From an uncultured Acetobacteraceae bacterium (lineage in GTDB: Bacteria > Pseudomonadota > Alphaproteobacteria > Acetobacterales > Acetobacteraceae): a DNA stretch of 35,608 nucleotides. The notes below the pieces were generated by a model that was given only the letters and a program-made list of their open reading frames with translations, was not told the origin of the DNA and searched no databases. The translations under genes were made by a program, and so were the position numbers. Of this stretch, positions 1 to 35,608 are shown piece after piece (the first letter of the stretch is position 1; every line of letters starts with the position of its first letter). The stretch spans positions 1 through 35,608 of the forward strand of contig CALMVT010000446.1 in the NCBI GenBank assembly GCA_937873175.1. Reading direction: 5' to 3'.

Positions 1-2097
1 CGGCTGGCCCGCGGCTTCTGGCCGGGCTTGCCGGCGGGCGCCGCGGCGCCGGGCACGGCCGTGCAGGCATGGGTCACGCCGCCGGGCTACAGCGGGCTGC
101 CCCCCGTGTTCCTGCACCCGGACAGCAAGGCCGTCAGCGTGCCCACGGGGTCGCACCTGGTGGTCAACGTGACCGGCGGCAGCGGCGGCGCACCGAGCCT
201 GGCGCTGGACGGCGTGACCGAGCCGTTCCGCGCGCTGGACGGCGCAAGCTGGCAGGCGGAGCGCGACCTCACGACCGGCGGCACGCTGTCCGTGCAGCGG
301 CGCGGCGGCGCGGTGGCGTCCTGGGCGTTGACCGTGCTGCCCGATCACCCGCCCACCGCGGCGTTCACCGACGCGCCCGGCCCCGCGCTGTCCGGCGGAC
401 GGCCAACCCAGCAAACGCGGATGGCGTGGCGGGTGGAGGATGACTATGGCGTGGCGGACACCCATGTGGAGCTGCGCCTGCGGGACCGGCCCCAGGCCCC
501 GCCCGTGGTGATGCCGGTGACGCTGGCCGGCGCGCCGAAGCGGGCGCAGGGGGTGCAGCTTCAGGATCTGACCGCGCATCCCTGGGCCGGGCTGCCGGTG
601 GTGGCGCGGCTGGTGGCGAAGGACGCGCCGGGCCAAGTCGGGCAAAGCGCCGGGGCCGGCTTCGTGCTGCCGGAGCGCCCGTTCCAGAACGCCATGGCCC
701 GCGCGATCCTGGCAGTGCGGCGGCAGCTCAGCGTGACGCCGGACGAGCGGAAGCAGGCACGGACGGCGCTGGACGCCCTGGCCAATGCACCGGACAACGC
801 CGACGCGACGAGCAGCGTGGTCCTGAACCTGCGCGCCATCGGCTTCCTGCTGAGCCGGGGCCGCGGGGCCACCGCGGTGGACGAAGCGCAGTCGCGGATG
901 TGGGACCTGGCGCTTGCCCTGGAAGAAGGCGCGGCCGAGCGGACCGCCCGCGCCCTGGAAGCGGCCCGGCAAGCGGTGCGGGACGCCGTGGACGCCAGCC
1001 GCGACACGGCGGAGGACAAGGCCGAGATCGACCGCCGGGTGCAGGAGCTGCGCGAAGCCATCCAACGCCATTTGGAAGCCCTGGCCGAGCAGGCGCGTCG
1101 GGACGGCACCGAGCTGCCTTATGACCCCAGCGCGCCGCAGATGAACAGCCGCGACCTCGACCGCATGGGGGAGCAAATGCGCGACGCGGCGCGTGAGGGC
1201 CGGATGGACGACGCCCGCAAGCAGATGGCCGAGCTGGAAAAGCTGCTGGAGCAGTTGCAGAACGCCCGGCCCGAACACGGCGAAGCGCAGGAAAAGCAGA
1301 ACGCCGAGCGACGGCAGCGCGGGCGGCAACAGATGGACGCCGTGCAGGACATGGTGCGCCGTGAAGGCGCCATGCTTGATCGAAGCCAGGCCCGCGCCGG
1401 CACCCCCGAGCCGCCGCGCCGCGGCCAGCCGCAACAGGCGGAGCCGCAATCCCCCGCCTCCCCGTCCCCACCGCAGCAGGGAGCGCCCACGAACCCGAGG
1501 GAGGCCGACAGCCGCGGGCAGAAGGCGCTCCGCCGCGCCTTGGGCGAGCTGATGCAGCGGTTCGGCGACCTGACGGGCCAGGTGCCGGCGCCGCTGGGCG
1601 AGGCCGACATGGCGATGCGCGAAGCCGGCCAGGCGTTGGCCGAAGGGCGCGACGCCGCGGCGGGCGCCGCTCAAACCAAGGCCATCGAGGCGCTGCAAAA
1701 GGGCGGCAAGGAGATGGGCCAGCAGATGGCCCGGCAGTTCGGCACCGGCAAGCAGCCCGGCGAGAGCGAAGGCGAGGAGGGCGAAGGCGGCGAGCCTGGC
1801 CAGGTCGGCGAGGGTGGGCAAGATCAGTCCAACCGCGACGGCATGACCTCCGGCACGCCGCGGCCGGGTGAGGGCAACGCGCCGAGCCGCCGGGGCTCCG
1901 CCCGGCGCGACCCGATGGGGCGGCCCTTGCAGCAGGGCACGTCGGGCACGGACGAAAGCGGCGACGTGCGCGTGCCCGACCAGATGGAGCAGGCCCGCAC
2001 CCGCGCGCTGCAGGAGGAGCTGCGCCGCCGCGGCGCGGAGCGCACCCGCCCGCAGCCCGAGCTGGACTACATCGACCGGCTGCTCAAGCCGTTCTGA
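1..2097 (+). CDS. TIGR02302 (DUF4175) family protein, 5' end outside the window
   Basis: The reading frame is open from the first base, so the N-terminus lies upstream; about 698 codons are visible and family members are usually 800 or more residues. The visible part starts in a Pro/Gly-rich beta-type domain with a DDYGVAD motif. It continues as a long Ala/Glu/Arg/Gln-rich, probably coiled-coil helical region and a low-complexity Gln/Gly/Glu-rich stretch. It ends in the conserved-looking tail ELDYIDRLLKPF. Known of the family: large membrane-anchored proteins of alphaproteobacteria with N-terminal TM helices (not visible here); function is not established. It converges on dctA with only 13 bp between the stops. 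Family assignment is by domain layout and the C-terminal tail. Confidence 0.85.
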   Translation, partial: RLARGFWPGLPAGAAAPGTAVQAWVTPPGYSGLPPVFLHPDSKAVSVPTGSHLVVNVTGGSGGAPSLALDGVTEPFRALDGASWQAERDLTTGGTLSVQRRGGAVASWALTVLPDHPPTAAFTDAPGPALSGGRPTQQTRMAWRVEDDYGVADTHVELRLRDRPQAPPVVMPVTLAGAPKRAQGVQLQDLTAHPWAGLPVVARLVAKDAPGQVGQSAGAGFVLPERPFQNAMARAILAVRRQLSVTPDERKQARTALDALANAPDNADATSSVVLNLRAIGFLLSRGRGATAVDEAQSRMWDLALALEEGAAERTARALEAARQAVRDAVDASRDTAEDKAEIDRRVQELREAIQRHLEALAEQARRDGTELPYDPSAPQMNSRDLDRMGEQMRDAAREGRMDDARKQMAELEKLLEQLQNARPEHGEAQEKQNAERRQRGRQQMDAVQDMVRREGAMLDRSQARAGTPEPPRRGQPQQAEPQSPASPSPPQQGAPTNPREADSRGQKALRRALGELMQRFGDLTGQVPAPLGEADMAMREAGQALAEGRDAAAGAAQTKAIEALQKGGKEMGQQMARQFGTGKQPGESEGEEGEGGEPGQVGEGGQDQSNRDGMTSGTPRPGEGNAPSRRGSARRDPMGRPLQQGTSGTDESGDVRVPDQMEQARTRALQEELRRRGAERTRPQPELDYIDRLLKPF

Positions 2098-2110
2098 CCG
2101 GAGACCGCGC

Positions 2111-3463
2111 TCAAGCGGGCTGCTCCGGCGCCAAGGGCGACACGTCGGCGATGATATCGACCTTGACGTCGCCGGCGAGCACCTGCTGGGCCAGCGGGAC
2201 GTTCAGGTCCTTTTCCCATGCGGCGATCACCACGGTTGCGACGCAGTTGCCGACCAAGTTGCCGAGCGCGCGCGCCATGCCGATGAACCAGTCGATGGAC
2301 AGCACCAGCACCAGCCCGATCGCCGGGATGGCCGGCACCGCGTTCAGCGTCGCCGCCAGGATCACGATGGCCGATCCCGGCACGCCATGGGCGCCCTTCG
2401 AGGTCACGAGCGATATGCCGAGCACCAGCAGCAGGTCGCCCAGGGATAGCGGGGTGTTGGTGGCCTGGGCTATGAACACGGTGGCCAGCGTGAGATAGAT
2501 CGAAAACGCATCAAGGTTGAACGAGTAGCCGGTCGGGATTACCAGGCCGACGACGGACGGCTTGACGCCCATGCGCTCCAGCTTGCGCATGATCTGCGGC
2601 AGCACCGCGTCCGAGGAGGCGGTGGCGAGCACGATGGTCAGCTCCTCGCGGAAATAGGCCAGGAAGCGCAGGATGTTCAGCCCGGCAACGACCCGCATCA
2701 CCGTGCCGAGCACCACCAGCACGAACAGCGCGACCGCGATCCAAAACACGACGACGAGCGACAGGAGCTGCTGCAAGGAGCCGACGCCATACCGGCCGAC
2801 GGTGTAGGCAACGGCGCCCAGCACGCCGAGCGGCGCGATGCGCACGATCAGCCCCATCGCCCGGAACAGGATCTTGGATACGGTGTCGATCAGGGAGATG
2901 GCGGGCTGCGCCGCTTCCCCCACCAACGCCGCACTGACGCCGAAGATGATGGCGAAGAATAGCACCTGCAGCACGTCGTTGCGGGCTAACGCGTCGAAGG
3001 AGGTGGTCGGGATGATGTTCAGGACGAAGCTGCCGATGCCGCCGCCCTGCAGCTTGTGCGCGTTCTCCGCGTAGCTGCTCAAGGCGTGGGCATCGAGGCT
3101 GGCGGTGTTGATGTTCATGCCGTCGCCGGGCCGGATCACGAAGGCGAGCAGCAGGCCCATGACGAGGGCGAGGGTGGTCATCACCTCGAAGTAGATCAGT
3201 GCCTTGCCCCCGACCCGGCCGACCTTCTTGAGGTCGCCCGCGCCCGCGATCCCGTGCACCACGACGCAGAACACGATGGGCGCCACGATCATGGAGATCA
3301 GCTTGAGAAAGGCGTCACTGAAGAACTTCAGCCCGATGGCGAAGCCCGGCGTCGCCATGCCGAGCACGACGCCCCCGATCAAGGCGGCGACCACCTGGAC
3401 GAACAGCGATTTGTAGAGCGGCGACCGGGCGGGCGCGTCGGCGGGCTTGGCGGCGACTGACAT
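2111..3463 (-). CDS. dctA: C4-dicarboxylate/proton (sodium) symporter, DctA family
   Basis: Dicarboxylate/amino acid:cation symporter (DAACS, glutamate-carrier fold) of 450 residues, close to the usual 430-450 for DctA. Such proteins take up succinate, fumarate and malate across the inner membrane using a cation gradient. Visible hallmarks are the re-entrant-loop motif ASSSDAVLP (282-290), the TGYSFNLD motif (312-319) followed by SIYLT and FIAQATN, and the early MIVAPIVF helix (59-66). The start at 3463 gives MSVAAKPAD and has an AAGGA-like ribosome site about 12 nt upstream; the frame stays open further upstream but that extension is Arg-rich and unlike the family. The gene lies downstream of the PHA genes in the same direction, with a transporter relic between. 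DctA-like is clear; the exact substrate is inferred. Confidence 0.9.
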   Translation of the reverse strand: MSVAAKPADAPARSPLYKSLFVQVVAALIGGVVLGMATPGFAIGLKFFSDAFLKLISMIVAPIVFCVVVHGIAGAGDLKKVGRVGGKALIYFEVMTTLALVMGLLLAFVIRPGDGMNINTASLDAHALSSYAENAHKLQGGGIGSFVLNIIPTTSFDALARNDVLQVLFFAIIFGVSAALVGEAAQPAISLIDTVSKILFRAMGLIVRIAPLGVLGAVAYTVGRYGVGSLQQLLSLVVVFWIAVALFVLVVLGTVMRVVAGLNILRFLAYFREELTIVLATASSDAVLPQIMRKLERMGVKPSVVGLVIPTGYSFNLDAFSIYLTLATVFIAQATNTPLSLGDLLLVLGISLVTSKGAHGVPGSAIVILAATLNAVPAIPAIGLVLVLSIDWFIGMARALGNLVGNCVATVVIAAWEKDLNVPLAQQVLAGDVKVDIIADVSPLAPEQPA

Positions 3464-3534
3464 GGCGGCGCAATCCTTGGAGCGGCTGGGAAGTGCAGCG
3501 GCCAGCAAGAAGGATGCCAGAGCGTTGGGGGCGC

Positions 3535-3945
3535 TCAGTTGAGCGGGTAGGTCGTCCGGGTGCCCCGCGCCGCGACGCAGCCGCTGCCGGCGACCAGCAC
3601 GGACGCCAGCACTGCCGTCGCGCCGCAGAGGCCGGCAACGGCGCCGGACGGCACACGGGCGAACCGCCGGGCCAGAGAAGCGAAACACAGCGCATAGAGG
3701 CCGAACGGCCCGCTGACGCCGTGCAGCCAGGCGAGGGACCCCCGTTGAAGCTCGGCCAGCCGCCCCTTCGCCGCGAGCCAGCGGGCGCAGAGCGCCGCCA
3801 GAGCCGCGAAGCTGGTCGCGGTCAATTGCAATGGCGGCGCTTCAGCCGCGGCGCGGGACAGCAGGGCCAGGAACGCCCAAAGCCCGATCGCGCCGCAGCC
3901 GGCCAGGGTCGCAGCCGAAGTTGCGCCCGAAGCTCCGGCCGTCAG
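3535..3945 (-). pseudogene. Truncated EamA/DMT-superfamily transporter relic
   Basis: This 136-codon frame begins exactly at the end of phaB and has no ATG or GTG; a CTG at 3945 overlapping the phaB stop is the only plausible start. Its N-terminal half resembles the first helices of EamA/DMT exporters: GCGAIGLWAFLALLSR, then PPLQLTATSFA, then a second hydrophobic helix near 80-92. The third segment (about 93-120) still looks helical but has lost typical residues, for example an LCG where LWP is common. The frame stops after TTYPLN. Intact DMT proteins have about 280-300 residues and 10 helices; only about three or four are left, and no matching C-terminal half follows before dctA. I infer a decayed remnant. 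A short unusual membrane protein is possible but less likely without a start codon. Confidence 0.6.
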
Positions 3946-4664
3946 TACATGTGCTGCCCGCCGTTGATCGAGAGCGTTGATCCCGTGATGAAGTCGGCGT
4001 CGTCGCCCGTCAGGAACGCGACGCCGCGGGAAATGTCCTCGGCGTGGCCCAACCGACCCATCGGGATGCGGGCGATGATCTTGGTCAGCACGTCCGGCGG
4101 CACCGCGCGCACCATCTCGGTGTCCACATAGCCCGGCGCGATGGCGTTCACCGTAATGCCGAACCGCGCGCCTTCCTGGGCCAGCGCCTTGGTGAAGCCG
4201 TGGATGCCCGACTTCGCCGCGGCGTAGTTCACCTGGCCATACTGGCCCGCCTGGCCGTTGATGCTGCCGATGTTCACCACCCGGCCGAACTTCGCGCTCC
4301 GCATGCCGTCGAAGGTCAGCTTGCACAGGTTGAAGCAACTGCCGAGGTTGGTGTCCAGCACCGCGTCCCACATCTCGCGCGTCATGCGGGCCATGGTGGT
4401 ATCGCGGGTGATCCCGGCGTTGTTCACCAGGATCTCGATCGCGCCGTGCTCGTCCTTGATCTTCGCCACCGCGGCCTCGCACGCCGCGTAGTCCCCGGCG
4501 TCGAACTTGATGTGCGGAATCCCGGTTTCTTCCGTGAACGCCGCCGCGGCCGCGTCATTGCCGGCGTAGCTTGCCACCACCGTCCGCCCGGCCGCCTTCA
4601 GCGCCGTGCTGATGGCGGCGCCGATCCCGCGCGTTCCCCCCGTGACGAGTGCGACCCGTGCCAT
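3942..4664 (-). CDS. phaB: Acetoacetyl-CoA reductase (NADPH-type SDR)
   Basis: Reduces acetoacetyl-CoA to (R)-3-hydroxybutyryl-CoA, the PHB monomer. The 240-residue protein is a classical short-chain dehydrogenase/reductase: cofactor motif TGGTRGIG (8-15), NNAG (81-84), and catalytic Ser134, Tyr147 and Lys151 in GQVNYAAAKSG. The segments GITRDTTMARMT, NIGSINGQAGQYGQ and the C-terminal STLSINGGQHMY are typical of PhaB rather than FabG. A strong ribosome site (GGGGAGGA) precedes the ATG by about 8 nt. It lies 74 bp downstream of phaA on the same strand, the common phaAB order. The transporter relic starts at its stop codon. Confidence 0.96.
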   Translation of the reverse strand: MARVALVTGGTRGIGAAISTALKAAGRTVVASYAGNDAAAAAFTEETGIPHIKFDAGDYAACEAAVAKIKDEHGAIEILVNNAGITRDTTMARMTREMWDAVLDTNLGSCFNLCKLTFDGMRSAKFGRVVNIGSINGQAGQYGQVNYAAAKSGIHGFTKALAQEGARFGITVNAIAPGYVDTEMVRAVPPDVLTKIIARIPMGRLGHAEDISRGVAFLTGDDADFITGSTLSINGGQHMY

Positions 4665-4738
4665 TGCCTAGTCCTCCCCTGGCTTTAACGGCGCCATCTT
4701 CGCCGCTTTGCCAGGAGAGTGCTAGACGGGGTGGATGC

Positions 4739-5911
4739 TTAACGCTCCAGGCACATGGCGACGCCCATGCCGCCGCCGATGCACAGCGTGGCGAGGCCCT
4801 TCTTGGCGTCCCGCCGCGCCATCTCATGCAGCAACGTCACCAAGACGCGGGCACCGGACGCGCCGATGGGATGGCCGATGGCGATGGCGCCGCCGTTCAC
4901 ATTTACTTTACCGGCATCCCAGCCCATGTCCTTGTTTACCGCGCAGGCCTGGGCGGCGAAGGCTTCATTGGCCTCGATCAGATCCAGGTCGGCGACGCTC
5001 CAGCCGGCCCGTTGCAGCGCCTTGCGGCTGGACGGGATCGGCCCGGTGCCCATCACCGCAGGATCGACCCCGGCAGTAGCGAAACTGGCGATGCGGGCCA
5101 GCGGCTTCAGGCCGCGGCGCGCGGCCTCGGCCGCCGACATCACCACCAGGGCGGCCGCGCCGTCATTGATGCCGCTGGCGTTGCCGGCCGTCACCGTGCC
5201 GTCCTTGGAGAACGCCGGGCGCAGCTTGGCCATCAGCTCGGGCGTGCTGTCATGCCGGATATACTCGTCGTCCGTGACCACCGTATCGCCCTTGCGGCCC
5301 TTGATTGTCACCGGGGCGATCTCGTCCTTGAACCGCCCGGCCTTTTGCGCGGCGGACGCCCTTTGCTGGCTGCCGGCCGCGAACTCGTCCTGCTGCGCGC
5401 GCGTGATCTGGAACGCCGTCGCCACGTTCTCCGCCGTGGTGCCCATGTGGTAGCCGTGGAAGGCGTCCCACAGCCCATCTTTCAGCATGGTGTCCACCAG
5501 GCCCAGGTCGCCCATCTTGGTGCCGGAGCGCAGGTGCGCGGCGTGGGCGGACTGGCTCATGCTTTCCTGCCCGCCGGCGACCACGATGGCGCTTTCCCCG
5601 GTGCGGATCTGCTGCGCCGCCAGCGCCACGGTGCGCAGGCCCGAGCCGCACACCTGGTTGATGCCGAACGCCGTCTTGTCGTCCGGGATGCCGGCGGCGC
5701 GAGCGGCCTGCCGCGCCGGGTTCTGGCCCTGCGCCGCGGTCAGCACCTGGCCCAGGATCACCTCGTCCACCTCCGCCGGGTCCATGCCGATGCGCTCCAT
5801 CGCCGCCTTGAGCGCCACGGTGCCCAGCACGTGCGCGGGCGTCGCGGCGAAGGCCCCGTTGAAGCTGCCCACCGGGGTGCGGGCGGCGGACACGATGACG
5901 ACGTCTTCCAT
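4739..5911 (-). CDS. phaA: Acetyl-CoA acetyltransferase (beta-ketothiolase)
   Basis: Condenses two acetyl-CoA into acetoacetyl-CoA, the first committed step of PHB synthesis. The length of 390 residues is exactly typical for biosynthetic thiolases. Catalytic residues are all visible: nucleophile Cys88 in [14 protein letters not shown] at 314-317, His347 in the GHPIG motif (346-350), and Cys377 in LCIGGGMG. The N-terminus [19 protein letters not shown] is characteristic. An AGGGAG ribosome site lies about 10 nt before the ATG. It sits between the synthase gene (36 bp upstream) and phaB, so the cluster is probably one transcript reading leftward from the phaR divergent region. Confidence 0.96.
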
Positions 5912-5947
5912 TTCTTGGTACTCCCTTGGTCGGACGAAGATAGGCAG

Positions 5948-7006
5948 TTAAAGGCCCCGCAACCAGGCCAGCAGCGGCGACCACAGCGCCGCTTCCGCCT
6001 GCGGGCCGACGGCCATCCCGATATGCCCGGCGGCCGGTTGATGCAAGACGGCGCCCGGGATCAGCCGGGCCAGCGGCAGGGCGCTGCCCGGCGGCACGAT
6101 GCGGTCCCGGCCCGGCGCCGCGACAAAGGCCGGCGCCGCCAGCGCCGCGGGATCGACCACCGCGCCGGCGACCCGCCACGCGCCCTGAGCCGGCGTGTTC
6201 GCGCCGTACCACCCGCCCAGCGCTTCCCGCGCAACCGGCGCTGCGAGTGGCACGCCGTCGTTCAGCCAGTCCTCCACCGCCACGAAATCCAGGGCGGCCG
6301 GGGCGGCCTGGTCCATGCGGCCGAAGGCGCGGTACTTCGCGGCGATGCTCCCGGGGTCCGGCAGGGCGAACAGCGCCTGCAGGCTGTCGATCGGCAGCGT
6401 GCCGGTGGTTGACAGCAGCGGCTCGAACTGCGGCAGCGCTTCGCCCAACCGCCGGGCCTGCGCCGGGTCGGCCGCGTGGAAATCCCACGGTGTGGCCAGC
6501 AGCGCCAAGCCGCGCACCAGGTCCGGCCGGCGCAGCGCCGCCGCCAGCGCCAGCAACCCACCCATGCAATAGCCCGCCAGCACCACGCGCCCGCCCACGG
6601 CCATCATCGCGCGCTCCAGCCGCCCGGCGATGTAGTCGGTCAGGGTGAAGCCGCGCTCGGCCATGCCGGGCCAGCCCCAGTCGAGCAGCAGCGGGCGCAC
6701 TCCCTGCCCGGCCAGCCAGCGCATCATCGACCGGCCCGGCGAAAGGTCGAGCACGTAGGCGCGATTGATCAAGCTCGGCACGAACAGCACGCCCGGGTCT
6801 CCTTCCTGGCCGTAGTCGAGCAGGCGCGTGTCGCCTTCCCGCCAAAGGCTGGGCGGGTCCGGCAGGGGGCGCTGCCACGGGTGGCGGCGGTAGGCGGCGA
6901 TGCCCGCGATCAGTGCGGCGTCAGCGGTCGGCGGGATCGGCGGCGCTTGCGGCGGCGCGGCGCTCCAGCTCGGCGACGCGGTCCAGCAGGTCGGCAATGG
7001 CGGCAT
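5948..7006 (-). CDS. phaC: Class III-like poly(R)-hydroxyalkanoate synthase, PhaC subunit
   Basis: Polymerises (R)-3-hydroxyacyl-CoA into PHA at the granule surface. With the ATG at 7006 the protein has 352 residues, matching class III PhaC (about 355) and not class I (about 580). It shows a Cys-type lipase box GYCMGG with Cys147, a probable Asp301 in GRDRIVPP, and His328 in AAGHIGM. These positions nearly equal the triad I recall for the Allochromatium vinosum class III enzyme (Cys149, Asp302, His331). SLINRAYVLDL and LLLDWGWPGMAERGFTL also match class III core motifs. The start is uncertain: the frame is open to 7318, with other ATGs at 7030, 7039, 7048 and 7105, but the region before about 6930 reads as a shadow of the overlapping upstream gene. 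An AAGGG lies 12 nt before 7006. It overlaps the PhaE-like gene, suggesting translational coupling. Confidence 0.85.
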   Translation of the reverse strand: MPPLPTCWTASPSWSAAPPQAPPIPPTADAALIAGIAAYRRHPWQRPLPDPPSLWREGDTRLLDYGQEGDPGVLFVPSLINRAYVLDLSPGRSMMRWLAGQGVRPLLLDWGWPGMAERGFTLTDYIAGRLERAMMAVGGRVVLAGYCMGGLLALAAALRRPDLVRGLALLATPWDFHAADPAQARRLGEALPQFEPLLSTTGTLPIDSLQALFALPDPGSIAAKYRAFGRMDQAAPAALDFVAVEDWLNDGVPLAAPVAREALGGWYGANTPAQGAWRVAGAVVDPAALAAPAFVAAPGRDRIVPPGSALPLARLIPGAVLHQPAAGHIGMAVGPQAEAALWSPLLAWLRGL

Positions 7007-7283
7007 CCCGGATGCCGGCCCTTGCGGCATCCCGGGCATCAGATGCATCAGCAGCGGCCGAGGCCCGCGCCGGCGGAACGGGCCGGGCCGATCCGGGCGC
7101 AGCATCACCGGGCATCCGCGGAGGCGGGAACGCTCCAGCCTGCGCCACCCCAGCCTGCGCCGCCGCGCGCAGCCATGCCTCCTGCACCTCCCGGTCCACG
7201 GCCACGGCGGCCCACTCGCTCTGCCAGATGGTGATCCAATCGGCGGCAAGGGTGCCCTCGAACGGGTTTGACGGATCGGCCAT
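6921..7283 (-). CDS. Short PhaE-like partner of the PHA synthase
   Basis: This 120-residue protein has no signal peptide or membrane helix. Its N-terminal part holds a Trp-rich amphipathic stretch (DWITIWQSEW near residues 15-24, then DREVQEAWLR). Its centre is Ala/Pro-rich, and the C-terminus (IADLLDRVAELERRAA) could form a short coiled coil. It is the first gene of the PHA cluster and overlaps the start of the class III-like PhaC. In class III enzymes a PhaE of about 40 kDa, and in class IV a PhaR subunit of about 20 kDa, accompanies a 350-residue PhaC. Position and Trp-rich start suggest this protein fills that role, but it is far shorter. The ATG at 7283 follows an in-frame TGA and lacks a good ribosome site. 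Function is inferred from context. Confidence 0.65.
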   Translation of the reverse strand: MADPSNPFEGTLAADWITIWQSEWAAVAVDREVQEAWLRAAAQAGVAQAGAFPPPRMPGDAAPGSARPVPPARASAAADASDARDAARAGIRDAAIADLLDRVAELERRAAASAADPADR

Positions 7284-7384
7284 AGCTTTTGCTCATAGGG
7301 TTGGCGTGATAACCGCAAGTGCGATTATCGCCCAATGTTGCAAGCGCGTGATACAGTCCGCTACATGCCGAAAGCGAGGGTTCC
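7284..7384. promoter_or_regulatory. Divergent promoter/operator region between phaE-like/phaC and phaR
   Basis: This 101-bp gap separates the leftward PHA biosynthesis genes from phaR. It contains an imperfect inverted repeat at 7304-7317 and 7320-7331 (GCGTGATAACCGCA against TGCGATTATCGC), suited to an operator or hairpin. For phaR, TTGCAA at 7338-7343 and TACATG at 7362-7367, 18 bp apart, form a weak -35/-10 candidate; a GAGGG at 7376-7380 serves as ribosome site. PhaR proteins are known to repress their own gene and phasin genes, so this is the natural place for a PhaR site. Promoter positions are inferred. Confidence 0.4.
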
Positions 7385-8158
7385 ATGCCGCAATCCGCTC
7401 CCCAAACCTACTCCGCGTCCGACACTGAGTCCGCCGGCCCGGCCGCTGCCCCGCAACAGCCCCCGGTGGTCGTCAAGAAGTATGCCAACCGCCGGCTGTA
7501 CAACACGGAAACGTCAAGCTACATCACCCTCGACAACCTCGCCGACATGATCCGCGCCGGCCGCGACTTCGTGGTTTACGACGCGAAGTCCGGGGAGGAC
7601 ATCACCCGCGGCGTGCTGACGCAGATCATCGTCGAGGAGGAAAGCAAGGGCACCTCCATGCTGCCCACCGCCTTTCTGCGCCAGCTCATCGGCTTCTACG
7701 GCGGCAGCCTGCAAGGCGTCGTGCCGCGCTACCTCGAACAGGCCATGGCCAGCTTCGCGCGCCAGCAGCAGCAACTGCGGCAGGTAGTGCAGCAGACCTT
7801 CAGCCCGTTCATGCCTGTGGGGGTGGAGGAGATGAGCCGACAGAACGTGGCGATGATCGAGCGGGCGATGAGCATGTTCAACCCGTTCCACCGCGGCAGC
7901 GCCCCCCTTCCGCCGGCACCGGAGGCGCATCCGGCGGACGCCCCGCCTCGGCAGGAAGCCGACCCGGAGGCGATCGGCCGGCTGCAGCAGGAGATCGACA
8001 GCCTGCGCAGCCAGCTTGCGGACGCCCGCGCCGAGGCGGCGATGGCCCAAGCGAACGCACCCGGCCGGAGCGTGTCACTGCCCGATCCAACGGCCGCGCC
8101 GCTGCGCACGGCCCGCCGCGAGCGTTCCGCCAAGAAGGACAGCCCGGCTCAGTCCTGA
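7385..8158 (+). CDS. phaR: Polyhydroxyalkanoate synthesis repressor PhaR
   Basis: A 257-residue DNA- and PHB-binding repressor. The N-terminal DNA-binding domain (PF07879 type) is unmistakable: KKYANRRLYNTETSSYIT followed by LDNLADMIRAGRDFVVYD and GEDITRGVLTQII (about 31-86). The PHB-accumulation domain (PF05233 type) follows, with LPTAFLRQLIGFYGGSLQ and VPRYLEQAMASF (about 97-125). A Gln-rich helical part and a C-terminal coiled coil (LQQEIDSLRSQLADARAEA) complete it. Known of the family: PhaR represses phasin and its own gene and is released when it binds nascent PHB granules. It is divergent from the synthase gene, so control of the shared region is expected. A disordered 28-residue Ala/Pro/Gln head precedes the domain. 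Confidence 0.95.
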   Translation: MPQSAPQTYSASDTESAGPAAAPQQPPVVVKKYANRRLYNTETSSYITLDNLADMIRAGRDFVVYDAKSGEDITRGVLTQIIVEEESKGTSMLPTAFLRQLIGFYGGSLQGVVPRYLEQAMASFARQQQQLRQVVQQTFSPFMPVGVEEMSRQNVAMIERAMSMFNPFHRGSAPLPPAPEAHPADAPPRQEADPEAIGRLQQEIDSLRSQLADARAEAAMAQANAPGRSVSLPDPTAAPLRTARRERSAKKDSPAQS

Positions 8159-8168
8159 ACCTATTTTT
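8136..8168 (+). terminator. Possible rho-independent terminator of phaR
   Basis: An interrupted hairpin overlaps the end of phaR: AGGACAGCC (8136-8144), a one-base loop, then GGCT-CA-GTCCT (8146-8156). Five T residues follow at 8164-8168. The two-base bulge, the tiny loop and the 7-nt gap to the T run make it a weak case. Confidence 0.3.
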
Positions 8169-8301
8169 GATCTTGGAAATGAGCTTTTCTTTAGCGGCAA
8201 TACGTTTAAAGTCACGCGGTGTTGACGTTTTGCGTGGGTACCGTAATGCTGCTTTCGCCCGATTGGGTGTAAGCCTTTTACATCATACCGTGGGGCGGGT
8301 C
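8159..8301 (+). promoter_or_regulatory. AT-richer leader/promoter region of the XRE regulator
   Basis: The 143 bp after phaR are clearly richer in A and T than the surrounding DNA. Candidate -35 elements are TTGACG at 8222-8227, with no good -10 at the right distance, and TTGGGT at 8263-8268, with TACCGT at 8286-8291 after 17 bp. The second pair would give a very short or absent leader before the GTG at 8302. The elements are weak and the assignment is tentative. Confidence 0.3.
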
Positions 8302-8739
8302 GTGAGTTCCAAGCAAGATACAGAAATTGTCCCAGGTAACGGCAAGGGGGCGGACGGGCCACCGGCCCGCGCCAGCATTGCGGACCATCATGCCGGGGCG
8401 CGCATCCGCGAGCGTCGTGTGATGCTGGGCCTGTCACAGCAACAGCTCGCCCAGATGATCGGCGTCACTTACCAGCAGGCGCACAAGTATGAGCGCGGCC
8501 TGAACCGCATCTCGGCCGGGCGCCTTTACGAGATCGCGCTGGTGCTGAACGTCCCCGTGAGCTGGTTCTTCGAGGGCCTGGATACCGAGGTGCCAACCGT
8601 TGAGCTGTCCCAGCGGCAGCGTATGTGCCTGGAACTCGCGCGCAACTTCGCCGCGATCGACAACCAGAAGCACCAGGAAGCGCTGAGCCAGATGGCACGC
8701 GCCCTCGCGGCGCAGTCGAACTCCGGCGGAGAGCCTTAG
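8302..8739 (+). CDS. XRE-family helix-turn-helix transcriptional regulator
   Basis: About 145 residues from the GTG at 8302 (VSSKQDTEIV). The HTH_3 domain covers roughly residues 30-92: GARIRERRVMLGLSQQQLA, then MIGVTYQQAHKYERGLNRIS, then AGRLYEIALVLNVPVSWFFE. This form, with QQAHKYERG in the recognition helix and a short helical tail (RQRMCLELARNFAAIDNQK), is widespread in alphaproteobacteria as a single-domain regulator. The frame is open to an ATG at 8167, but that extension is poorly conserved-looking and lies in the AT-richer promoter-like stretch, so I prefer the later start. Its stop overlaps the stop of the convergent DUF2125 gene. Targets are unknown. Confidence 0.85.
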   Translation: MSSKQDTEIVPGNGKGADGPPARASIADHHAGARIRERRVMLGLSQQQLAQMIGVTYQQAHKYERGLNRISAGRLYEIALVLNVPVSWFFEGLDTEVPTVELSQRQRMCLELARNFAAIDNQKHQEALSQMARALAAQSNSGGEP

Positions 8740-9722
8740 CGGCCGTCGGGCCAATCCAGCGCCGGTACCCGCAGCAGGGGAAAGCGCGCCACGGTCAGCA
8801 CGCCGCCGGCGATCTGCACGGGAACGACGGCGCTGCCGTCCGGCGTGGCCGCCGCGAGCAGGCCAAGTACCGTCTTGGCCGCCACGGCGGTCTGCCGTGT
8901 TAGCACCCCCGCCGCCGCAAGCTCGTCCAGCCCGGCAGCATAGCCACTCACGCGCACCGTCCCGTCCAGCGTCGGCTGCAGGGCGTCGTCCAACCCGATC
9001 CTGCCTTGGCCGACCGCACGCGCGCTGCCCATCGTGAGCGTGATGTCCGACAGGTGCACGGCGCCGCCGGCGTCGCGCCACGCCGTAGCCGCGTCGCGCG
9101 GGTTTTTGGCAATCGGGAGCGGCGGCGGCGTCGTCGCATGCAGCGCCATCAGGTCGATCATCTCCCCGCGCGTTTGGGCGAAGCCGGGCAGCTTGACGCG
9201 CCGGGCTGACAGGGCCAAGCCTTCCGGCCCAAGCCGCATTTGCAACGCCTCAGCCTCGAACAATCGGGCAACGCCGACCGCCGTGCCGGCCAGGGTGGCG
9301 GCGTCACCGGAGGCATCAAGCTGCAAGTCCCGCGACACGAGCGCGAGGGCCGGACCTGAGCCGAAGCGGATCTGCTGGCCCTCTGCCCGCACGCGCGCTG
9401 GGCCGGTGATCGCGCCGGACACCGACTCGGGCCAGCGCAGCGGCACGTCGATGGCCGCCCCCTCGGCCCGCCAGGCAAATCCGTCGGCCTCGACCGACGC
9501 AGGGCCGAACTGCAGCCCTGCGCGTCCCGGCCAGCCCTGCGGCCGGGCAGGCCCAAGGACCACGCGCCAGCCCTGCGCGCGCAACGCCTGCGCTTGTTCC
9601 CCCACCAGCGCATCCAAGCGGCGCACCGCGTCGAGCCAGACGACGCCATGCGCCAAGCCCGCCGCGACGAGCGCGCTGCACGCCCAGCGCAGCAGGTTCC
9701 GGGCGACGCGCCGACGGGCCAT
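8736..9722 (-). CDS. DUF2125 domain-containing protein
   Basis: A 328-residue protein beginning with an Arg-rich head and one hydrophobic helix (LLRWACSALVAAGLAHGVVW, about 10-29), then a large periplasmic part rich in beta-type segments with repeated LxLDASGDAATLAGT-like and LDGTVRVSGYAAGLDELAA-like stretches. Layout and length fit DUF2125, an alphaproteobacterial envelope family of unknown function. The ATG at 9722 lacks a clear ribosome site. Its TAA overlaps the XRE regulator's TAG by 4 bp in convergent orientation. No role can be read from the sequence beyond a membrane-anchored periplasmic location. Confidence 0.85.
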   Translation of the reverse strand: MARRRVARNLLRWACSALVAAGLAHGVVWLDAVRRLDALVGEQAQALRAQGWRVVLGPARPQGWPGRAGLQFGPASVEADGFAWRAEGAAIDVPLRWPESVSGAITGPARVRAEGQQIRFGSGPALALVSRDLQLDASGDAATLAGTAVGVARLFEAEALQMRLGPEGLALSARRVKLPGFAQTRGEMIDLMALHATTPPPLPIAKNPRDAATAWRDAGGAVHLSDITLTMGSARAVGQGRIGLDDALQPTLDGTVRVSGYAAGLDELAAAGVLTRQTAVAAKTVLGLLAAATPDGSAVVPVQIAGGVLTVARFPLLRVPALDWPDGR

Positions 9723-9973
9723 TCAGCGATCCCACAGGCTTGGGACGCAGGGTGGCCCGCGGTCATCCACAGCGGCATGCCGCGGCGAGCCGTATTCTGG
9801 GCCTCCTGCCGCTTTCCAAAAAGGCTGCGGGTCCCGCACGGTTGCCTAGAGCTTCTTTATTATTAAAGAACAAAGGCTTGAAAATTGGATGCGCCGTCCG
9901 CGCTGGCGCAGTCCCGCCTCGGCTTCAACCGGGATCTGCAATGAAATTGAAACAAATGAGCGTGTTGCGCGGT
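9723..9973. other. 251-bp intergenic region with AT-rich island and inverted repeat
   Basis: No convincing gene is present. The region contains a striking AT-rich patch (about 9853-9900) in otherwise very GC-rich DNA. The patch starts with a perfect 7-bp inverted repeat around a 4-nt loop: TTCTTTA at 9853-9859 and TAAAGAA at 9864-9870. Read on the minus strand, TTTTCA and TAATAA with a 16-bp spacer could be a promoter for the DUF2125 gene. A TCATCCACA at 9763-9771 resembles a DnaA box. It may equally be the terminator of the plsC operon. See the findings. Confidence 0.5.
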
Positions 9974-10732
9974 CTAGGCGGGCCATTCGCCCGGCGCTTT
10001 CTCATCTTTATGCACAGACTTGTCCACAGCACCGCCCGCGAGGCCTGCCGTTCGCCAGCGTTCCTGAATTGCCGCAATCAGCGCCGCTTGAGACAAGCCC
10101 GGCGGGATCGGCGGGCCGATCACGATGTGGATCACGCCGGGCGTCTTGCGGAACGCCCGCCGGCCCCAGCACAGGCCGGAGTCGGTGGCGACCGGGACGA
10201 CCGGCAGCCGGGTCCGCGCTGCAAGCGCCGCGATGCCGGGCCGCAGCTCGGCCTCGACGCCGGGCGCAACCCGGGTGCCTTCCGGGAAGATCACGATCTG
10301 CCGGTTGTCCGCCACCGCGCGGTCGGCGCCGCGCAACAGGCTGCGGACCGCGCCGAACGACGCGCCGCGGTCCAGCGGGATCTGCCCGGCCGGCACCAGC
10401 AGCGAGCCGAATAGCGGGACGCGCGCCAACTCGGCCTTGAACACGTAGGACACGCGCGGAACCAGGCGCAGCCAGATCAAGGTGTCGAACGCCGATTGGT
10501 GCTGCGACGCGATTAGCGCGGCGCCCTCCATCGGCAGGTGCTCCCGCCCGACCACGGCGACGCGGATGCCGCACAGCGCCGCGGCGCCGCCGAGTACCAG
10601 CGCCGCCCAGCTCCGCGCCACCCACAACGCCCGACGCGGGGCGAACCAGCGCACGGGGACGCCAATCAGGCCCATCGCCAAGGTCGCCGAAAAGAACCAG
10701 ACGTTGAACAGCAGGGAGCGGAGCCAGATCAT
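9974..10732 (-). CDS. plsC: 1-acyl-sn-glycerol-3-phosphate acyltransferase, PlsC family
   Basis: Adds the second acyl chain to lysophosphatidate in phospholipid synthesis, at the inner membrane. The 252-residue protein has an N-terminal membrane helix (about 8-28) and the two hallmark motifs of the family: HX4D as HQSAFD (78-83), and FPEGTR (149-154). The segments FKAELARVPLFGSLL and PVVPVATDSG also match. The ATG overlaps the stop of the ydcF-like gene as ATGA (10729-10732), so it is the last member of the ftsE-ftsX-ydcF-plsC transcript. The C-terminal codons contain two DnaA-box-like 9-mers on the other strand (10008-10028). Family assignment is firm; acyl donor preference is unknown. Confidence 0.92.
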   Translation of the reverse strand: MIWLRSLLFNVWFFSATLAMGLIGVPVRWFAPRRALWVARSWAALVLGGAAALCGIRVAVVGREHLPMEGAALIASQHQSAFDTLIWLRLVPRVSYVFKAELARVPLFGSLLVPAGQIPLDRGASFGAVRSLLRGADRAVADNRQIVIFPEGTRVAPGVEAELRPGIAALAARTRLPVVPVATDSGLCWGRRAFRKTPGVIHIVIGPPIPPGLSQAALIAAIQERWRTAGLAGGAVDKSVHKDEKAPGEWPA

Positions 10733-11340
10733 GGCCCTTCCCCGCCCAGCAGGTGCGCCAAACCGAACCGCACAGCCAGCAGCTTGTCATACTCGCCCGC
10801 AAGCACGCGGACCGCCGCCGCCGGCGGCGCGCCGCGGAGCGCCGGGGACTGCACCGCGACCGCCTGCAGCTCCACGTCCGGCAGGGCGCGCTGCACCTCC
10901 AATAAGGCCCGGGGCACATGGTAGCCGGCGGTCACGACGATCAGCCGCCGCATGCCGTGCGCCCGCGCCCAGGGCGCGGTTTCCGCCGCGTTGCCCGTTG
11001 TGCTCTGCGCGGCGTGGCCCAGCGTCACCCGGCTCGCCTGGTCCGCATCGAGCGGCACCCGGCGCATCAGCTCGGCCATGTCCGCCCCGCGCGCCACGCC
11101 GGACACCATCAGATAGGGCGCGCGGCCCTCCACCAGCAGGCGCAGCGCCGTCTCGATCCGGTCCGCGCCGCCGGTCAGCACCACAATGCCGTCCGCCGCC
11201 GCCGGCGGCTCCCCGGTGTGCCGGGCGACGCTGTTGAACCGTGCAAATCCCACCCCCCACAAAGCGCCGCCGCCGAGCAGCACGGCGCTCGCCGCCGCCA
11301 GACCCAGCCGGGCGCGGCGTTTCCAACGCCCTTCCGTCAC
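10729..11340 (-). CDS. YdcF/SanA family (DUF218) envelope protein
   Basis: About 203 residues from the GTG at 11340, chosen because GTGA overlaps the ftsX stop; the frame is open to 11433, but that extension is Gly/Ala-rich and lies in ftsX. One N-terminal helix (LGLAAASAVLLGGGALWGVG) anchors a DUF218 domain. Typical signatures are GIVVLTGGADRIETAL, APYLMVSGV, AQSTTGNAAETAPWARAHG and LIVVTAGYHVPRALLEV. In other bacteria this family (ElyC, SanA, YdcF) is linked to envelope integrity and peptidoglycan or undecaprenyl-phosphate metabolism; biochemical activity is poorly defined. The location between ftsX and plsC fits an envelope role. Confidence 0.88.
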   Translation of the reverse strand: MTEGRWKRRARLGLAAASAVLLGGGALWGVGFARFNSVARHTGEPPAAADGIVVLTGGADRIETALRLLVEGRAPYLMVSGVARGADMAELMRRVPLDADQASRVTLGHAAQSTTGNAAETAPWARAHGMRRLIVVTAGYHVPRALLEVQRALPDVELQAVAVQSPALRGAPPAAAVRVLAGEYDKLLAVRFGLAHLLGGEGP

Positions 11341-12344
11341 GGCAGCCGCCGCAGCCACCGGCGCACGGTGCCCTGCGCCGTGATCCAGCCGATTGCCGCC
11401 GCCGCCGCCGGCAAGGACGGCAAGGACAGCCACAGCGCCAGCGGCAGCGCATGAACCAGCTCGGCGGCGCCTACGTCCTCAGCCTGCCCGGTGAAAGGCG
11501 CCGCCAGCCCGGCCAAGCCGAGCAGCACCGGCACTGCCGCCACTGCGCCGATCCCCGCACCGGTCGCTGCCAGCAGCGTGGCCCGGCGCGCGAACCGCCC
11601 GGCGATGTAGCCGTCCGTGGCGCCCAGGCCATGCACGATCTCGATGGCGCCGCGCCGGGTCGCGAGGCCGGCCCGGACGGCGACGGCGACCACGGCCACG
11701 GCCACGAACGCCACCACCGCCAGCGCCAGCCCGGCGCAGGCTTGCAGGCTGCGGGCCAGCACAGCCAAGCGGCGCATCCAGCGGTCGTGGCTTTCCAGCA
11801 GCGTGCCGGGCGCTGCCGCCTCCACCCGGACCGCGAGCCGCCCGGCGTCCAGCGCCGGGTCCGAAAGGCGCACATCGACCACCGCCGGCAGCGGCAAAGC
11901 AATCCGCCCGGCACCGGTGCCCAGCCATGGGCGCAGCAGCGCTTCCAGCTCGCCGGCATCCAGCGCCCGCGCGGAGGCGATGCCCGGCGTGCCGCGCAGC
12001 AGCGCCAAAACCCGGTCGAGCCGCGTGCCCCCGCCGTCTGCCGCCGCCCCGGCAGGCTCCGTCACCTGCACCGTCAACACGGAGCCGGCGCCCTCCTGCC
12101 ACTGCCGCCCCAGGGCGGACGCGCCGGCCGTCCCGGCCAGGGCCAGGGCCGCCAGGAACGCCATGGCCGCGACCAAGGACGGCAACAGCCGGTCCGACAA
12201 GGCGCGGCGCAGGCCGAGGTCGTCGAACCGGGCTGGGCGCAGCAGCGCAGGCGCCCGGCGCGGCGGCCGTCCCGCTCCCGTTCTCGCGGTGCCGGGCCTC
12301 GCGGCCCCGATCCGCGCGCTCCGCGCTGCCACGGCCTTAGTCAT
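11337..12344 (-). CDS. ftsX: Cell division protein FtsX
   Basis: Membrane subunit of the FtsEX ABC-type complex, which links ATP hydrolysis at the divisome to activation of peptidoglycan hydrolases. The 335-residue protein has a basic Pro/Arg-rich cytoplasmic head of about 50 residues, a first TM helix ([19 protein letters not shown]), and a periplasmic domain. Three further helices follow, around [38 protein letters not shown] and [39 protein letters not shown] is a typical FtsX loop. The ATG overlaps the end of ftsE by 8 bp and the stop overlaps the next start. Sequence conservation is low, as usual for alphaproteobacterial FtsX; the neighbour secures the call. Confidence 0.9.
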
Positions 12345-13005
12345 CGCGGACCAGCCGGCCGTCCAGGAGCCGCAGCGTGTGGGCCGGATGGCGGGACACC
12401 AGGGCGGCGTTGTGCGTCGCCACCACGACGGTGGTGCCCAGGCGGTTCATCTCGTGCAGCAACTGCATCAGCCGCTCGGCCTGCAGGTCGTCGAGGTTGC
12501 CGGTCGGCTCGTCGGCCAGCAGCAGCAGCGGCCGGGCGACCACGGCGCGGGCGATGGCCACACGCTGCTGCTCGCCGCCCGAAAGCTCGGCCGGGCGGGA
12601 TTGCAGCTTGCGCGACAGGCCGACCCAGCTCAGCAGCTCCACCGCATCGACCCGGACCTGCCCCTCCGGCCGGCCGGCGAGCCGTAGCGGCAGCGCCACG
12701 TTGTCGAATGCCGAAAGGTGCGGCAGCAGGCGGAAATCCTGGAACACCATGCCGATGCGCCGGCGCAGCACCGGCAAGCGGGATCGGGCGGCGGCGCCGA
12801 TGTCCTGGTCCAGCAGGGTGAGCCGCCCTTCCGTGGGCCGCACCGCAAGGTGCAGCAGCCGCAACAGGCTGGTCTTGCCCGCGCCGGACGGGCCGAGCAG
12901 CCAGCGGAACCCGCCCTCTGCGACGCTGAACGACACGGCTTGAAGAACCCGGTTCGTTGTGCCCGCTTGGCCAAATTCCAGGCCGACCCCATCTAGCCGT
13001 ACCAT
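12337..13005 (-). CDS. ftsE: Cell division ATP-binding protein FtsE
   Basis: ABC ATPase of the FtsEX complex, 222 residues as expected. All nucleotide-binding elements are present: Walker A GPSGAGKT (38-45), Q-loop at Gln89 ([18 protein letters not shown]), signature LSGGEQQR (141-148), Walker B LLLLADEP (160-167) followed by TGNLD, and the H-loop in VVVATHN. The start [12 protein letters not shown] has a GGGAG about 9 nt upstream. It is the first gene of a minus-strand set of four with overlapping ends (ftsE, ftsX, ydcF-like, plsC), divergent from the MJ0042 gene across 103 bp. Confidence 0.95.
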
Positions 13006-13108
13006 TCACCATGCTCCCAACGCGCCCGCTTAGCCTATCCTGTCGAGTCACAACTAAACCGGAAGCCGAAGCCCGTTGGCGTGTGCAGCCGGGGAGTATC
13101 ACGTCGCC

Positions 13109-13531
13109 ATGAGGATCGTCTGCCCATCCTGCACCGCCGCCTACGAGGTGCCTGAGGCGCGGGTTCTTCCCGGCCAGTCCGTGCGCTGCGCCCGGTGTGG
13201 CACGAACTGGATGCCGGTGGCCGGGCCGCCATCCGCGGCAAGGGCGGCGGAGCCGCAGCCTTCGGCCGCCGGGCGTTTGCCCCTTCCGCAACCAAGGCCA
13301 ACGCCGTCCGACGCGCAGATCTTTTCGGCAGCCGATCCGTTTGCCGGGGCGCTTGAACGCCCGGGCGCACGCTTCGCGAGCGGGCCGGCGGTGCTGGCCG
13401 GCTGGGTCGTGAGCATCGCGGCAGTGATCGGCCTGTGTTGGGCGGCTGTCGCCTGGCGCTATGACATCATGCACGCTTGGCCGCCGAGCGAGCGGCTTTA
13501 CAGCACGCTTGGCTTGATGGCCGAACGGTAA
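13109..13531 (+). CDS. MJ0042-type zinc-ribbon membrane protein
   Basis: A 140-residue protein from the ATG at 13109 (an upstream in-frame ATG at 13076 would add 11 residues with no family resemblance). The N-terminus is a classical MJ0042 finger: CPSC at 5-8 and CARCG at 27-31 with AYEVPEARVLPGQSVR between, likely binding zinc. A Pro/Ala-rich linker and one TM helix (about 94-116, AVLAGWVVSIAAVIGLCW) follow. A gene of this type divergent from ftsEX is common in alphaproteobacteria. The function is unknown; a regulatory or assembly role at the membrane is only a guess. Confidence 0.85.
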   Translation: MRIVCPSCTAAYEVPEARVLPGQSVRCARCGTNWMPVAGPPSAARAAEPQPSAAGRLPLPQPRPTPSDAQIFSAADPFAGALERPGARFASGPAVLAGWVVSIAAVIGLCWAAVAWRYDIMHAWPPSERLYSTLGLMAER

Positions 13532-13538
13532 GCCGCTG

Positions 13539-14132
13539 CTACCCGGGCGGCGCCGACTCGGCGATCTCCGGCCGCTCCGCCATCCCGGCATACCATTGCG
13601 CCAGCTTGCCCCGCCCGTCCCGCCAATTGTCCGCCGCGAAGCGCAGGTCGAGGTAGCCCAGCGCGCAGGCCACGGAGATGGACCCGATATCGAGGTGGTT
13701 GGCCGGCGGGTCCGACTGCAGCAGGTCGAGCGCGCGCTCCACGGCCTCGCGGTTCCGCGTCATCGCGGCGTCGCGCGCATCCTCCGCCGGGCGGCCCATG
13801 TCCATGCGCCGCAGCACGGCCGCGTCCATGATGCCGTCGCCGATGGCCTGGAAACGCAGCGCACGCCAACGCGCCGGGCCGGGCGGCGGGAACAGCGACC
13901 CGGCGCCGACCGCGTCCAGGTATTCGCAGATCACGGGACTGTCGAACAGCGCGAAGCCGTCCACCGTCACCAGGCATGGCACCTTGGACAGCGGATTGGC
14001 CGCCAGCAGGTCGGGCGGGGACACATGCGGATTGGTTTCAATGCGGGTGATCTGGTCCGAAATGCCGCAGGCCAAGGCGCAGGCGACGACCTTGCGGACG
14101 TAGGGGCTGGTGGCGGAGTAAAACAGCTTCAC
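13539..14132 (-). CDS. Glutathione S-transferase family protein
   Basis: A 197-residue cytosolic GST fold: thioredoxin-like N-terminal domain starting KLFYSATSPYVRKV (SPYVRKV at 9-15), a cis-Pro loop NPLSKVPCLV (46-55), and DSPVICEYLD (64-73), the glutathione gamma-glutamyl binding segment. The helical C-terminal domain follows (about 85-195). The start is a GTG whose GTGA overlaps the gloB stop, so the two genes are translationally coupled. Pairing with a glyoxalase II fits glutathione-dependent detoxification. The exact substrate cannot be told. Confidence 0.9.
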   Translation of the reverse strand: MKLFYSATSPYVRKVVACALACGISDQITRIETNPHVSPPDLLAANPLSKVPCLVTVDGFALFDSPVICEYLDAVGAGSLFPPPGPARWRALRFQAIGDGIMDAAVLRRMDMGRPAEDARDAAMTRNREAVERALDLLQSDPPANHLDIGSISVACALGYLDLRFAADNWRDGRGKLAQWYAGMAERPEIAESAPPG

Positions 14133-14857
14133 CGGAACGTATCCTTTTCTGCGCGCAGCTTGGCCAAGGCCGCCACATCCGGCGCCCGCAGGAAGGGATT
14201 CTCTGCAAGCTCGTCCGACAAGCGGCTCGGGATCGTCGGCTGCGCCGCTTCGCGCAGGCGGCCCACGGCAGCGGCACGGGCGCGCAGCGCCGGGTTGTCG
14301 GGGTCGGCATGCAGCGCGAACCGCGCGTTGCTTTCCGTGTACTCATGCCCGCAGCAAACCAGCGTGTCGCCCGGCAGCGCCGCGAGCTTGCGCAGGCTCC
14401 CGTACATATCGGCGGCGCTGCCTTCCAGCAGCCGGCCGCAGCCCAGGCTGAACAGCGTGTCGCCGCAGATCAGCACGTGGTTCCCGCCGCCGAAGAACGC
14501 GATGTGCCCCACCGTGTGGCCCGGCGTGTCGATCACCCGCAGGCTGCTGTCGCCCACGGCCACCGTGTCGCCCTCCGCCACCGCGCGGTCCAGCCGCGGC
14601 AAGCGCCGCGCGTCGGCCGCGGCGCCGACCACTGGGCAGCCGTAGCGGGCGCGGACCGCATCAGTGCCCGCCACGTGGTCCCCGTGATGGTGCGTGAGCA
14701 ACACCATATCGAGCCGTCCCCCGGCGGCCTCCACCGCCGCGGCGCAAGCGTCCGCGTCGGCGGGATCAACAAAGGCCGTGACGCCGGTGGCCTCGTCCCG
14801 GAGCAGCCAGGCGTAGTTGTCGGACAGCATGGGGACGGCTTGGGCGGATAAGGTCAT
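14129..14857 (-). CDS. gloB: Hydroxyacylglutathione hydrolase (glyoxalase II)
   Basis: Hydrolyses S-lactoylglutathione to D-lactate and glutathione in methylglyoxal detoxification. The 242-residue metallo-beta-lactamase-fold enzyme has the binuclear metal motif THHHGDH (55-61), the GHTVGHIAFF segment, the bridging Asp region HVLICGDTLFSLGCGRLLEG, and the GHEYTESNARFAL segment diagnostic for GloB. The C-terminal HAGH-like domain ends NPFLRAPDVAALAKLR. It is first of a two-gene unit with the GST and divergent from a methyltransferase across 123 bp. Confidence 0.95.
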   Translation of the reverse strand: MTLSAQAVPMLSDNYAWLLRDEATGVTAFVDPADADACAAAVEAAGGRLDMVLLTHHHGDHVAGTDAVRARYGCPVVGAAADARRLPRLDRAVAEGDTVAVGDSSLRVIDTPGHTVGHIAFFGGGNHVLICGDTLFSLGCGRLLEGSAADMYGSLRKLAALPGDTLVCCGHEYTESNARFALHADPDNPALRARAAAVGRLREAAQPTIPSRLSDELAENPFLRAPDVAALAKLRAEKDTFR

Positions 14858-14980
14858 GACGGCGCTCCGCTTCGGGTGGGCGCACCCTGTCGCACCTGTG
14901 GCTGCAGATCAAGCAGGCGCGCAGTTCCAGGCAAGCGGCCGGGCGCGTGCTATGCCCTGTCTCATGCTATACCGTGCGGC

Positions 14981-15688
14981 ATGACGGCTGATGCCCACAC
15001 CACGGCGGAGTTCTACGCGACGGCGCGCGGCGCCGTGGCCTGCCGCCTGCTGCGGGACCGCCTGGCGCTCGCCTGGCCGGACGTGACGGGCTTGGCCGTG
15101 CTGGGCCTTGGCTACGCCGCCCCCTACCTGCGGCCCTGGCGGGACAGCGCGGCGCGCTGCGTCGCCGCCACCCCGGCGCAGGTCGGCATCGCCCGCTGGC
15201 CGGCCGACAGCCCCAACCTGTCCTGCACGGTGGAGGAGGACAGCTTGCCCTTCCCCGACCTGTGCTTCGACCGCATCCTGCTGGTGCACGGCCTGGAGGT
15301 CGCCGAGAACTCCTTTCGCCTGTTGCGGGAGGTTTGGCGGGTTTTGAAGGACGACGGCCGTCTGCTGGCGGTCACGCCGAACCGCATGGGCCTATGGGCG
15401 CACAATGAAAGCACGCCGTTCGGCCACGGCCAGCCTTATTCGCCGGGCCAGATCGGCCGTTTGCTGGCCGCCGGGCTGTTCCGGGTAGAGCGGCGGGATA
15501 CCGCGCTTTACCTGCCGCCGGTCAACCTGCGAATCGTGCTGCGCGGCGCGCCGGTCTGGGAAGGGGGTGGCCGGCGCATCGCGCCGCGACTGGCGGGCGT
15601 CACCATTACCGAGGCGGTGAAGGACGTTTACGCGGCCCTGCCGATCCAGCGCGCACGTCGGCGGCTCGTGCTGAGCCAGGCGGCCTAA
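14981..15688 (+). CDS. Class I SAM-dependent methyltransferase
   Basis: A 235-residue protein. The SAM-binding motif I region is VLGLGYAAPYL (40-50). The LPFPDLCFDRILLVHGLEV segment is motif II-like, with an acidic turn before it. WRVLKDDGRLLAVTPNR is the typical post-motif strand of Methyltransf_11 proteins. The ATG at 14981 is preferred over an upstream ATG at 14876 because the extension has no methyltransferase character and overlaps the gloB upstream region. It is divergent from gloB, a neighbourhood often seen in alphaproteobacteria. The substrate is unknown. Its stop overlaps by 3 bp the stop of the convergent broken diguanylate cyclase. Confidence 0.87.
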   Translation: MTADAHTTAEFYATARGAVACRLLRDRLALAWPDVTGLAVLGLGYAAPYLRPWRDSAARCVAATPAQVGIARWPADSPNLSCTVEEDSLPFPDLCFDRILLVHGLEVAENSFRLLREVWRVLKDDGRLLAVTPNRMGLWAHNESTPFGHGQPYSPGQIGRLLAAGLFRVERRDTALYLPPVNLRIVLRGAPVWEGGGRRIAPRLAGVTITEAVKDVYAALPIQRARRRLVLSQAA

Positions 15689-17618
15689 CTCGCCGCCACC
15701 TCCGCCGGGGCGTCCGCCAGGCGGACCGTGTTGCGCCCGGCGCGCTTCGCTTCGTAGAGCGCCGCGTCGGCCGCTTCGACCAAGGCGGCCGGTCCCTGCG
15801 GGCCGCCCGGCGACAGCGCCGCGACGCCGATGCTGACGGTGGCGAAGCCGTGTTCCGACCCGGCGTACGGGATCGCCAGGCCGCGCACCGCGGCCTTGAA
15901 GCAGTCCACGTCGAGCATGGCGACCGCCAGCGGCGAGCCATTCCGCAACGCCCAGCGGTACTCCGTCCCCAGCGCCTCGTCGAAGCGGCGCCGGTTGGCC
16001 AGGCGGGTCAGCCCGTCCTCCAGCGCCAGCACGCGAAGCTGACGATTCGCATCCTCAAGCTGCGCTTCCAGCGCCTTGCGTTCGGACACGTCCCGCGTCA
16101 CCGACACGTAGCCGCTGCCGTCCTCCAAGCAGCAGAAACTTGTTTCCATCCAGATGTAGCGGCCGTCCTTGTGCCTCATCCGCAGGTCAACGCGCGCTTT
16201 CCTGTCATCCGCTTCCAGCCGTTTGGACAGCATCCGGCCGGCTGCCTCCTCATCGACCGGATGCACCACGTCGCGGGGATGCATTCCGACAAGCTCTTTC
16301 GGCTCGTAGCCCAACAGGTCACGGCAGGCGGGCGAGACATACAAGCGCACAAGCTCCGGCGAGAAGCGGGTGATCATCTCATCAGCATTCTCTGCCACCA
16401 GGCAGTAGCGGCCCTCGCTGATCGCCAGTTCCTCCTGCATGCCGCGATGCGCCCGTCCAGCGCTTGCAGCCGCCCGGCCATGCGGGCGAACGCCGTGCCG
16501 AGCGACAGCAACTCCGCCGCGGCGCCGCGGCCGATGGCCGCCCGTGCGGACAGGTCGCCCGATCCCACCAGCGCGGCCGCCTTGACCAGCGCGTCGATCG
16601 GGCGGAGCACCATCCGCTTGGCGATCAGCCAGGCGGTCAGCATGGCCGCCGCCGTGGCGGCGAACGCGATCCCGATCGATAGCCAGAACCGCCCGTCCGC
16701 CGCCGCCCGGATGTCGGCCTCCCGCAAGCCGATCGCGACCAGGAGGCCGGCGGCTTGGCCCGGCAAGGGCGCGAAGCCGAACACGCGGCCGACCCCGTCC
16801 AGGTCCGGCACCCGGAGCGATCCGCCGCCGGGAAAGGCCCGGAACGCCTCGATTATGGGGGAATGAGGAAAGCGCTGGCCCACGCGGCCCGCCGTGGCCG
16901 GCGCTTCCGCCAGGATGGCGCCGTCGCGGCTGTCCAGCACCTGGATCACCTGATCCGACGATCCCGAGGCTCCATCCGAGAGCCGCGCGAACCATTCGAA
17001 ACCAACCCCGGCCAGGATCACCCCGGCCGGCACGTTTGCGCCGGGCAGGCGCTCCAATGGAACGGCGAAGAACATGGCGGGCTTGCCGGTGGCGCGGCTG
17101 ACGGTGAATTCGCTCATCACCACGGCTGTCTTGGACGGCGAGGCCAGGGCTTCCCGAAAATAGGACCGGTCCGCCAGGCTCAGGCCCTTGCCGGCCGGGT
17201 TGGTGCTGCAGGTGACGGTGCCCTCGGCGTTCAGGACCGCCAGGACGTTGATCCGGGGGTGGACGGAGATCACCGTGCTCAGCAGGCCGTCGCACTCCGC
17301 CGCGCCGACCTTTTGCACGTCCGGCACCTGCGACAGCACGCGCAAGAGGCTCGATGCTTGCTGCAGCATGTCGTCCTCCCGCTCGGCCGCCATGCGGGCG
17401 AGTTGCACCACCCGGTCGCGCGCCGTGTCCACCACGCGCCGGCCGTCAGCCACAGCCGAAAGCACCAGCAGCACGACCAGCGGCATCGTCGCGGCGAGCA
17501 TCAGAACCGCGAGACGCGGCCACAGCTTGCGCGGCAAGACGGCCAACAAGGCCCGGCCAGGCAGGGACGACGCATGCCGCGCTGTCGTATGGCCTGGAAG
17601 GATAGATGCGCGCCGCAC
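15685..17618 (-). pseudogene. Broken sensor-HAMP-PAS-GGDEF protein (diguanylate cyclase), frameshifted and lacking the GGDEF motif
   Basis: Two reading frames together form one signalling protein. The first (17618 to 16374, 414 codons) has a TM helix (about 35-57), a periplasmic dCache-like sensor domain (DRSYFREALASPSKTAVV and similar), a second TM (FWLSIGIAFAATAAAMLTAW) and a HAMP domain (LRPIDALVKAAALVGSGDLS). The second (from the ATG at 16440 to 15685, 251 codons) has MQEELAISEGRY, a PAS domain with PAC-like tail (MRHKDGRYIWMETSF ... VTRDVSERKALEAQL) and a cyclase domain start (EDGLTRLANRRRFDEAL). A one-base loss near 16440-16450 separates them. The cyclase domain also jumps from DVDCFKA straight to AVRGLAIPY, skipping about 65-70 residues that normally hold GG(D/E)EF. 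The C-terminal SIGVAAL ... AADAALYEAKRAGRN remains. It cannot make c-di-GMP as written; a split two-protein arrangement is an unlikely alternative. Confidence 0.8.
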
Positions 17619-17760
17619 GTTTGGCCTCCGTCGCGCATGGAGGAAAGCGGCCCCATGCCTTGGCCACTATGCTCACGGGAGCGTTACAGAACTCCTAACG
17701 GCACCGGGCGTCCGCGCAGGCCCGTTGGCCCGCAAGGCCTGTGTCGGGCATGGTGCAGCC
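17619..17760. promoter_or_regulatory. Divergent intergenic region with a spaced inverted repeat
   Basis: Between the broken cyclase gene and the TauE-like gene. It carries the perfect inverted repeat CGTTA (17682-17686) and TAACG (17696-17700) separated by 9 bp, a spacing of about one helical turn centre to centre that would suit a dimeric regulator. No strong -35/-10 pair is evident. Confidence 0.25.
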
Positions 17761-18510
17761 ATGGCATCCTCCACAAGCTTCGTCGTCCTGTTCACGGCCT
17801 CCTTGCTGGCCGGGGCGCAGAACGCGCTGGCGGGCGGCGGCTCGTTTGTCACCCTTCCGGCGCTGCTGCTGGCCGGGCTTGATCCGCGGGCGGCCAACGT
17901 CACCTCCACGGTTGCGCTGTTCCCCGGGCAGATGCTGTCGGGGTGGGCGGGGCGCAGCCTGGCGCGGGGAGCGCCCAGCCTTTCGTTCCGGGCGCTGTGC
18001 GTCATCAGCCTGGCAGGCGGCGCGGTCGGGGCCGTGCTGCTGCTTTCAACCCCGGCGGCATTCTTTGCCCGGCTGGTGCCCTGGCTTGTGCTGTTCGCGA
18101 CGGCGGTGTTCGCCTACGGCAGCTTTTTCCGCCGGCCGACGGATGTGGCCCGGGTGGGCACGACGACGGCGGGCCTGCTGCAGTTCGCCATTTCCATCTA
18201 CGGCGGCTACTTCGGCGGGGGGATCGGCTTCCTGATGCTGGCGGCGCTGACCGCGGCGGGGCTGGCGGTCCGGGCGGCGGCGGCGACAAAGAACGTGCTG
18301 GCCGGGGTCATGAACTTTTCGGCGCTGCTGATCTTCCTGTGGTCGCCCGACGTGCGCTGGGGGCCGGCCGCCGTTGTGTGCTTGGGCGCGATCGGGGGCG
18401 GGCTGTCCGGCGTGTGGCTGCTGCAGCGCGTGCCGGAACGGGTGCTGCGCGGCGGTGTGGTGGCGATCGGCGCCGCCCTGACGGTGGGCTTGTTCCTGCG
18501 CCCGGTTTGA
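17761..18510 (+). CDS. Sulfite exporter TauE/SafE family (TSUP) permease
   Basis: A 249-residue inner-membrane protein with about 7-8 hydrophobic helices. The N-terminal NALAGGGSFVTLPALLLAG is the diagnostic TSUP repeat motif, and it recurs in the second half as GYFGGGIGFLMLAALTAAG. ANVTSTVALFPGQMLSGW and AAATKNVLAGVMNFSALL are also family-typical. The ATG at 17761 places the first helix directly after the start; longer frames upstream lack membrane character. The family moves organosulfur compounds, sulfite or other anions; the substrate cannot be predicted here. Confidence 0.92.
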   Translation: MASSTSFVVLFTASLLAGAQNALAGGGSFVTLPALLLAGLDPRAANVTSTVALFPGQMLSGWAGRSLARGAPSLSFRALCVISLAGGAVGAVLLLSTPAAFFARLVPWLVLFATAVFAYGSFFRRPTDVARVGTTTAGLLQFAISIYGGYFGGGIGFLMLAALTAAGLAVRAAAATKNVLAGVMNFSALLIFLWSPDVRWGPAAVVCLGAIGGGLSGVWLLQRVPERVLRGGVVAIGAALTVGLFLRPV

Positions 18511-18533
18511 GCCACGCCGCGCAGGTCATGGCA

Positions 18534-18551
18534 CCCGTGCCGAAGCACGGG
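18534..18551. other. Perfect GC-rich hairpin, UUCG tetraloop on the minus strand
   Basis: CCCGTGC (18534-18540), CGAA loop, GCACGGG (18545-18551). On the minus strand the loop is TTCG closed by C-G, a very stable RNA tetraloop. It lies 24 bp after the TauE-like stop and 41 bp before the metallopeptidase start. No T run follows on either strand, so it is not a standard intrinsic terminator; it may separate or stabilise transcripts. Confidence 0.45.
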
Positions 18552-18591
18552 GCCGGTTGCCCCAGGCCGGCGAAGGTCGCATCCTGCCGCG

Positions 18592-19305
18592 ATGCCCGGC
18601 CCCGTGCGCGAAATCCTGGCCCTGCCCACCGGACCCACCGCCGTGCTGTGGCGACGCAGCGCCCGCGCCCGCAAGGTGAGCCTGCGCATCGATCCCCGGG
18701 GCGGCGGCGTGGTCGTCACCCTGCCCCTCCGCGCCGCGGAGGCCGCGGGCCTCGCGCTGCTGCGCGACCACGCCGCGTGGGTTGCCGACCGCCTGGCGCG
18801 GCTGCCGGACCCGGTGCTGTTCGCCGAGGGTGCCGCCGTCCCCATCGGCGGCCTGCCGCACCGCATACGCCACGTGCCGGGCGGGCGCCGCGGTGCCTGG
18901 ATCGAGCCGGGCGCCCTGCTGGTCTGCGGCGCGACGGAATTCCTGTCCCGCCGCGTGGCCGACTTCCTGCGGGCCGAGGCGCGGCGGCGGCTTTCAGCCC
19001 TGGCCGTCGCCAAGGCCGCCGCGGCCCGGCTCGCGCCGCGGCGCGTGGTTGTCAAGGACACGCGCACACGCTGGGGAAGCTGCACCGCGGACGGCACCCT
19101 GATGTTCTGCTGGCGCCTGGTGATGGCGCCGCCGCACGTGCAGGATTACGTGGTCGGGCATGAGGTCGCGCACCTCCGCTACATGGACCACGGCCCGGGC
19201 TTCTGGGCGCTGGTGGCGCAGCTCACGCCGCACAAGCGGCCCGCGACGCAGTGGCTCGATGCCCACGGCCCCGGCCTGATGCGGGTGGGCGCGCCCGGCC
19301 AGTAA
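18592..19305 (+). CDS. YgjP-type metallopeptidase (DUF45, M48-like)
   Basis: A 237-residue cytosolic protein. The C-terminal zinc-protease signature is clear: GHEVAHLRYMDHGPGFW, with HEVAH at 190-194 and the third ligand region around His200. The preceding RTRWGSC (158-164) is the second DUF45 hallmark, and an N-terminal SARARKVSLRIDPRGGGVVV strand is also typical. Members are called YgjP or SprT-like M48 metallopeptidases; physiological substrates are mostly unknown. The ATG at 18592 sits 81 bp after the TauE-like gene. It converges on prsT with about 20 bp between the stops. Confidence 0.92.
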   Translation: MPGPVREILALPTGPTAVLWRRSARARKVSLRIDPRGGGVVVTLPLRAAEAAGLALLRDHAAWVADRLARLPDPVLFAEGAAVPIGGLPHRIRHVPGGRRGAWIEPGALLVCGATEFLSRRVADFLRAEARRRLSALAVAKAAAARLAPRRVVVKDTRTRWGSCTADGTLMFCWRLVMAPPHVQDYVVGHEVAHLRYMDHGPGFWALVAQLTPHKRPATQWLDAHGPGLMRVGAPGQ

Positions 19306-19325
19306 TGCCAGGCGCCCCGCGGCGG

Positions 19326-22106
19326 CTACCGCTTGGCCTTGATCCGGTCCCGCAGGGACCAGGCGGCGTCCCGGTCGTCGAAGTCGGCGGCGTCCTCCAG
19401 GATGGCGTCCAGGGTTGGCATCGCTTCCTCCGGCTTGCCCAGGGCGTTCAGGGCGCTGGCCAAGTGGAACTTGACGGTCCTGTCGTTGGGGCGCTGCCGT
19501 GCGGCTTCCTTCAGGAGCGGCAAGGCGTCCGCCGCAGCCCCTTCCTTGGTCATGATCCAGCCCAGGGTGTCCGACGTTTCCCCGGACGGCGCCAGCAGGT
19601 GGGCGCGCTGCGCGAGGCCGCGCGCTCGGGCATCGCCCTTGGACTGGTAGACCCAGGCGAGGTTGTTCAGCGCAATCGCGTCGTTCGGACGTTTGTCGAG
19701 CACGGCCTGCAGATGCTGCTCGGCTTCCTGCTTGCGGCCGGCGGAGATGTCGAGGGTCGCGAGCATCTGCGTCGCGTCGGTGTCATCGGGATGCTGCGCA
19801 AGCCACGCCTGCAACTGCTGCGCGGCCTGTTCCTGGCCACCGCCGGACGCCAGCGCGCCCGCGGTGCGCAGCACCAGCGCCGTTGAAGGGTTCGCCTTCA
19901 GCTCGGCGGCGAAGGCTTGGGCGGCGTCGCCGTAGCGGCGGGCGCCCATGAAGGTGTCGCCCTTGATGACCGAAGAAGCCGGCAGGTTGGCCGGGTCGCG
20001 CCGCAGCTCATCCGCCATTGCCAGCGCCCCGGCAATCCCCGACTTGCGCTGCGCCGCGAAGATCAGCGTGTTCATCATGCCGAGATTGCCCGGCGACAGC
20101 TTGAGTCCCTCCCTCAGTGCCGCCTCCGCGCCGTCCAGGTCGTTGGTGTTCAGCGTCAGCGCGACCAGCGCCCGCCGGGTTTCCAGATCGCCCGGCGTGC
20201 CCGCCAGGATCTGCCGGTAGGACGCCTTCGCGCCCTGCATGTCGCCGTCCGCGGCCTGCGCCCGCGCCTGCGCCGCGAGCAGCACCGGCGGCGGCGGGCC
20301 GCTTTCAAGCGCCTGGCGCAGCACGTCCAACGCCTTGCGCGGCTCCTTCGCCTTCACCTGCAGGTCCACCAGGGCCGCGGTCAGCGCCGGGTTGGACGGG
20401 GCCGCCGTCCGCGCGGCCTGCACGGCGGCAATTGCTTCCGGCAGCTTGTTGTCCCCCACCAGGGATTGCACGAGCGGCGTCAGCGCCTCCAGGTCGGCAT
20501 GGTTCTTGGCCAGCAGCCCGTTCAGCACCGCCTCCGCTTCCGGCTTGCGGTTCTGCAGGATCAGCACCTTGCCGAGGTTCACGCGGGCCGTGTCGGACGC
20601 GGGAAACGTGTCCGCCACCGCGGCGAACTGCGCCCGCGCGCCTTCCAGGTCCATGCGCGCCAGCTTAACCATGCCGGTCAGGATGCCGACCATCTCCGTT
20701 TCGCCGTTCTGCTGGCGCAAACGGTCGAGCGCGGCCTGCGCCTTTTCGACATCGCCCGCACCCAGCGCCGTGGCGACCAGCGCTTCCCCGGTGTCGGGCT
20801 GCCTCGGCTGGATATCCAGCGCCTTTTCCAGAGCCGCCGTGGCGCCTGGCATGTCGCCGAGCTGCATGCGGGTGGAGGCCAGGCGCGTCAGGATCTCGGG
20901 GCTGCTCGGCGCGAGCGCCGCCGCTTCCTGGAAGGTGCGGGACGCGAGCTGCGACTGGCCCTGGATGGCGTAGGCCCGGCCCAGCAGGTCCAGCGTTTCC
21001 GCCGTGTTCGCCCCGGCGGCAATCGCCTTGTTCAGCACCGCCACCGCGCGCTCCGGCCGCTGCGCGCCCAGCTCGACGCGGGCCAGCAGGCGCGCGCCGT
21101 CGAAATCGGTCGGCGCCTGCGCCACGTAGCGGAGCGCCGCGTCCACCGCCTGCTCGGTTTGGCCGAGGTTGGACTTGATCAGCGCCTGGAAATACAGCCC
21201 GCGCGGAAAGCGCTGGATGACCCCTGAAAGCTGCTCCAACGCGATGTCCGCGTCGGCGTAGCGTCCGGCGCGCACGAACAGCACCATGTTGAGATACACC
21301 GCCCCGGCGTTCTGCGGCTCGGCCGCCAGCACCTTGTTGACGTCGGCCCGCGCCTTCGCATCCTCCCCCGCCACGAGATACTGGTTGGCCCGCTCCAGCA
21401 GCATGCCGAGCGAACTGGGTGCCGCGGCAACCCCGCGCTCCAGGTATTCGAGCGCGCCGGCCTCGTTGCCCTTGGCGGCCAGCAACTGCCCTTTCAGCAC
21501 CAGCGCGTCCGCCCGCTTCTCGTTGAGCGCCAGCACGCGGTCCACCTGGCGCTCGGCGCCCGACAGGTCCTTTTCGATGACGAAGATCCGAGCCAGGGTC
21601 AGCGCGGCGTCCTGGTTGTCCGGCGCCAGCCGTTCCGCCTCGATCAGGCTGGCCCGCGCGTCGGCGTCGTTGCTCATGCCGATCTGCGCCATGGCGCGCA
21701 TGACGTGCGCCTTCGCCGCCTCGCCCGGCTCGGCATCCGGGTCCACCTTCACCTCGGACAGCACGTCCGCGAAACGCTGCTGCGCCAGATAGGACTGGGC
21801 CAGCAGCGGGAGGATCACCTTGCGGTCGCAGTTCAGCTCGCAAGCGATCTTCAGCTCCTTTTCCGCCGCGACCGGGTCGGAGGTCTGCAATTGGAGTTGC
21901 GCCAGGCGCAGGTGCGCCTCGGCGTTGCGCGGGTCGAACTTGACCGCGTTGCGCAGCTCGATCTGCGCGGCGCGCAGGTCGCCCTTCTGCAGCAGGATGC
22001 GCGCGTTCCGGATCGGGTCGCCGGTGTGGCCGAGCAGATACCACCCCCCGCCGGCGGCGCCGGCCACGGCAACCAGGGCGAGGGCAGGAAGCAGGAGCTT
22101 TCTCAT
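19326..22106 (-). CDS. prsT: XrtA/PEP-CTERM system TPR-repeat protein PrsT
   Basis: A 926-residue protein built almost entirely of tetratricopeptide repeats (for example RNARILLQKGDLRAAQIELR, NAEAHLRLAQLQLQ, DAIALNNLAWVYQSKGDARA). Length, start and position after prsR match the TIGR02917 family. The start at 22106 overlaps the prsR stop as ATGA. The N-terminus ([20 protein letters not shown]) is a membrane anchor or signal sequence, but there is no Cys at the expected lipobox; the first Cys is near residue 87. The family is tied to exosortase/PEP-CTERM loci with an undefined role, probably scaffolding in the periplasm. It is the last gene of the minus-strand prs operon. Confidence 0.93.
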   Translation of the reverse strand: MRKLLLPALALVAVAGAAGGGWYLLGHTGDPIRNARILLQKGDLRAAQIELRNAVKFDPRNAEAHLRLAQLQLQTSDPVAAEKELKIACELNCDRKVILPLLAQSYLAQQRFADVLSEVKVDPDAEPGEAAKAHVMRAMAQIGMSNDADARASLIEAERLAPDNQDAALTLARIFVIEKDLSGAERQVDRVLALNEKRADALVLKGQLLAAKGNEAGALEYLERGVAAAPSSLGMLLERANQYLVAGEDAKARADVNKVLAAEPQNAGAVYLNMVLFVRAGRYADADIALEQLSGVIQRFPRGLYFQALIKSNLGQTEQAVDAALRYVAQAPTDFDGARLLARVELGAQRPERAVAVLNKAIAAGANTAETLDLLGRAYAIQGQSQLASRTFQEAAALAPSSPEILTRLASTRMQLGDMPGATAALEKALDIQPRQPDTGEALVATALGAGDVEKAQAALDRLRQQNGETEMVGILTGMVKLARMDLEGARAQFAAVADTFPASDTARVNLGKVLILQNRKPEAEAVLNGLLAKNHADLEALTPLVQSLVGDNKLPEAIAAVQAARTAAPSNPALTAALVDLQVKAKEPRKALDVLRQALESGPPPPVLLAAQARAQAADGDMQGAKASYRQILAGTPGDLETRRALVALTLNTNDLDGAEAALREGLKLSPGNLGMMNTLIFAAQRKSGIAGALAMADELRRDPANLPASSVIKGDTFMGARRYGDAAQAFAAELKANPSTALVLRTAGALASGGGQEQAAQQLQAWLAQHPDDTDATQMLATLDISAGRKQEAEQHLQAVLDKRPNDAIALNNLAWVYQSKGDARARGLAQRAHLLAPSGETSDTLGWIMTKEGAAADALPLLKEAARQRPNDRTVKFHLASALNALGKPEEAMPTLDAILEDAADFDDRDAAWSLRDRIKAKR

Positions 22107-23560
22107 CGATTCCAGCCTGTGTTCGGGGAAACAGCGTCTTGCGCGGCGGCGTCTTCGGCGCACGACTTGTCGGTGCCTGGGGCGTCGGCGCCGTCCGCCG
22201 TCAGGCCGTGCGCTTCCAGCAGCGCGTAAAGCGTCGGGCGGCTGATGCCGAGCAGGCGCGCGGCGGTGGCCAGCGTCCCGTCGCTGCGGGCCAGCGCGCG
22301 CTGCACCACGTCGCGCTCGGCCCGCGCGCGGGCGGTTCGCAGGTCGTAGGCCGTCATGTCCTCCTGGCCCGGCGCCAATTCCAGGTCGGCCGCGGAAACC
22401 AGCCGCCCCTCGCTCATCAGGACCGCGCGCTTCACCCGGTTTTCCAGCTCCCGGATGTTGCCGGGCCAAGGGTGGGCGGCGAGCGCCGCCATCGCGTCCT
22501 CGGCGAAGCCGCGCACCGGGCGGCCGAACTCCTGGGCGAAGCGGGCCAGGAAATGCCGGGCCAGCAGCAGCGTGTCGCCGCGGCGCTCGCGCAGCGGCGG
22601 GATGCGCAGCGTCACCGGGTTCAGGCGGTAGAACAAGTCGCCGCGGAACCGGCCCCCGTCCACCTGGTCTTGCAGAGGTTGGTTCGTCGCCGACACCACG
22701 CGCACGTCCACCTGGATCGGCTGCCGCCCGCCGATGCGCTCCACCCGCTGGTCCTGCAGGAAGCGCAGCAGCTTGACCTGAAGCGTGTGCGGCAGGTCGC
22801 CGATCTCGTCGAGAAAAAGCGTGCCCTTGTTCGCCAGCTCGATCTTGCCGAGCGTCTGCTTCACCGCGCCGGTGAAGGCGCCACGCTCATGGCCGAACAG
22901 CTCGCTTTCCAGCAGCGCCTCAGGGATCGCGCCGCAGTTGATCGCGATGAAAGGCTGCCGCGCCCGCGGTCCGAGGTCGTGCAGCGCCCGGGCCAGCGCC
23001 TCCTTGCCGGTGCCGCTTTCGCCGAGCAGCAGGGCGGACACGTTGGCCGCGGCCAGCTTCTCGATGTCGCGGCACACCTTGAGCATGCCGGGGTCGGAGG
23101 TGACGATGTTCTTGATCGGCGAGGGCGCGGGCGTGTCCGACAAGCGCCGGTTCTCATCCTCCAAGGTGCGCAGGCGCAGGCTGCGCTCGACGATGGTGCC
23201 GAGCATGCCGATATCGATCGGCTTTTCGCAGAAGTCGTAGGCCCCGGCGGCGACCGCCCGCAGCGCGTGCGCCCGGTCGCCGTGGCTGGTGGCGACGATC
23301 ACCTTGGTGTTGGGCGCTTGCCGGGCCAGGCTGTCCAGGGTCGCGAACCCCTCGCTCACGCCGTCCGGGTCGGGCGGCAGGCCGAGATCCATGATGGCGA
23401 CCGCCGGACGCTCCTTTTGCGCGACGGCCAGCGCCTGCAGCCGGGTGTGGGCGAACACGACCTCGCAGGACGGGAAGGCCCAGCGGTATTGGCTGCACAG
23501 GCCCACGTCATCCTCGACGATGAGCAGCTTCGGAAGCAGCTTCGGCACCGGCGCGATCAC
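22103..23560 (-). CDS. prsR: PEP-CTERM-box response regulator PrsR (sigma-54 activator)
   Basis: A 485-residue NtrC-type regulator. From the GTG at 23560, chosen because GTGA overlaps the prsK stop: a receiver domain with [14 protein letters not shown], phospho-acceptor Asp58 in [13 protein letters not shown] and Lys113 in FCEKPID. An AAA+ domain follows with Walker A GESGTGKE (180-187), the sigma-54 contact loop GAFTGA (227-232) and [10 protein letters not shown] (Walker B). A Fis-type HTH ends it ([20 protein letters not shown]). The family (TIGR02915) pairs with PrsK and RpoN to control PEP-CTERM genes and exopolysaccharide. The GAFTGA loop indicates sigma-54-dependent promoters, consistent with GG-N10-GC sites in the locus. 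Confidence 0.96.
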
Positions 23561-25650
23561 CGCCCGGCCTCCTCGGTCAGCGCCAGGCCACGGGCCGCCC
23601 GTTCCACGGGCGGCCCGTCGGTGGCCCCCTGCCCGTCCCACGCCGGATGGCCCGGCGTGTCCGCGCGCGGCAGCACCAAGCGCATGGTCGTGCCGGCGCC
23701 GGGCGCGCTGATGGCCTGCACGTCGCCGCCGCCTTCGCGCAGCAGCTCCCGTGCTTGGAACGCACCGATGCCGGAGCCTTGGCGCTTGGAGGTGCCGAAA
23801 GGTTGAAACAACTGGTCCCGGATGAACTCGGAGGTCATGCCGCAGCCCTTGTCGATGATGTCGATGACGACATGCTGCGCTTCGTGCCGCACGCGGATCA
23901 GCACGGGCAGCTTCGACGCCTCGATCGCGTTGTTCAGCAGGTGGGTGACGGCGGTGTCGAACGCGTCGGGACCGATCGCCACGGTTGCGGTCGATCCGTC
24001 GTGCTCAAGCGTCAGCGCCGTGCGGCGCACCCGGCGGTAGGTGGCCAGCAGCGCTTCCAGCCGCGGCACCGGCGCCAACGCCGCGCACACCCGGTCAGCG
24101 GCCGGCGCATCCAGCCGGCGCAGCAGGGCACCGATCTTCTGCACGGACGCGCCCACCGTTTCCAGCATGTCGCGCTGGAACTCCGGGTTGGCGATGTGGC
24201 GCTCCGCGTTGGACAGCAGCAAGGACAGTTGGCTCGACACGTTCTTGATGTCGTGCGCGACAAAGGCGAACCGCTTGCCGTAATCGTGCAACTGCCGGGT
24301 TTGCAGGAGAACGCGGGTGGCGCGCTGTTCCGCGACGAAGCCCGCGGCCTCGCGGCCCACGATGCGCAGCAGGTCGAACACCTCCTGGTCCAGCTCGAAC
24401 GGCGCCCGCGGCGGCCCGGCCAGCACCAGGCCGATCTGCTGGTCGCCGTCCACCAGAGGGATCGCCAACCACAGCCGGCCAAGCTGGTCCAGCGGCGGCG
24501 CGCTTGCGTCGTCGAGAACGGCGATCCACTGGCCGCCGCGCATGGCGGCCACCACGGGATGGTCCGGCGGCACCGGGGGGGACGCCGGCATGTTCCACGA
24601 CCCCGACCATTGAAACGCTTCCGCGCCGCCGTCGCGCAGGAACAGTGCGCCTTGCGGGCTATCGACCACGTCCGCCAGGGCACGGATGACGCGGGTGTGC
24701 AGCGCCGCCCGGCCCTGCGACTTCGTGGCCGAAAGCGTGTCGATGCAGTCCAGCCATTGCTGGCGGTAGTCGTAGCGGCGCGCGAAGAAGTGCTCGACCA
24801 CCGTGCGGCGCAGGCGGGAGCGGGCGGAGCCGGAGGTGAGCAGCAGGCCGATGCCGATCAGCGCCGCGAAGACCATGCTGGCCTCCGCCATCCAGGCCCA
24901 GCCGGCACCGAACTGCCGGAACGCCTCGCCCGCGGCCGCCAACGCCAGCAGCACCGCGCCGCTCAGGATCAGCGTGGCGCTGTGGAACACGGCGGTGTGG
25001 GACAGTTGCAGGCCCGGCCGCCAGCGCCGGTCGCGCGCCGCCGCGGCCACCAACGGCGGCGCCACGATGATGACGGCGATAGCGTGGGCGCCGGTCAGCG
25101 ACGCCGACGCCTGCTGAAACAGCACCAGCTCGGCGCAGAGCACCATGTCGAAGCACGCGAGGCCGCCCAGCAGGACACAGGGCAGCGCCACATGCCAACG
25201 GTAATGGTCCGGCAGGTTGAGATACACGTTCTCGATCAGCAGAAGCTCGCACACCGCGACGCCGAGGCGGACCACCATGCCGAGCGACAGGATCGACGGC
25301 CGCGCCGCGCCATAGCGGCTCTCCATCGCCACGGCCACCGCCGCGGCGAGGACTGCAATGGCACCGGCTGCCGCAAAGGCCCGCCCGGCCCGGCCGGACG
25401 GCACGAACCGGCCATACAAATGCAGGACGAAGCCAAACCAGGAAAGCGCCCGGAGGTATTCAAGCGCGTCGCGCAGCGCGTGCCAGGCCGCCGGGGGCGC
25501 CAGGACGCGGGACGCCGCCCAGGCCGCCGTTACCAAGCAGCACGCGATCAGCAGCAGGCCCGTCCGATGCCGCGACCGCACCGCGATGCACGCCGGGAGA
25601 ACGAGGTAGGCCGCGGCGCAGGCGCCATAAAGGACTTGCTGCGTCGGCAT
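23557..25650 (-). CDS. prsK: XrtA/PEP-CTERM system histidine kinase PrsK
   Basis: A 697-residue membrane sensor kinase of the TIGR02916 family. The N-terminal half (about 5-272) has roughly eight hydrophobic helices. A GAF-like domain follows (about 310-440), then the H-box FAFVAHDIKNVSSQLSLLL with His466. The C-terminal HATPase domain shows the N-box HLLNNAIEASK, DKGCGMTSEFI, a FQPFGTSKRQGSGIGAF lid region and AGTTMRLVLPR. The ATG has a GAGGA ribosome site overlapping the upstream gene's stop (6-bp gap), and its TGA overlaps the prsR start. The signal sensed is unknown. PrsR is its obvious partner. Confidence 0.95.
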   Translation of the reverse strand: MPTQQVLYGACAAAYLVLPACIAVRSRHRTGLLLIACCLVTAAWAASRVLAPPAAWHALRDALEYLRALSWFGFVLHLYGRFVPSGRAGRAFAAAGAIAVLAAAVAVAMESRYGAARPSILSLGMVVRLGVAVCELLLIENVYLNLPDHYRWHVALPCVLLGGLACFDMVLCAELVLFQQASASLTGAHAIAVIIVAPPLVAAAARDRRWRPGLQLSHTAVFHSATLILSGAVLLALAAAGEAFRQFGAGWAWMAEASMVFAALIGIGLLLTSGSARSRLRRTVVEHFFARRYDYRQQWLDCIDTLSATKSQGRAALHTRVIRALADVVDSPQGALFLRDGGAEAFQWSGSWNMPASPPVPPDHPVVAAMRGGQWIAVLDDASAPPLDQLGRLWLAIPLVDGDQQIGLVLAGPPRAPFELDQEVFDLLRIVGREAAGFVAEQRATRVLLQTRQLHDYGKRFAFVAHDIKNVSSQLSLLLSNAERHIANPEFQRDMLETVGASVQKIGALLRRLDAPAADRVCAALAPVPRLEALLATYRRVRRTALTLEHDGSTATVAIGPDAFDTAVTHLLNNAIEASKLPVLIRVRHEAQHVVIDIIDKGCGMTSEFIRDQLFQPFGTSKRQGSGIGAFQARELLREGGGDVQAISAPGAGTTMRLVLPRADTPGHPAWDGQGATDGPPVERAARGLALTEEAGR

Positions 25651-25656
25651 CGATCC

Positions 25657-26988
25657 TCAGCGCGAGCCTTCCTGGAACAGGATCACCCGCACGGTGGAGA
25701 ACAGGATGGCGAGGTCAAGCAGCACGCCGCGATGCTTCACGTAGTAAAGGTCATAGGACAGCTTGACCCGCGCATCTTCCACGGAGGCCCCATAAGGGAA
25801 GTTCACCTGCGCCCAGCCCGTGAGACCCGGCTTGACCCGCGCGCGTTCCCGGTAGTGCGGGATGATCTCCGCAAGCTGCTCGACGAAATGCGGGCGCTCC
25901 GGACGCGGGCCGATGAAGCTCATGGTGCCCTGCAGGACGTTGACCAGTTGCGGCAGTTCGTCGATCCGGGTGCGCCGCAGGAAGGAGCCGACGCTTGTGA
26001 CCCGGGGGTCGCGCTGCGTGGCCCAGGCTGGCCCGCGCGCTTCGGCATCGACGCGCATGCTGCGGAACTTCAGCAGCGTGAACGGCTGCCCGCCAAAGCC
26101 CACCCGCTCCTGCCGGTAAAGCACGGGGCCGGGGCCGCTCAAGCGCACGGCCAGGGCCACGAGCAGCATAAGCGGCAGGGTGAACGCCAGGAACGCCAGG
26201 CTGATCAGGATGTCGCCGGTCCGGCTGAGCAGGTCGGAGAAGCGCCGCGACGCGTCCAACCTGGCGACCCAGGCGGCATCGACGCCCGTCACGTCCACGC
26301 GCTTGAGGCAGCGCTCCCAAAACTGCGCTTCTGTTGCCAGGACGACGCCCTGGGCGGCGTAGCTCGCCTGTTCCCGGGGAGGCATGGCCAGCAGGGCGGA
26401 CCGCGGCAGCACCGCGTCCCGGATCCCGGCGGCGCGCAACTGGGCCGGCCCGCCGTTCGCGACCGGCCCGACCACAACCTCGTAGAACCCCTCGTGCCCG
26501 CCGCGGATGGCGGCGATCGTCGTCGCCATCGCGCTCGGGGCGCCCAGCAGCGCGATCGGGCGGACCAGCAGGTTGGACCGCACCGCCATCAGGAACAGCA
26601 GGCGGGTCGCGAACAGGGCAGCAATCCAGGCGGCGCCGACCTTGAGCGGCCACAGGGCGTCCGGCCCGATCCACTGATCCACCCCGATGCCAAGCGCCCT
26701 GCTGACAAGCCAGACCGCCGGAAAGGCCAGCGCGCCGCCGAGGGCGGTGTTCAGCAGCAATCCCCGCATGCGGCGGAACCCTTCCGGCCGGTACAGGCCG
26801 ATGGCGAAGGCCGTGAACCCGCTGGTCAGCGCCAGGATCAGCGAATGGTTCACAACGGTTGGCTGCATCCCGGCAGCCAGCGAGCCGGTGCTGAGCAACA
26901 GGTAGGCCAGGCTGAACGACAGCACGAGCTCAAGAAGCCAGAGTGCGACCATCTCGGGCGAGATATGGTTCTCGACGAAGCGTGTCAT
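25657..26988 (-). CDS. TIGR03013 family XrtA/PEP-CTERM system sugar transferase
   Basis: Probable initiating enzyme of the exopolysaccharide repeat unit: it transfers a sugar-1-phosphate to undecaprenyl phosphate. About 443 residues from the ATG at 26988; a GTG at 27006 would add six. The first half has about five membrane helices and a degenerate Rossmann-like part (RPIALLGAPSAMATTIAAI). The second half is a bacterial sugar transferase domain: VRLSGPGPVLYRQERVGFGG, LLKFRSM, RIDELPQLVNVL, GPRPERP, KPGLTGWAQVN and YDLYYVKH. It heads the minus-strand operon with prsK, prsR and prsT and is divergent from the autokinase operon across 675 bp. Confidence 0.94.
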   Translation of the reverse strand: MTRFVENHISPEMVALWLLELVLSFSLAYLLLSTGSLAAGMQPTVVNHSLILALTSGFTAFAIGLYRPEGFRRMRGLLLNTALGGALAFPAVWLVSRALGIGVDQWIGPDALWPLKVGAAWIAALFATRLLFLMAVRSNLLVRPIALLGAPSAMATTIAAIRGGHEGFYEVVVGPVANGGPAQLRAAGIRDAVLPRSALLAMPPREQASYAAQGVVLATEAQFWERCLKRVDVTGVDAAWVARLDASRRFSDLLSRTGDILISLAFLAFTLPLMLLVALAVRLSGPGPVLYRQERVGFGGQPFTLLKFRSMRVDAEARGPAWATQRDPRVTSVGSFLRRTRIDELPQLVNVLQGTMSFIGPRPERPHFVEQLAEIIPHYRERARVKPGLTGWAQVNFPYGASVEDARVKLSYDLYYVKHRGVLLDLAILFSTVRVILFQEGSR

Positions 26989-27280
26989 TTCAACCCCGTG
27001 CACCACGTTTTTGCAAAATCACAAGAAATCACCCGGAACGATGCGTGGGTCATCCGGGTTGAATACCATCTCCGTGGCGGACCGAACCACATCCGCTTCT
27101 CCACCTGACGGTTTATAGCAAACTGCTTAAATCTCCGTTACCGCGTGGGCCCGAGGCTACAGGCCCTCATAAACGTTCCAAAACCGTTTCGCAACCGCAT
27201 CGCAATGTAATTCGTCGCGAGCTGCCCGGGATTGCGGGATGGGCCGCATGCCTCGCCGCCGCGATCCGAGGTGGCCCAGG

Positions 27281-27296
27281 TGGCAGAAGAGGCGCA
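27281..27296 (+). promoter_or_regulatory. Candidate sigma-54 promoter, plus strand
   Basis: TGGCAGAAGAGGCGCA fits the TGGCAC-N5-TTGCW consensus well at -24 (TGGCA) and keeps the GC of the -12 element at the correct spacing. It faces the autokinase operon, 368 bp upstream of that start. The -12 element has GCGCA rather than TTGCA. Confidence 0.4.
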
Positions 27297-27359
27297 GCCG
27301 TCCTGCTGTTAGGCTTTATTTGTTTTTACATCCTGAAACATTTTTCCAATGAGGCAGAT

Positions 27360-27375
27360 AGCAAAAGCAAAACCA
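27360..27375 (-). promoter_or_regulatory. Candidate sigma-54 promoter, minus strand
   Basis: On the minus strand TGGTTTTGCTTTTGCT has TGG at -24 and a perfect TTGCT at -12 with correct spacing. It faces the sugar transferase-prsK-prsR-prsT operon, about 370 bp upstream of its first start. It lies in a low-complexity A/T patch, so chance similarity is possible. Confidence 0.4.
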
Positions 27376-27463
27376 TGGTCCGCAGTCCGCGGCACATTCC
27401 AAGGTTGGCAAGATGCCGCCGAATCGTTACGAATAAGTTGAGAGCCGTTGCTGCCACACGGAT

Positions 27464-27480
27464 TTGGTGGAATGGCTGCC
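27464..27480 (+). promoter_or_regulatory. Second candidate sigma-54 promoter, plus strand
   Basis: TTGGTGGAATGGCTGCC keeps GG-N10-GC and the flanking TTGG and CTGC, but lacks the CA after GG. It lies about 185 bp upstream of the autokinase start, a more usual leader length than the site at 27281. Confidence 0.35.
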
Positions 27481-27663
27481 GAACGACGGAGCCGACCGGC
27501 GCGGCCATGCCGCCCGTACTTTGAATGAAGGGACCCCCTTGAGAACGGCGATGCAGATGCCTGCGCATGGCGGCGAGTCCCTGGGTCCAAGCGTCCGGCC
27601 AGGTGCTGTCCGCGGCCGCGTCGCGACACCGGTCACCCAATAGGCAGAACACACGGCATCATC

Positions 27664-28800
27664 ATGGCTTCGCAACCCGACCACCTCATCGAACGCGCCG
27701 CCGCCCTGCTTGCCGGCAAGGCCGCCCGTCCGCGCGCGCCGGCCGAGCCGCCCGAAGCCGGCGCTTCGGAGCAGCCGGCGTCCCCGCCGCCGGCGCCGCT
27801 CCTGCCCAGCCTGGCCCCGACCGTCATCGCCCTGGCGCCCACGCCGGCGGCCGGGGATGCCGCAAGCCCGGACCAGGCCGTTCTCCCGCCGCCCGGCGTG
27901 GAGGCATCGCCAGAGCCGCGGCCCGAAGCGTGGGCCCCGCCTGCGCCTGGCATCGCGCCGCAGTTGTCCGAAAGCATGCCCCCGCCTCCCCCAATCCCCA
28001 CGCCGCCCACCGCCTCCCGTCCGGCGCTGCCGCGGCCGCCTGCGCCGAGCGCGCGAACGGACGCGGGCTTGCTGCTGCCCTCCGTCGGGCTGGTGGCGCT
28101 GGAAGGCGCCGGCATGGTCGTAGCCCGCGCGGCGCGCACCCGCATCTCGGAGGAGTACCGGATCGTGATCGGCCGGGTGCTCCGCGCGCTGCGCGACGAA
28201 TTAAGCGGCACCGCGCTGAGCAACCTGCTGATGGTGACCAGCGCCCGGCCCGGCGAGGGCAAGAGCTTCACCGCGCTTAACTTGGCCGGCAGCATTGCGC
28301 AGCACAGCACGGAAAAGGTGCTGCTCGTGGACCTGGACGCCAAGCTGCGCCCGATCTCCGCCCTGCTGGGCGTGGGCGACCGGCTGGGTTTCCACGACAT
28401 GGTGGCCGACCCCACGCTGCGGCCCGAGGACGTGATCCTAAACACGGCCATCGCCAACCTGACGTTCCTGCCCGTCGGCTCCCGGTCAGGCACGCTCACG
28501 GACAACACCAGCGTCCGCCCGATCACGCCGGTCATCACGCGCTTGGCGCGGCGCTTCCCCAAGCACCTGATCATGCTGGACGCGCCGCCGTGCCTGTCCA
28601 CCAGCGACCCGCACACCATCGCGCCCTATGTCGGCCAGGTCGTCATGGTGATCGAGGCCGAGCGGACCCAGCGCACGGAGGTTGAAGCGGCGCTCGACCT
28701 GGTGCGGGTCTGCCCGACGATCACCATGCTGCTGAACAAGGTCCGGCTGACCACCAGCCACACCTTCGGCGCCTATGACTACTACGGCTCCTATACCTGA
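27664..28800 (+). CDS. XrtA-associated tyrosine autokinase (BY-kinase)
   Basis: A 378-residue cytoplasmic BY-kinase of the TIGR03018 family, which modulates exopolysaccharide chain length or export through autophosphorylation. A disordered Pro/Ala-rich region covers about 20-132, followed by RISEEYRIVIGRVLRALRDE (160-179). Walker A is TSARPGEGKS (192-201), Walker A' VLLVDLDA (219-226), and Walker B lies in LIMLDAPP. The C-terminal tail has a Tyr cluster (Tyr371, 373, 374, 377 in AYDYYGSYT). It normally works with a Wzz/GumC-type membrane activator, not present here. The ATG at 27664 has only a weak ribosome site. The long Pro-rich head is unusual. Confidence 0.92.
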   Translation: MASQPDHLIERAAALLAGKAARPRAPAEPPEAGASEQPASPPPAPLLPSLAPTVIALAPTPAAGDAASPDQAVLPPPGVEASPEPRPEAWAPPAPGIAPQLSESMPPPPPIPTPPTASRPALPRPPAPSARTDAGLLLPSVGLVALEGAGMVVARAARTRISEEYRIVIGRVLRALRDELSGTALSNLLMVTSARPGEGKSFTALNLAGSIAQHSTEKVLLVDLDAKLRPISALLGVGDRLGFHDMVADPTLRPEDVILNTAIANLTFLPVGSRSGTLTDNTSVRPITPVITRLARRFPKHLIMLDAPPCLSTSDPHTIAPYVGQVVMVIEAERTQRTEVEAALDLVRVCPTITMLLNKVRLTTSHTFGAYDYYGSYT

Positions 28801-28804
28801 CCCG

Positions 28805-30589
28805 ATGAAGGCAATGCCGACCAAACCCGCGCGCCTCGGCGGCCCCTCGGCGCGCTCCGGCGGCCGGCCGGGACGCCGACCAGCCCAGACAGGCTTGCTG
28901 GCGGCGGCGGGCTTCGGCGCGGGCACGGTCGGCCTCGGCATCAGCGTGGCATGGGCGCAACTCGGCGGCGGGTATCCCAGCCTGCCCGCCACCGTGCCCA
29001 ACACCCGGGTCGGCGACCTCCGGGGACAGTTGGAGCAGTATCTCCCGGGCTTGCAGCCGCGCACGGCCGGGCCGGCTTTCCTGGTCAGCGCCTCGCTTGG
29101 GGTAGACGCGGGCGTGACCGACAACGCGCTGCGGGTCGAGCAACCGCGCCGGGCGGATGCCTTTACAAGCATCAGCCCCACTTTGGGCGTGTCCGGCGAC
29201 ACGTCGCGCTTGAAGGTGAACCTGGGCTACACCCCGATCGCCACCCTGTATGCCCAGACCCCAAGCCAAAACCGGTTCGACCATTACGGCAACGGCGCGG
29301 CGCTCGCGACCCTTGTGCCGGAGGCGTTGTTCCTCGACCTGCGCGGCACCGTCACCCAGCAATCCCGCACCGGCGGCTATTACGGCCAAACCACCACGCT
29401 GGCGGCGAACCGCAACGACCAGGTGCAGAGCGCGACGTTCAGCGTGACGCCCTATGCCGAGCACCGCTTCGGCGGCCTGGGCACAGCTCGGCTCGGCTAC
29501 TCCTTGGCGCGCACGGTCCAGAGCGGCTACGGCAGCCAGAACGCTTTCAACACGAACCAAGCGTTCCTGTTCAACAACGGCTTCGGCGCCACCGGCGACC
29601 TCACCACGCAGCGCGAGCGCGCGTCGTTCGTCACCGGGGAGGACCTGGGCCGCATCAACGACATCGTGGTGGGGGAGGCCGTGCAGTACAGCGGCGCCGG
29701 CGCTTACCGCGGGGCGCACCGCAACCAGGTCACCAACGACGTGGGCTATGCCGTCACCCGCACGATCACCGCGCTGGCCGGCTTCGGCTATCAGGACCTG
29801 CGGTTCAGCGGCGTGCCGGGGGTGCGGATCAACGAACCGATCTGGAGGCTGGGCGGGCGCTTCACGCCGAACCAGGACAGCTCGGTCACGATCACCTATG
29901 GCCGGCGCGACGGGTTCAACGCCGCCGCGGTGGACGGGGCCTACTCGCCCACCGCGCGCACCCGGGTGTTCGTGCGCTACGCCACGGGCCTGACAACGGA
30001 CGCGGAGGAACAGCAGAACCTGCTGGCAACCACCAACGTCGGCCCGACCGGCCTGCTGGTGGACAGCGTGACCGGGGCGCCGGTGTCGTCCAGCAGCGGC
30101 GCCTTCGGCACGCAGAACGGGCTGTATCGCCTGCGCCGCTTCTCGATCACCGGGCTGCTGCTGCTGAACCGCGATGCGGTGAGCGTCAGCCTGCAGCAGG
30201 AGGACCGCCAAAGCGTCAACACGGTGCCGGCCGGCATCGGCGGCACGGCCGCCGCGGCGACGGCGGCGAGCACCAGCGGCGTGTACGGGACGCTGTCGTG
30301 GGAGCATGAGCTGTCGCCGGCCATGACCGGCTCGGCGTCCTTGTCCTACGGCGTGGACGACAACGGCAACTTGGTGGGCACGGGCGCCTCGGGATCGCAG
30401 CGGACGGTGCAGACCATCCTTGGGCTCAACTACGTGTTCACGGAGACCCTGACCGGAAACGCGCGCTACCTGTTCACCGACCGTTCCGGGGGGACGGGGC
30501 AGGCGAACGCCGGCCCGTTCGGCTACGGCCGGGTCGGGCAGAACCTGACCGAGAACCTGCTGCTTGTTGGCCTGCGGAAAAGTTTTTAG
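28805..30589 (+). CDS. TIGR03016 family PEP-CTERM system-associated outer-membrane beta-barrel protein
   Basis: About 594 residues from the ATG at 28805; an ATG at 28775 in the same frame overlaps the kinase gene, and one at 28814 has GAAGG just upstream. After a basic head comes a signal-like stretch (LLAAAGFGAGTVGLGISVAWAQ). The rest alternates polar and hydrophobic residues as in beta-barrels, with many Gly/Tyr/Asn/Thr pairs, and ends in LLLVGLRKSF, a C-terminal Phe typical of outer-membrane barrels. Position between the autokinase and the ATPase is the standard place for TIGR03016. It probably serves as an outer-membrane component of the polysaccharide system; its exact role is not established. 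Confidence 0.9.
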   Translation: MKAMPTKPARLGGPSARSGGRPGRRPAQTGLLAAAGFGAGTVGLGISVAWAQLGGGYPSLPATVPNTRVGDLRGQLEQYLPGLQPRTAGPAFLVSASLGVDAGVTDNALRVEQPRRADAFTSISPTLGVSGDTSRLKVNLGYTPIATLYAQTPSQNRFDHYGNGAALATLVPEALFLDLRGTVTQQSRTGGYYGQTTTLAANRNDQVQSATFSVTPYAEHRFGGLGTARLGYSLARTVQSGYGSQNAFNTNQAFLFNNGFGATGDLTTQRERASFVTGEDLGRINDIVVGEAVQYSGAGAYRGAHRNQVTNDVGYAVTRTITALAGFGYQDLRFSGVPGVRINEPIWRLGGRFTPNQDSSVTITYGRRDGFNAAAVDGAYSPTARTRVFVRYATGLTTDAEEQQNLLATTNVGPTGLLVDSVTGAPVSSSSGAFGTQNGLYRLRRFSITGLLLLNRDAVSVSLQQEDRQSVNTVPAGIGGTAAAATAASTSGVYGTLSWEHELSPAMTGSASLSYGVDDNGNLVGTGASGSQRTVQTILGLNYVFTETLTGNARYLFTDRSGGTGQANAGPFGYGRVGQNLTENLLLVGLRKSF

Positions 30590-30600
30590 GGCGCGGTGCC

Positions 30601-31587
30601 ATGTACGAAACATTCTACAACCTGTCTGCAACGCCGTTCCAGCTCACGCCGGACAGCCGCTTCTTTTTCGGCAGCACCGGCCACAGCAAGGCCATTGCCC
30701 ACCTGAACTACGGCCTGGCGCAAAGCGAGGGCTTCATCGTGATCACCGGCGAGGTTGGCGCCGGCAAGACCACGCTGGTGGAATGGCTGCGCTCGCAGAT
30801 GGACCCGGCCGCCTTCACCATCGCCCGCGTCAACACCACGCAGGTGTCGGAGACTGACCTGTTCCGCCTGGCGATGGCCGGGTTCGGCCTCACGGGAGAA
30901 GGGAACAAGGCGGCGCTGCTGCAGCGGTTCGAGGACGTGCTGCGGGAGCACCAGACGACCGGCCGGCGCTGCCTGCTGATCGTGGACGAGGCGCAGAACC
31001 TGTCCTTCCCGGCGCTGGAGGAGCTACGCATGCTGTCCAATCTCACGGTGGAAGGCCGCACGCCGCTGCAAACCGTGCTGCTGGGCCAGCCGCAGTTCCG
31101 CCGGCTGCTGGCCAGCCCCGACCTCGACCAGCTTCGCCAGAGGGTGCTGACCTCCTACCACCTGGGGCCGCTCAGCCAGGCGGAAACCCGGGCTTACATC
31201 GAGCACCGCCTCCGCGCCGTCGGCTGGGCCGGCGATCCGCATTGGGACGAGGAGGCGTTCGAGGCGGTGTTCACCCATACCGGCGGCATCCCGCGCCGCA
31301 TCAACCGCCTGTGCTCTCGCGTGCTGCTGTACGGCGTGCTGGAAGAAGCGCACGACATCACCAGCGAGGTGGTGGACGCGACGGCCTCCGAGCTGGCGCA
31401 CGACCTGGAAGGCGTGGCAGCGGGCGGCCCGGTGCCGCCAAGCCTTGCGAACGGCGCGGCGGCGCGGCCGGGCGTGGCCCCGTCCTACGCCGACCTGCTG
31501 AACCGCATCGAGGCATTGGAGCAGCAGATGGCGACGCGCGAGCAGATGTTCCGCCGGCTGACCCGGATATTCGGAGCGGACAATTGA
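30601..31587 (+). CDS. XrtA-system associated ATPase (ExeA/GspA-like, TIGR03015)
   Basis: A 328-residue AAA-type ATPase. The N-terminus MYETFYNLSATPFQLTPD is the usual start of ExeA-like proteins. Walker A is GEVGAGKT (50-57), Walker B LLIVDEAQNL (125-134), and a C-terminal lid carries HTGGIPRRINRLCSRVLL. A short coiled coil follows (LLNRIEALEQQMATREQMF). In type II secretion the relative GspA/ExeA helps assemble the secretin; here it may drive assembly of the export apparatus. It starts 11 bp after the outer-membrane protein gene, and its TGA overlaps the next start. Confidence 0.94.
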   Translation: MYETFYNLSATPFQLTPDSRFFFGSTGHSKAIAHLNYGLAQSEGFIVITGEVGAGKTTLVEWLRSQMDPAAFTIARVNTTQVSETDLFRLAMAGFGLTGEGNKAALLQRFEDVLREHQTTGRRCLLIVDEAQNLSFPALEELRMLSNLTVEGRTPLQTVLLGQPQFRRLLASPDLDQLRQRVLTSYHLGPLSQAETRAYIEHRLRAVGWAGDPHWDEEAFEAVFTHTGGIPRRINRLCSRVLLYGVLEEAHDITSEVVDATASELAHDLEGVAAGGPVPPSLANGAAARPGVAPSYADLLNRIEALEQQMATREQMFRRLTRIFGADN

Positions 31588-32450
31588 TCGCCCCCGCGCT
31601 TTCGCCGGCCAACGCCATGACGGTCGATGTCGAGGATTACTTCCAGGTGCAGGCCTTTGCCGGCGTGATCGACCGGGCAAGCTGGGACACGATGCCCTGC
31701 CGGGTCGAGGCGAACACCGACCGCATCCTGCAGCAGTTCGATGCGGTGGGGGTGGCTGCCACCTTTTTCACCCTGGGCTGGGTTGCCGACCGCTACCCGG
31801 CGATCGTGCGCCGCATCGTGGCGGCCGGGCACGAGCTGGCGAGCCACGGCTACGGCCACGCCCGGGTCGACAGCCAAACCAGGGACGAGTTCCGGGAGGA
31901 CATACGCCGGGCGCGCGGCGTCTTGCAGGACCTGGGCGGCGTGCCGGTCATGGGCTACCGCGCGCCCACCTTCTCGATCGGGCCGCGCAATGAGTGGGCG
32001 TTCGACGTGCTGGCGGAAGAGGGTTATTCCTATAGTTCTAGCGTGTTCCCCGTGCGGCATGACCTGTACGGCACGCCGAACGCGCCCCGCTTTCCGCACC
32101 ATCCGATGGGCGGCTCGTTGGTAGAGATCCCGATGACAACCGTGCGGCTCGGTGGGCGCAACCTGCCCTGCGCGGGCGGCGGCTGGTTCCGGCTGACGCC
32201 CTATCCCTTGTTCCGCGCCCTGCTGCGCCGCTTCAACCGGATGGAGGGGGCGCCGGGCGTATTCTATTTCCATCCCTGGGAGATCGACCCCGGCCAGCCC
32301 CGCGTGTCCGCCGCGCCCTGGCTGTCCCGCTTCCGCCACCGCGTGAACCTGTCAGCCATGGAGGGCCGGCTGGATCGCCTGCTGCGCGATTTCGCGTGGG
32401 ACCGGGTGGACCGCGTGTTCGCGGACGCTTTGGCCGTATCCACCGTCTAA
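31584..32450 (+). CDS. XrtA system polysaccharide deacetylase (TIGR03006)
   Basis: A 288-residue NodB-type (CE4) deacetylase, cytosolic as no signal peptide is seen, probably acting on the exopolysaccharide precursor. Metal and catalytic motifs are visible: TVDVEDYF (13-20) with Asp15 and Asp18, HELASHGYGH (83-92) supplying His ligands, and GYRAPTFS (124-131). FYFHPWEIDPGQPR is the typical C-terminal motif. The start is a TTG whose TTGA overlaps the ATPase stop; it gives the family-like head IAPALSPANAMTVDVED. The ATG at 31617 is the alternative and would also leave the domain intact. Confidence 0.94.
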   Translation: MIAPALSPANAMTVDVEDYFQVQAFAGVIDRASWDTMPCRVEANTDRILQQFDAVGVAATFFTLGWVADRYPAIVRRIVAAGHELASHGYGHARVDSQTRDEFREDIRRARGVLQDLGGVPVMGYRAPTFSIGPRNEWAFDVLAEEGYSYSSSVFPVRHDLYGTPNAPRFPHHPMGGSLVEIPMTTVRLGGRNLPCAGGGWFRLTPYPLFRALLRRFNRMEGAPGVFYFHPWEIDPGQPRVSAAPWLSRFRHRVNLSAMEGRLDRLLRDFAWDRVDRVFADALAVSTV

Positions 32451-32453
32451 CCC

Positions 32454-33503
32454 ATGCCGATCCGCTGCCGACCACTCGACGCCGCAACCGCGACCGCTTG
32501 GGACACCTTTGTGGACGCAGCACCGACCGGCACGTTCTTTCACCGAGCGGCCTGGGCGGACGTGTTCGCCCGCGCCTTCGGTCACGTGCCGCACTACGCG
32601 TTGGCTGAGCGGGACGGCGCAATCGTCGGCGTGCTGCCGCTCGTGCACGTCAACTCCATGCTGTTCGGCAACAGCCTGATGTCCAGCCCATTCTGCGTGT
32701 ATGGCGGCCCGCTCGCCGCGGATGCGGAGGCTGCGGCGGCGCTCGACGCCCATGCCGCCGGGCTGATGCGGCGGGTGGGCGCCAAGACCACGGAATTCCG
32801 CTTCCTGCACCCGCTGCCGGAGGGCTGGCTTGCGGACGCCGAGTGGCCCACCCGGTCCGACCTGTATGCCACCTTCCGCAAGCCGATCGCGGTGGATGAC
32901 GAGGCCAACATGAAGGCGATCCCCCGCAAGCAGCGCGCGGTGGTGCGCAAGGGGATCGAGCGCGGGCTGGCGTCCACCGTGTCCGACGGGGTGAACGGGC
33001 TGCACGCCATCTACGCGGAAAGCGTGCGTAACCTGGGCACCCCCGTGTTCAGCCGCCGCTATTTCCGCATCCTGGCGGAAGCGTTCCGTGGACGCATGGA
33101 CGTGGTCACGGTGCTGGACGAGGGCCAGCCGGTCAGCGCGGTGCTGAATTTCTACGACCGGGACGAGGTGCTGCCCTACTACGGCGGCGGCACCGCGGCG
33201 GCGCGGACCAGCCACGCCAACGATTTCATGTACTGGGAGGTGATGCGCCGGGCGGCGGCGCGGGGCTGCCGCTTGTTCGATTTCGGCCGCAGCAAGGCCG
33301 GTACGGGAGCCTTTGCTTTCAAAAAGAATTGGGGCTTCGACCCGGCGCCGCTGCGTTACCGCTACCGCCTCGCCCCGGGCGCCTCCATTCCTGACCACAA
33401 CCCGCTCAACCCGAAATACCGGCTGTTCATCGCCGCCTGGAAGCGCCTGCCGGTGCCGGTCGCTAACCTGCTCGGCCCGCACATCGTCCGCGGCGTCGGC
33501 TGA
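32454..33503 (+). CDS. FemAB family XrtA/PEP-CTERM system-associated protein (TIGR03019)
   Basis: A 349-residue protein with the double GNAT-like fold of FemAB peptidyltransferases, used here for modification of a saccharide or carrier. Visible markers: the N-terminal AWDTFVDAAPTGTFFHRAAW, IPRKQRAVVRKGIERGL, YYGGGTAAARTSHANDFMYW and the C-terminal RLFDFGRSKAGTGAFAFKKN with WGFDPAPLRYRY. Three bases separate it from the deacetylase stop, and its TGA overlaps the next ATG by one base (TGATG). The acceptor and amino acid donor, if any, are unknown. Confidence 0.93.
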   Translation: MPIRCRPLDAATATAWDTFVDAAPTGTFFHRAAWADVFARAFGHVPHYALAERDGAIVGVLPLVHVNSMLFGNSLMSSPFCVYGGPLAADAEAAAALDAHAAGLMRRVGAKTTEFRFLHPLPEGWLADAEWPTRSDLYATFRKPIAVDDEANMKAIPRKQRAVVRKGIERGLASTVSDGVNGLHAIYAESVRNLGTPVFSRRYFRILAEAFRGRMDVVTVLDEGQPVSAVLNFYDRDEVLPYYGGGTAAARTSHANDFMYWEVMRRAAARGCRLFDFGRSKAGTGAFAFKKNWGFDPAPLRYRYRLAPGASIPDHNPLNPKYRLFIAAWKRLPVPVANLLGPHIVRGVG

Positions 33504-34726
33504 TGCGCGACCTCCTGTTCATTTCGCACCGCATCCCGTATCCGCCCGACAAGGGCGAGAAGATCCGCGGCCTCCACCTGCTGCGGCACCTGTCGCGGTC
33601 GTTCCGCATCCACCTCGGCTGCCTGGTCGATGAACCCGGCGACATGCAGCACTTGCCGAGGCTGCGCGAATGGTGCGCGGAGGTCGCGGGCTTCCCCATC
33701 GACAAGCGGCGGCAGAAGCTCCGGGCGCTGGCCATGCTGCGGCCGGGGCGGCCCTTGATGCTCGACTATTACGGGCATCCGGGCCTGCGGCGCTGGGTGC
33801 GGTACAGCATGGCCCGGCGGCACATGGACATTGTTTACATCTACTCCGTCGCCATGGCCTCCTACGTCGAGGACGTGCAGCGCCCCGGCCTGATCCTCGA
33901 TGCGCAGGACATCGACTCGGAGAAATGGGCCACCTACGCCGGTGAAGCGCGGCTCCCCATGCGCGCCGTGTGGTCGCGGGAAGGCCGGACGCTGCTGGCG
34001 TATGAGCGCCGGGCGGCGATGCGCTGCGACCATACTCTGTTCGTGTCCCAGCAGGAATGCGACCGCTTCGTCGCGCTGGCGCCGGAAACCGCGGCCCGCG
34101 TGCATGCGGTGGAGAACGGCGTGGACCTCCAACGCTTCGCGCCGGGGCAGGCGTTTGCAACGCCGTTCCGCACCGCCGGGCCGCATCTGGTGTTCACCGG
34201 CAACATGGACTACTGGCCCAATGCCGACGCGGTCCGCTGGTTCGCGGCCGAAGTCGTGCCGCCGCTCCGGCAACAGCACCCGGCCATCGAGTTCCACGTC
34301 GTCGGCGCCAACCCAGGCCCGGCGGTGCTGCGCCTGGCCGACCGGCCCGGCGTGCGCGTTACCGGCCGGGTGCCGGATGTGCGGCCGTATCTCGCCCACG
34401 CCGATGCCTGCGTGGCGCCGCTCCGAATCGCTCGGGGCATTCAGAACAAGGTGCTGGAAGCCATGGCGATGGGCCGCCCGGTAGTCGCCTCGCCCCAGGC
34501 GTTCGAGGGCGTGCGCGCCGCGGCGGGGCGGGACCTGCTAGTCGCGGACGGCGTGGAGGCGATGTGTGGCGGGATCACCGAGGTGCTGGCCGGCGCGCAT
34601 CCGGGCCTGGGCGCCGCGGCGCGGACGGCCATGCTGCAATCCTATGCCTGGCCTAAGACCCTGGCCAAGCTGGACGCGCTCCTTTCCACCGTTCCCGCAA
34701 CGCACCTGACGGCGTCCCCGGCATGA
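33503..34726 (+). CDS. TIGR03087 family PEP-CTERM/XrtA system glycosyltransferase
   Basis: A 407-residue GT-B fold (GT4-like) glycosyltransferase. The N-terminus LLFISHRIPYPPDKGEKIR is the signature of TIGR03087. The donor-binding half contains ENGVDLQRFAPG, VFTGNMDYWPNADAV, VTGRVPDVRPYLAHAD and KVLEAMAMGRPVVAS with a following AFEGV. It probably adds a sugar to the lipid-linked exopolysaccharide repeat on the cytoplasmic face. It is coupled to the femAB-like gene (TGATG) and to xrtA (ATGA), so all three should be made together. Confidence 0.94.
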   Translation: MRDLLFISHRIPYPPDKGEKIRGLHLLRHLSRSFRIHLGCLVDEPGDMQHLPRLREWCAEVAGFPIDKRRQKLRALAMLRPGRPLMLDYYGHPGLRRWVRYSMARRHMDIVYIYSVAMASYVEDVQRPGLILDAQDIDSEKWATYAGEARLPMRAVWSREGRTLLAYERRAAMRCDHTLFVSQQECDRFVALAPETAARVHAVENGVDLQRFAPGQAFATPFRTAGPHLVFTGNMDYWPNADAVRWFAAEVVPPLRQQHPAIEFHVVGANPGPAVLRLADRPGVRVTGRVPDVRPYLAHADACVAPLRIARGIQNKVLEAMAMGRPVVASPQAFEGVRAAAGRDLLVADGVEAMCGGITEVLAGAHPGLGAAARTAMLQSYAWPKTLAKLDALLSTVPATHLTASPA

Positions 34727-35608
34727 GCGCCACCTCCCTGACCAGCCTGCGGCCGGCGCTTGCCCCCGCCGCCGCCGCGCTGTCGCTGGGCCTGGCCGGC
34801 TGGGTGCTGCTGTTCCTGCCGGAATGCGTGGCGGCGGTCGGGGTTTGGCAGGCTTCGGACACCTACGGGCACTGCTTCCTCATCCTTCCCATGGCGGCTT
34901 ATCTTGCTTGGGACCGCCGGGCCGCCTTGGCCGGCTTGGTGCCCCGGCCCCTGCCCGCCCTGGCGCCGCTCGCGCTGCCGCTCGCGGCCGCCTGGTTCCT
35001 GGCGGAGCGGCTGGGCGTCATGGAGGGGCGGCAACTGGCCGCCCTTGCGGGGTTGGAACTGCTGGTCCTGGCGGTGCTGGGCTGGCGCCTGTTCCGTGCC
35101 CTGCGGGCGCCCCTGCTGTTTCTGGTGTTCCTTGTGCCGTTCGGCGCGTTCGTCACGCCGGCGCTGCAGCAGTTCACCGCGGGGTTCATCGTCCGGGGGC
35201 TGAACGTCCTCGGCGTCGCGAATTATGCCACCGACCTCACCATCGAGATTTCCGCGGGCGTGTTCTACGTGGCGGAAGCCTGCGCCGGCCTGCGCTTCCT
35301 GATCGCGGCGGTGGCGTTCGGCGTGTTCTACGCCTTACTGAACTACCAAAGCCCGGGCCGCCGCTTGCTGTTCGTGGCCGCGTCGGTCGTGGTGCCGGTC
35401 GTCGCCAACGGGGTCCGCGCGCTGGGCATCGTGATGCTCGGGGCCATCCTCGGCAGCGCCAACGCCGCGGCGGCCGACCACGTCATCTACGGCTGGGTGT
35501 TCTTTTCCGTGGTCATGCTGCTGCTGGTCGCGGGCGGGATGCCGTTCCGCGAGGACCCGGCGGACCCGGCGCCGCCCGGCCAGCCCGGCGCGGCGCCCGC
35601 GGAAACCC
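34723..35608 (+). CDS. xrtA: Exosortase A (XrtA), 3' end outside the window
   Basis: Polytopic membrane transpeptidase that processes PEP-CTERM sorting signals. About 295 codons are visible and the frame is still open at the window edge. Catalytic residues are present: Cys187 in EACAGLRFL, Arg232 in NGVRALGIV and His253 in DHVIYGW. The Cys-Arg-His set and about eight hydrophobic helices (the last in FFSVVMLLLVAGG) define the exosortase fold. The N-terminal segment includes SDTYGHCFLILPMAAYL, typical of exosortases. The ATG overlaps the glycosyltransferase stop as ATGA. The visible end (PADPAPPGQPGAAPAE) is a Pro-rich linker, so a further domain, for instance EpsI-like, may follow. Confidence 0.95.
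   Translation, partial: MSATSLTSLRPALAPAAAALSLGLAGWVLLFLPECVAAVGVWQASDTYGHCFLILPMAAYLAWDRRAALAGLVPRPLPALAPLALPLAAAWFLAERLGVMEGRQLAALAGLELLVLAVLGWRLFRALRAPLLFLVFLVPFGAFVTPALQQFTAGFIVRGLNVLGVANYATDLTIEISAGVFYVAEACAGLRFLIAAVAFGVFYALLNYQSPGRRLLFVAASVVVPVVANGVRALGIVMLGAILGSANAAAADHVIYGWVFFSVVMLLLVAGGMPFREDPADPAPPGQPGAAPAET

Follow-up and report, generated by a model that had tools for sequence, protein, structure and literature searches.

The window analyzed here, a stretch of 35,608 nucleotides from an uncultured Acetobacteraceae bacterium (6.39-Mb genome, 624 contigs, completeness 99.4%), carries on its minus strand, from 7283 down to 3942, a 120-aa gene, a short phaC, a thiolase-type gene and a reductase-type gene, with phaR on the opposite strand from 7385. 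This arrangement raises the question of whether the short PhaC works together with the small protein encoded in front of it and, if so, where such an enzyme would stand among the known PHA synthases. We consider it probable that the two proteins form a two-subunit PHA synthase, widespread in Alphaproteobacteria and not recognized as such, in which the small partner acts like PhaE, PhaR or the class I N-domain.

The gene pair and its neighborhood

The small gene (6921 to 7283, minus strand) encodes the candidate accessory subunit and overlaps phaC (5948 to 7048, minus strand), the product of which counts 366 aa from the ATG at 7048 or 352 aa from the ATG at 7006. Next after phaC are open reading frames for a PhaA-type acetyl-CoA acetyltransferase (4739 to 5911, minus strand) and a PhaB-type acetoacetyl-CoA reductase (3942 to 4664, minus strand), both named by transfer from matching Azospirillum genes, in the case of the reductase phbB with 70% identity, without a profile scan of their own. 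The divergent gene on the plus strand (7385 to 8158) encodes a PhaR-type PHA synthesis repressor that scores 153.0 bits against TIGR01848 (NCBIfam cut-off 109.45) and matches Pfam PF07879 and PF05233, confirming the sequence-only reading on this point. This repressor is presumably unrelated to the class IV PhaR subunit, with which it shares only the name. Judging by the gene arrangement, the stretch between the divergent genes (7284 to 7384) may be a regulatory region shared by phaR and the small-phaC-phaA-phaB unit. On the strand of phaR, the next gene encodes a helix-turn-helix regulator (HTH_3, 56.1 bits; 8167 to 8739), and the PHA region is flanked by a DUF4175 gene (492.2 bits; 28 to 2097) and a DUF2125 gene (113.5 bits; 8736 to 9722).

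The short phaC and the overlapping 120-aa gene constitute a real, conserved and widespread pair. To survey it, a profile was built from the window's small protein and 31 relatives (96-209 aa, with starts picked by rule) and run on the open reading frames around 114 loci, one of 115 loci having been dropped since most of its phaC is absent (L096); removal of eight duplicates left 106 distinct short-phaC loci. The small gene is found upstream in 104 of these (profile E up to 0.01), including all 72 distinct named loci, none of which was in the profile seed, and the three weakest matches (20.0, 25.4 and 40.3 bits) sit at contig ends. A sample across the class gave the small gene in 27 of 29 loci, 21 of these 27 being new; the two misses are a locus with only 42 nt of upstream sequence (L249) and one that is the same place as L090 (L252). 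The pair pointed out in the sequence-only reading thus recurs across alphaproteobacteria.

The small protein is also largely confined to this place. Searching the window's protein in 60 genomes gave matches in 26, of which 22 match at this locus and four elsewhere and weakly (best E 6.8e-4). A wider profile recovered 81 of 81 at the locus by construction, because it contained most of those sequences; its scores away from the locus serve as the control, and among 9,300 ORFs outside the expected place the best was 24.2 bits and the next 15.0. No small gene precedes the two divergent short PhaCs L090 and L091, so that the partner may be dispensable there or encoded elsewhere. At L091, phaC has the PhaR gene as its immediate upstream neighbor.

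The remaining neighbors vary. Divergent phaR is found upstream in 88 of the 91 loci with at least 1,500 nt of upstream sequence. Of 97 loci with enough sequence, 68 have PhaA as the next gene, eight have it somewhat further away and 21 show none; PhaB occurs within 4 kb and in the same orientation in no more than 16 of 86 loci long enough to judge. The full operon of the window is therefore a less common form, and the constant part is phaR - small - phaC.

Codon statistics show the small ORF to be coding. When 37 sequences are compared over residues 12-40, codon positions 1, 2 and 3 differ by 0.314, 0.228 and 0.455, and amino-acid identity is 0.64 in frame but only 0.42 and 0.41 when the remaining frames are read. 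A chance frame or a by-product of the overlap is rejected on three grounds: this codon structure, the near absence of profile matches away from the locus, and the position of the small gene, which in at least 60 of the 104 loci ends 40-58 nt before PhaC codon 43. The long overlap of the window is thus not general. In the same 60 or more loci, PhaC may hence start after the small gene. In the window, the phaC frame offers ATG starts at 7048, 7006 and other positions; since residues 1-34 are disordered in the structure model (pLDDT <50) and conservation begins only at residue 43 of the longer form (window 6922), at the stop of the small gene, the true start is uncertain.

The short PhaC among the synthase classes

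The short PhaC belongs to the PhaC superfamily, having an alpha/beta-hydrolase fold and a Cys-Asp-His triad. The 352-residue synthase with Cys147, Asp301 and His328 described from the sequence alone corresponds to the start at 7006, these residues being Cys161, Asp315 and His342 when counted from 7048. They are invariant in a 20-row alignment extending to other families, and in a set of 41 sequences (the window and 40 of the 72 named loci) Cys and Asp are conserved in 41/41 and His in 40/41. One short PhaC (L099:5112-6080) has Gln in place of the catalytic His (GQVGM versus GHIGM), next to an intact small partner gene. Pfam recognizes an alpha/beta hydrolase (43.8 bits), and the closest solved relatives by sequence are class I-type PHA synthases (58.9 bits). 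A structure model (41 sequences) reached a pLDDT of 88.3 and, when used as a Foldseek query, retrieved PHA synthases at all of ranks 1-15 (TM by query length 0.56-0.66, rmsd 4.3-8.4).

Assignment to an existing class is less straightforward. The top NCBIfam match is the class III model TIGR01836, at 121.6 bits against a cut-off of 365.3, followed by class I at 81.6 bits against 622.65. A full class I N-terminal domain is not found, PF07167 (173 positions) matching over positions 148-173 only (20.7-21.8 bits, cut-off 23.7). In a phylogenetic tree of 51 rows, comprising 23 of the 106 short PhaCs, 17 of 34 class III-like and 11 class I sequences, with class IV absent, the short PhaCs form one group (SH-aLRT 98), class III another (94) and class I a third (100), as obtained by a quick search with SH-aLRT only and no bootstrap. 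The long branches of L091 and L092 meet in this tree, and several rows, including that of the window, have an odd letter make-up. The class III-like group holds haloarchaeal and rhizobial PhaCs and a further PhaC of the source genome (contig C449); the short PhaCs do not group with it but make up a clade of their own beside class III.

The sequence-only reading had taken the pair for a class III-type synthase with a very short PhaE-like subunit, a membership which the profile score, the separate clade and a partner without a TIGR01834 match do not sustain. Its premise of a PhaE of about 40 kDa is too strict as well: the review in PMC6403647 gives, in the part available, a range of 20-40 kDa, and PhaEs read for comparison count 182 aa in Haloferax and 232 aa in Rhizobium. 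Such short PhaEs, together with TIGR01836 as the top NCBIfam match and the resemblance of the small protein's coil to the PhaE C-terminal coil, speak for an ordinary class III PhaEC synthase with a shrunken PhaE. We nevertheless judge this improbable, as the PhaC reaches only 121.6 of the 365.3 bits, neither the small protein nor seven diverse relatives match TIGR01834, and the two groups are separated in the tree (98 and 94; quick search, no bootstrap).

Genes of this kind are common. With a short-PhaC profile, 116 of 289 genomes sampled across Alphaproteobacteria match at 246 bits or more, a count that leaves out genomes matching at 143-207 bits; four of the 116 matches contain an internal stop. 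By the same profile, the C449 PhaC scores 167 bits and frames of at least 600 aa score at most 117. The best matches of the window's short PhaC include those in the named cultured Acetobacteraceae genera Roseomonas, Elioraea, Rhodopila, Belnapia, Acidocella and Acidisoma, besides further members of the family. In 33 of 60 genomes searched, source included, a short PhaC like that of the window scores at least 187 bits. In one genome (G002) the short PhaC is a fragment cut by the contig end.

Full-length class I genes accompany the short PhaC in 30 of these 33 genomes, and the pair therefore need not be the main synthase. In the other three (G007, G029 and G042; drafts, 90-93% complete), no PhaC other than the short one was found. 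The source genome itself has two full-length class I-type genes, with frames of 640 aa (C548) and 719 aa (C136) that match PF07167 over positions 1-173 and 2-173, which disposes of the idea that class I is absent there. One half of the refuting condition named in the sequence-only reading, a full-length class I phaC elsewhere in the genome together with an inactive short enzyme, is thereby present. It also has, on C449 (approximately 20,700-22,200; L093/L179), a short PhaC grouping with class III in the tree and, directly upstream, a PhaE-like gene with a 354-aa frame that scores 66.0 bits against TIGR01834, under the cut-off of 154.95. The same search gave no TIGR01834 match at the window locus, and among the 60 genomes a clear PhaE match was obtained only in the source genome and in G003.

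These data also bear on a further reading, in which the short PhaC is a Cys hydrolase, either a depolymerase or a thioesterase, acting on PHA or acyl-CoA and no longer polymerizing. The label 'alpha/beta fold hydrolase', which is all that the listings of Azospirillum plasmids say of the gene, and the class I genes in 30 of 33 genomes would suit it. Given that the nucleophile Cys is present in 41/41 sequences, that the nearest folds are synthases, that the gene occupies the phaC place beside phaR and phaA and that it is the sole PhaC found in three draft genomes, we regard loss of polymerase activity as very improbable.

In Azospirillum, the locus shows phaR, then a gap, and after it the genes for the 'alpha/beta fold hydrolase', the thiolase and phbB. 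The small ORF starts within this gap, extends into the hydrolase gene as annotated and has no entry of its own; since the gene table is incomplete, a missing entry does not prove that the small ORF is unannotated. In A. brasilense (L216:5225-6000), the listed hydrolase start lies inside the small ORF and is therefore probably too far upstream.

The small protein: build, possible origin and proposed role

The 120-aa protein consists of a helix with a LAADWITIWQSEW motif, a Pro/Ala linker and a C-terminal coil, in agreement with the overlapping upstream gene with a Trp-rich start and a short coiled coil that had been described from the sequence; the frame at 6921-7283 on the minus strand is present and conserved. 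The family consensus reads LA-D/R-W/Y-I-x-LWQ-S/D-E/Q-L-AA-x-A-x-D-P/R-E in the N-part, followed by a variable Pro/Ala linker, a coil of the form L-x-R-R-x-AELERRLAxLE and often a basic tail. AF2 predicts helices at residues 7-29, 31-51 and 80-115 and no overall fold (pTM 0.37).

Profile searches do not place the protein in a known family. The window protein has no match in Pfam and NCBIfam at E up to 1, and seven diverse relatives, searched to an E of 10, gave unrelated matches only (best 20.4 bits) and none to a PHA family. At these same thresholds the PhaE model TIGR01834 is matched by neither. No PhaR-subunit family was among the matches of the small protein and its relatives in these libraries, which probably include a model for it.

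Profile comparisons yield two leads as to descent, neither of them firm. The first concerns the coil. The C-part aligned with the PhaE C-terminal coil scores 26.3, which 0/100 column shuffles reach, with an HH probability of 78.8%, the highest among the origin comparisons. The PhaE C-domain against the small family scores 30.1 (maximum of 200 shuffles 17.6; reversed PhaE 20.1) and, in a wider set, 28.7 (0/60 shuffles). With the whole PhaE only the coil aligned (HH probability 32.8%), the PhaE N-terminus scored 12.0 (3/60 shuffles), and the N-motif against the PhaE C-domain was near chance (35/200 shuffles, and 4/100 in a second comparison). Coils match easily, as illustrated by the window's PhaR repressor frame, which scores 11.3 bits with the small-protein profile. 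The second lead is the W motif, exemplified by DYMTLWQ in the C548 synthase of the source genome and DWITIWQ in the small protein. Against the class I N-domain, the N-motif scores 18.0 (1/150 shuffles; HH probability 3.8%), the small family 22.2 (0/60; 4.5%) and the coil part 10.6 (10/60). The small protein may descend from PhaE, through the coil, or from the class I N-domain, through the W motif.

Its role could also lie outside the synthase. Within the PHA locus it might serve as a minimal phasin, help to target granules or tether them to the nucleoid, or cooperate with the PhaR repressor, its gene being transcribed together with that of a short PhaC that works by itself. The predicted helix-linker-coil build and the basic tail of many relatives would suit a tether, two short PhaCs (L090 and L091) lack a small neighbor, and the accessible part of PMC9999600 implies that Rhodospirillum rubrum PhaC1, a probable relative, is active. 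On the other hand, the small gene tracks the short PhaC almost one to one (104/106), 22 of the 26 genomes matching the small protein do so at this locus, the other four being weak, and a separate partner subunit has precedent in classes III and IV (PMC6403647, part available). We therefore consider such a role unlikely, while rating it above the other alternatives.

In the two-subunit synthase that we favor, the short PhaC would be the catalytic subunit, an alpha/beta-hydrolase core lacking the class I N-terminal domain, in which the growing chain would be held on Cys161, Asp315 and His342 being the other two residues of the triad. The substrate polymerized would be (R)-3-hydroxybutyryl-CoA made by PhaA and PhaB. 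The 120-aa protein may supply in trans the role of the class I N-domain, PhaE or PhaR, its Trp-rich N-terminal helix docking on PhaC and its C-terminal coil pairing subunits or anchoring the complex on the granule, with the flexible Pro/Ala linker joining the two ends. In the presence of PHA, the divergently encoded PhaR would cease to repress the operon. Catalysis on hydroxyacyl-CoA, a physical complex, activation and the roles given to the two ends of the small protein are what we infer from a core-only PhaC with a small helical upstream partner, an arrangement that, by analogy, fits the logic of classes I, III and IV with a smaller partner.

A stronger version can be offered only tentatively. 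It would see the pair as a separate synthase class, in which the catalytic subunit, about 330-370 aa long, depends on a partner of about 10-20 kDa, the N-helix of which stands in for the class I LWQ motif and the coil for that of PhaE. Encoded next to phaR in a large fraction of Alphaproteobacteria, this class would have been overlooked because of the hydrolase label and a partner without a family model.

Published relatives and known systems

No paper naming such a small protein was found in a literature search poor in subscription journals, and the accessible parts of PMC13038957 and PMC11762602 held nothing deciding the case. A 2014 meeting abstract (PMC4210832) describes, from Gluconacetobacter diazotrophicus, a class III-like PHB synthase of 328 aa with phaR and 'hypothetical proteins' close by. 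It resembles the window's PhaC in length and in its position near PhaR and an acetoacetyl-CoA reductase gene, and probably belongs to the same clade; the abstract differs in speaking only of 'hypothetical proteins' as neighbors and in taking the PhaR repressor for the activating subunit.

R. rubrum PhaC1 (Rru_A0275) probably belongs to the short-PhaC clade as well. According to the parts available of the respective papers, it is encoded in a phaC1-phaA-phaB operon (PMC4026134), the cluster regulator Rru_A0278 lies two gene numbers away (PMC11268599) and a phaC1 primer encodes VEDWLND (PMC9999600), all as expected of a relative, whereas a small subunit is not mentioned in these portions of the three papers. 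Exact matches to the R. rubrum primer sites occur in none of 221 loci, among which R. rubrum is not known to be. Identities between PhaC1 and its paralogues are low (14.3, 18.4 and 50.2% for three pairs, not specified in the portion of PMC4026134 available). In the same portion, PHA is reported to rise only about 1.4-fold when PhaC1 was increased more than 50-fold; a limiting partner would be consistent with this, as would other explanations. In the available text of PMC9999600, phaC1 transcripts were undetectable and PhaC2 activity is stated to be lower than that of the other two PhaCs; if PhaC1 was active when assayed alone, an obligate partner is unlikely. Under CO, conditions other than those giving undetectable phaC1 transcripts, Rru_A0275 transcripts were measurable (PMC11268599, part available).

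For A. brasilense, the part available of PMC10383645 reports a phbC mutant without PHB and describes a phbCAB operon on plasmid 4 of a sister strain. If that operon is the pair and is present in Sp7, the pair is insufficient there. We rejected this knock-out as support for the pair, as phbC lies on the strand opposite phaAB and phbCAB is separate (PMC10383645, same part).

The known scheme distinguishes four classes of PHA synthases by the build of PhaC, the partner and the substrates, and the pair, if our reading is true, would be a fifth arrangement. PHA loci in Alphaproteobacteria would then be widely mislabeled, and expressing such a phaC without its small gene may fail. The partner, below both PhaE (20-40 kDa) and PhaR (22 kDa) in size as given in the available part of PMC6403647, would offer a convenient means of studying the effect that PhaE, PhaR and the class I N-domain have on the enzyme.

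Among the known systems, the class III PhaE-PhaC synthase (TIGR01834/TIGR01836), which requires PhaE (PMC6403647, part available), shares with the window's pair a short catalytic subunit with a Cys-Asp-His triad, a partner gene directly upstream in the examples compared and a partner with a C-terminal coil. It differs in that the window's PhaC scores far below the class III cut-off and falls in a separate clade, and in that its partner has no PhaE profile match and is only 120 aa long, the shortest PhaEs compared having 182 and 232 aa. The class IV PhaR-PhaC synthase of Bacillus likewise combines a short PhaC with a small partner, the PhaR subunit of 22 kDa (PMC6403647, part available), the window's partner being even smaller in this comparison by description rather than by sequence. 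Finally, the class I synthase, a single chain of about 60 kDa, has in common with the pair the GYCxGG nucleophile box and the PhaR repressor, and its N-domain carries a DYMTLWQ-type motif that resembles DWITIWQ in the small protein, though at an HH probability of only about 4%. The N-terminal part is reportedly needed for dimer formation in class I, its exact role being called elusive in the part available of PMC10867992, and it is this N-domain that the short PhaC, unlike the class I enzyme, lacks.
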